From positions 1 to 42,940 of the forward strand of contig CALCCE010000207.1 in the NCBI GenBank assembly GCA_937899835.1: a stretch of 42,940 nt of DNA, in the 5' to 3' direction. Under the pieces are notes generated by a model that worked only from the letters and a program-made list of their open reading frames with translations, was not told where the DNA came from and did not search any database. Positions 1 to 42,940 of this stretch are shown piece by piece. Positions within the stretch are counted from its first letter, which is position 1. Every line of letters starts with the position of its first letter. Both the position numbers and the translations under genes were made by a program. The stretch is from an uncultured Flavobacteriales bacterium (lineage in GTDB: Bacteria; Bacteroidota; Bacteroidia; Flavobacteriales_G; Salibacteraceae).

Positions 1-309
1 GAATGGGGCTTTTTAGTGGTGGTGGGCATTGCCTTTGCCTTGTCGCTGCAACCCTTTATTCGGCTCATCGGGGTCAACAAAGTACGCATGCGGAGGAGCC
101 TCGAATTGCTTATTTGGTCTTTAGGAGCTGCATTGTTGAGCCAATGGATTGCGCCAGGTGCGTCTCATCAATTGCTGTTGCTCATGAGTTTTCCGCTTTC
201 GATCTTCTTTGCCAACTATGCGCTGCAAGCCCGTCGGGTCTGGATTGGAGAGCTGATTTTCGGAGTGTGGGTCATCTTGTGCATTTACCATCAGGCCACC
301 GGTCAATAA
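1..309 (+). CDS. C-terminal part of an integral membrane protein (5' end outside window)
   Basis: The reading frame is open from the first base and ends at a TAA at 307-309, so only the last 102 residues are present. The visible part is very hydrophobic, with at least three likely membrane segments: one at the start of the fragment, one around LELLIWSLGAALLSQWI, and one near the C-terminus (ELIFGVWVILCIYHQ). They are separated by short basic loops such as NKVRMRRS. The protein ends 50 bases before purQ on the same strand. I do not recognise the family and give no function. An internal ATG at position 16 exists, but the frame stays open upstream with the same hydrophobic character, so a truncated gene is the better reading. 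Confidence 0.6.
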   Translation, partial: EWGFLVVVGIAFALSLQPFIRLIGVNKVRMRRSLELLIWSLGAALLSQWIAPGASHQLLLLMSFPLSIFFANYALQARRVWIGELIFGVWVILCIYHQATGQ

Positions 310-347
310 CCCGATCGGATTTACACCCTCCAATCTGTCAATTTGAT

Positions 348-355
348 TAATTTTA
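348..355 (+). promoter_or_regulatory. Near-consensus -7 box (TAATTTTA) just before purQ
   Basis: The sequence TAATTTTA matches the Bacteroidota -7 consensus TAnnTTTG except for the last base. It lies 4 nt before the purQ ATG, so a start about 5-8 nt downstream would make the message nearly leaderless. No clear -33 TTTG at the usual spacing was found, so this is a tentative call supported mainly by the same arrangement at other genes here. Confidence 0.35.
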
Positions 356-359
356 CCGC

Positions 360-1052
360 ATGAAATTTGGTGTGATTACCTTCCCCGGATCCAACTGCGA
401 TCAAGACATGATTTATGTGCTGGAAACCATTATGGGCCAGCAAGTAGAACAACTGTGGCACAAAGATCCCGACCTAAAAGGATGCGAGTTCATCGTGCTT
501 CCTGGTGGTTTTTCTTACGGTGATTACTTGCGCTCAGGAGCCATTGCCCGGTTTTCACCCATTATGAATTCGGTGATTGAGCATGCCAGGAAAGGCGGTT
601 ATGTGTTGGGCGTTTGTAATGGTTTTCAAATTCTGACCGAGTCCGGACTGTTGCCAGGAGCCCTGCTACACAATGCCAACCAAAAGTTCATTTGTAAAAA
701 TGTACACCTGAAGGCACAGACCTTTCAAACGGTGCTCACCAACCAAATCGATTTGTTCAAACCCTTGAACATCCCCATTGCCCATGCAGAAGGGCGCTAC
801 CATGTGGATGCAGATACGCTCGAATCATTGAATGAGTATGGCCAGGTGCTCTTCCGTTATTGCGATGAAAATGGCAAGGTAGACGCAGCAGCTAACCCCA
901 ACGGTAGCGTGGACAACATTGCAGGCGTGTGCAACCGTGAAATGAATGTGTTTGGCATGATGCCGCACCCCGAACGGGCCGCCGATGCAGAATTGGGCAA
1001 CGAAGATGGCAAAGTGCTCTTCGAATCCATCCTCAACATTGTGAGCGTTTAA
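360..1052 (+). CDS. purQ: Phosphoribosylformylglycinamidine synthase, glutaminase subunit PurQ
   Basis: This is the class I glutamine amidotransferase subunit of FGAM synthase. It releases ammonia from glutamine for the fourth step of purine synthesis, working with PurL and PurS in the cytoplasm. The 230-residue length fits stand-alone PurQ. The sequence shows the N-terminal FPGSNCDQD signature (residues 8-16), the oxyanion-hole region LPGGFSYGDYLRSGAIAR (47-64), the nucleophile Cys86 in GVCNGFQIL, and the catalytic pair His203/Glu205 in MMPHPERA. It stands alone: the upstream gene is an unrelated membrane protein and nadD converges on it 12 nt after its stop. purL and purS are not in the window. 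The ATG at 360 gives the canonical N-terminus MKFGVITFPG. The assignment is firm. Confidence 0.96.
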   Translation: MKFGVITFPGSNCDQDMIYVLETIMGQQVEQLWHKDPDLKGCEFIVLPGGFSYGDYLRSGAIARFSPIMNSVIEHARKGGYVLGVCNGFQILTESGLLPGALLHNANQKFICKNVHLKAQTFQTVLTNQIDLFKPLNIPIAHAEGRYHVDADTLESLNEYGQVLFRYCDENGKVDAAANPNGSVDNIAGVCNREMNVFGMMPHPERAADAELGNEDGKVLFESILNIVSV

Positions 1053-1064
1053 GCGCTTTTCCTG

Positions 1065-1673
1065 CTACTTTTTGTAAAAATTCATCTCCTCCACATACTG
1101 GTGTACCGGTTCGGTAAGGAGGTAGCGAACGTCCTGTCGGTTTTTGATCGACTGGCGGATGAAGCTGGATGAAATGTTCATCACCTGCACACCTTCAATT
1201 AGGTGAATACTGGGATGGTCTTTGAAACGGTTCTCCGATTTGGGCGCCAGTTCCAATTCATCCAGCGTGTATGCCCGGGGATAGACATATATCTGATAAT
1301 GTTCCAACAGCACCTCATGGTTTTTCCACTTGTGTAGGGTGCGCAAATTGTCTTCCCCCATAATGAGGGCAAATTCAAATTCCGGGTGCTGCTCCTTGAG
1401 GTGGGCCAGGGTGTGGGTGGTGTAAGACGGGCGTTCGAGTTTGAATTCGATGTCCGAAGCTTTGAGCTTTCGGTTGTCTTCCACCGCCATGCGCACCAAG
1501 GCAAGGCGATGATAATCTGCCAGCAGACTCGATTTTTCTTTGAGGGGATTTTGCGGACTCACCACCAGCCAAACTTCATCCAACGCAGTGTGATTGGCAA
1601 TGTGGTTGGCAATGATCAGGTGCCCAACGTGAATCGGGTTGAAGGTACCGAAATATAATCCGATTTTTTTCAC
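1065..1673 (-). CDS. nadD: Nicotinate-nucleotide adenylyltransferase NadD
   Basis: NadD transfers AMP from ATP to nicotinate mononucleotide, giving deamido-NAD in NAD synthesis. The 202-residue protein has the nucleotidyltransferase motif GTFNPIHVGH at residues 9-18, the MGEDNL segment (105-110) and the C-terminal ISSSFIR motif (167-173) that binds the ATP phosphates. Its ATG overlaps the gmk stop codon by 4 bases (ATGA), so it is translated as the last gene of the leftward unit yicC-gmk-nadD. Its own stop lies 12 nt from the purQ stop, with both genes convergent. Length and motifs match the bacterial family and no key residue is missing. Confidence 0.95.
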   Translation of the reverse strand: MKKIGLYFGTFNPIHVGHLIIANHIANHTALDEVWLVVSPQNPLKEKSSLLADYHRLALVRMAVEDNRKLKASDIEFKLERPSYTTHTLAHLKEQHPEFEFALIMGEDNLRTLHKWKNHEVLLEHYQIYVYPRAYTLDELELAPKSENRFKDHPSIHLIEGVQVMNISSSFIRQSIKNRQDVRYLLTEPVHQYVEEMNFYKK

Positions 1674-2236
1674 GGTGCGAGAAATGCGGCCACCACCGAC
1701 TCGATTTCTTTCTGGGCCACTTTTAAATCATCGTTGACAATTACCCGGTCGAAACGTGTAGCGAAAGCCAACTCTTCACCGGCCTTTTTCAGTCGCAGGT
1801 TAATTTTTTCTTCCGACTCAGTTTGCCGACTGCGAAGTCGGGCTTCCAGTGCAGCTTCATTGGGAGGCTGAATGAAAACCGCCATGGCCTGTTCTCCAAA
1901 TTGGTTTTTTAGGTTGAGTCCACCCACCACATCCACATCGAAAATAACGTGCTTGCCCTGTTTCCAGATGCGCTCTACCTCCGATTTTAACGTGCCGTAA
2001 TACTGATCTGGGTACACCTCTTCCCACTCGAGAAAAGCATCTTTTGAAATCCTTTGGCGAAAGCCTTCCACCCCGAGGAAATAATAATCTTTTCCGTCTT
2101 GCTCTTTCCCGCGAGGGCTGCGGCTACAGGCAGAAATGGAAAACTCCAAGCCCAGGTCTTGTTCCAGCAGGTGGTGAACTAAGGTCGTTTTTCCGGCTCC
2201 CGAGGGTGCAGAAACAATCAAGCACTTCCCGTTCAT
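1670..2236 (-). CDS. gmk: Guanylate kinase
   Basis: Guanylate kinase phosphorylates GMP to GDP with ATP. The 188-residue protein has a P-loop SAPSGAGKTT at residues 9-18, followed by the GMP-binding region SRSPRGKEQDGKDYYFL and the DVDVVGGLNLK segment of the lid and core. The usual TTRxPRxGE motif is written here as CSRSPRGKEQDG, a modest variation that keeps the Arg, Pro and Glu. It starts 7 nt after the yicC stop and overlaps nadD by 4 nt, so the three genes are very probably one transcript. YicC-gmk adjacency is common in bacteria, which supports both calls. Confidence 0.96.
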   Translation of the reverse strand: MNGKCLIVSAPSGAGKTTLVHHLLEQDLGLEFSISACSRSPRGKEQDGKDYYFLGVEGFRQRISKDAFLEWEEVYPDQYYGTLKSEVERIWKQGKHVIFDVDVVGGLNLKNQFGEQAMAVFIQPPNEAALEARLRSRQTESEEKINLRLKKAGEELAFATRFDRVIVNDDLKVAQKEIESVVAAFLAP

Positions 2237-2243
2237 GAATCAA

Positions 2244-3116
2244 TTAAAGTACGTTGAGAATCTGTTCCTTGATTTTTTCCAGCTCGTCTTTCATCTGGAT
2301 CACCAGCTTTTGCAAATCTGCCTGGTTGGCCTTGGAACCCAAAGTGTTGATTTCCCGACCGATCTCTTGTGCAATAAACCCCAGCTTTTTTCCTTGCGAT
2401 TGGGGCTGGTCGAGCATCTCAATAAAATAGTTGCAGTGGGTTCTGAGCCTTACTTTCTCTTCGGTAACATCCAGCTTTTCCAAATAAAAGATCAACTCTT
2501 GCTCAAAACGATTGCGGTCCAGGTGCTGCTCACCAACGTTTTCTTCCAGGTGCTTCTCAATGCGCTCCCGGATGGTTTCGATACGGGCCGCTTCGTATGG
2601 ATCTACTTCCCCAAGTAATTGCAGGATCGCCTGGATGTGCTGGCGAAAAACACTGTCGAGCGCTGCACCTTCGGTTTGGCGAAACTCCTGTAAATGTTTA
2701 ATGGCTTGCTGCACGAGGCCTTGCACCACTTGCCATTCTGCTTCTTCCAGTTGCTGACGTTCCGATTTTAACACATCGGGCATGCGCAGCAAAAGTTCAA
2801 GGTAATTGTCGGGCGATTCATTCAGTGCACCAGCAAGTTGCGTCAACTGTTGGTGATAGTTCAGGGCAAGATTTTGGTTGAGTGTCATGCTGGAATTGCC
2901 TTCTACATGCTCCACAAAAATGCTCAGTTCCACTTTTCCACGGCCCAATGCTTTGCTCACCATCGATCGCATGTCCAACTCTTTTTCCTTGTAAATACCA
3001 GGAATGCGCAGGCTAAGGTCCAGTTGTTTGCTGTTGAGTGACCGAAGTTCAACCGTGAGGTTTTTTCCTTGGGTGTCTCCGGTGGCTTTGCCAAAACCGG
3101 TCATAGATTGAATCAT
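2244..3116 (-). CDS. yicC: YicC/YloC family endoribonuclease
   Basis: This 290-residue protein has the YicC N-terminal domain beginning MIQSMTGFGKA and the conserved C-terminal DUF1732 block with the signature EIGREINTLGSKA followed by an amphipathic helix ending EQILNVL. Members of this family have been described as endoribonucleases affecting small-RNA turnover. That role is taken from the family and is not visible here. It is the first gene of the leftward unit with gmk and nadD. A perfect -7 box lies 21 nt upstream of its ATG. The gene is full length with no disruption. Confidence 0.93.
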   Translation of the reverse strand: MIQSMTGFGKATGDTQGKNLTVELRSLNSKQLDLSLRIPGIYKEKELDMRSMVSKALGRGKVELSIFVEHVEGNSSMTLNQNLALNYHQQLTQLAGALNESPDNYLELLLRMPDVLKSERQQLEEAEWQVVQGLVQQAIKHLQEFRQTEGAALDSVFRQHIQAILQLLGEVDPYEAARIETIRERIEKHLEENVGEQHLDRNRFEQELIFYLEKLDVTEEKVRLRTHCNYFIEMLDQPQSQGKKLGFIAQEIGREINTLGSKANQADLQKLVIQMKDELEKIKEQILNVL

Positions 3117-3137
3117 AGGTAGGAAGTGCTAAGGGCG

Positions 3138-3145
3138 CAAAGGTA
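3138..3145 (-). promoter_or_regulatory. -7 box (TACCTTTG) for the yicC-gmk-nadD unit
   Basis: On the minus strand the sequence reads TACCTTTG, an exact match to the Bacteroidota -7 element TAnnTTTG, 21 nt upstream of the yicC start. No good -33 TTG was found at 17-20 nt spacing. It is the only plausible box in this position, so it is the likely promoter of the three-gene unit. Confidence 0.5.
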
Positions 3146-3294
3146 GCCAAATATGAACGCTTAGCCTTTTGATTCTTTGATACAGCGATACCCACACGCT
3201 TTCACTTTACCATTGTAAAAAGCCATATCCTGTTCTTTTCCAGGCAACTTCAGTAAAATGGAGGTTCACTCAGCCTGCATATCCGTTCATTGGT

Positions 3295-3312
3295 CGGTCG
3301 GGAGCGGACCGT
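3295..3312 (-). repeat. Relic of the dispersed structured intergenic repeat
   Basis: The 18 bases here match the plus strand of the copy at 31658-31712 (CGGTCG, two variable bases, then AGCGGACCGT) with one base inserted or lost. The rest of the repeat unit is not recognisable. This suggests an old, decayed copy some 27 kb from the main cluster of copies. Confidence 0.45.
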
Positions 3313-3378
3313 TGACGAATATTTCACAAACGGGAGTTAGCTTTTTGTCAATGGCAGGGGGCAATGCTGAGAATAAAG

Positions 3379-3386
3379 TACCTTTG
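3379..3386 (+). promoter_or_regulatory. Possible -7 box (TACCTTTG) upstream of the 3546 T9SS gene
   Basis: TACCTTTG exactly matches TAnnTTTG and faces the large secreted protein gene, leaving a 5' leader of about 150 nt. The nearest TTG upstream is 31 nt away, too far for a standard -33 element, so the call rests on the -7 match alone. Confidence 0.35.
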
Positions 3387-3545
3387 CAACGCTGAGATTG
3401 AAATTCCTTCAACGGAAACAAATGCGCTGAACTATTTTAAGTTTCATGCGTATTCAACTTACGAATCGTAAGAACCTTGACCCCGTTCTTATAAAAATAT
3501 TCGTTTTCGCTGATAAGATGACGCGTCCTATTAGTACGAAATATT

Positions 3546-6449
3546 ATGCGACAACACTTACTTACCCAAATTATATCCTTTGCGGTATGCTTTACTGGCT
3601 TTTTATTTTTAGCCACAACCGCTAATGCTGCAACATTTAATGCCACTAATAGTGGCGACTGGAACGATGGCAACACCTGGGATGTTGGTCCGGGCAATAT
3701 CCCTGGAGTACATTATCCTGATGTAGGTGATGAAGCCATTATCACCGGTTTTACGGTAACGGTGACCTCCCTCCAAACCGTGGATTCCATTTTCATGGAC
3801 GGTACAGGAGCCTTCACCACGTTGAACATCAATTCAGGGATCACCCTCCAAGTTACCAATGGAGTGGCCTTTTCGGTCAACGCATTTGGTTTTGCCTTTA
3901 TTAATGTAATAGGTACGGGAGCCCTACAGTGTGACGGAAATGTGACTTTGGGATCTAACTTTGGTTCTGCATTCTGTGGTATTTCCATGGGAAACACGGC
4001 CACTTCCATGACGTTGGGCGGTGAATTTTTCCTAAGTCCAGCCGGAACCTTCTCTGGGGGAACTTCCAGTTCTATTGAATTCAACGGAACGGTACCACAA
4101 ACCTTGCCTGCGGCTGCCGGTTTCACTTACCACGATATCACAATCAACAACCTGGCAGGAGTTACTTTAGACAATGCTTTATCGTCTTCTGAAGTAACAG
4201 GGAGCATTACGGTATCGAACGGTACGCTCAACAACGGGGGCTTTACCATCGCAGGAAACGGATCGGAGACATTTGAAGTACAAAACGGTGCGATTTTCCA
4301 GTTGAGTGATGCTGCTGGCGCCATGCCCACCGGCTTTGGAACGACCAATTTGGCGGAAAATTCTACGGTAGAATACAACCGTGGTGGAGCTCAAAGCGTA
4401 ACGGGTACTACCTATTCTAATCTGTTGATCTCAGGCTCAGGCACGAAAACCCTTTCGGGCGGTGCCACGGTGACCCGCGAACTGGTGGTAACGTCTGCTT
4501 TCGCTACTGGTGGAAACGGCTGTACCCTCGAATCTACTGCTGCTCGTTCAGCTGCCATCGGCAATTCTTCCGGTTCTATTTCTGGCAGTTTAACTATTCA
4601 ACGACACATTGAAGCATTGACTACCGTAACCACCTTCGGACACTGGTTCATGATTGCTTCTCCCTTGGCCAATGGTCAATCCAACATCGAAGATTGGAAC
4701 ACTGAATTTGACATGACCGGCTTTACCGGAACAGAAGACCCATCGTCCTCCTTCGGCTCCGTCTTTTACTATGTGGAAGACTCTGCCGGCCTGAAAGACA
4801 TAGGCTATACTTTGCCGAATAATACAACTGATGGACTGGTCAATGGCCGTGGATACTTTGCCTTTATCGGAGCAGACAGCAAAAGCGGGATGCCCAAAAC
4901 CGTTAATGTGAACGGTCAGCCTTTAGTAGGCTCTACTTCAATCACCGCTAATTTCAACAACAATGCGGCTTCCTCCGAGATCGGATGGAACTTGATGGGC
5001 AATCCATATGCCGCACCTGTAACCTGGACCAACACCAACCGCACCAACATTTCAGGAGGAAGCGGTGGCATCGGCTATGTGCTCGACAATACCGGCGATT
5101 ATGATTTGATGCCCTCTGACCGAACTGTGTTAGCTTCTGGAGAAGCCTTCTGGGTACAGGCCTCGGCGGCAGGTTCGGTAGGTTTTGATGAAGACGACAA
5201 AGCTTCTGCCGATACAGATCCTTTCCATTCAGCGATGGCAGTGCCGCACCCCGATTTTGTCAATCCCCTTCGGGTATGGCTCAACGTAGGCACACGGGAA
5301 ACCAAATCAACAATTTATTTAAATGCCAATGCCACGGAAGACTACGATGTAGCCTACGATGCGCAAAAGCTCAACAACGTTTATGGATTAACCGACATTG
5401 CTACGGTAGCAGAAGGTCGCGACCTTGCCCTCAACTTTTTGCCAGCGCAAACCGGTAGTGGTTTAGAAGTTCCTATCCGGGTATATGAACCCTGGCCTTC
5501 CGGAACCACCGACAATTACACCGTTTCATTCACCGGCGTACAGCACTATTTGCAAAGCGGCTACTGCCTTATTTTAGAAGATCGCGAAACCGCCACATTC
5601 ACCTCCATCGATCAAGATTCTGCCGGTTACAGTGTCACCATGTCCGATACTACTTCGGCACCGCGGTTTTTCCTGCACATCTCTCAACCCGTAGAAACTC
5701 AATCCGTAGAGGCATGTTTTGCCACGCCTTCCGGAGAATTGGTAGCGAACCCAGTGGGCCTCGGTCCATTTGATTATCTCTGGAAAGATGGGGCCGGAAA
5801 CGTGCTGCGTAACGTCACCCAAATTACAGGTCCGGATACGCTTGCAGGACTAGTTCCAGGAGATTACAGCGTTGAAGTTGGAAATGCCGGAAACGGTTGT
5901 GGCCTTATCCAAAATATGTTGGAAGTAACCGAACAAGCCGAAATTGTTGCCGCCTTCAGCGGTCCCGATACCGTTTACCTCAGCCAGGGAGGCACCGCTC
6001 AATTTGTCAACCAGTCTACCGGAGCTACTGATTTCTTGTGGCAGTTCGGCGATGGAGGACAATCCACTCAGGTACACGCCACGCACACCTACACACAAGT
6101 AGGTCAATATCAGGTTGATTTCACTGCGACCGAAGAACATTGCGCGGCACAAGATGCCCAAGTGGTAGAAGTGCTGTCCAACCCGGTAACCGTAACCGAA
6201 TTGCCTTCTGCCAGCTACTTGCGCTATTTGAGTCAGTCCAACGGTGTTGTAGTGGAATTGGGTTTTGAACAACCCGAAGTGGTGCAATGGACGGTAATAG
6301 ATGGCTTAGGCCGTACCGTTTTGCCCGGAAATCAACTAAATGGCAACGACCTGCGTTGGCCAGTTGACCTCAGTGCGCAAGCTTCAGGGGTTTACCTTCT
6401 GCAAATTACAGTAGGAGACGAAAGGTTGACCCGGAAGATCATCCGCTAA
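3546..6449 (+). CDS. Secreted T9SS type A cargo protein with beta-strand-rich region and PKD domain
   Basis: This 967-residue protein has a clear signal peptide (about residues 1-28, ending TTANA before ATFNATNSGDW). A long region rich in Gly, Thr, Ser and Asn follows and looks like repeated beta strands. From about residue 350 (IQRHIEAL) comes a module often seen in T9SS proteins, with WNLMGNPYAAPVTW near its end. A PKD-type domain lies at about 801-875 (key text FLWQFGDGG). A type A C-terminal sorting domain occupies roughly 885-967 and ends VYLLQITVGDERLTRKIIR. Such proteins are exported across the outer membrane and anchored or released. The specific function is unknown, and no catalytic motif was recognised. 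It converges on the EamA gene with a 4-base stop overlap (CTAA). Confidence 0.85.
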   Translation: MRQHLLTQIISFAVCFTGFLFLATTANAATFNATNSGDWNDGNTWDVGPGNIPGVHYPDVGDEAIITGFTVTVTSLQTVDSIFMDGTGAFTTLNINSGITLQVTNGVAFSVNAFGFAFINVIGTGALQCDGNVTLGSNFGSAFCGISMGNTATSMTLGGEFFLSPAGTFSGGTSSSIEFNGTVPQTLPAAAGFTYHDITINNLAGVTLDNALSSSEVTGSITVSNGTLNNGGFTIAGNGSETFEVQNGAIFQLSDAAGAMPTGFGTTNLAENSTVEYNRGGAQSVTGTTYSNLLISGSGTKTLSGGATVTRELVVTSAFATGGNGCTLESTAARSAAIGNSSGSISGSLTIQRHIEALTTVTTFGHWFMIASPLANGQSNIEDWNTEFDMTGFTGTEDPSSSFGSVFYYVEDSAGLKDIGYTLPNNTTDGLVNGRGYFAFIGADSKSGMPKTVNVNGQPLVGSTSITANFNNNAASSEIGWNLMGNPYAAPVTWTNTNRTNISGGSGGIGYVLDNTGDYDLMPSDRTVLASGEAFWVQASAAGSVGFDEDDKASADTDPFHSAMAVPHPDFVNPLRVWLNVGTRETKSTIYLNANATEDYDVAYDAQKLNNVYGLTDIATVAEGRDLALNFLPAQTGSGLEVPIRVYEPWPSGTTDNYTVSFTGVQHYLQSGYCLILEDRETATFTSIDQDSAGYSVTMSDTTSAPRFFLHISQPVETQSVEACFATPSGELVANPVGLGPFDYLWKDGAGNVLRNVTQITGPDTLAGLVPGDYSVEVGNAGNGCGLIQNMLEVTEQAEIVAAFSGPDTVYLSQGGTAQFVNQSTGATDFLWQFGDGGQSTQVHATHTYTQVGQYQVDFTATEEHCAAQDAQVVEVLSNPVTVTELPSASYLRYLSQSNGVVVELGFEQPEVVQWTVIDGLGRTVLPGNQLNGNDLRWPVDLSAQASGVYLLQITVGDERLTRKIIR

Positions 6450-7354
6450 TTTTTGGCGCGAGCGGCTTTCGGGCGGCTCACCAAAAACACACCTACAAAA
6501 ATCAGTAAGGTACAGATCACCTGCATCCACCCTACCTTATAATTGGCCAGCCAAATGGCAAATACGGTAGCCAACACGGGTTGGAGGTAAATGTAGCTGC
6601 TCACCACCGAGGGGGAAAGTGCCTTTAATGCAAGGATGTTGAGCAAATAGGCAAAAAAGGTAGTCGCTACAATTACAAAAACGATTTCCCAAACGATGTA
6701 GGCCGGCATCTCCCACTGAATTTGCGGAACCTCGCGCAGCCCAAAAGGCAACACCAGAAAAATGCCGAAGGTAAACACCCAGGTAATCACCGTAAGGGGT
6801 TTGTATTTTTGCATCAACGGAGTAGCTACCACCAGATATACGCCGTAAGAGGCAGCATTGCAAAAAACCATTAGGTCTCCACTGAACGTAGAGGCACCCA
6901 GGCCGAACCCATTTTGGCCACCTTGTAAGTTGGCGATCATGAGTGAAATCGCTCCGCCCATTCCGATAATTATCCCTGCAATACGCACCCACCGAATCCG
7001 TTCGCGCAGCAAAACAGCACTTGCAATGAGCACTAAAATCGGGTTGGTGGTCATGATGATGGACGCATTGATGGGCGTAGTGTGGTCCAGGCCGTTGAAG
7101 AACAGCAGTTGGTTAGCAGCTACGCCAAACACACCACAAAAAAACAGCCGAAGAAAATCTTTGCGCTCAATCTTCTCGCGGCCGGTGAGAAAGTATACCA
7201 CCCAAAAAAGCAGCAATGCGCCACTCACCCGCATTAAAATAAAAGCTGAGGGAGGCACATAGCCGTCCGTCATCACATCTTTGGCGATGGTATAGTTGAT
7301 ACCATAAATAAGATTGGCACCCAGTAGCGCCAGGTGGGGTAGCAAGTTGCGCAT
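6446..7354 (-). CDS. EamA/DMT family transporter
   Basis: This is a 302-residue polytopic inner-membrane protein with about ten hydrophobic segments arranged as two EamA repeats, the drug/metabolite transporter fold. The N-terminal repeat begins ALLGANLIYGINYTIAKD. The second repeat starts near SGDLMVFCNAASYGVYLV and contains the loop SPSVVSSYIYLQPVLATVFA, a typical EamA signature. Substrates of this superfamily range from metabolites to drugs and cannot be inferred here. It overlaps the upstream arsC-like gene by one base (TGATG), so the two are probably co-translated. Its stop overlaps the stop of the facing secreted-protein gene by four bases. Confidence 0.9.
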   Translation of the reverse strand: MRNLLPHLALLGANLIYGINYTIAKDVMTDGYVPPSAFILMRVSGALLLFWVVYFLTGREKIERKDFLRLFFCGVFGVAANQLLFFNGLDHTTPINASIIMTTNPILVLIASAVLLRERIRWVRIAGIIIGMGGAISLMIANLQGGQNGFGLGASTFSGDLMVFCNAASYGVYLVVATPLMQKYKPLTVITWVFTFGIFLVLPFGLREVPQIQWEMPAYIVWEIVFVIVATTFFAYLLNILALKALSPSVVSSYIYLQPVLATVFAIWLANYKVGWMQVICTLLIFVGVFLVSRPKAARAKN

Positions 7355-7710
7355 CAGAGGTCGGCCAGTGCCAGTTGGGCAGCTTCTACCGTCTTTTTGG
7401 TGTTGCCGACGAAAATTTGTTCTCCCAGGAGAATGACGGGTCGTTTCAAAAAGGTGTATTCCTCTAAGATGAGGTCCCGGTAGTCGTTTTCGGTCAGGTT
7501 TTTATCTCCCAATCCCATGGCCCGGTATTTCATCGCTCTTCTACTAAAAAGAGCTTCGTAACTACCTGCCCGGGAGGCCATTTCCGCCAATTGTTCCGTA
7601 GTAATTTTAGTAGTTTTGATGTCTTGTAATTCCATGTCTTCGCCAGGGTTGAGGCTTTTGATGATGCGCTGGCAGGTGGAACAAGTAGAAAGGTGATAGA
7701 TTTTCTTCAT
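7354..7710 (-). CDS. ArsC/Spx/YffB-family thioredoxin-fold protein
   Basis: The 118-residue protein has the thioredoxin-like fold of the ArsC/Spx superfamily. A CxxC motif is visible as STCSTCQR with Cys10 and Cys13, and the C-terminal block TFLKRPVILLGEQIFVGNTKKTVE matches the family's conserved RP-containing strand and loop. Classical arsenate reductases have one Cys followed by an Arg and carry out glutaredoxin-linked reduction. The CxxC arrangement is closer to Spx or YffB-like proteins, so arsenate reduction should not be assumed. It is the first gene of a two-gene unit with the EamA transporter, overlapping by one base. No arsenic-resistance genes are nearby. Confidence 0.85.
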   Translation of the reverse strand: MKKIYHLSTCSTCQRIIKSLNPGEDMELQDIKTTKITTEQLAEMASRAGSYEALFSRRAMKYRAMGLGDKNLTENDYRDLILEEYTFLKRPVILLGEQIFVGNTKKTVEAAQLALADL

Positions 7711-7806
7711 CTTCGAGAAAAATGGCTCTTTGAGCCGATTATGACCGAAAATAGTTTCGGTGATTTTGCGCTCAAAAGTAGGAAAATCGAGAGCTAAGGA
7801 CGAGAG

Positions 7807-8889
7807 ATGGCCCGTAAATCAAGCCCCATTCGAATACTCCTGGATCCCAAGCGTATCCTATTGGTAATTGCGCTCGGATTAGGAGCAGCATCCTGGATGC
7901 TTTACTCCAGCTGGGACGGCGAACAATTGTCTAAAATGACCTGGACCGGCGAAGTAGCCCTTTGGCTTGGTCTGGCCCTGGTCATGATGGCCATCCGTGA
8001 TTTGGCTTATATGTTCCGCATTCGGGTCTTGACCGGTGGAGAATTGACGTGGCGCAAAGCTTTTGACGTTATTTTTCTATGGGAGTTTGCTTCCGCCATT
8101 ACTCCTTCGGTAGTTGGAGGGACACCCATTGCAGTCTTTTTGGTCAACAAAGAAGGCTACAGCATAGGCAAGGCTTCTACTTTGGTGATGGTAACCGCAT
8201 TGTTGGACGAAGTTTTCTTTGTGACCATGGTGCCCTTGGTTTACTTCTTAATCGGAGAATCCAACCTGTTTGTGACTTCGCCCGAAGGCTTCAGTATGTT
8301 TGGATTGGATGCGGCCATTGGTGTGGTGTTTTGGGTGAGCTACAGCATCATTCTATTCTACTCCATCTTTCTTTCCTACGGCCTCTTCTTTAATCCCAAC
8401 GGGATCAAAAGCATTCTGGTAGGCATTTTTCGCTTGCCTTTCCTCAGGCGGTGGAAATCGGGTGCCCAACGCGTAGGAGAAGAGATCATCGGAGCTTCTA
8501 CCGAGCTAAAAACCAAGCCAAAATCGTATTGGTTCAAGGCCTTGGGAGCCACTTACTTTTCGTGGACAGCGCGGTACCTGGTGGTTAATTTTTTGATACT
8601 TGCCGTAGCAGCGGGTGCGCTCGATCATTTTTTGATCTATGGGCGCCAGTTGATCATGTGGGTCATCATGCTCATTAGTCCCACCCCGGGTGGCAGCGGT
8701 TTGGCAGAATTGGCCTTTTCCCGATACCTCAACGAGTTCATCCTTCCAGGCTTTGATGGAGTGCTGGCCCTTGTATGGCGACTGATCAGTTATTTCCCGT
8801 ACATCTTTATTGGAGTCATCATTCTTCCCCGATGGATACAACGGGTTTACCTCAAACGAAAGCTCATTCGATTCAAAACGCCAAAGTAA
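7807..8889 (+). CDS. Flippase-like (LPG synthase transmembrane domain) membrane protein
   Basis: This 360-residue integral membrane protein has about eight hydrophobic segments. Two motifs are typical of the lysylphosphatidylglycerol-synthase TM/UPF0104 (YbhN) family: ITPSVVGGTPIAVFLV with the following DEVFFV, and the later SPTPGGSGLAELAF. Members without the catalytic aminoacyl-transferase domain are annotated as flippase-like proteins. This one lacks such a domain, so any lipid substrate is unknown. It reads divergently from the arsC-like gene with a gap of 96 nt. The next gene, a PLP enzyme, follows after 74 nt and is functionally unrelated. The chosen ATG at 7807 gives a basic N-terminus (MARKSSPIR) before the first membrane segment. 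Confidence 0.85.
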   Translation: MARKSSPIRILLDPKRILLVIALGLGAASWMLYSSWDGEQLSKMTWTGEVALWLGLALVMMAIRDLAYMFRIRVLTGGELTWRKAFDVIFLWEFASAITPSVVGGTPIAVFLVNKEGYSIGKASTLVMVTALLDEVFFVTMVPLVYFLIGESNLFVTSPEGFSMFGLDAAIGVVFWVSYSIILFYSIFLSYGLFFNPNGIKSILVGIFRLPFLRRWKSGAQRVGEEIIGASTELKTKPKSYWFKALGATYFSWTARYLVVNFLILAVAAGALDHFLIYGRQLIMWVIMLISPTPGGSGLAELAFSRYLNEFILPGFDGVLALVWRLISYFPYIFIGVIILPRWIQRVYLKRKLIRFKTPK

Positions 8890-8963
8890 ACCGCACCAGG
8901 GAAGGTATGCAACAGGTGGGGTACATTCCTTAATTTTCACCATTTGATTCACATGGCAGTAGT

Positions 8964-10103
8964 ATGAAATTCGGCACCAAAGCCATCCATGCCGGGGTAA
9001 GGCCCGATCCCTCCACCGGAGCGATCATGACCCCCGTATACCAAACCTCTACCTACGTGCAGCCCAGCCCGGGCCAGCATCAAGGCTATGAATATTCCAG
9101 AACACACAACCCAACCCGAACCGCACTACAGAAAAATTTAGCGGCCTTGGAAAACGCCAAACACGGCCTTTGTTTTGCCAGTGGATTGGCCGCCATTGAC
9201 GCCGTACTGAAAACGCTCCGACCCGGTGATGAGGTGGTTTCGACCAACGATTTATACGGTGGAACTTATCGGTTATTCACCAAGATATTTGAGCCTTACG
9301 ACATTCGATTCCACTTCGTAGGGATGGGCGACCCTGCTGCGGTAGAAGCCGCCATGAACGAACGCACCAAAATGGTGTGGGTAGAAACGCCTACCAACCC
9401 CACGATGCGCATCATCGATATAGCCGCCATGAGTACCTTGGCTCAAAAATACCAGGCGCTGCTGGTGGTTGATAATACGTTTGCCTCTCCCTATTTGCAA
9501 AATCCGATCGATTTTGGTGCGGGCATCGTGATGCACTCGATCACCAAATACATTGGAGGGCATTCCGATGTCGTGATGGGAGCTTTGTGTTGCAACGACG
9601 ATGACTTGGCCGAAAAGCTGGCTTTTATTCAAAACAGTTGTGGCGCTGTATGTGGTCCTCAGGATGCGTTTTTAGTCTTGCGAGGAATCAAAACACTGCA
9701 TTTGCGGATGCAGCGGCACTGCGAAAACGGAAAAGCCATCGCTCAATTTTTAAAAGACCACCCCAAGGTGAATCACCTCTATTGGCCGGGCCTTGAAAGT
9801 CATCCCAACCATGCGGTGGCGCAACGGCAAATGCGCGATTTTGGGGGGATGATCGCTTTCGATCTTCACGAAAACCAGCGGGAAAAAGCGTTTCAAATTT
9901 TAGAACGCACCAAGCTTTTTAGTTTGGCAGAATCGCTCGGAGGGGTAGAGTCCCTCATTGGGCATCCGGCAAGCATGACGCACGCTTCGATACCAAAAGC
10001 AGACCGGGAAAACATCGGCGTGGTAGATTCACTAATTCGATTGAGTGTAGGTATTGAGGATGAAGAAGACCTCATTGAAGACCTTCGTCAGGCACTGAAC
10101 TAA
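8964..10103 (+). CDS. Cystathionine gamma-synthase/lyase family PLP enzyme
   Basis: The 379-residue enzyme belongs to the Cys/Met-metabolism PLP family (trans-sulfuration). It shows the substrate and phosphate-binding segment YEYSRTHNPTR (42-52), the cofactor-stacking Tyr in DLYGGTYR (96-103), the PLP-nitrogen aspartate in VVDNTFASPYLQNP (Asp170) and the Schiff-base Lys195 in HSITKYIGGHSD. The C-terminal SLGGVESLIGHPASMTHASIP is also typical. Sequence alone does not separate cystathionine gamma-synthase, gamma-lyase, beta-lyase and homocysteine-forming members, so I give no symbol. The neighbours (a flippase-like protein and an RCK protein) do not help, and no other methionine gene is present. 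Confidence 0.93.
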   Translation: MKFGTKAIHAGVRPDPSTGAIMTPVYQTSTYVQPSPGQHQGYEYSRTHNPTRTALQKNLAALENAKHGLCFASGLAAIDAVLKTLRPGDEVVSTNDLYGGTYRLFTKIFEPYDIRFHFVGMGDPAAVEAAMNERTKMVWVETPTNPTMRIIDIAAMSTLAQKYQALLVVDNTFASPYLQNPIDFGAGIVMHSITKYIGGHSDVVMGALCCNDDDLAEKLAFIQNSCGAVCGPQDAFLVLRGIKTLHLRMQRHCENGKAIAQFLKDHPKVNHLYWPGLESHPNHAVAQRQMRDFGGMIAFDLHENQREKAFQILERTKLFSLAESLGGVESLIGHPASMTHASIPKADRENIGVVDSLIRLSVGIEDEEDLIEDLRQALN

Positions 10104-10117
10104 ACATACCTTTATCT

Positions 10118-10819
10118 ATGGCAGGATATTCAGGATCGCGTTATGCGGTCATCGGTTTGGGACAATTTGGCAACGCCATTGCGCGCCACCTTTCAAAACG
10201 AGGGGCAGAGGTGCTGGCCATTGACAATTGTGAGGCACACATCCAAAACATCAAAGACGAAGTGGCCTATGCGGTGCAGCTTGATGCCACTGATCAAAAG
10301 GCTTTGATTGCGCAAGGTGTTCAGGATATGGATGCAGTGGTGTTGGCCATCGGGGAAGACTTTGAAGCCCTGCTGTTGACAACCGTCTATTTGTTGGAGC
10401 TCAAAGTGAAACGGGTGATTGCGCGTGCCAACGGCCCTCAACAACGAAAAATTTTGGAGCAAATCGGCGTGGAAGAAATTCTTTCACCTGAAGATGAAGT
10501 AGGGAAATCGGTGGCAGAGTCGCTGCTCAATCCCAACATTTTATCGTTTCTCGAACTGCCAGACAACTACGAAATTGTGGAAGTGCTGGCTCCCAAGGGC
10601 ATTGTTGGGCGCTCTCTGGAAGACATCGACTTGCGCAACAAATACAAACTGAACCTGGTGACTTTGAAACGCGAGTTCGACGAAAAAGTCAATGGCTCCA
10701 TGGTGAAAGCGCACCACGTTTTGGGGGTACCCAGTTCCCGAACCATCATCTCCGACACCGATACTCTGGTGGTGTTTGGATTGGTGAAGGATATCCAGCG
10801 TTTTTGCGTCATAAATTAA
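10118..10819 (+). CDS. TrkA/KtrA-type RCK potassium-uptake regulator
   Basis: This 233-residue cytosolic protein has an RCK_N (Rossmann) domain with the dinucleotide motif VIGLGQFGNA (Gly13, Gly15, Gly18) and an acidic residue at the end of the second strand (Asp36). An RCK_C domain follows from about residue 140 (EIVEVLAPKGIVGRSLEDIDL). The single RCK pair is the KtrA layout rather than the duplicated TrkA layout of E. coli. Such proteins bind ATP or NAD and gate a membrane partner of the KtrB/TrkH type. No membrane partner is in this window, so the gene is an orphan here. It starts 14 nt after the PLP-enzyme stop. A near-consensus -7 box (TACCTTTA, 10107-10114) sits 3 nt before its ATG. Confidence 0.92.
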   Translation: MAGYSGSRYAVIGLGQFGNAIARHLSKRGAEVLAIDNCEAHIQNIKDEVAYAVQLDATDQKALIAQGVQDMDAVVLAIGEDFEALLLTTVYLLELKVKRVIARANGPQQRKILEQIGVEEILSPEDEVGKSVAESLLNPNILSFLELPDNYEIVEVLAPKGIVGRSLEDIDLRNKYKLNLVTLKREFDEKVNGSMVKAHHVLGVPSSRTIISDTDTLVVFGLVKDIQRFCVIN

Positions 10820-10946
10820 AAGGACCCGGGTCCAATTCCTTTCATTCCCAACGGGGCCTTTATCCTTATTTGAAGGTTAGGAATCCTTGATAATGAGGCC
10901 TTTTAGAAGTCATCGTGGCGACACATGACATGATTTTTGGTAACCC

Positions 10947-10976
10947 TTTGGTCCGTTTTATTGTATATTAGATTTG
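10947..10976 (+). promoter_or_regulatory. Bacteroidota promoter: TTTG - 18 nt - TAGATTTG
   Basis: This is the best complete promoter in the window. TTTG at 10947-10950 is followed after 18 nt by TAGATTTG (10969-10976), an exact TAnnTTTG match. The start codon of the first M43 protease is 21 nt further on. It should drive the tandem protease unit that ends at the terminator at 15837-15868. Confidence 0.7.
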
Positions 10977-10997
10977 CCTAACTAAACTTTCAAATTC

Positions 10998-13376
10998 ATG
11001 CGCCCCAGGCAGAAAATCTTTCTGGTGCTGATTGCTTTATTTCCCTATTTAGGGGCTTTTAGTCAGCATTCTCACCCTCACCCAGGTCCTTGTGGTCAAG
11101 GTCATTTGGAGCAACAACTGATGGATTCAGATCCTGATCTGGCCAACTTTATCCAAGCTGAGGACTTAAGAGCAATCCAAGAACAACAGTCCGGAGCACG
11201 AGCTACTGGTCAGGTGTACGTTGTGCCGGTGGTCTTTCACATTTTACATGACAATGGACCAGAGAATGTTTCGGATTTGAAAGTGAAACAAGCCATTGCT
11301 GACGTCAACCTCGACTTTAGCGGCCGACATCCTGATTTGGATGATGTGGTGGCCGCCTTCCAACCAGTTATTGGAAATGCTGAAATGGAATTTCGGTTAG
11401 CCACCAGAGACCCCAATGGCAATGTGACCAGTGGAATTGTTCGCTACCTCACGACTGATACTTACACCGGCAACGACAATGCCAAGCAGGGAAGAATCTG
11501 GCCGCGTGAAAGTTACTTGAACATTTGGGTCGTTAATGAAATTACCGTCTCCGGTCAATCAGGAATAGCCGGATATTCCTTCCGTCCGGCTGCAGTGGAC
11601 ACTGATCCTGGCCGTGATGGAGTAGTGGTAGAATACAACTACATTGGTGGCAACGACGATTCTCACACTTTGGCTCATGAGATAGGGCATTGGGCTAACT
11701 TGAAACACACTTGGGGAGGTACTAACAACCCCGCTCTTGCCATCAATTGCAACGATGATGATGATGTAACCGATACCCCCAACACCCTCGGACAATCGGG
11801 CGGTTGCAATGTAAGTGCCAACACGTGTGGTTCTTTGGACAACATCCAAAATATCATGAACTACGCCAATTGTCCTGCGATGTTTACCGACGGTCAAATT
11901 ACTCGCATGCGCAATGCTATGACTTCCATTGTGGCTGCCCGTAGCAATTTGTGGACGACCAACAACCTGGCCGCTACCGGAGTAATTGATCTTACGGTGG
12001 CCGATTTTACCGTAAACAATCGGGTGATTTGTAGTGGTGAATCGGTGACTTACACCGATGCTTCTTCCTACGGTGCCACCAATTGGGACTGGACTTTCGA
12101 GTCAGGACAGCCCGGTACGTCTACCGATCAAAACCCTTCTGTACTTTATTATACGCCAGGCATTTATCAGGTGGGATTGGTGGCTTCAGATGGAACCAAC
12201 TCACTTTCTAAAAGTTCGGACAACTTCGTGATGGTAACTTCCGCCACTGGAATTGCATTGCCTTACACCGAAGATTTTGAGCAAAGTAGCAGCTTGCCAA
12301 CCAGCGAATGGTTGGCCAACGATGTGGATGGCGACCTTTTTGGATACGGCCTGGCTTCCAATACCGCGTTTAGTGGGAGCAACTCCGTGAAAATGAACAA
12401 TTTCGGCAGCAACACCGGACGGTTAGATGAGTTGTTGTCTACTTCCTTTGATTTGAGTACGCTAACCGATTTGACCCTAACGTTTCAGGCGGCTTATGCC
12501 GAAAATCCCAACGCATCCGGCAACGATAACTTGCGGGTATACATTTCCGACGATTGTGGTGAAACCTGGACCTTAAAATACATCAGTGGTGGTAGCGGGT
12601 TGGCAACCGTTCCTGCTCAAACCAATCCCTTTACGCCCAACAACGCCAGTCAGTGGGTGCTGCAAACGGTGACCAACTTCAACATCGCCGAATTGACCGA
12701 AAACGTACGTTTTAAGTTTGAGTTCATCAGTGGAGCGGGGAATAACTTGTACCTCGACGATATTAATTTAACGGGGACTTTTCGCAACGAACCCGTGTTG
12801 GAATATCCACCGAATGCCTCTACCGAGCGGCCAGATAATGTAGTATTGGATTGGAAAGCACTCCCTAACGTCAACGGTTACGAATACGAATTGTCAACCG
12901 ACACCAACTTTGGCAATGTTGTTTTCACTGGAACAACGAATTACATTGATAATGGCCACTTCAATACCGATACAGAGATTCCTACCTCAGGATTGACCCA
13001 CGGTCAGAAGTATTTCTGGCGGGTACGGGCCTTGCAGTCAGGAGGGCCTTCTGGTTGGAGTGAAATTTGGTCGTTTACCGTAGATCCGAATGGTGTGAGC
13101 GTCAATGAGATCAACACCTCGATCAGAAATCTCGCAGTATATCCTAACCCGCTGACTGAAGAAAGTGTGTTGGAGTTTGATCTGTCAGAACCGGGCAATC
13201 TGAACCTTGAAGTAACTGATTTGTTTGGTAGAACAGTGCGCGTGATAGCTCAGGGTTCCCATTCTATTGGAAATCATCGTTATGCCATACCCAACCAAGA
13301 GTTGAGTTCAGGAGTTTATTTTATACGCCTTACCCACGGAAACGAAACTCAAACGCTACGCGCCATCGTGCGCTAA
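10998..13376 (+). CDS. Secreted M43 (pappalysin-like) zinc metalloprotease with T9SS sorting domain, copy 1
   Basis: This 792-residue preproprotein begins with a signal peptide (about 1-22, LGAFSQ). The M43 catalytic domain carries the zinc site HEIGHWANLKH (His227, Glu228, His231, His237) and the Met-turn NIMNYANC (Met287). Several Cys residues around 250-290 probably form disulfides. Then come a PKD domain (about 333-415, NWDWTFESG), a jelly-roll-like module (about 420-590, containing ISDDCGETWTLKY and NNLYLDDINLTG), a fibronectin-III-like module (about 600-700, KYFWRVRALQSG) and a type A sorting domain ending VYFIRLTHGNETQTLRAIVR. It is followed 34 nt later by a paralogue with the same domain order. 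The protein is expected to be an extracellular peptidase, its substrate unknown. Confidence 0.92.
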   Translation: MRPRQKIFLVLIALFPYLGAFSQHSHPHPGPCGQGHLEQQLMDSDPDLANFIQAEDLRAIQEQQSGARATGQVYVVPVVFHILHDNGPENVSDLKVKQAIADVNLDFSGRHPDLDDVVAAFQPVIGNAEMEFRLATRDPNGNVTSGIVRYLTTDTYTGNDNAKQGRIWPRESYLNIWVVNEITVSGQSGIAGYSFRPAAVDTDPGRDGVVVEYNYIGGNDDSHTLAHEIGHWANLKHTWGGTNNPALAINCNDDDDVTDTPNTLGQSGGCNVSANTCGSLDNIQNIMNYANCPAMFTDGQITRMRNAMTSIVAARSNLWTTNNLAATGVIDLTVADFTVNNRVICSGESVTYTDASSYGATNWDWTFESGQPGTSTDQNPSVLYYTPGIYQVGLVASDGTNSLSKSSDNFVMVTSATGIALPYTEDFEQSSSLPTSEWLANDVDGDLFGYGLASNTAFSGSNSVKMNNFGSNTGRLDELLSTSFDLSTLTDLTLTFQAAYAENPNASGNDNLRVYISDDCGETWTLKYISGGSGLATVPAQTNPFTPNNASQWVLQTVTNFNIAELTENVRFKFEFISGAGNNLYLDDINLTGTFRNEPVLEYPPNASTERPDNVVLDWKALPNVNGYEYELSTDTNFGNVVFTGTTNYIDNGHFNTDTEIPTSGLTHGQKYFWRVRALQSGGPSGWSEIWSFTVDPNGVSVNEINTSIRNLAVYPNPLTEESVLEFDLSEPGNLNLEVTDLFGRTVRVIAQGSHSIGNHRYAIPNQELSSGVYFIRLTHGNETQTLRAIVR

Positions 13377-13410
13377 TAGCGTTGATATACAATTAAAGGA
13401 CGAACAAGTG

Positions 13411-15813
13411 ATGAAGCGGACAAATAAATTAAGCATAGCTTTCATGTTGCTTTGCCTTATGGCAGCCCTGCCATCGGTGGCGCAGGATTGGTGTGGCTCA
13501 GACCACTACCACGAGCAAAACATGAAAGACCCGGCCACGCGTGCCGCCTACGAAGCAGAGCAATTGAAATTCGATCAGGTTGCACAAGACTTTCTTCACC
13601 AAGGATCGCGCGATGTGGATATCATTCCGGTGGTTTTTCACGTCATTCACGACAACGGGGTGGGCAATATCAGCCGCGATCAATTGCTGGATGGTATCGA
13701 TGTGCTCAACGAAGATTTTCGGCGGACCAATCAGGATGCTTCCAACACCCGCTCGGTGTTTTTACCTTTTGCCGTGGATTCAGAAATTGAATTTCGCATT
13801 GCGCAGCTCGATCCCGATGGTAATTGTACCGACGGTGTCAACCGAATCAATTCCGGTTTAACCAATAGTGCGGACAATGACGTTAAAGGCTTGTCGCGAT
13901 GGCCTTCAAACATGTACATGAACGTTTGGGTGGTTGAAAATATCAATTCTGCGAGCGTCAATGGTATTATTTTAGGATATGCTCAGTTTCCGGGTTCCGG
14001 TTCCTGGAACAACTACGGTATTGTGATTCGCAACGACCGGTTGGGCCGCATCGGTACGGCTGCTACCAACGATGGACGAACCTTTACGCACGAAGTCGGG
14101 CACTGCCTCAACTTGTTGCATACCTTTCAAAGTGGATGTGGCGGCAGTTGTTCTATCTCTGGCGACCGGGTTTGCGATACACCACCGGTTGATCAAAGCA
14201 CCCAAGGGTGTAATCCAAATCAAAACTTATGTAGCAACGATGTGTCTGGCCCGAGTGCTTACACGACGGATGTGCCCGATCAGATCGAAAACTACATGAG
14301 CTACGACGATTGTCAAAACATGTACTCTGCAGGCCAGAAAGCCCGCATGAAAGCAGCTTTGTCCAATTACAGCCAGCTACGGGACCTGGTTTCTGCCAGT
14401 AACCTTGCAGCCACTGGAACCGACGGCAATGATGTGCTCTGTGCCGCCGATTTCAATACAGAATTTACCACGATATGTGTGGGGGAGGCCATTCGTTTCA
14501 ACGACCAATCCTACAACGGGCAAACCACCTGGAACTGGAATTTCCCTGGTGGATTTCCCAGCACTTCTACTCAGGAAGATCCTTTGATTGTTTACAATAC
14601 TCCCGGTATTTACGATGTGAGCCTTACGGTAGGCAATGGAGTGAATACGACGGGCGAAAGCAAGCAAGGGTATATCAAAGTATTGCCAAGTCCTGGGTTT
14701 TATTTGCCCTATCAGGAAGGCTTTGAAAGTACTTCTATTGCCGATGGAGAATGGATCATTAGTTCTCCCAACGGTGGGGCAGAGTTCAAGCAGACGAACG
14801 CTGGCGCTGCCACTGGCCTCTACAGCATCCGCATCGACAATTACAATGGCTTCGATGGCGACATGGACGAACTGGCAAGTTCCTCGTTCGACCTTAGCAC
14901 CATGACGTTTGCCAACCTGGAATTTAAAATGGCTTACGCCACTCGAACCGGGGCTGAAGCCGATCGTTTGTGGCTTTCGGTTTCAACCGATTGTGGGGAA
15001 AACTGGCAATTGCGCTGGGCGGGAGCCGGAGCCGCCATGGCTACTGCTCCACCACATTCCAATTCCTTCTCGCCCACCGCCAGCGAGTGGAATACTATTA
15101 CGGTACCTCTGACAAGCAACTTCTTGCGAGAAAATTTCCGTTTTCGCTTCGAATTCGAAAGTGGAGGAGGCAACAACTTATACATCGATGATATCAACAT
15201 CACCGGTACCTTCAATCCCGTGCCAATTCTGCTCTATCCACCAGATGCATCGCCAGCCGAAGCCCCTGATGTGACCCTCGATTGGAAAGCAGTGATTGGT
15301 GCTGACTTCTACGAATACCAATTGGATACCGATCCCGGTTTTGTTTCTCCCAACCTGGTTAGTGGCACTTTAGCTGCCCTGGGTCCTGATCCTTCTCAAG
15401 CGGATACTGAAATTCCGGTGAATGGTTTGACACCGGGTCAATTGTATTACTGGCGCGTTCGCGCCACGCAAAACGGAGCGCCCTTTTCCTGGAGCAATAC
15501 CTGGGTCTTCACTGTAGACCCCAATGGTGTTGGCTTCAATGAGCTGGCCGAAGAAAAACTCAACCTGGGCGTGTTCCCCAATCCTACAAGTGACGAATCA
15601 TTCGTGCGTTTCAACCTCGATCAATCGAGCGAAGTGCGCCTGGAGTTGATCGACCTCATGGGCCGTCAATTGATGATTCCCGTAACGGGTACACAACTCT
15701 CTGCCGGAGAGCACCAGTATCGGATCAATGCTTCCGAATTGCCCGATGGGGTGTATTTGGTGCAGTTAACGGTGGGTGATCAGCAGTTTCACCAGAAGTT
15801 AGTGGTCCACTAA
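13411..15813 (+). CDS. Secreted M43 zinc metalloprotease with T9SS sorting domain, copy 2
   Basis: This 800-residue paralogue of the preceding gene has the same architecture. It shows a signal peptide (about 1-25, LPSVAQ), the zinc site HEVGHCLNLLH (His227, Glu228, His231, His237) and the Met-turn ENYMSYDDC (Met296). A Cys-rich catalytic insert (GCGGSCSISGDRVCD) is followed by PKD, jelly-roll-like and fibronectin-III-like modules and a type A sorting domain ending VYLVQLTVGDQQFHQKLVVH. An in-frame GTG directly precedes the ATG; I chose the ATG at 13411 because it gives a standard basic signal-peptide start (MKRTNK). The two genes probably share the promoter at 10947-10976, and a strong terminator follows. 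The pair looks like an in-place duplication that has since diverged considerably. Confidence 0.92.
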   Translation: MKRTNKLSIAFMLLCLMAALPSVAQDWCGSDHYHEQNMKDPATRAAYEAEQLKFDQVAQDFLHQGSRDVDIIPVVFHVIHDNGVGNISRDQLLDGIDVLNEDFRRTNQDASNTRSVFLPFAVDSEIEFRIAQLDPDGNCTDGVNRINSGLTNSADNDVKGLSRWPSNMYMNVWVVENINSASVNGIILGYAQFPGSGSWNNYGIVIRNDRLGRIGTAATNDGRTFTHEVGHCLNLLHTFQSGCGGSCSISGDRVCDTPPVDQSTQGCNPNQNLCSNDVSGPSAYTTDVPDQIENYMSYDDCQNMYSAGQKARMKAALSNYSQLRDLVSASNLAATGTDGNDVLCAADFNTEFTTICVGEAIRFNDQSYNGQTTWNWNFPGGFPSTSTQEDPLIVYNTPGIYDVSLTVGNGVNTTGESKQGYIKVLPSPGFYLPYQEGFESTSIADGEWIISSPNGGAEFKQTNAGAATGLYSIRIDNYNGFDGDMDELASSSFDLSTMTFANLEFKMAYATRTGAEADRLWLSVSTDCGENWQLRWAGAGAAMATAPPHSNSFSPTASEWNTITVPLTSNFLRENFRFRFEFESGGGNNLYIDDINITGTFNPVPILLYPPDASPAEAPDVTLDWKAVIGADFYEYQLDTDPGFVSPNLVSGTLAALGPDPSQADTEIPVNGLTPGQLYYWRVRATQNGAPFSWSNTWVFTVDPNGVGFNELAEEKLNLGVFPNPTSDESFVRFNLDQSSEVRLELIDLMGRQLMIPVTGTQLSAGEHQYRINASELPDGVYLVQLTVGDQQFHQKLVVH

Positions 15814-15836
15814 AAAGAAATTCATTTAAAGTATAC

Positions 15837-15868
15837 AAAAGCCGACTCCATTGGGGTCGGCTTTTTTT
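15837..15868 (+). terminator. Rho-independent terminator after the M43 protease pair
   Basis: A 13-bp stem (15837-15849 with 15853-15865, one G-T wobble, 3-nt loop ATT) has the core GCCGACTCC / GGGGTCGGC and runs into seven T residues at 15862-15868. It lies 23 nt after the protease stop codon and separates this unit from the ExbD genes. Confidence 0.9.
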
Positions 15869-15946
15869 ATGCGCTGGTGTCTGGTATGGTTGTTGCTTCA
15901 GCCTGTCGCCCCTCGTTCCTTCCTTCGTTTCACGTATTAACCCTCA

Positions 15947-16519
15947 ATGATTATGAAACGAAGACGAAAAACCCCCACTATTGCTGCCGGTTCCATGGCA
16001 GACATCGCCTTTCTGCTGCTGGTCTTTTTCCTGGTCACGACCACGGTAGACACCGAGTTGGGACTCATGCGCCTGTTACCCTTTGGCGAAGATTCGGGCG
16101 TTGTGCACGAGCGCAATGTGTTGGAAGTATTGGTGAATGCCGACAATGAATTGCTGGTAGAAGACCAAAAAATCACCATCGAAGAGTTGCGGCAGCTGGC
16201 TAAAACCTTTATTCAGAACGCAGAAGATCGCGCAGATTTACCACTAAGGGTAGAAAAAGACATTCCACTTTTAGGGCCAATCATGGTAAGCAAGCAAGTG
16301 ATCTCCTTGCAAAACCACGGCCGCACTTCTTACAAAACCTACGTAGCGGTACAAAACGAGCTGGCAGCAGCCTATCACGAGTTGCGCGATGATTTGTCCA
16401 AGCGCTATTTTAATCAAAGCTACGATGCCTTGGTGAGCAGCAAGGCCAAAGCTAAAGTAGCTGCCATACGCGCAGTATATCCCCAACGAATTTCGGAAGC
16501 TGAACCCTACACTCAATAA
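15947..16519 (+). CDS. ExbD/TolR family biopolymer transport protein, copy 1
   Basis: This 190-residue protein has the ExbD layout: a short basic N-terminus (MKRRRKTP), one transmembrane helix bearing the conserved Asp (SMADIAFLLLVFFLVTT) and a periplasmic domain. ExbD proteins pair with ExbB to couple the proton gradient to TonB or to envelope machines. The periplasmic part is longer than in E. coli ExbD, a form I associate with Bacteroidota. A second ATG at 15953 would remove two residues and is equally likely as the start. It is followed 11 nt later by another ExbD. No ExbB/TolQ gene adjoins the pair in this window. Confidence 0.9.
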   Translation: MIMKRRRKTPTIAAGSMADIAFLLLVFFLVTTTVDTELGLMRLLPFGEDSGVVHERNVLEVLVNADNELLVEDQKITIEELRQLAKTFIQNAEDRADLPLRVEKDIPLLGPIMVSKQVISLQNHGRTSYKTYVAVQNELAAAYHELRDDLSKRYFNQSYDALVSSKAKAKVAAIRAVYPQRISEAEPYTQ

Positions 16520-16530
16520 AACCAACGCTT

Positions 16531-16998
16531 ATGTTTCAGAAGAAATACAGTCGCTCCGAAAAGGAGCCTCAAGAAAATGCTACCTCCTCGTTGCCCGATA
16601 TCGTGTTCATGTTACTCTTCTTCTTCATGGTTGCTACGGTGATGAAAGAGAATGAACCCCTGGTGAAAATTAGTCCTCCGGAAGCCTCAGAAAGCAAAAA
16701 ATTGGAAGACCGGAGCCTGGTTCGGCACATCTTTATCGGGCCACCACAAAATCGGGTTTTGGGCGATCAACCCCGTTTGCAGCTCAACGATGCTTTTGCC
16801 TCGATCAACGATGTGCGGCCCTACATCGAAGAGCAACGTCCTCAAATGCCAGAGGTACTGCAAGAAAAGATGATTGTATCGCTGAAGGTGGACCAAGCAA
16901 CCCAAATGCAAATGGTAACCGATGTGAAACAAGAGCTAAAAAAGGCCAGTGCCCGAAAGATCAATTACGCTTCCACACCGGGAAATGATCGGCCTTAA
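16531..16998 (+). CDS. ExbD/TolR family biopolymer transport protein, copy 2
   Basis: This 155-residue ExbD protein has a charged N-terminal tail, the transmembrane helix with its conserved Asp (SLPDIVFMLLFFFMVATV) and a periplasmic domain ending in a short basic region. It starts 11 nt after copy 1 and is probably co-transcribed with it. Paired ExbD genes of unequal length are usual in Bacteroidota, normally next to a MotA/TolQ/ExbB gene, which is missing here. Its stop overlaps that of the facing CPBP protease gene by four bases (TTAA). Confidence 0.9.
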   Translation: MFQKKYSRSEKEPQENATSSLPDIVFMLLFFFMVATVMKENEPLVKISPPEASESKKLEDRSLVRHIFIGPPQNRVLGDQPRLQLNDAFASINDVRPYIEEQRPQMPEVLQEKMIVSLKVDQATQMQMVTDVKQELKKASARKINYASTPGNDRP

Positions 16999-17993
16999 GG
17001 CTCCTCTTCAAGGGTTTGCGGAGGTGGTTTCGTGTCTTTCGGATCGTGGGTAGGCCCGGCGTGCAGGGCGGCAAATTCCGGCTGTCGCCGGCGATGGATG
17101 ACCCAAAGTCCTAAGCCGGTGAGCACCAAACTAACCACGGCGATGACCCAATCGCTTTCTCCTGCCCCTACCTGTTCTACCGTAGGGTCTACTGCTTGAT
17201 TTTGAATGGCAAAAGAAAGCACCACCGCAAGCCCATTATTGGTAAAATGTGCGAGAATTGGCAACCAAAGGGAGCCGCTCCACACAAAGAGATAACCGAA
17301 GATGGCTCCCAAAAACATACGGGGAAAAAATCCGTAAAACTGGCCGTGAATGGCGCTGAATAAAATAGCGGAGATCCAAATCCCCGCATGTACGTTGCGC
17401 GTGAGTTTGCTCGTTAAGCGCTGAATGACGCCCCGAAAAACCAATTCTTCTCCTACGGCCGGGATAACGGCCACCATAAACAAGTTGAACAGCAAATCGC
17501 CAACCGTCTCCATTTTGAGAAAAGCCTCCGTAAGATCGGCTGCTTTTTCTTCGGCGGTTTGCATCATGGCTTCAAGCCATTGCAAGGCATCGGGCAGCAC
17601 CATCCCTCGGTTGAGTTCGGCCATGGCATTGATCATGGGCAAGGCAAGCGCCATGAGCAAAAAGGTGACCAACAACTGGTAGGGAGAAGTGGCGGCTTTG
17701 ATTCCAAGAAACTGAAGGGGCGATCGGGAAACCAACCTGGAAAAGGCTATTGGAGCCAACACAAACATGGAAAGGGAGGTGATCAACTGGAGCACTTTGA
17801 GTGCCCTAACGTTGTTGGGGTCGCTGTAGTTGTTGATGGAATCGGGGTTGAGGGCAAAATTGACACCAAAGCCCATAGAAACGGCAGCATAGCCGATAAA
17901 CAGCGCAATCAACATGGTGACGCCGAATACGCCGGCAAACACAATTAACTGAATGAAAGCAGGCTCTGAAGCGAGGAAGGGCTTACGAAACAT
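16995..17993 (-). CDS. CPBP family intramembrane glutamic endopeptidase
   Basis: This 332-residue polytopic membrane protein belongs to the CPBP (CAAX protease and bacteriocin-processing) family, related to eukaryotic Rce1. The catalytic motif EExxxR appears in GEELVFRGVIQR (Glu182, Glu183, Arg187). The second motif has His216 in LFSAIHGQFYGF and the third has His249 and Asn252 in PILAHFTNNG. All expected catalytic residues are present, so it should be active. Its substrate is unknown. It is a single-gene unit facing exbD and reads divergently from dusB. The C-terminal tail is acidic and proline-rich and probably cytoplasmic. Confidence 0.92.
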   Translation of the reverse strand: MFRKPFLASEPAFIQLIVFAGVFGVTMLIALFIGYAAVSMGFGVNFALNPDSINNYSDPNNVRALKVLQLITSLSMFVLAPIAFSRLVSRSPLQFLGIKAATSPYQLLVTFLLMALALPMINAMAELNRGMVLPDALQWLEAMMQTAEEKAADLTEAFLKMETVGDLLFNLFMVAVIPAVGEELVFRGVIQRLTSKLTRNVHAGIWISAILFSAIHGQFYGFFPRMFLGAIFGYLFVWSGSLWLPILAHFTNNGLAVVLSFAIQNQAVDPTVEQVGAGESDWVIAVVSLVLTGLGLWVIHRRRQPEFAALHAGPTHDPKDTKPPPQTLEEEP

Positions 17994-18012
17994 GAAAATC
18001 CCCGAAATTCAA

Positions 18013-18020
18013 TAATTTTG
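18013..18020 (+). promoter_or_regulatory. -7 box (TAATTTTG) before dusB
   Basis: TAATTTTG matches TAnnTTTG exactly and lies 20 nt before the ATG at 18041. Its last G is also the first base of an in-frame GTG at 18020. A start of transcription a few bases downstream would exclude that GTG and supports the ATG. Confidence 0.5.
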
Positions 18021-18040
18021 TGGCTGGAAAGCTACCAAAG

Positions 18041-19033
18041 ATGGCACAGATTGGCAACATTAACCTTGGGGAATTTCCCTTGCTGCTTGCTCCCATGGAG
18101 GACGTGAGTGACCCGCCTTTTCGCAGGTTGTGCAAGCAGCACGGGGCTGACATGATGTATACCGAATTCATCTCTTCCGAAGGGTTGATTCGGGATGCAG
18201 TAAAAAGCGTTCAAAAGCTAGACATCTTTGAGTACGAGCGTCCGGTAGGCATCCAGATCTTTGGCAACAACATCGATTCGATGAAAGAGGCCACCGAAAT
18301 TACCGAACAAGCCAACCCGGATGTGATCGACATCAATTACGGTTGCCCGGTGAAGAAGGTAGCGTGCAAAGGTGCTGGTGCCGGCATTCTGCAAGACATC
18401 CCCAAGATGGTGCGCATGACGGCCGAAATTGTGAAGTCGACCAAACTGCCAGTAACGGTGAAAACCCGCCTCGGTTGGGACGACAATACCAAATACATCG
18501 TAGAGGTAGCCGAGCGCTTGCAAGACGTGGGCATTCAAGCCATTTCCATCCACGGGCGCACGCGAAAGCAGATGTACAAAGGCGTAGCGGATTGGACCTT
18601 GATCGGAAAGATCAAAGAAAATCCCCGGATGCGCATTCCGGTTTTTGGCAATGGGGATGTAGATTCTCCTGAAAAAGCGGTGGAAATGCGCCAGCGCTTT
18701 GGCGTGGATGGCGTGATGATTGGCCGGGCCAGCATTGGCTATCCCTGGATATTCAACGAGATCAAGCACTACATGGCTACCGGCGAACATTTGCCACCAC
18801 CTGATATTGTGGAAAGAGTGAGTGCTGCCCGTCAGCACTTAACCGACTCCTTACACTGGAAAGGGGAGCGCCAGGGCATTGTAGAAATGCGCAGGCATTA
18901 TGGCAATTATTTCAAAGGCCTGCACCACTTCAAAGAATACCGCAACACCCTGGTTACCAGTGAATCGGTTGCCGACCTGAACGGCACCTTAGATGAAATC
19001 GCGGAGCGTTTTCAGGAAGCGGTTTTCGCTTAA
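18041..19033 (+). CDS. dusB: tRNA-dihydrouridine synthase
   Basis: This flavoenzyme reduces uridines in tRNA to dihydrouridine using FMN and NADPH. The 330-residue protein has the N-terminal LAPMEDVSDPPFR motif (FMN-binding strand), the catalytic Cys102 in INYGCPVKKV, the FMN and substrate-binding Lys141 in VTVKTRLGW and His171 in ISIHGRTRKQMYKG. The FMN-phosphate motif is GNGDVDSPEKA with GVDGVMIGRASIGYPW. These features fit the DusB branch. I preferred the ATG at 18041 over an in-frame GTG at 18020, because the resulting N-terminus (MAQIGNINLGEFPLLLAPME) is typical and the GTG overlaps the -7 box. It stands alone and shares four bases with the stop of the facing permease gene. Confidence 0.93.
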   Translation: MAQIGNINLGEFPLLLAPMEDVSDPPFRRLCKQHGADMMYTEFISSEGLIRDAVKSVQKLDIFEYERPVGIQIFGNNIDSMKEATEITEQANPDVIDINYGCPVKKVACKGAGAGILQDIPKMVRMTAEIVKSTKLPVTVKTRLGWDDNTKYIVEVAERLQDVGIQAISIHGRTRKQMYKGVADWTLIGKIKENPRMRIPVFGNGDVDSPEKAVEMRQRFGVDGVMIGRASIGYPWIFNEIKHYMATGEHLPPPDIVERVSAARQHLTDSLHWKGERQGIVEMRRHYGNYFKGLHHFKEYRNTLVTSESVADLNGTLDEIAERFQEAVFA

Positions 19034-20241
19034 TCGAAGTAGCGTTGGGTAATGAACCGGGCGGGAAACCAAGCGGCCAGCAACCCAATTGTCATAAAAG
19101 TGGCCGACACCGCCAGCACATCGCCCAATTCCAGCGCCACCGGATAAAACTCCACGACCGAATCTTGCAAAGGAAGCAAGCCAACTTCCGATTGGAGCAG
19201 GATCAGCACCATGCCCAAAACCAGGCCACTGCCTCCTCCCAGTAAGGCAATGAGCATGCCCTGTACCCAAAACACCCGGGTGAGCACCGGGCGGTCTGCA
19301 CCCATGCTGGCCAGGGTTTGTATATCGTCTTTTTTATCAATGATGAGCATGGTGATGGAGCCCACCAAATTGAAGGTCGCAATCACCAAAATGAAACTCA
19401 GAATGAGGAAAGTGATCCACTTCTCGGTTTTGTTGGTTTGGTAAATGATGGCGTTCTGCTCGTAGCGGGTTTTCACTTCGAAGTCATCGCCCACCAAATT
19501 TTGAAGTTCTTCTTTGATCGCCTCGGGAGAAGCATCATTCGTAAGGTCAACCTCTACCGCAGAGATGGCATCCCCATAGTCGAGCAGGTTGCGGCCAAAT
19601 TCAAAAGGGACTAATACGTATTCCGCATCAAACTCGGTATTGATGGCAAAAACCCCAGAAGGTAAAATGCGCTCTTTGCGCAGTGCTTCGGCGGTATTGA
19701 AGCGCGCCTTCATGCCCCTTTTAGCCGCATAAAATTCAATGTAAGAATAGTCGTTGCCCAGTTGAATGCGCAAGTCTTCTGCCAGCGCGTATCCCAAAAC
19801 CGTGAAAGGTTGATCCTGGTATTCCAGCAAAAAGTTACCGTCGAACATCATGCTGTCTACGCCGGTCATTTGCCGAAATTCGGGTTCTACCGCTTTCATA
19901 GTGGCTACCGCTTGCCGGTCACCAAACTTCAACATCACCGTTTCTTCTATCACATTGGAATAGAAAGCCACGCCTTCCAGGTTCTTGATCTTCGCTTCGG
20001 GAAACTGGCTGCGTTCAAACGTTTTGCCCTTTTTTACCGTGATGCGGATGTCGGAATCAAAAGAATTGTAGAGCGATTCCACCAGGTTTTCCAAACCGTT
20101 GTAGGCCGATAGCACCACAATCAAACTCAAGGTGCCCACCCCGATTCCACCCATGGAAATGGCGGTAATGAGGTTGATGACGTTGGTCGATTTTTTGGAG
20201 AAAAGGTATCGCCGGGCGATATAAAGTGGAAAATTCAACAC
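19030..20241 (-). CDS. LolC/LolE-type ABC transporter permease (FtsX-like)
   Basis: This 403-residue protein has the lipoprotein-releasing permease layout: an N-terminal segment YIARRYLFSKKSTNVINLITAISMGGIGVGTLSLIVVLSAYNG forming TM1, a large periplasmic domain (about 50-260), then an FtsX domain with three membrane segments. The FtsX part includes IDKKDDIQTLASMGADRPVLTRVFWVQGMLIAL, the coupling region common to this family. LolC/E with the ATPase LolD lifts lipoproteins from the inner membrane. No lolD is adjacent. The start is a GTG, with a near-consensus -7 box (TACCTTTA, 20257-20264) 15 nt upstream. rbfA lies upstream on the same strand with a gap of 38 nt. Confidence 0.9.
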   Translation of the reverse strand: MLNFPLYIARRYLFSKKSTNVINLITAISMGGIGVGTLSLIVVLSAYNGLENLVESLYNSFDSDIRITVKKGKTFERSQFPEAKIKNLEGVAFYSNVIEETVMLKFGDRQAVATMKAVEPEFRQMTGVDSMMFDGNFLLEYQDQPFTVLGYALAEDLRIQLGNDYSYIEFYAAKRGMKARFNTAEALRKERILPSGVFAINTEFDAEYVLVPFEFGRNLLDYGDAISAVEVDLTNDASPEAIKEELQNLVGDDFEVKTRYEQNAIIYQTNKTEKWITFLILSFILVIATFNLVGSITMLIIDKKDDIQTLASMGADRPVLTRVFWVQGMLIALLGGGSGLVLGMVLILLQSEVGLLPLQDSVVEFYPVALELGDVLAVSATFMTIGLLAAWFPARFITQRYFD

Positions 20242-20279
20242 GGCAGACTTAGGCCATAAAGGTAAGGATTGCTCCGGGC

Positions 20280-20618
20280 CTATTGGAGCAGCCGGTCGAT
20301 GTTTTCAGCGTAGTCCAGTGAATCGTCGACAAAGAACGCCAATTCGGGAACCACCCGTGCCTGCTTGCCCATGCGCTTGCCCAACTGACCACGGATGAGG
20401 CTCGATTTCGATTTGATGGCCAACAACACCTCCTGGGCTTTTTCAGAGGGAAAAACGCTGAGGTAAATCTTGGCAAAACCGAGATCAGGACTGATGCGCA
20501 CCACGGTGACCGAAACCATGACGTTGCCGTAGATGGAACGGCCGTTTTGCATAAAAATCTCGCTCAGGTCGCGCTGTACCAAACGGTTAAACTTCTGCTG
20601 TCGGATCGATTCGCTCAT
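20280..20618 (-). CDS. rbfA: Ribosome-binding factor A
   Basis: RbfA binds the 30S subunit during late maturation of 16S rRNA. The 112-residue protein matches the usual length. Family features seen are the N-terminal helix SIRQQKFNRLVQRDLSEIF, the strand segment VMVSVTVVRISPDLGFAKIYLSVFP, and the KH-like core RGQLGKRMGKQARVVPELAFFVDDSLDYAENIDRLL. It precedes the LolC/E-type permease on the same strand by 38 nt, a pairing I recall from other Bacteroidota. A perfect -7 box sits 7 nt before its ATG, so the message may be leaderless. Confidence 0.95.
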   Translation of the reverse strand: MSESIRQQKFNRLVQRDLSEIFMQNGRSIYGNVMVSVTVVRISPDLGFAKIYLSVFPSEKAQEVLLAIKSKSSLIRGQLGKRMGKQARVVPELAFFVDDSLDYAENIDRLLQ

Positions 20619-20625
20619 AAGTCGA

Positions 20626-20633
20626 CAAAATTA
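20626..20633 (-). promoter_or_regulatory. -7 box (TAATTTTG) 7 nt before rbfA
   Basis: On the minus strand the sequence is TAATTTTG, an exact TAnnTTTG match, ending 7 nt before the rbfA ATG. Transcription would begin at or within a base or two of the start codon. Confidence 0.5.
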
Positions 20634-20683
20634 CGGATTCCCGCCAGATTGTGCCGAAAGCAAGCCCACCGTTAACTAATGGC

Positions 20684-20691
20684 TATCTTTG
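20684..20691 (+). promoter_or_regulatory. -7 box (TATCTTTG) 4 nt before the ABC exporter start
   Basis: TATCTTTG matches TAnnTTTG exactly and ends 4 nt before the GTG start of the ABC exporter gene. It implies a leaderless or nearly leaderless message. No -33 TTG at normal spacing was found. Confidence 0.5.
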
Positions 20692-20695
20692 ACCC

Positions 20696-22522
20696 GTGAA
20701 AAACCTCTGGAAGGTCCTTCGATTTGTGCGCAACTACCGCGGACCGGCAGCGCTTAACGTGCTGTTCAACCTTATTTCCATTGTCTTTTCTTTCTTCTCC
20801 TTCGCGATTATCATTCCCTTTCTCAACCTCATTTTCGACATTGATATGGGGAACGAACCTGCTCAAGACAAGGGAGCAGAAAGTTTCAAAGACAAAATGC
20901 TCGATCCGCTACTCGGCGGTTTTCAACAGGTAATCGACGAGGAGGGCAAAGTAGGTGGCTTGGTGTACCTGTGTTTGGGGATCATCATCATCATCTTTTT
21001 GAAAAGCCTCTTTCGCTACCTCGCCATGTTTGCCATCGCCCGGGTGCGTGCCGGTGTGGTAAAAGACATTCGCGTAGCAGTATTTCGAAAAATGAACCGC
21101 TTGCCGTTGTCTTACTATTCCGAAGAGCGCAAAGGCGACATCATCGCCCGCATGACTACCGACGTGCAAGAGGTAGAATGGTCCATCCTCACCGGTTTGG
21201 AAATGATTTTCCGCGATCCGCCAACGGTTTTGTTTTACCTGGCGATGTTGCTGTTGATGAGTCCTAAACTCACCTTGATCATCTTCTTGTTTTTGCCCAT
21301 CACCGGTTTGTTGATCGGGCGCATTGGTAAAAGTTTGAAACGCACCTCAGATAAGGTGCAAGCCAGAATGGGCCTTTTGATGGCATTGATTGAGGAAGCC
21401 GTTGGTGGCTTGCGTATCATTCAGGCCTTCAATGCCGAATCGGCTGTGAATGATCGTTTTGAGCGCGAAAACGACCGTTACCGGCAGTTGATGGTACGGA
21501 TGTATAACAAGCGCGATCTTTCTTCTCCCCTGAGTGAATTCATTGGTGTTAGTGTGTTGGCGGCCGTCATTTGGTTTGGTGGCAACCTTATTCTCGACGA
21601 TCAAAGCTCTTTGAACGGTTCGGAATTCATTTTTTACGTTATTCTGTTTACGCAGATCATCACACCGGCCAAAGCCATTACTACCTCTTATTATAATGTA
21701 CAAAAGGGAGGGGCTTCGGTCGACCGGATTGAAGCCATTCTCAATGCGCCCGAAACCATTCAATCCAAAACCGGAGCCAAACAACTCGATGGCTTTCACG
21801 AAAGTGTGGAATACCGCAACGTAAGTTTTGCCTACCAAAAAGAGCGGGTGCTCAACAACATCAACCTCACCATTCGAAAAGGCGAAAGCATTGCTTTGGT
21901 AGGGCCTTCGGGAGGCGGAAAATCTACACTGGCCGATTTGTTGCCCCGCTTCCACGATCCCATTGAAGGAGCAGTTTGCATTGACGGGACAACCTTACCG
22001 GACTGTGCGGTATCTTCTGTGCGTTCCCTCATGGGAATTGTTACCCAACAATCGATTCTTTTCAACGATACTGTGGCCAACAACATCGCATTCGGAATGT
22101 CCAACACCAGCCGTGAAGCCATTGAGGCCGCGGCCAAGGTGGCCAATGCCCACGAGTTTATCCTGGGGCTGGAAAAGGGCTACGATACCAACATTGGCGA
22201 TGGTGGTGGCAAATTGTCGGGTGGTCAGCGGCAACGCCTGAGCATTGCCCGTGCCGTTTTGAAAAATCCACCCATCCTCATTCTGGATGAAGCCACTTCG
22301 GCTTTGGATACCGAATCGGAAAAGCTGGTGCAGGACGCGCTCAACAAACTGATGCAAAATCGCACCTCGCTGGTGATTGCGCACCGCCTGTCTACCATTC
22401 AGAATGCCGACCGCATTTTGGTGATTGAAAAAGGAGAGATTGTGGAAGCCGGCGATCATCAAACTTTGTTGGATCAGGGCAAAGTCTATAAAAAGTTGTA
22501 CGATCTTCAAGCCTTTGCCTAA
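20696..22522 (+). CDS. MsbA-type ABC transporter, fused membrane and ATPase domains
   Basis: This 608-residue half-transporter has an N-terminal exporter membrane domain (about 1-340, six hydrophobic segments) and a C-terminal ATPase domain. Walker A is GPSGGGKS (403-410), the signature is LSGGQ (507-511), and Walker B has Asp531-Glu532 in ILILDEATSALD. The H-loop follows in VIAHRLSTI. It would work as a homodimer in the inner membrane. Lipid A export (MsbA) and drug or peptide export are the usual roles and cannot be told apart here. The GTG start gives MKNLWKVLRFVRNYRG, the expected short cytosolic N-terminus. A run of acidic residues (EDKGAESFKDK-like, about 60-75) forms the first periplasmic loop. 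It is a single-gene unit divergent from rbfA. Confidence 0.94.
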   Translation: MKNLWKVLRFVRNYRGPAALNVLFNLISIVFSFFSFAIIIPFLNLIFDIDMGNEPAQDKGAESFKDKMLDPLLGGFQQVIDEEGKVGGLVYLCLGIIIIIFLKSLFRYLAMFAIARVRAGVVKDIRVAVFRKMNRLPLSYYSEERKGDIIARMTTDVQEVEWSILTGLEMIFRDPPTVLFYLAMLLLMSPKLTLIIFLFLPITGLLIGRIGKSLKRTSDKVQARMGLLMALIEEAVGGLRIIQAFNAESAVNDRFERENDRYRQLMVRMYNKRDLSSPLSEFIGVSVLAAVIWFGGNLILDDQSSLNGSEFIFYVILFTQIITPAKAITTSYYNVQKGGASVDRIEAILNAPETIQSKTGAKQLDGFHESVEYRNVSFAYQKERVLNNINLTIRKGESIALVGPSGGGKSTLADLLPRFHDPIEGAVCIDGTTLPDCAVSSVRSLMGIVTQQSILFNDTVANNIAFGMSNTSREAIEAAAKVANAHEFILGLEKGYDTNIGDGGGKLSGGQRQRLSIARAVLKNPPILILDEATSALDTESEKLVQDALNKLMQNRTSLVIAHRLSTIQNADRILVIEKGEIVEAGDHQTLLDQGKVYKKLYDLQAFA

Positions 22523-22569
22523 GAATTTACGTTTAGTCTAAAAACCGTCCCAAACTATAGTACCTCGAT

Positions 22570-24081
22570 ATGAAAAAAGCTTTACCTACCCTACTTAGTA
22601 TTTTCATGAGCATTGGCCTGTTGCAGGCCCAGATTACCGTTACCCTTTCTGATTTTGGAAGTGCCGGTGCCACCGTCGTGCAAGGCAACGATACTACCTT
22701 GCCTGCCGGGATTTCAATTGGTACCACGGGCAATACCACCTGGGATTTTTCCAACCTGCAAGCCGATGAGCTAGACACCCTGGAATTTATTGATCCGGCC
22801 ACTACGGCTAGTGCTGGCTTGTTTCCCAATGCTACCGTAGCCATTGAAGATGCTTCTGGGTTGGCTTACCTTAAAACCTCGAGCACTGGTATTGAATTGG
22901 ACGGCATTGATGGCGACTATTTCAACCTTGGTGCAGTGGTGGCCCTGAACATCAATCCGAACATTACCTTGTTCCCTTTGCCGGCCACCAACAACACTAC
23001 CTACAGCGATTTTGCCGACATCGATTCTACTTTGGACGATACTTACACCGGTGTTTTCGATTCTTTGCGGGTTCGGCGGGTCACCAACGTAGACGGTAAG
23101 GTAGATGCCTTTGGAACGATAACCCTCCCAGGCAACAATACTTATAATGTGTTGCGCCACGAACGCCGGGAGATCAATGCCGATACCGTTTGGGGCAAAG
23201 TAGCCATCTTAGGATGGCAACAAGTAACCACCAACTTCGATACGGTTTACACCTATTCCTGGATTGCGAATGGCGAGGATTATCCCGTCTTGGAGATGAT
23301 AGGCGCCTCGCCCAACGGACCTTTCACTTCCGCCGTTTTTACCATCGGCCCCGATGTGCAAGCCACCATATCCGGGCAAACGCCCACTTCGTGCAATGGA
23401 GATTGTGATGGTACTGCCACCGTGACCGGCATCAGTGGTACCGGAAATTATACCTACCTCTGGGATGCTGCTGCTGCCAATCAAACTACGGCTACCGCTA
23501 CGGGCTTGTGTGCGGGAAATTATTCCGTGACCGTATCCGATGGCTTGGGTTCTACGGTAGCCAGTGCTTCGGTGAGCGAACCCGGTGTGCTCTCTGCGGG
23601 TGCCAGCAGTACGGTTGACGAAACGTTCAACGGCAACGATGGCGAAATCAGTTTGAACGTAAGTGGAGGAACTTCTCCTTACACCATCGCCTGGACGGGT
23701 CCCAACGGCTATACCGGAAATGGATCCAATATTTCAGGGCTCGTTGGTGGAGCTTACGTGGCTACCGTAACCGATGATAACGGATGTACCACCACGGCCA
23801 ACATTTCCATTGGTTCGGCAGTCGGTCTCAACGAATACGCAATCAACCGCAGCCTGAACGTATTTCCTAACCCGGCAACCGATCTGCTCATCCTCGAAGT
23901 AGAAGGCAATGCTGCCAAGGAAATTCGGATCATGAACCTGCTCGGCGAAGTATTGGAGGTCCAACGCGCTACCGCCGACCGTACGGAACTAGACATCAGC
24001 AACCTGCCTCCCGGGCATTACCTGGTGCAAGTGGATACCGAGGCCGGTTGGGCTACCCGCAAGTTTGTGGTGCTCCGCTAA
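22570..24081 (+). CDS. Secreted T9SS type A protein with two SprB-like repeats
   Basis: The 503-residue protein has a signal peptide (about 1-20, SIGLLQAQ) and an N-terminal beta-rich domain of unknown type (about 21-260). Two SprB-type repeats follow at about 264-340 (PTSCNGDCDGTA, then LCAGNYSVTVSDGLGS) and 341-415 (NGNDGEISLNVSGGTSPYT, then AYVATVTDDNGC). The type A sorting domain (about 420-503) contains LNVFPNPATDLL and ends KFVVLR. SprB repeats occur in gliding adhesins and many uncharacterised T9SS cargoes. With only two, this is unlikely to be a motility adhesin itself. The second repeat lacks the usual Cys before NGNDG. It converges on hflX with a 13-nt gap. Confidence 0.88.
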   Translation: MKKALPTLLSIFMSIGLLQAQITVTLSDFGSAGATVVQGNDTTLPAGISIGTTGNTTWDFSNLQADELDTLEFIDPATTASAGLFPNATVAIEDASGLAYLKTSSTGIELDGIDGDYFNLGAVVALNINPNITLFPLPATNNTTYSDFADIDSTLDDTYTGVFDSLRVRRVTNVDGKVDAFGTITLPGNNTYNVLRHERREINADTVWGKVAILGWQQVTTNFDTVYTYSWIANGEDYPVLEMIGASPNGPFTSAVFTIGPDVQATISGQTPTSCNGDCDGTATVTGISGTGNYTYLWDAAAANQTTATATGLCAGNYSVTVSDGLGSTVASASVSEPGVLSAGASSTVDETFNGNDGEISLNVSGGTSPYTIAWTGPNGYTGNGSNISGLVGGAYVATVTDDNGCTTTANISIGSAVGLNEYAINRSLNVFPNPATDLLILEVEGNAAKEIRIMNLLGEVLEVQRATADRTELDISNLPPGHYLVQVDTEAGWATRKFVVLR

Positions 24082-24094
24082 TTCAAAGCAGGGC

Positions 24095-25282
24095 TCAATA
24101 CAAAAAGTGGTTGTAAGGAAACCGCTGAGCGTGAATGTTCTTGATGTTGTCGTACAACAATTGGCGCAACTCAGGAATGTTGGCTTTTTCCGTAGCTGAG
24201 ATAAAGATACACGGGTAGTGCGTACGTGCCGCCCAGTAACTGGACAACTCTTCCAGGTTGGAAGCCGGCAATTCGCCCGATTCAATTTCGTCGGGATCGG
24301 GTTCCCGTGGCTGGTACTGATCAATCTTATTGAAAACCATCAAGGTGGGTTTGTCGGTATCGGCAATCTCCTTGAGGGTCTTGTCAACCACTTCGATTTG
24401 TGCTTCGTGACTGGGGTGCGAAATGTCTACTACATGCACCAGAACATCAGATTCGCGTACTTCATCCAAGGTAGATTTAAAGGACTCTACCAGCTGGTGG
24501 GGCAACTTGCGAATGAAACCAACGGTATCCGAAAGTAGAAATGGAAGGTTTTCTACGACCACTTTGCGCACTGTGGTATCCAAGGTGGCAAACAGCTTGT
24601 TTTCAGCAAATACTTCCGACTTGGTGAGCAAGTTCATCAAGGTAGATTTGCCCACGTTGGTGTAGCCTACCAAGGCCACCCGCACCAGTTTTCCCCGGTT
24701 TTTGCGTTGGGTCGCCTTTTGCTTGTCGATGGTTTTGAGCTTCACTTTCAGGCGGGAAATTTTATCCCGAATCACCCGGCGGTCGGTTTCAATCTCGGTT
24801 TCTCCCGGACCACGCATCCCGATACCTCCTCGCTGACGCTCCAGGTGTGTCCACATGCGGGTGAGGCGCGGAAGTAGGTATTGGTATTGTGCCAGTTCTA
24901 CCTGAGCCCGGGCGTGTGCCGTTCGGGCGCGGTTGGCAAAAATATCGAGGATCAGGTTGCTGCGGTCAAGGATTTTGCAAGACAAGATGCGCTCAATGTT
25001 GCGCAGTTGGGTAGGGGTGAGCTCATCGTCGAATATGACCATAGACACCTTGTGCTCCTTCACGTAGGCGGCAACTTCTTCTATCTTGCCCGAGCCGATG
25101 AAAGTTCGGGTATCGGGCCGGTCGAGGCGCTGGTAATACTTGCGTACGGTAAACGCCCCGGCCGTTTTGGCCAGAAAAGCCAATTCGTTCAGGTATTCGC
25201 GGGCCCTGTCTTCGTCTTGCCCCTGGTTGATCAAACCGATCAGAACCGCAGTTTCTTGTTTGGTAGAGGTGTCGGTATTCAA
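24095..25282 (-). CDS. hflX: Ribosome-associated GTPase HflX
   Basis: HflX is a GTPase that binds the 50S subunit and can split stalled ribosomes. The 395-residue protein shows the HflX-specific N-terminal domain (AGAFTVRKYYQRLDRPDTRTFIGSGK, with IFDDELTPTQLRNIE) and the linker RGGIGMRGPGETEIETDRR (151-169). The G motifs follow: G1 GYTNVGKS (206-213), G3 DTVG (252-255) and G4 NKID (318-321). All are intact. The start is TTG: no ATG or GTG lies between the upstream in-frame sequence and the conserved domain. The decayed cytochrome c gene ends 11 nt upstream on the same strand, so hflX is probably transcribed through it. Confidence 0.95.
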   Translation of the reverse strand: MNTDTSTKQETAVLIGLINQGQDEDRAREYLNELAFLAKTAGAFTVRKYYQRLDRPDTRTFIGSGKIEEVAAYVKEHKVSMVIFDDELTPTQLRNIERILSCKILDRSNLILDIFANRARTAHARAQVELAQYQYLLPRLTRMWTHLERQRGGIGMRGPGETEIETDRRVIRDKISRLKVKLKTIDKQKATQRKNRGKLVRVALVGYTNVGKSTLMNLLTKSEVFAENKLFATLDTTVRKVVVENLPFLLSDTVGFIRKLPHQLVESFKSTLDEVRESDVLVHVVDISHPSHEAQIEVVDKTLKEIADTDKPTLMVFNKIDQYQPREPDPDEIESGELPASNLEELSSYWAARTHYPCIFISATEKANIPELRQLLYDNIKNIHAQRFPYNHFLY

Positions 25283-25293
25283 ATTAAAAAGTG

Positions 25294-25680
25294 TTATTCG
25301 GCAGCTTTGCTAAAAGTATCGAGAAATTCTGCGATGGCTTTCATTTCTTTTTTGGATAATGTGCTACCGTAACCTGCTATGCCGTTACGGATGATTGAAA
25401 TGCACTCTTTGATGTTAAGGTTAGAAGCGCTGAGATCTTTGGCTAATGAGGGTCTTCAATCTCCCTTGGCACCGTGGCAAACTTTGCAATTCAGGTGGTA
25501 TAATAGTTGTGCATTGATCTTTTCTGTCGCTGGGTTGGCGGCACCAGATTGTGCTTTGGCGGGGCCTGTACGGGAGCAGGCAACCATCGGCACTATTAAC
25601 CCAATAAATGCTGTTAGGTAACCAAGTCGCACTAGCGTCACGCTACCGAAACAGTTGAAAGTGGTTTGAGCAACCGACAC
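25294..25680 (-). pseudogene. c-type cytochrome lipoprotein, interrupted by in-frame TGA after CxxCH
   Basis: Read in one frame, this region encodes a 128-codon c-type cytochrome. It has a lipoprotein signal (hydrophobic TAFIGLIVPM, lipobox Cys in MVACS), an Ala/Pro/Gly-rich linker, the heme-binding motif CKVCH within LNCKVCHGAKGD, then TGA at 25456-25458, then RPSLAKDLSASNLNIKECI up to a natural TAA at 25294-25296. The sequence after the stop is plainly the rest of a cytochrome c fold, including YGSTLSKKEMKAIAEFL. The TGA falls where the family usually has Gly (GDG), so one G-to-T change from GGA explains it. The segment NGIAGYG has Ile-Ala where Met-Pro is usual, so the axial Met ligand also appears lost. 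Possible starts are GTG codons at 25680, 25641 or 25632. A sequencing error could explain the stop but not the missing Met. Confidence 0.8.
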
Positions 25681-25867
25681 AATTGGACAAAAGGCCTTTT
25701 GAAAAAGTACTTCTCTCTTGCGATCGGTCTATTCCAGTCAACGACATTTTGTCCCTCCATCCCACGAAGGCTAGATGACCGTCACCTTCAGCAAGCGCAA
25801 AACTGCTCAGCGTAAGCCAGTGTGTGCGTGAATAAGAACGAGGTACATTGGAATGACGTTAAGGCCT

Positions 25868-25875
25868 CAAAGGTA
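25868..25875 (-). promoter_or_regulatory. -7 box (TACCTTTG) upstream of the cytochrome c remnant and hflX
   Basis: On the minus strand TACCTTTG matches TAnnTTTG exactly. It lies about 190-235 nt before the possible cytochrome c starts, which would leave a long leader. It may now serve mainly to transcribe hflX. Confidence 0.35.
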
Positions 25876-25961
25876 GACTAAAATTGATTTTTGAGTGAAC
25901 TATCACCGGGGTTTTCAACCGCCAATAGTCCTGCGAATTTCAGTACTTTAGCCCACCTCTT

Positions 25962-28900
25962 ATGATCCGTATTTTCTCGCTTTTTGTTTTGCTTTGGCTG
26001 GCAAACGCTACCGTATTGCTGGCACAGAAAACCTTTCCGGTCAACGGAGCGGCCAACCCGCAACCGTCGGTTACTGCCTTCATTCATGCGGTGGTGCACC
26101 TCGATGCCAGTACCACCTACGACGATGCCAGCTTACTTATTAAAGAAGGCCGAATTATAGCCGCTGGACCGGGGCTCAAAATTCCGGAAGGAGCGCGCAT
26201 CATTGACCTCAAAGGCAAGCACCTCTATCCTTCTTTGATTGACTTGTATGCGGATTATGGCGTTCCAGGACCTCCGAAAAAGAAAAAAGGGCAGGGGCGT
26301 TCAGTACAACTGAATTCCAGTACCGAGGGCGCATTTGGTTGGAACCAGGCCATTCGGCCACAGGTGTCGGCTTCCGATGTTTTTCGGGTAGACCCTAAAA
26401 AAGCCGGTCAGTTGCGCAAAATGGGATTTGGAACGGTGCTCACCCACGTTCGGGACGGCATCATGCGTGGTACCGGCACTTTGGTCACCCTAAGTGAGCG
26501 TAACGAGAATTATGTGATGCTGGGCGCAGCGGTCACCAGCCACTATTCGTTCAGAAAAGGCAGTTCGCAACAGCGCTACCCTTCTTCTGAAATGGGAAGC
26601 ATCGCCCTCTTGCGGCAAACCTTTTTGGATGCCGAGTGGTATACCCGCCACCAACCGCGTGAAGAATACAACCTCAGCCTGGCGGCTTACCTCAATCAAC
26701 AAGAGTTGCCCGCTATTTTTGAAGTTCCGGATTATCATAGCGCTCTGCGTGCTGATAAGTTGGGCGATGCCTACGGCAAGCAATTTATCCTCAAAGGAAA
26801 AGGAGATGAATACAAACGCATCGCGTCCATTTTGGCTACCGAGGCCACCTATATTATTCCGTTGACTTTTCCCAAACCCTACGACATTGAAGACCCTTTC
26901 ACGGCCATGTGGGTGCCGCTGGAAGACATGAAACACTGGGAACTGGCACCGGCCAATGCAGCACTTTTGGCAGAAGCAGGCGTTCCCTTTGTGCTCACTT
27001 CCGACGGATTGAAATCGGAAAAAGAATTTTGGAAAAACTTGCGGAAAGCTCATCTACACGGTCTTTCCGATTCGCTGGCCTTAGAGGCGCTCACGATGGG
27101 CCCGGCCCGAATCTTGGGAATGGAAGCAGAACTCGGCAGTTTGGCACCCGGTAAGTGGGCCAATTTTTTGATTACTTCCAAACCCTTGTTCGACTCGCGG
27201 TGTCAGATTTATGAGAATTGGGTACAAGGCAAGCGCCACACCATAAAAGAACTCAACCGTCCTCAAATTCTGGGGGAGTACGACCTAAACATTGACGCTA
27301 AGGTGTACGACCTCACGGTGAAAGGCAGTGCAGACAAGCCCAAAGGCGAATTGAAAATTCCCGGTGAGAAAGAGGCGTTGAAAGTAACCGTGCAGTCCAA
27401 AGGGGATTTGATCACGTTGGTCATTCCTTTCGATTCTGCTGCAGGGGGTACCTTGCGCTTGAGCGGAAAGATCAGCTACAACGGCGGCCTCTGGGACGGA
27501 CAGGCGCAGCAGCCCGATGATAATTGGGTGTTGTGGAGTGCGATTTTGGACGAATCGTTGCCAGAAAAACCTGCTAGGCAGCCCAAGACGCCCGAGTTGG
27601 GCGTTACCTGGATGCCAAACGTAGCCTACGGAAGTCCCGATACCCTGAAACCGGAACGCGTCCTGATTCGCAACGCTACCCTCTGGACCAATACGGATGC
27701 CGGAATACTAAATAATACGGACCTGCTAATTGAAAGCGGTAAAATTGCCCGCATCGGAACCGGTTTGGCCGTAGAAGGCGAATACCGTGAATACGATGCG
27801 CAAGGCAAACACCTGACACCGGGTATCATCGACGAGCATTCGCACATTGCCATTCACCGGGGCGTGAACGAAGGCAGCCATGCCGTTACTGCGGAAGTTA
27901 GCATTGGCGATGTGGTGAATTCGGATGACGTGAACCTCTACCGCCAATTGTCGGGAGGAGTTACCGCTGCTCAATTGCTGCACGGTTCGGCCAACCCCAT
28001 TGGCGGCCGGTCGGCCCTCATCAAATTCCGCTGGGGCCAGCCTGCCGATTCCATGCTGATCGATGATGCTGCCGGCTTTATCAAGTTTGCTTTGGGCGAA
28101 AACGTGAAACAATCGAACTGGGGCATTGCCCGGCCTACCCGTTTTCCGCAAACCCGCATGGGCGTGGAGCAGGTGTACTACGATGCTTTTATCCGGGCAA
28201 GTGAATACGATGAAGCCTGGAAAACCTACCAATCGCTGAAGAAAAAAGAAAAGGAAAATACTTTACCGCCCCGGGAGAACTTGCAGCTGCAATACCTCGC
28301 TGAAATCCTGAACAGTGAGCGCTTCATCTCCTGCCACTCTTACGTGCAATCAGAGATCAACATGCTCATGCATGTGGCCGATAGCATGGGCTTTCGGGTC
28401 AATACCTTTACCCACATCTTAGAAGGCTACAAAGTAGCGGACAAGATGGTAGAGCATGGAGCCGGCGGTTCCACCTTTTCCGATTGGTGGGCTTACAAGT
28501 TTGAGGTGAACGATGCCATCCCTTACAATGCCGCCATGCTCAACGATCAGGGCGTGGTAACGGCCATCAATTCGGATGATGCCGAAATGGGGCGAAGGCT
28601 CAACCAGGAAGCGGCCAAAACCGTGAAATACGGCGGTGCTTCCGAAGAGGACGCCCTAAAAATGGTCACCCTTAACCCGGCCAAACTGCTGCACCTCGAC
28701 CACCGCATGGGAAGTCTCGCGGTAGGTATGGATGCCGATATCGTGATTTGGACTGACCATCCGCTTTCGATCTATGCCCGTGCCGAACAGACTTATATTG
28801 ATGGGATTCTGTTTTTTAGTTTGGATCGTGATACCGCTCTTCGGGTAGCGATGCAAGCGGAACGGCAACGGCTCATTGAAAAAATGCTGGCCGCCAAAAA

Positions 28901-28997
28901 GGCCGGAGAGAAAACCCAACCCTTGCAAGTAAAGGAACCCAAATTGTACCACTGCGATACCCTGGAGGACCAACATGAAACAGATCATAGCCATTAG
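25962..28997 (+). CDS. Secreted or periplasmic double-domain amidohydrolase, N-terminal half degenerate
   Basis: This 1011-residue exported protein (signal peptide about 1-21, TVLLAQ) contains two amidohydrolase-type domains. The C-terminal one (about 560-980) has PGIIDEHSHIA with the metal-binding HxH at His626/His628, further candidate ligands His792 (SCHSY) and His818 (FTHILEG), and INSDDAEMGRR supplying a metal-site Asp. The N-terminal one (about 45-430) keeps the fold's landmarks (LYPSLIDLYADYG, LTMGPARILGMEAELGSLAPGKWANFLI) but lacks HxH, so it is probably catalytically inactive. Related enzymes hydrolyse C-N bonds in cyclic amides, dipeptides or imidazolones; the substrate here is unknown. 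The last 23 bases overlap the next gene, also an amidohydrolase, indicating a co-transcribed pair. A near-consensus -7 box (TACTTTAG) lies at 25944-25951. Confidence 0.88.
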   Translation: MIRIFSLFVLLWLANATVLLAQKTFPVNGAANPQPSVTAFIHAVVHLDASTTYDDASLLIKEGRIIAAGPGLKIPEGARIIDLKGKHLYPSLIDLYADYGVPGPPKKKKGQGRSVQLNSSTEGAFGWNQAIRPQVSASDVFRVDPKKAGQLRKMGFGTVLTHVRDGIMRGTGTLVTLSERNENYVMLGAAVTSHYSFRKGSSQQRYPSSEMGSIALLRQTFLDAEWYTRHQPREEYNLSLAAYLNQQELPAIFEVPDYHSALRADKLGDAYGKQFILKGKGDEYKRIASILATEATYIIPLTFPKPYDIEDPFTAMWVPLEDMKHWELAPANAALLAEAGVPFVLTSDGLKSEKEFWKNLRKAHLHGLSDSLALEALTMGPARILGMEAELGSLAPGKWANFLITSKPLFDSRCQIYENWVQGKRHTIKELNRPQILGEYDLNIDAKVYDLTVKGSADKPKGELKIPGEKEALKVTVQSKGDLITLVIPFDSAAGGTLRLSGKISYNGGLWDGQAQQPDDNWVLWSAILDESLPEKPARQPKTPELGVTWMPNVAYGSPDTLKPERVLIRNATLWTNTDAGILNNTDLLIESGKIARIGTGLAVEGEYREYDAQGKHLTPGIIDEHSHIAIHRGVNEGSHAVTAEVSIGDVVNSDDVNLYRQLSGGVTAAQLLHGSANPIGGRSALIKFRWGQPADSMLIDDAAGFIKFALGENVKQSNWGIARPTRFPQTRMGVEQVYYDAFIRASEYDEAWKTYQSLKKKEKENTLPPRENLQLQYLAEILNSERFISCHSYVQSEINMLMHVADSMGFRVNTFTHILEGYKVADKMVEHGAGGSTFSDWWAYKFEVNDAIPYNAAMLNDQGVVTAINSDDAEMGRRLNQEAAKTVKYGGASEEDALKMVTLNPAKLLHLDHRMGSLAVGMDADIVIWTDHPLSIYARAEQTYIDGILFFSLDRDTALRVAMQAERQRLIEKMLAAKKAGEKTQPLQVKEPKLYHCDTLEDQHETDHSH

Positions 28998-30288
28998 TCT
29001 TGTAGTGTTGGGAGCCTTCACCGCGTGGGGGCAGGTGCCAACACCTGGAGCATCCCAAAGCAAAAAGATCCTGATGCTGGGCGGCATTGCGCACCTCGGC
29101 AACGGAGCGGTGATTCAAAACTCGGCCATTGCCTTCGAAAACGGCAAGCTCACCATCGTGGGTGATGCTACCACCATGCGCCTGGACATTGCTTACTTCG
29201 ATGAAGTGATAAAAATCCAGGGCAAGCACGTTTATCCGGGGTTGCTGGCTCCCAACTCCCGCTTGGGTCTGTTTGAGATTGGAGCCGTAAAAGCCACCCT
29301 CGACCAGGATGAGATCGGACCCATGTTGCCCCACGTGCGTTCTATCATTGCCTACAACACCGATTCAAAGATCATTCCTACCGTGCGTACCAATGGTGTG
29401 TTGCTGGCTGAGATAGCACCCAAAGGGGGTGTGATCTCCGGGAGTTCTTCTGTGGTACACCTCGATGCCTGGAATTGGGAAGATGCCGCTGTGGCCACGG
29501 AGGTGGGTATTCACCTGCGCTGGCCCGATTTGCTTAAGCGCACCGGCTGGTGGGCCGAGCCCGGAAAGGTGGTGAAAAACGACAGCAACCTCGCGCAAGT
29601 CAAACGCATTCGGGAATTTTTTGCCCGAGCCAAAGCTTACTGTGACCTGCCGGTTCCTGCTCCGACCAACCTGCGCTACGAAGCCATGCGGGGCGTGTTC
29701 GAAGGCCAGCAAACCCTGTTTGTGCACACCAACTACGCCCGCGAAATCGTACAAGCTGTGAACCTGAAACGGGAATATGAAATTCCTAAAATGGCCATCG
29801 TTGGCGGATACGATGCTTACCTGCTTACCCAGCTCTTGAAAGAAAACAAAGTGGCCGTGGTGTTGGGCCGCCTTCATCGGCTACCGCTTCGGCCCGAAGA
29901 TGATGTAGACCTGCCTTATAAATTGCCCGGCCTCTTGCTCAAAGACAGCATCACCGTTTGCCTCGACTACGCCGGCGACATGGAAGTGATGGGCACACGC
30001 AACCTGCCCTTCCTGGCCGGCACTGCTGCTGCCTATGGGTTGGATCGTGAGAAAGCCTTGCAGCTGATTACCCTTAACCCCGCCCGTATCATGGGCATTG
30101 ACCACCTGGTAGGCTCTTTAGCCGTGGGTAAAAACGCCACCCTTTTCGTTTCAGAAGGAGATGCCTTGGACATGCGTACCAATGCCGTAACAATGGCCTA
30201 CATTGATGGCCGCGCATTGGACCTTTCCAACCACCAGGAGGCCCTGTACGAAAAGTTCAAGGCGAAGTACGAAGCGGCTGATCAGTAG
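28975..30288 (+). CDS. Exported amidohydrolase-family protein lacking the HxH metal motif
   Basis: The 437-residue protein has a signal peptide (about 1-20, FTAWGQ) and the amidohydrolase layout. An N-terminal beta-sandwich (ILMLGGIAHLGNGAVIQNSAIAFENG) is followed by a barrel and a C-terminal ITLNPARIMGIDHLVGSLAVGKNATLFVSEGD segment. Where the HxH motif should follow PGLLAP the sequence reads NSRLG, so the metal site is lost as in the N-terminal half of the preceding gene. The first ATG lies inside the end of that gene, a 23-nt overlap in a different frame, implying coupled translation. It may act as a non-catalytic partner of the upstream enzyme; this is an inference from adjacency. A structured repeat begins about 9 nt after the stop. 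Confidence 0.87.
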   Translation: MKQIIAISLVVLGAFTAWGQVPTPGASQSKKILMLGGIAHLGNGAVIQNSAIAFENGKLTIVGDATTMRLDIAYFDEVIKIQGKHVYPGLLAPNSRLGLFEIGAVKATLDQDEIGPMLPHVRSIIAYNTDSKIIPTVRTNGVLLAEIAPKGGVISGSSSVVHLDAWNWEDAAVATEVGIHLRWPDLLKRTGWWAEPGKVVKNDSNLAQVKRIREFFARAKAYCDLPVPAPTNLRYEAMRGVFEGQQTLFVHTNYAREIVQAVNLKREYEIPKMAIVGGYDAYLLTQLLKENKVAVVLGRLHRLPLRPEDDVDLPYKLPGLLLKDSITVCLDYAGDMEVMGTRNLPFLAGTAAAYGLDREKALQLITLNPARIMGIDHLVGSLAVGKNATLFVSEGDALDMRTNAVTMAYIDGRALDLSNHQEALYEKFKAKYEAADQ

Positions 30289-30296
30289 GAAAAACT

Positions 30297-30368
30297 GGGC
30301 TTCTCGACTCAGCCGAAAGGCTGACACGGTGCGCTCGAAGACTGGTTTTTAGGATGCTCGAAGATCGG
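30297..30368 (+). repeat. Dispersed structured intergenic repeat, copy A
   Basis: The unit begins GGGCTTCTCGACTCAGCC, then a GAAA loop, GGCTGACACGGTGCGCTCGA and AGACTGG. TCAGCC and GGCTGA form a 6-bp stem with a GAAA tetraloop. A shortened second piece (GCTCGAAGATCGG) follows. It starts about 9 nt after the amidohydrolase stop, so it forms the 3' end of that transcript. Confidence 0.75.
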
Positions 30369-30496
30369 TATTGAAACAACCAGGATCATAGCTCGCGCGA
30401 AAGCGCGCCAATAACCATCCGGTCTTTAAGAGAACTGTTTTAGCCCACTTGGTTAATCCGGAAGGCCAACCGAATAAATCCAATTAAAACTATAGA

Positions 30497-31327
30497 TCAC
30501 CACTTTTCATCGGTAAACACCAGGTCCACCGGTTCTAAGTGCGTTTTAGAATGCAACAAATCGGCCGGACGTACCACTTGCCCGTTTTCTGCATAAATAT
30601 AGCGGTAGCCTTCCAAAGCCTTCAACAAGCTGCGCACCGCGGCCATTAGCGGGCCATCGCTCCAAGGGAAAACGCTCAGGCGTTCCTCCAGGCTAAGCCG
30701 CAAGCGGCCGAGGCCCTTGTTCTTGAAAAAATGTTCCCGAAAATAATTGCCGTGGAGCGATAAGAGTAGGGTCGGTTTGTGGGCCATCAGCCAGGGTGCC
30801 ATGTCGGGTATCACCTCAAACTCGGCCCCTTCGATGTCCATTTTGATAAAACCTACCGGGCTGTTGTTGAGCATTTGAGCAAAAGAAGCAAAGCGCTGCA
30901 CCGGAATGGTCACCGTTTCTCCCTGGTCGCGGCTCCGGGCCACCAGGCTGGAAGAAGAATCGCCAAACTCCCGTCGGCTGAATAGCAGCGCCTCCGTATC
31001 CTTTGGCCCAATCGCCACCGAATGGCAAAAAAAGCGGTCTTGCAACGCTGGGTTGGCCCGCAAGTTGCGCTCCAGTTGCCGAAAAACTACTGCGTCTGGC
31101 TCAATAGCGTGAATGTCTCCCCGCGTCAGCTGGGCTGCATACAACGAAAGCGGACCTGCCCAGGCGCCCATGTCGATCACTGCCTTCTCAGGGTGCACAA
31201 AGCGATCGAACACCCGCGTGGTATGCGGCTGCCAGCCCTTGGCTTCCCATAAATCCCAAAAGGAAGTCGCTACGTCAGCTTCGACCTGAAATTTTCGCCC
31301 GGTGATATCGACTGCCCTCGTCTGCAT
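30497..31327 (-). CDS. FkbM family SAM-dependent methyltransferase
   Basis: The 276-residue protein shows the FkbM methyltransferase signature: SAM motif I VIDMGAWAGPLSLYAAQ (50-66), the acidic loop IEPD (75-78), and the family-defining VGFIKMDIEGAEFEVI (158-173) with a central Asp. FkbM enzymes methylate hydroxyl groups on sugars, polyketides or other small molecules; no acceptor is suggested here. I chose the ATG at 31327. A TTG 51 nt upstream would add 17 residues but overlaps a near-consensus -7 box (TACCTTAG, 31336-31343), which lies 8 nt before this ATG. It stands alone between repeat-containing intergenic regions, with no polysaccharide or secondary-metabolite cluster nearby. Confidence 0.9.
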   Translation of the reverse strand: MQTRAVDITGRKFQVEADVATSFWDLWEAKGWQPHTTRVFDRFVHPEKAVIDMGAWAGPLSLYAAQLTRGDIHAIEPDAVVFRQLERNLRANPALQDRFFCHSVAIGPKDTEALLFSRREFGDSSSSLVARSRDQGETVTIPVQRFASFAQMLNNSPVGFIKMDIEGAEFEVIPDMAPWLMAHKPTLLLSLHGNYFREHFFKNKGLGRLRLSLEERLSVFPWSDGPLMAAVRSLLKALEGYRYIYAENGQVVRPADLLHSKTHLEPVDLVFTDEKW

Positions 31328-31450
31328 TGACGGGGCTAAGGTAAGATTGTTCTGGAGGTAATAAAGGTTTTGGTGCAATTGGAGCTTATTTACTGTACTA
31401 CCCGAATTTCGGATTGCCCACCACTCATAACACTACACAATCATCCTGCG

Positions 31451-31628
31451 TCAGATCGTAGTTTGCAACTACGATCCTCTATTCATCTGGTATAGTATGC
31501 AGAACAAACTTGCTGCGTAACATCATTCTTGCAGCTAAACAGGTTGGATAATGATAAGCTACTAAATGGATTTAAGCAGTTATTGTGCAGGATGGATAGT
31601 AGGGTGTAGTTGCAAACCACACCCAATG
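31451..31628 (+). repeat. Hairpin-flanked REP/BIME-like element, copy 1
   Basis: The left end is a perfect 10-bp hairpin, GATCGTAGTT and AACTACGATC around TGC (31454-31476), followed by CTCTATTCAT. The right end is an imperfect hairpin, GGGTGTAGTT and AACCACACCC around GCA (31602-31624, one mismatch). The two ends are related in reverse orientation: both carry the core TAGTTTGCAACTA or its GTGGTTTGCAACTAC variant. The interior (about 125 bp) contains no open frame. A second copy follows about 120 bp later. Confidence 0.8.
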
Positions 31629-31657
31629 AAAGCATTTGAATGTTGGTCGTTTTAATA

Positions 31658-31712
31658 CCGGTCGTTGAGCGGACCGTGTCAGCCCGCTGGCTGAGCCGAA
31701 ACGCCCGGATTT
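31658..31712 (-). repeat. Dispersed structured intergenic repeat, copy B (reverse orientation)
   Basis: The reverse complement reads AAATCCGGGCGTTTCGGCTC, then AGCCAGCGGGCTGACACGG, then TCCGCTCAACGACCGG. It is almost identical to copy C at 36261-36315 on the plus strand. The stem TCAGCC/GGCTGA encloses an AGCG loop. It sits exactly between the two hairpin-flanked elements. Confidence 0.75.
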
Positions 31713-31751
31713 AGCAAAACAATGTTCAATACATTAGCTAAAACCTATACA

Positions 31752-31930
31752 TCAGATCGTAGTTTGCAACTACGATCCTCTATTCATAGCATACCATTGT
31801 ATAAGGTGACTCCTCCAATTCTTTCATCATTGTTGCTAAACAGGAAAGCTGATAACTAATTGGTAAATGGATGGGAGGCCACTATTGATAGGGATTGGTA
31901 GTTGGATATAGTTGCAAACCACACCCAGTT
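31752..31930 (+). repeat. Hairpin-flanked REP/BIME-like element, copy 2
   Basis: The left 35 or so bases match copy 1 almost perfectly, including the full 10-bp hairpin (31755-31777) and CCTCTATTCAT. The right end keeps TAGTTGCAAACCACACCCA (hairpin region 31904-31926) but its left arm has decayed. The interior has diverged strongly from copy 1, though GCTAAACAGG and TAAATGGAT-like blocks remain recognisable in the same order. Overall length is the same as copy 1 within a base or two. Confidence 0.8.
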
Positions 31931-32116
31931 AAGCTGCGAAAGACTTCCTGCATACTGCATTGCTAAGCTTTCTTCAACCGTTTGCGAGAAGAAGCAAAAT
32001 AGCTGAATGCTATTACATCGAAATGAAGGTCTTTCCCTTCCCTACCTCTCATAGCTCCACAGGACCATTCAATAAATGGTGTTTTTTCCCCTCACTGCCA
32101 TTTGTATCTTTAAGCC

Positions 32117-32476
32117 ATGCGTTGGTCCATTCTAAGCCTTTTGCTCCTGTTCTTTTTGCTGGGTTGCGAGTCCCGGGTGGAAACTCACGACATCAAATAC
32201 CGCATTCAGCGCTTGTCCAACGGTCCGGTGACCTACCGGGTGGTGTACGCCTCGGGCGGTGATGCTACATTACAACAAGGGCCCATCGAAGATCAATTGT
32301 GGGATTCTCCCGTAGTACAAGATGTGGACAACGGCACCGAACTGTTGATTACCATGGAAGTGATTTCGGGAAATGGACAGTTTGAGGTCACGATCTTTCG
32401 CGGTAAAGGAGAATGGGAGGTAGAAACCGCCAACGTGGATCCTAACCGAACCTACACGCTTTCCAAAATTCTTTAA
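32117..32476 (+). CDS. Small lipoprotein of unknown function
   Basis: The 119-residue protein has a lipoprotein signal peptide: two N-terminal polar residues with an Arg, a hydrophobic run, and the lipobox LLGC with Cys17. The mature part is predicted to be beta-rich, with alternating hydrophobic residues (VTYRVVYASGG, TELLITMEVISG, QFEVTIFRG), and is acidic overall. I do not recognise the family. A near-consensus -7 box (TATCTTTA, 32105-32112) lies 4 nt before the ATG. Its stop overlaps the stop of the facing T9SS gene by four bases (TTAA). The lipoprotein class is clear; function is unknown. Confidence 0.8.
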   Translation: MRWSILSLLLLFFLLGCESRVETHDIKYRIQRLSNGPVTYRVVYASGGDATLQQGPIEDQLWDSPVVQDVDNGTELLITMEVISGNGQFEVTIFRGKGEWEVETANVDPNRTYTLSKIL

Positions 32477-35400
32477 TGCTGCACCATCAGCATGCGTTGG
32501 TCTATCGGTGTCCCGTCTTGTCGGAGTTGACAAACATATAAGCCGGAAGCAAGGCCTGCAAGGTCAAACGAAGCCTGCGTAGACGCAGTACTCATATTCC
32601 ACGTGCGCACTACTTTACCCACCGCATTTACTACTACTAAAGCATAGCCTTCTGAAGGGTTGGTAATCCATTCGACCACCACCTGTTCGCGGGCAGGATT
32701 GGGGTAGAGTTGCCATTGCAATGCAGGCAACGTGTTGTCGCTAATGCCGGTCACAAAGGGTACTTGCAAGGCATAGGTGTTTTCACAGCCGTTGGCATCG
32801 GTCACCGTTACGATATAATCACCGGCCAGCAGGTTGGTAGCAGTGTCGGTGGTTTGGTTTTGCGGGTCGTTCCATTGGTAGCTGTAGGGAGGAGTACCGC
32901 CCACCGCAAAGGCAATGGCTTGTCCGTTGGCACCAAACGTTTGCGGCTTGTTGGAGCCCGTTACGCCCAGTAAGGGAGGCTCTAACACCGCAATGGTAGC
33001 TTGGTTGCTACAGCCCAAGCTGTCGGTGATCAGATAAGTATAGCTGCCGGCTGGCAGGCCACTGAGTTGTGCTCCAATGAAGCCACCACCGTTCCACGAA
33101 ACTTGATGTGGCGCAATGCCGCCAAACACCGTTAAGTCGATGTTTCCGTTACTTTCTCCAAAACACAAGACATGGTCTACGCTGGAGTTGGCTCCTACTG
33201 GTGCGGGCTCAAACACAAAAAACGACTGAAAACCAATGCATCCGTTTTGATCGGTGACCGTCACCGAGTATGTTCCTCCTGAGAGTCCGACCAGTAAGTT
33301 AGTGTCTGGCCCCGAATTCCAGGTGTAGGAATAGCCTGGAGTTCCGCCGGTGACGTTCACTTCTACCAGTCCATCGTTTTCCCCAGCGCACGACACAGGA
33401 TTTCCTACGATGGACATGGTGAGTAGGGGCGGTTGGGTGATGGTAGCAGTATCACTAAACTGACATCCGTTTTGGTCGGTAACGACTACCGGATAACTTC
33501 CCGCGCCCAAACCAGCATAGCTGGCCCCCACGGGCCCATTGACCCATTGAATGCTCAATGCTCCGGTGCCCCCACTTGGGCCGGTTACCAGCGCGCTGCC
33601 ATTGTTTTTTCCAAAACAGCTGGAGTTTTGTGTGCTTACCGAGGCCACAATGGCCGTAGGACTTACCACAACCGCAGAGTCCGTACGTTGGCAGTTTTGT
33701 GCATCGCTCAAAGTGAGAAGGTAGTTCCCCGGCAGGAGCGAATCCACTTGTGAACTATTTGAGCTACCGGTGCTCCATTGGTAGGTGTAGGGCGCAGTGC
33801 CGCCAGTGGGTGTACTCGCCACGCTTCCGTCCTGAAAGCCAAAGCAAGAAAGGTCAGTGGTCACCAAGCCGCTTTGTAACGGATCGGGTTGCACAATGAT
33901 GACTGTGTCGATATAGGCACAGCCCAAACTGTCGGTTATCGTAAGCAGGTAATTGCCAGCAGCTATGGCATTCAGGCTGTTGCTTGCTACTGAAGGGTTG
34001 GCCCAAGCGTAGGAATAAGGAGCAAACCCTCCATAACCAAAAGCGGTAATCTGCGCATCTGACAAACCGTTGCAACTCACATTCTGAATCAATTCATTGC
34101 CAATCAGCGCAGATGGTTCCGATAAGAAAATTAAATCACGGTCCTGGCATCCGGCAGCATCGGTAAGGGTTACTTCGTACATGCCGGAGCCCAGGCTGGA
34201 ATTGGTACTGCCCAGGTTACCATCCGACCATGTGTAGGTGTAAGGCGCGATGCCGCCACTGGCCGAGGAGGCAATTACTCCATTGGTGGCTCCTCCGCAA
34301 GTCAATGCCTGGGTAACATTAGCCGTTACCGACAAACTCGATAAGGTGGGCAAGGTGAAAGCAGGAGAAATTTGGCAAAGACCGTTGGTGTCTGAAACGG
34401 TGACCTGAAAATTGCCTCCGTTCAAAACGGTGATGCTGGCGCTGGTATCTCCGGAAGACCACGCGTAACCAAAGTGGTTGCCCACCGATAAGGTGACCGT
34501 ATCGCCACAAGCACTCAAAGTCCCCAAGCCACTAATGGTAGGTGGTGAAACGGGCCCCGAACTGCCTTGAATCAAAGTTACAAGCCGGTTGACACAAACT
34601 TGTTCGAACACATCGTTGCTGCCATCGGGCCACAGCACCCGGATGGAGTCAATGAGGGGCGCATTGCTTAAACCCACGTGTACATTGCCGGAGTTTTGCG
34701 CCAAAAAGCCACTGCCACATTGTGTGTAGCGCATATAACGGTTGGGGCCGCAATACACTTCAATAAAAGCGCCAATACCGTCTCGGTTCACGGAGGTACC
34801 TCGCAGGCGTACCTCAATCCAATTGCTGCCCGAGCCTTGGTTTTCCCATACCCGGATGAGGTCCTGGTTGAAATTGTTGATCACTGCGATATCGGGATAA
34901 CCGTCTCGGTTGAAATCGCCGTAGGCAGATGAAAAATTCGCAGGGGCATCGGTGCCAAAACCTGCATTGTTCAAATAAGAAAACGTACCGTTTCCAAGGT
35001 TTTCGTAAATGTGGTGCGTACTTACATAGGCTGATCCGGGAGCTTCTGAGCATACAAACAAATCGAGGTCACCGTCATTGTCCATGTCCAGAAAAGTGGA
35101 GCCCCAACTGGTTTGGTTGAGTGCTACACCAATGGGAGCGGCCACTTCGGTAAAGGTGCCGTTGTTGTCGTTGCGGAGCATCTTGTTGCCCGAAGACGTG
35201 TTGGTGATGTAGATGTCCAGATCGTTGTCGTTGTCGTAGTCGCCGGCGGTAACACACATGGCGTCCATGGTGAGGTTGGAGCCGGAAGAAACGCTCGCGT
35301 CCGCAAAAACTCCCGTTCCGAGGTTGCGAAACATCGTGTTGCCAAACTGATAGTCTTGCGCCACATAAATGTCGGGCCACCGGTCGTTGTCATAATCCAC

Positions 35401-36027
35401 AAACGAAGCACAAAAAGCCCGCTTGTTAGAGTCGGGTACCCCGGCAGTGAGGGTGGCATCGGCAAAGGTGCCGTTGCCCAGGTTGCGGTACAAATAATTG
35501 CTGAAAGGAACGCTTCCGGTACGGTTGGTCAAGTAGAGGTCAAGGAAACCGTCGTTGTCATAATCACCCCATGCTGCCCCAAAGGAGGGCATTGAATCGA
35601 GGGGGAATCCAACTGCCGAAGTCTTGTCTACCAGGTTGAGGTCGCCAGTATTTTCATACAAGCGGTTGGTGCCCAGGTTGCTCGTGAGGTAGAGGTCTTT
35701 GTCGCCATCGTTGTCGTAGTCGACCCACAATACTTGTTTTACTTCTGAAGTGTTGGGCACCAAAGAAGGCAGGCGCTGAAAAGTACCGCCAATATTTTGA
35801 AAGAAATGAATGGAATCTCCTTGTTGACTGGCCAAGGTGATGTCGTCCCAGCCGTCACCGTTGAAATCGTAGAAGCTGACCCCTCCGCCATAGGCTCCGG
35901 AACCATAGCTGTTTACGATGCCGATGCCGCCAGCCACCTGTGCAAATTGTTGCGCTTCACAGGGAGTTAGCGCCAACAGCAAAAGGCTCAACATGAGCCA
36001 ACTGGGGGTGGAGGAACGGCAGATCAT
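32473..36027 (-). CDS. Secreted T9SS protein: FG-GAP repeats, ASPIC/UnbV domain and seven SprB repeats
   Basis: This 1184-residue protein begins with a signal peptide (about 1-26, LTPCEAQ). The first 400 residues form an FG-GAP/VCBS beta-propeller with seven calcium-loop motifs of the type DxDNDGxxD (DFNGDGWDD, DYDNDGDKD, DYDNDGFLD, DYDNDRWPD, DYDNDNDLD, DMDNDGDLD, DFNRDGYPD). An ASPIC/UnbV domain follows (about 404-485, ending VLWPDGSNDVFEQV). Seven SprB repeats run from about residue 565 to 1095, most with a CxG motif (SCNGLSD, SCFGFQD, SCFGKNN, SCAGEND, LCFGESN). The last has Thr in place of Cys (QTFGANG). The C-terminus is a type A sorting domain. I chose the ATG at 36027; a TTG 9 nt upstream is also in frame. 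An adhesive or matrix-binding surface role is likely by analogy. Confidence 0.9.
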   Translation of the reverse strand: MICRSSTPSWLMLSLLLLALTPCEAQQFAQVAGGIGIVNSYGSGAYGGGVSFYDFNGDGWDDITLASQQGDSIHFFQNIGGTFQRLPSLVPNTSEVKQVLWVDYDNDGDKDLYLTSNLGTNRLYENTGDLNLVDKTSAVGFPLDSMPSFGAAWGDYDNDGFLDLYLTNRTGSVPFSNYLYRNLGNGTFADATLTAGVPDSNKRAFCASFVDYDNDRWPDIYVAQDYQFGNTMFRNLGTGVFADASVSSGSNLTMDAMCVTAGDYDNDNDLDIYITNTSSGNKMLRNDNNGTFTEVAAPIGVALNQTSWGSTFLDMDNDGDLDLFVCSEAPGSAYVSTHHIYENLGNGTFSYLNNAGFGTDAPANFSSAYGDFNRDGYPDIAVINNFNQDLIRVWENQGSGSNWIEVRLRGTSVNRDGIGAFIEVYCGPNRYMRYTQCGSGFLAQNSGNVHVGLSNAPLIDSIRVLWPDGSNDVFEQVCVNRLVTLIQGSSGPVSPPTISGLGTLSACGDTVTLSVGNHFGYAWSSGDTSASITVLNGGNFQVTVSDTNGLCQISPAFTLPTLSSLSVTANVTQALTCGGATNGVIASSASGGIAPYTYTWSDGNLGSTNSSLGSGMYEVTLTDAAGCQDRDLIFLSEPSALIGNELIQNVSCNGLSDAQITAFGYGGFAPYSYAWANPSVASNSLNAIAAGNYLLTITDSLGCAYIDTVIIVQPDPLQSGLVTTDLSCFGFQDGSVASTPTGGTAPYTYQWSTGSSNSSQVDSLLPGNYLLTLSDAQNCQRTDSAVVVSPTAIVASVSTQNSSCFGKNNGSALVTGPSGGTGALSIQWVNGPVGASYAGLGAGSYPVVVTDQNGCQFSDTATITQPPLLTMSIVGNPVSCAGENDGLVEVNVTGGTPGYSYTWNSGPDTNLLVGLSGGTYSVTVTDQNGCIGFQSFFVFEPAPVGANSSVDHVLCFGESNGNIDLTVFGGIAPHQVSWNGGGFIGAQLSGLPAGSYTYLITDSLGCSNQATIAVLEPPLLGVTGSNKPQTFGANGQAIAFAVGGTPPYSYQWNDPQNQTTDTATNLLAGDYIVTVTDANGCENTYALQVPFVTGISDNTLPALQWQLYPNPAREQVVVEWITNPSEGYALVVVNAVGKVVRTWNMSTASTQASFDLAGLASGLYVCQLRQDGTPIDQRMLMVQH

Positions 36028-36260
36028 GAAAACCAAAAAGTGAACCAGGCTTACTAATATAAAAAAATAAGTGGCTCCTTCGGAAGCATTGGAACTGCTT
36101 GTGTATCAGGCAGTGGGAGTAGACAGGACCTAATCCGCTGGGATGCCTTGATTCGGCCATTTGGGGCGGACTTTTATTCCATTCGGAATGGAAATAAAAT
36201 TTTTGCGCTTCTTTCCAGAAGATTTTGAAAGGTTATGGAGGTGTTATTTTGGAAGGCTAA

Positions 36261-36315
36261 AAATCCGGGCCTTTCGGCTCAGCCAGCGGGCTGACACGGT
36301 CCGCTCAAGGGCCAG
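36261..36315 (+). repeat. Dispersed structured intergenic repeat, copy C
   Basis: It reads AAATCCGGGCCTTTCGGCTC, then AGCCAGCGGGCTGACACGG, then TCCGCTCAAGGGCCAGG. It is nearly the same as the reverse complement of copy B. The stem TCAGCC/GGCTGA has an AGCG loop. Copy D follows directly. Confidence 0.75.
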
Positions 36316-36316
36316 G

Positions 36317-36363
36317 GATTTTGGATCAGCCGAAAGGTGGATACAGTTCGCTCAAGAACCGGG
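36317..36363 (+). repeat. Dispersed structured intergenic repeat, copy D (diverged)
   Basis: It reads GATTTTGGATCAGCCGAAAG, then GTGGATACAGTTCGCTCAAG, then AACCGGG. It keeps the GAAA loop and left stem of copy A, but the right stem has decayed (GGTGGA). It lies head to tail with copy C. Confidence 0.65.
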
Positions 36364-36407
36364 TATTTTGGATCGGTGATCAGTATTATTAGTACCAAAT
36401 GAAAAGC

Positions 36408-37385
36408 CTACTGCGCACTATACCCAATCCGACCTCGCACCCGATTCAGTACTTCCCGGGCTACTACGCGGGCCTTTTCGGCTCCTTTTTGCAGTTCAGC
36501 GTCCAATTCTGGCAGGTTGTTCATGTAGTAGTCGTAGCGTTCGCGGGCTTCGGCAAAGCGTTTCAGAATCAGTTCGAGCAATTCTTTTTTAGCGTGCCCA
36601 TAACCGTAGCCTCCTTTCAGATAGTTTTCCCGCATGGTGGCAACCTCGGTTTCACTCGCTAAGAGCGAATAAATTTTAAAGGTGGTGTCATTGTCCGGGT
36701 CTTTGGGGTCTTCGAGGGGCGTGCTGTCTGAAATAATGCCCATGATCTGCTTCTTAAGCTGGTTTTTGGGCAAAAAGATGTTGATGGTGTTCTTGTACGA
36801 CTTGCTCATTTTCTGGCCGTCGGTACCGGGAACGATCATCACCCGCTCGTCGAGGCGTGCTTCGGGTATCACCAGGCTTTCACCCATGATGCGGTTGAAT
36901 GCTCCGGCAATGTCACGGGTCATTTCCAGGTGCTGCACCTGGTCTTTGCCTACCGGCACGATTTCCGCATCGTAGCACACAATGTCGCAAGCCATGAGCA
37001 CCGGGTAGGTAAACAGACCGGCATTCACATCAGACAAGCGATCGGCTTTGTCTTTGAACGAATGCGCATTGGCCAGCATGGGATAGGGGGTGAAGCAATT
37101 GAGGTACCAGGTAAGTTCTGCAACTTCCGTTACGTCCGATTGCCGGTAAAACACATTGTTGGTGGTGTCAAAGCCACAGGCCAGCCACGCAGCAGCAGTG
37201 CTGTAGGTGTTGTTTTGCAAAGTAGCCGCATCCTTGATGGTGGTGAGGGAGTGCAGGTCGGCGATGAAGAAGAACGCCTCATTCTTTGGGTCTTGCGAAA
37301 GGGCAATTCCGGGGTAAATGGCACCGAGAAGGTTGCCAAGGTGAGGAGTTCCAGTACTTTGAATTCCGGTCAGGATTCTGGCCAT
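36408..37385 (-). CDS. trpS: Tryptophan--tRNA ligase
   Basis: This class I aminoacyl-tRNA synthetase charges tRNA-Trp. The 325-residue protein has the HIGH-equivalent motif TGTPHLGNLLGA (residues 11-22, HLGN 15-18), the KMSKS loop GQKMSKSYKNT (KMSKS 192-196) and family segments such as FFFIADLHSLTT and VPVGKDQVQHLEMTRDIA. All are intact. It is a single-gene leftward unit. The box TAATTTTA (37411-37418 on the minus strand) lies 25 nt before the ATG and is its likely -7 element. Two structured repeats lie downstream of its stop. Confidence 0.96.
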   Translation of the reverse strand: MARILTGIQSTGTPHLGNLLGAIYPGIALSQDPKNEAFFFIADLHSLTTIKDAATLQNNTYSTAAAWLACGFDTTNNVFYRQSDVTEVAELTWYLNCFTPYPMLANAHSFKDKADRLSDVNAGLFTYPVLMACDIVCYDAEIVPVGKDQVQHLEMTRDIAGAFNRIMGESLVIPEARLDERVMIVPGTDGQKMSKSYKNTINIFLPKNQLKKQIMGIISDSTPLEDPKDPDNDTTFKIYSLLASETEVATMRENYLKGGYGYGHAKKELLELILKRFAEARERYDYYMNNLPELDAELQKGAEKARVVAREVLNRVRGRIGYSAQ

Positions 37386-37504
37386 TTTGTGGGTTTTATC
37401 AATTGACGGGTAAAATTAGCAAATATCGCTTCCGGGTAAAGGATCATGGGTGTTTTGTTCCGCCTTTCCCACTGGATTTACCGACTCTGTGGATTGTTGT
37501 AAAT

Positions 37505-37520
37505 GGTACGCTCGAAGACC
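37505..37520 (+). repeat. Relic of the dispersed structured repeat upstream of plsC
   Basis: GGTACGCTCGAAGACC differs by one base from the right part of copy A (GGTGCGCTCGAAGACT) over most of its length. The rest of the unit is absent or unrecognisable. Confidence 0.4.
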
Positions 37521-37615
37521 AAAGTGAGGAGGTTTTAGTGAAGTGGAGGTTCCCTAAAATACCACATTGACCATCACCAACAGTTAGAGGAACTATTATG
37601 GAAGGGCAGAATTTC

Positions 37616-37623
37616 TACTTTTG
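37616..37623 (+). promoter_or_regulatory. -7 box (TACTTTTG) 5 nt before plsC
   Basis: TACTTTTG matches TAnnTTTG exactly. Its last base is the G of an in-frame GTG, which rules that GTG out as a start if the box is used, and leaves the ATG at 37629 only 5 nt downstream. Confidence 0.5.
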
Positions 37624-37628
37624 TGGAG

Positions 37629-38381
37629 ATGGAGTGGTTCTTCAAGCCGTTTCGAGCACTGTTTAAGATTTATTTTTTCGTGGTCTTTTTTGGATCGCTC
37701 ATGGTGTTGTATCCGCTTTTTTGGTGGCTGTTGCACGATCCAAAGCGGCACCCGCAGTGCTTTGCTTTCATGAAACACTGGGGATCTTTCCTGCAATTGA
37801 TGGGAGGTTTTACCTTGGTAAGACACCTGAAAGAACCACTACCGGAACCGCCTTACATTGTGGTACCCAACCACAGCAGCTACCTCGACATTATTTTAAT
37901 GTACAATGTGATTCCCGACTATTTTGCCTTCATGGGAAAAGCCGAACTCAACAATTGGCCGCTCTTTGGCATTTTCTTTCGCAAAAAGATGAACATCTCA
38001 GTAGATCGTGGAAGTCGAATTGCGGCTGCTCGTGCTTTGGTAGCCGCCAACCGCGAATTGGATTCGGGGCACGGCCTTATCATCTTCGCCGAAGGCACCA
38101 TACCACCTCACGCTCCTAAGCTAAAAGCCTTTAAAAATGGAGCATTTAAGTTGGCGATCGACAAGCAGGTGCCCATCGTGCCGGTAACGTTTACGCGCAA
38201 CTGGCGCTTAATACAGAGTGCGCGGCTTTTCAAAGGACTGTCTGGGCCCGGCTTTGCTCCGGTACACATCCACCCCGCCGTGTCCACCAAAGGCCTCACC
38301 GAAGAAGATTTAGTAGATTTGCGCGAGCAGGTGTTTCACACCATTCAACAACCCTTGCTGGAACATGAAAGTGGACGATAA
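37629..38381 (+). CDS. 1-acyl-sn-glycerol-3-phosphate acyltransferase family protein (PlsC-like)
   Basis: The 250-residue membrane-associated protein has a hydrophobic N-terminal segment (IYFFVVFFGSLMVLYPLFWWLL) and the acyltransferase motifs: NHSSYLD (catalytic HxxxxD), the segment around FMGKAELNNWPLFG, FAEGTIPPHAP and VPIVPVTF. PlsC-type enzymes transfer an acyl chain to lysophosphatidic acid. The block usually written FPEGTRS has Ile instead of Arg here, so the acceptor could differ; I believe this variant occurs in other Bacteroidota. I chose the ATG at 37629 over an in-frame GTG 6 nt upstream that overlaps the -7 box. Its last 17 bases overlap gatC, implying translational coupling of two functionally unrelated genes. 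Confidence 0.88.
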   Translation: MEWFFKPFRALFKIYFFVVFFGSLMVLYPLFWWLLHDPKRHPQCFAFMKHWGSFLQLMGGFTLVRHLKEPLPEPPYIVVPNHSSYLDIILMYNVIPDYFAFMGKAELNNWPLFGIFFRKKMNISVDRGSRIAAARALVAANRELDSGHGLIIFAEGTIPPHAPKLKAFKNGAFKLAIDKQVPIVPVTFTRNWRLIQSARLFKGLSGPGFAPVHIHPAVSTKGLTEEDLVDLREQVFHTIQQPLLEHESGR

Positions 38382-38655
38382 ACTGGTAGATCATCTCTCA
38401 CACCTGGCGCGCCTTCGGTTCGAAGATTCCGCCCGTGAAGACATTAAAACCGACCTCGGTAGGATCCTCGATTTCGTTGAAAAACTCAGTGAATTGGATA
38501 CTGATGACGTTCAACCCCTCATCTATATGACCGAGGCGGAAAACGTAGTTCGCGAAGACCAATCCCAGCTTACCGTCACCAAAGAAGAAGCCTTGAAAAA
38601 TGCTCCGGTGAAAGACTCCGATTATTTTAAGGTACCGAAGGTTATTAATAAGTAG
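38365..38655 (+). CDS. gatC: Asp/Glu-tRNA amidotransferase subunit GatC
   Basis: GatC is the small stabilising subunit of the GatCAB enzyme that converts Glu-tRNA(Gln) or Asp-tRNA(Asn) to the amide form. The 96-residue length is typical. Recognisable segments are the N-terminal DDKLVDHLSHLARLRF, the helix DLGRILDFVEKLSELDTDDVQPLIYM, and the C-terminal APVKDSDYFKVPKVI. It starts inside the end of the plsC-like gene with a 17-nt overlap. gatA and gatB are not in this window. A structured repeat (38676-38770) begins about 20 nt after its stop. Confidence 0.94.
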   Translation: MKVDDKLVDHLSHLARLRFEDSAREDIKTDLGRILDFVEKLSELDTDDVQPLIYMTEAENVVREDQSQLTVTKEEALKNAPVKDSDYFKVPKVINK

Positions 38656-38675
38656 TCGTCTTTTTAGATGCTACC

Positions 38676-38770
38676 CCGGGCTTCTCGACTTCCATCCGGG
38701 CTTCTCGACTCCGCTCGAAGACCGGCATTAGTTTGCTCGAAGACCGGCATTAGTTCGCTCAAAGACCGGG
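38676..38770 (+). repeat. Dispersed structured intergenic repeat, copy E (compound)
   Basis: This array has repeated pieces: CCGGGCTTCTCGACTTCCAT, then CCGGGCTTCTCGACTCCGCT with CGAAGACCGG, then two more right-hand pieces (GTTTGCTCGAAGACCGG and GTTCGCTCAAAGACCGGGG), spaced by CATTA. The central TCAGCC stem-loop of copies A-D is missing. It lies just after the gatC stop. Confidence 0.75.
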
Positions 38771-38780
38771 GATTAATAGC

Positions 38781-38818
38781 AAAAAAAGGGCCAGTACCCT
38801 AAGGATACCGGCCTTTTA
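38781..38818 (-). terminator. Rho-independent terminator after the bacilliredoxin gene
   Basis: On the minus strand the sequence AAAAGGCCGGTATCC pairs with GGGTACTGGCCCTTTT around a TTA loop, giving about 14 paired positions with one bulge, followed by a run of seven T residues. It lies 20 nt after the stop at 38839. In the other direction it also ends in TTTT, so it may terminate gatC as well. Confidence 0.8.
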
Positions 38819-38838
38819 CAATTTCGTTGTACCGATGA

Positions 38839-39252
38839 TTAACAGAACTCGTCGAATGCAGCGCTGAGGTTGTCGGCAATCATGCTGGCTTCGCGTCCTT
38901 CGATGTGATGACGTTCCAGGAAGTGGACCAGTCGACCATCTTTGAACAGCGCAATCGCTGGAGAGGAAGGAGGGTAAGGCAGCATATACTGACGGGCCTT
39001 TTGGGTAGCTTCAGCGTCCACACCGGCGAATACCGTAGTGAGTTTATCCGGACGCTTTGCGTTTTCCAAGGCCATCCGAACTCCCGGACGGGCGTTACGA
39101 GCGGCACAGCCGCAGACAGAGTTGACTACCACCAGGGCAGTTCCCTGCTTTTCATTCATCAATTGATCGACCTCGGTAGAAGTGCGTAATTCTTCAAAAC
39201 CGACATTCGTCAGTTCTTCTTTCATCGGTGCTACCAATTCTGGTGGGTACAT
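38839..39252 (-). CDS. BrxA/BrxB family bacilliredoxin
   Basis: This 137-residue thioredoxin-fold protein matches the YphP/YqiW family. It has the CGC active site in VVVNSVCGCAARNARPG (Cys47 and Cys49), the N-terminal MYPPELVAPMKEELTNVGFEEL and the C-terminal FLERHHIEGRE. Bacilliredoxins remove bacillithiol from protein disulfides in Firmicutes. The family is also frequent in Bacteroidota, where it may act with bacillithiol or another thiol; this is not shown here. It is a single gene with an exact -7 box (TAACTTTG, 39288-39295 on the minus strand) 35 nt before its ATG. Confidence 0.92.
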   Translation of the reverse strand: MYPPELVAPMKEELTNVGFEELRTSTEVDQLMNEKQGTALVVVNSVCGCAARNARPGVRMALENAKRPDKLTTVFAGVDAEATQKARQYMLPYPPSSPAIALFKDGRLVHFLERHHIEGREASMIADNLSAAFDEFC

Positions 39253-39287
39253 GACTCAGTTGTATTTGTAGTTAAATGTATAGACAG

Positions 39288-39295
39288 CAAAGTTA
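39288..39295 (-). promoter_or_regulatory. -7 box (TAACTTTG) of the bacilliredoxin gene
   Basis: The minus strand reads TAACTTTG, an exact TAnnTTTG match 35 nt before the start codon. The best TTG upstream is at 12-nt spacing, shorter than usual, so the -33 element is uncertain. Confidence 0.45.
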
Positions 39296-39368
39296 GGGAA
39301 TTGCCGCCAAGCTCGAATAGTAATCTCGGTTCCCCTGGTTCGGGGTTTCCGCGTAAAGGGTAAACCTA

Positions 39369-39818
39369 TTAATTCCTTTTTTGTTGAAAAAAGGCCTTCA
39401 AAAGGGCACTACATTCTGTTTCAAGCAGTCCTCCTATCAATTGCGTTTTGGGGTGCAGCAGTTGTTCTGACTGTTGGATGAAGCCCCGCTTCTGATCGCG
39501 TGCTCCGAAAACAATCTTGCCCACCCTGGTCCAGTACGAAGCACCTGCACACATAACACAAGGCTCTAAGGTTACATACAAGGTACACTCGTTGAGGAAT
39601 TTACCGCCCAAAGTTTCGGCGGCTGCGGTAAATGCCTGCATTTCAGCATGTGCAGTAACATCGTTTAGGCGCTCGGTAAGGTTGTGTGCACGGGCCACAA
39701 TGCGGTTATTACACACTACCACGGCTCCTACCGGTACTTCATCGGCTGCGAAAGCCTTTTCGGCTTCGGCTATGGCCTGTTTCATGAAATGCTCGTCCGA
39801 GTGAATGCTAAGTACCAT
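39369..39818 (-). CDS. tadA: tRNA-specific adenosine deaminase TadA
   Basis: TadA converts the wobble adenosine of tRNA-Arg(ACG) to inosine. With the start chosen, the protein has 149 residues and shows the zinc-binding motifs HAEMQAF (His57, catalytic Glu59) and PCVMCAGA (Cys87, Cys90), followed by KIVFGARDQKRG. The frame is open 45 nt further upstream to another ATG, but that extension runs through a perfect -7 box (TATCTTTG) and the terminator of the neighbouring T9SS gene. I therefore use the ATG at 39818, which gives MVLSIHSDEHFMKQAI. The message is probably leaderless. Confidence 0.94.
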   Translation of the reverse strand: MVLSIHSDEHFMKQAIAEAEKAFAADEVPVGAVVVCNNRIVARAHNLTERLNDVTAHAEMQAFTAAAETLGGKFLNECTLYVTLEPCVMCAGASYWTRVGKIVFGARDQKRGFIQQSEQLLHPKTQLIGGLLETECSALLKAFFQQKRN

Positions 39819-39822
39819 GCCG

Positions 39823-39830
39823 CAAAGATA
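39823..39830 (-). promoter_or_regulatory. -7 box (TATCTTTG) 4 nt before tadA
   Basis: The minus strand reads TATCTTTG, an exact TAnnTTTG match ending 4 nt before the ATG at 39818. It lies between the terminator at 39842-39879 and tadA, as expected for a separate promoter. Confidence 0.55.
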
Positions 39831-39841
39831 GCTTTTGAGGC

Positions 39842-39879
39842 AAAAAAAGAGGGCGCTCTGCAAGGAGAGACGCCCTCTT
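39842..39879 (-). terminator. Rho-independent terminator of the T9SS gene at 39921
   Basis: On the minus strand AAGAGGGCG pairs perfectly with CGCCCTCTT, extended by CTCT/AGAG after one bulged T, and is followed by a run of T residues at 39848-39842. It lies about 41 nt after the stop of the secreted-protein gene. Confidence 0.9.
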
Positions 39880-39920
39880 GACTCAAGGAGTAAGTCGGAA
39901 ATGGGATAAGTGCGGGAGGC

Positions 39921-41543
39921 TTATTGACGGGTAAAACGCAGCGATTCTGAACGCTGATTGGTGATCAGGCGCACCACATAAACTCCTGTAGGAAGCTCTG
40001 CGGCTTGCCATTCTACCTGGTTGTTGCCCACTCCGGTTTCGGTTAGGGCAACCCGATCAACCAGCTGTCCGGAGAGTGAATATACCTCTAAACTTTCGGC
40101 GATCTCATTGTCGGCGAGATCGATGGAGAACACCGCGTTGTCGGCAACAGGATTCGGGAAGACACTAAATTCGAGTGCTTCCAATGCTGTAGGCTCCGTT
40201 TCGAGCGCTTCAGAGGAGGTTGATTTTCGTAAACTCTGGTTGGTAAAGAAGCTGAATTTGTAATCAATGGATTGGTTGGTGCCGTCTGACCAGGCGTAGA
40301 AACAATCCTGAGTAGTAGAGAATTTACCATCGTTGGCCGAATACAATTGCTGTCCAAAAACGTTTTGGTTCACCAATGAATAATCGTTGAATACTGGATT
40401 TCCATCAAAATTCAATTGACGGGCCACAATGTCTAAGTCGCCGTTGATGAGGCCCATGCAATCGTCGAATGTCCAGGTGGAGATGATAAACTCTCCTGCA
40501 TAGCTTACGGTAGGGTATTTATTTCCACAAGGCGAAAGGTCAAACGGATTGGTATTGATGGGTTGGGTGTTGAATACATTCAATCCAAAACTCAAAGCAT
40601 GATGGGTGTAGTTGTTGATCGTGTAGAAAGCCGTAGAGTTGTCATACTTCAGGCAAACAGCACTCAAATCTTCGCGCACATACAGGCCTGGAAACAGACG
40701 GTTGGGACATGCAATGCGAGGAACACCAAATTGTTCGGCAGATAAGGTAACCGCATCGATCACGTTGGTCCAGCCAAAAGCACAAACGGGGGAAACGCCA
40801 TTCCAAACCTGGTTCCAGGAAGCCCTTTGGATGATCAGTTCTTCGAAGCTACCGTAGTTGGCCACGAAAATAAAGTTGGTACGGTTACCTGGTGCGCCAT
40901 TGGGCCTGAAGGAAGCCACATCGCTACGGTCACAGTCGGCATTGATGCAGGCACTGGGCTTGAACACGTTGGGCGAAAGGTTCAAAGCAGGCAACACATA
41001 GCCTTGGGCATACACTACTCCATTTTCTGACCAGGTCATCACCGCACGGCCGTTGAAGTAGATGTCGACATTGGGATGCGATACATTGGAACTGGATCCA
41101 CTCAACAAGGTAGGGCCTGCCGTGAGTGTAAACGTAGCTCCGGTCCAGGAGTGTACTTCAAAATACACTTCCGAAAAGTTGGTTTCGTAAATGATCAGCA
41201 CCCGCTCATCTCCGGGGTTGGCCGATGGATCAGTCACAATGTCGATTTGAGAGATGTTGCCGATGCCAGAACCAGCTATTGGCGCTGTGCCAGTAGTCCC
41301 GGCATAGTCCCATCCGAAGGCGGGATTGCCACCACCCCATACCATTACCTGGAGGGGCGCCCCACCACCACCAGCAGGAATTTCGACCTCAGCAGTGTTG
41401 ACAGTAGAGACGAAAGGGGCATCGCCCGGAGCAGCAATGTTGAAGTCGGGTGTGGAGGGGTTGATAACCTGAGCGGTTGTTGGGATGGCCAGCCAAAGCA
41501 GAAAAGCCCCGGCAAAGAAAGCATGAATACAATTTTTTTTCAT
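39921..41543 (-). CDS. Secreted T9SS type A protein of unknown function
   Basis: The 540-residue protein has a signal peptide (about 1-25, AIPTTAQ), a long beta-rich region without recognised motifs (about 26-450) and a type A sorting domain from about 455 (EFSVFPNPVADNAVFSI) to the C-terminal VYVVRLITNQRSESLRFTRQ. The middle part has recurring short segments such as QRASWNQVWNG, NYTHHALSFGLNVFNTQP and ISTWTFDDCMGLINGDLDIVA, but no catalytic signature I recognise. Several Cys residues (for example in SACINADCD) may form disulfides outside the cell. It is a single-gene unit with a strong terminator. A tandem 8-nt repeat lies directly before its ATG. Confidence 0.82.
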   Translation of the reverse strand: MKKNCIHAFFAGAFLLWLAIPTTAQVINPSTPDFNIAAPGDAPFVSTVNTAEVEIPAGGGGAPLQVMVWGGGNPAFGWDYAGTTGTAPIAGSGIGNISQIDIVTDPSANPGDERVLIIYETNFSEVYFEVHSWTGATFTLTAGPTLLSGSSSNVSHPNVDIYFNGRAVMTWSENGVVYAQGYVLPALNLSPNVFKPSACINADCDRSDVASFRPNGAPGNRTNFIFVANYGSFEELIIQRASWNQVWNGVSPVCAFGWTNVIDAVTLSAEQFGVPRIACPNRLFPGLYVREDLSAVCLKYDNSTAFYTINNYTHHALSFGLNVFNTQPINTNPFDLSPCGNKYPTVSYAGEFIISTWTFDDCMGLINGDLDIVARQLNFDGNPVFNDYSLVNQNVFGQQLYSANDGKFSTTQDCFYAWSDGTNQSIDYKFSFFTNQSLRKSTSSEALETEPTALEALEFSVFPNPVADNAVFSIDLADNEIAESLEVYSLSGQLVDRVALTETGVGNNQVEWQAAELPTGVYVVRLITNQRSESLRFTRQ

Positions 41544-41563
41544 GGTGTTTGGGTGTTTGGGTG
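41544..41563 (-). repeat. Tandem 8-nt repeat directly before the 41543 start codon
   Basis: The 20 bases before the ATG are two and a half copies of an 8-nt unit, reading CACCCAAACACCCAAACACC on the coding strand. Just inside the gene follows a run of eight A residues after the ATG (ATGAAAAAAAATTG). Confidence 0.7.
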
Positions 41564-41822
41564 AGATTTGAGGGTTGTAAAGCCGTTTGCTTCATGCAAG
41601 TTAGAGATTGGTTGAGGCGCTTTTAACCGTGTATTCCCGCAATCTTTTAATTTGATTTTTACGGGTTTTTATACCGTATTCCTACTTGCTGGGAAGCTTC
41701 TTTTCATCCCCATTCCTTCAAGGCTGGGAAAGGACAAAATCAAACCTTCGAAATCCTTTCCAAAGGCCGCAATCCAGGCTTAGAAATATGTAATTTCGCA
41801 CACGATTTTGAATTCGAAGACC

Positions 41823-42940
41823 ATGATGCGATCACACAACTGCGGACAATTGACCCTCGCCAATGCTGGCGAAGAAGTAACCTTGAGTGGATGGGTTCAG
41901 CGGACCCGAAACTTTGGCGGGATGACGTTTATCGACCTGCGCGACCGTTACGGCATTACTCAATTGGCCTTTAATCAGGAAGTGAACGCCGACCTGTGTG
42001 AAGCGGCCCGTGCATTGGGCCGGGAGTTTGTGGTGCAGGTGGAAGGCAAGGTGATTGAACGGAGCAATAAGAATCCCAATTTGCCGACCGGTGAAATTGA
42101 AATTGAAGTGAGCGCCTTAAAAATCTTGAATGCCTCTAAGGTACCTCCTTTCACCATTGAAGATGAAACCGACGGTGGAGACGAGTTGCGGATGAAATAC
42201 CGCTACCTCGACTTGCGAAGAAATCCGGTGAAAGCCAACCTGCTTACCCGGCACAAAGTGAGCTTGGAGACCCGCAAATACCTTGATTCCATTGAATTCA
42301 TTGAAGTGGAAACCCCCGTGCTCATCAAATCCACACCCGAAGGTGCCCGCGACTTTGTGGTGCCCTCGCGCATGCACCCTGGTGAATTTTACGCCCTGCC
42401 GCAGTCGCCCCAAACTTTCAAGCAGATTCTGATGGTAGCCGGATACGACCGTTACTACCAAATCGTACGGTGTTTTCGAGACGAAGACCTACGGGCCGAC
42501 CGTCAACCTGAGTTTACGCAAATCGACTGCGAATTGTCTTTCGTGAACCAAGAAGATGTGTTGAATACCTTTGAATGTTTTGCCCGTCACCTGTGGCGCG
42601 AAGTACGGGGCATTGAACTGCCTGCATTTCCTTGGATGTCCTACGCGGAGGCGATGGAGAAATACGGCAGCGACAAACCTGACATTCGTTTCGGGATGGA
42701 GTTTGTGCGCCTGAATGAAGTTACCCAAGGCCACGATTTCAAAGTATTTGATGCGGCCGAGTTGGTGGTGGGCATTTGCGCTCCGGGAGCCGGCGAATGG
42801 TCGCGCAAACAACTGGATGCTCTCACCAATTTTGTGAAACGGCCTCAGATTGGAGCCAAAGGGTTGGTGTACGTGAAGTGCAACGCCGATGGCAGTTTCA
42901 AATCTTCGGGCGATAAATTTTACAACCAGGAAGCGCTGGC
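41823..42940 (+). CDS. aspS: Aspartate--tRNA ligase, N-terminal part (3' end outside window)
   Basis: The open frame runs to the window edge, giving 372 residues of a class II synthetase usually near 580. The OB-fold anticodon-binding domain comes first ([32 protein letters not shown]). It is followed by the catalytic core with [13 protein letters not shown], the [21 protein letters not shown] segment, and class II motif 2, [18 protein letters not shown] (about 218-235). The GAD insertion domain characteristic of bacterial AspS then begins (about residues 290-372). Two adjacent ATGs occur at 41823 and 41826, either of which may be used. The gene is bacterial-type AspRS; whether it is discriminating cannot be judged, but the presence of gatC hints at transamidation of some tRNAs. 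Confidence 0.95.

Follow-up and report, generated by a model that had tools for sequence, protein, structure and literature searches.

This locus raises a simple question: does the in-frame TGA that interrupts a recognizable cytochrome c frame reflect a sequencing error, a recoded codon, a remodelled product or the decay of a gene? The window, meaning the whole stretch of DNA analysed, is an entire contig of 42,940 bases from a genome of 6.9 Mb in 307 contigs. Its named relatives are Bacteroidota, and it encodes secretion-tail domains (PF18962), which are typical of Bacteroidota. Our analysis indicates that the window very probably holds a decayed two-gene operon segment, composed of one gene for a cytochrome c lipoprotein and one for a small membrane protein, the latter named mem here, both of which fell into disuse.

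The translated frame, on the minus strand from 25680 to 25294, reads ...VACSRTGPAKAQSGAANPATEKINAQLLYHLNCKVCHGAKGD*RPSLAKDLSASNLNIKECISIIRNGIAGYGSTLSKKEMKAIAEFLDTFSKAAE* (asterisks denote stop codons) and comprises, 5' to 3', a lipoprotein-type signal, CKVCH, TGA, a recognizable C-terminal half and TAA. Translation thus bears out the frame described in the initial annotation, including its lipobox, as well as the reported spacing of 11 nt between the TAA and the TTG start of hflX at 25282; the minus-strand orientation and the broken gene upstream had gone unmentioned. The features of this part of the locus are as follows:

24095–25282, minus strand: hflX, an intact GTPase gene of 395 codons with a TTG start and a TGA end
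25294–25632, minus strand: relic of a cytochrome c lipoprotein gene (frame, homology, profile match and alignment)
25296–25294, minus strand: TAA ending the cytochrome relic
25378–25380, minus strand: Ile codon ATA at the axial Met column, beside an in-frame gap of three residues (alignment)
25456–25458, minus strand: in-frame TGA of the cytochrome relic (translated frame)
25474–25488, minus strand: heme-binding motif CKVCH, kept (translated frame and alignment)
25578–25576, minus strand: lipobox Cys codon
25632–25630, minus strand: possible GTG start of the cytochrome relic
25962–28997, plus strand: divergent amidohydrolase gene

With X placed at the TGA, the relic matches PF13442 (Cytochrome_CBB3; E = 6.7e-8, 33.2 bits, Pfam cut-off 27) and PF00034 (E = 2.5e-4, 22.7 bits, Pfam cut-off 21.3), and CKVCH together with these matches identifies a CxxCH heme attachment motif. 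The relic shares 38% identity (E = 2.5e-11) with an intact gene from another genome of the order, where the start of hflX comes next, at the edge of the contig. The relic is homologous to genes that are intact at the same chromosomal place in relatives. No second cytochrome copy was found in its own genome, where the next best match had an E value of 0.6. With the hflX-adjacent monoheme cytochromes c of Bacteroidota (PF13442/PF00034), the relic shares CxxCH, the lipobox, much of the C-terminal half and the location directly upstream of hflX, but it differs from them in having an in-frame stop, no axial Met, a three-residue gap and two mostly conserved glycines lost.

To describe these differences by column, we aligned the relic with 27 distinct intact hflX-adjacent counterparts (31 found, with 4 duplicates dropped). 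Two stops that the homology search flagged in relatives were discounted, the one in L016 being the normal gene end and the one in L031 lying in a frame that reads intact. At the axial Met column, all 27 counterparts have Met and the window has Ile; the three residues directly preceding this column are absent from the window, and two mostly conserved glycines (21 of 27 and 23 of 27) are replaced by Arg and Leu. The relic thus has neither the uninterrupted frame nor the axial Met of a functional monoheme cytochrome c, and it has been inactivated more than once independently, by the stop and by the loss of Met with its gap. When each sequence was scored against a leave-one-out profile, the window ranked lowest of 28, with 66.3 bits compared with 71.7–108.3 for the intact proteins.

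The same alignment recasts part of the initial annotation. Its report of a missing axial Met is strengthened by the invariance of this residue and by the loss of the three residues before it, and a search among the 27 for a relative with an intact frame and no Met found none. The claim that the TGA replaces the Gly of a GDG motif does not hold: the TGA column contains Leu (12), Lys (9), Ala (5) or Pro (1) and never Gly, and the invariant Gly, located two columns earlier, is kept in the window. The argument that a single base change from Gly produced the stop falls with it. The annotation had also expected Met-Pro-x-Tyr/Phe-Gly at the axial segment; the closest counterparts (L010, L011, L012 and L014) read Met-Ala-Gly-Tyr, so Ala-Gly-Tyr is normal and in this segment the loss concerns Met and the residues before it, nothing else.

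The codon-position signal of the relic is eroded. Its third-position GC is 0.43, compared with a mean of 0.57 across 159 half-overlapping windows of equal length from 20 mechanically listed long ORFs, only 2 of which are as low; GC at the first and second positions does not stand out in the same comparison. The approximately 112 codons of the relic contain a single stop and residual similarity is good, pointing to recent decay or to a constraint still in force.

The neighbouring stretch contains the second relic. In several relatives, the amidohydrolase gene and the cytochrome gene are separated by our mem, which has about 140 codons and encodes a small membrane protein, giving the order mem, cytochrome, hflX. 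Ten aligned members share three invariant histidines (H9, H53 and H86). Family matches are weak and scattered, each occurring in one of ten intact members, with COX15-CtaA the best (E = 6.1e-4) and the best NCBIfam match at E = 0.0031. The uncharacterized gene is present at hflX in 30 of the 32 same-family loci L040–L068 and L164–L166, and COX15-CtaA, its best weak match, is heme-related. In the window, a relic corresponding to the first 49 or so codons of mem lies in the interval that separates the cytochrome relic from the divergent amidohydrolase gene:

25703–25848, minus strand: mem relic (colinear similarity to the mem of relatives, shuffle test)
25848–25774, minus strand: first part of the mem relic, MYLVLIHAHTGLR*AVLRLLKVTVI
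25809–25807, minus strand: in-frame TGA of the mem relic
25771–25703, minus strand: second part of the mem relic, in another frame, AFVGWRDKMSLTGIDRSQERSTF

The relic is colinear with the mem of relatives over residues 1–25 (L113) and 27–49 (L074). Its best score, 25.8 bits, was reached in none of 1,000 dinucleotide shuffles of the stretch, and the mean score across 50 mem queries, duplicates among them, was equalled in 3 of 1,000. It was found by single-sequence comparison with the short stretch and then shuffle-tested; a profile search of the whole window, with stops as X, missed it and gave a best match elsewhere in the window at E = 0.19. Like intact mem, the relic has the first 49 or so residues, including an H.HSGLR-like start, but the rest, including two of the three invariant histidines, is absent. 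Its lesions comprise a stop, at a position occupied by Trp or Tyr in relatives, together with a shifted frame and the loss of the remaining 90 or so codons, about two thirds of the length. Similarity in place and order combined with a broken frame marks this stretch as a pseudogene of mem. Elsewhere in the genome, mem had no match at E ≤ 10, in a search that had no positive control of its own, though its query finds mem in other genomes of the family.

These lesions bear directly on the alternatives to decay. A sequencing or assembly error, with the cytochrome gene intact and the TGA a miscalled base, has in its favour that the lesions of both relics are known from one genome assembly, whose 307 contigs are the sole source of the sequence. 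One wrong base, however, explains neither the missing Met and three-residue gap nor the separate lesions of mem, making this explanation very unlikely. Several independent cytochrome lesions next to a broken neighbour argue for real decay over error alone, the view that the initial annotation had favoured on fewer observations.

It is similarly improbable that the gene has been remodelled and now yields a CxxCH-bearing lipoprotein precursor, some 58 residues long, with a new role outside electron transfer. Both the lipobox and CKVCH are intact and lie upstream of the stop, as such a product would have them, but third-position GC is eroded, the adjoining mem is broken and no short-form relative was seen in a scan of open frames of at least 75 codons, a limit that would miss one.

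That the TGA is instead read as an amino acid, through selenocysteine, tryptophan or read-through, and a heme protein made is extremely unlikely, for although the frame stays open beyond the TGA and retains its family match, and the TGA of the mem relic at a Trp/Tyr column brings tryptophan into consideration, the TGA column is Cys or Trp in none of the 27 counterparts, no tRNA-Sec scored above the cut-off among 150 of 795 candidates scored in the genome, which argues against a selenoprotein, and TGA ends hflX and one other of the 20 long ORFs of the window, which, with the frame shift and truncation of mem, leads us to reject TGA as Trp. Eight sub-threshold tRNA-Sec matches were Ser, Leu, Tyr, Phe and Glu tRNAs according to ARAGORN. 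Read-through would also leave the protein without its Met ligand and so, as had been argued before, would restore no heme protein with Met ligation. Each of the three alternatives, error alone, recoding and a short working product, is contradicted by one or more of the points tested.

Decay of both genes leaves the question of how the intact hflX gene is expressed. The TTG start of hflX could be taken as a sign of its own decay, which we rejected because 13 of 73 other locus rows, counting duplicates, likewise have no ATG near the hflX start. One candidate element lies upstream of both relics:

25868–25875, minus strand: TACCTTTG, candidate -7 element (TAnnTTTG) of the old operon promoter (motif search, conserved spacing)

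This octamer begins 27 nt before the ATG of the mem relic and is the sole TAnnTTTG on the minus strand of 25282–25980. In relatives, 45 of 51 distinct loci carry TAnnTTTG in the 100 nt that precede mem, compared with 4 of 51 for a control stretch inside mem of the same loci. The motif starts 20–31 nt upstream of mem in 41 of these loci, with mem starts picked by script and six of the 51 having no motif. In Flavobacterium psychrophilum, TAnnTTTG is described as the consensus for the sigmaA -7 box (PMC9723704). TACCTTTG conforms to this Bacteroidota sigmaA -7 element. The -33 element of Bacteroidota sigmaA promoters contains TTG; the 32 bases before the -7 element of the window have no TTG, and this half of the promoter was not recovered there. 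Among relatives, 12 of 43 have TTG in the tested stretch.

Given a -7 element at a normal distance from the ATG of the mem relic, hflX is most likely transcribed from it, and its probable use by hflX would account for the survival of the promoter. On the basis of motif and spacing, we think it fairly probable that TACCTTTG marks an active promoter kept by selection for hflX expression. The suggestion in the initial annotation that a promoter was kept for hflX thereby gains a candidate element at conserved spacing.

To place the decay in context, we investigated the distribution of the neighbourhood. A cytochrome search of 100 genomes, the window's own included, gave matches at E ≤ 0.1 in 54, and ranks 1, 2 and 5 after the window belonged to three genomes from a different family within the order (38, 36 and 36% identity). 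Of 29 relative loci examined (L010–L038), 25 have hflX beside the cytochrome gene, and 15 of these 25 have an amidohydrolase gene beyond mem or the cytochrome. These loci were picked by their cytochrome and are therefore silent on how common it is. When the 80 loci best matching the amidohydrolase were taken instead, 11 had hflX, of which 10 had mem and 2 an intact cytochrome. Among the 27 distinct loci in which an intact cytochrome gene precedes hflX, mem was detectable in 12.

The window's own family comprised 34 other genomes; one gave no hflX and one only a partial hflX, leaving 32 loci. With one hflX locus per genome, none of the 32 had an intact cytochrome frame directly upstream of hflX, and 30 of 32 had mem, indicating that the pair is not indispensable. 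One of these genomes (G007, L041) has two hflX copies, and the copy examined has neither mem nor a cytochrome upstream; in L068, a chance CxxCH occurs in a 72-codon frame overlapping mem. Of four genomes from a different family of this order, mem without a cytochrome before hflX occurs in two, while one locus is incomplete and one genome gave no hflX. In a tree of 72 HflX proteins, the 32 same-family proteins form a group that excludes the window (96/96 support; recovered in 97% of 200 bootstrap trees), placing the window outside them, although a midpoint-rooted tree of one gene is weak evidence for species placement. No congener was present for comparison among the 100 genomes of the cytochrome search, and the best identity in the amidohydrolase scan was 53% among the best 80 matches, from which own or very near records were possibly left out. 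The simplest reading is that the cytochrome is dispensable in more than one lineage, being traceless in the relatives examined and decayed together with mem here.

Collectively, these observations suggest the following history. In an ancestor, mem, the cytochrome c lipoprotein gene and hflX would have been read in one direction, probably from one promoter, an arrangement still found in some other Bacteroidota; the mem product may have been a b-type heme protein. The pair would then have lost its use in the window's lineage, mem losing its frame and about two thirds of its length, and the cytochrome gene gaining a stop after the heme motif and losing the axial Met and three neighbouring residues. 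The last gene, hflX, is intact, and the -7 element of the operon is still in place, so that transcription of hflX most likely begins there and runs through some 580 nt of fossil leader. The two relics themselves presumably make no functional product.

A broader reading, which we put forward tentatively and which is somewhat less likely than not to hold in full, is that mem and the cytochrome c lipoprotein make up a previously undescribed redox pair of Bacteroidota, co-transcribed with hflX from one conserved promoter, with the cytochrome lost in some lineages and both genes fossil here, where the promoter would survive for hflX alone. If so, a housekeeping GTPase would be driven through a fossil leader. 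The mem, cytochrome c and hflX neighbourhood, present in several families of Bacteroidota, raises the question of why a cytochrome should accompany the gene for a ribosome-associated GTPase, and could be used to ask what goes missing once the cytochrome is lost.

Bacterial pseudogenes that arise by disuse upstream of an intact gene are a known kind, and the window is no different from them in kind, likewise having several lesions in two adjacent genes, an intact downstream gene and a promoter-like element that was kept. Literature listings on hflX with cytochrome c and on cytochrome c pseudogenes neither named this operon nor described it as decayed. The locus adds one more case to a familiar process, common gene decay observed before its completion. 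What appeared to be a puzzling in-frame stop becomes a clear case of operon decay, with a promoter element that would have outlived the genes it first served.

Across the rest of the window (1–42,940), no Rfam family reached its gathering score. At 10998–15813 on the plus strand, two large genes of 792 and 801 aa stand in tandem, both encoding Peptidase_M43, PKD and Por_Secre_tail domains, and they likely represent a tandem duplication.
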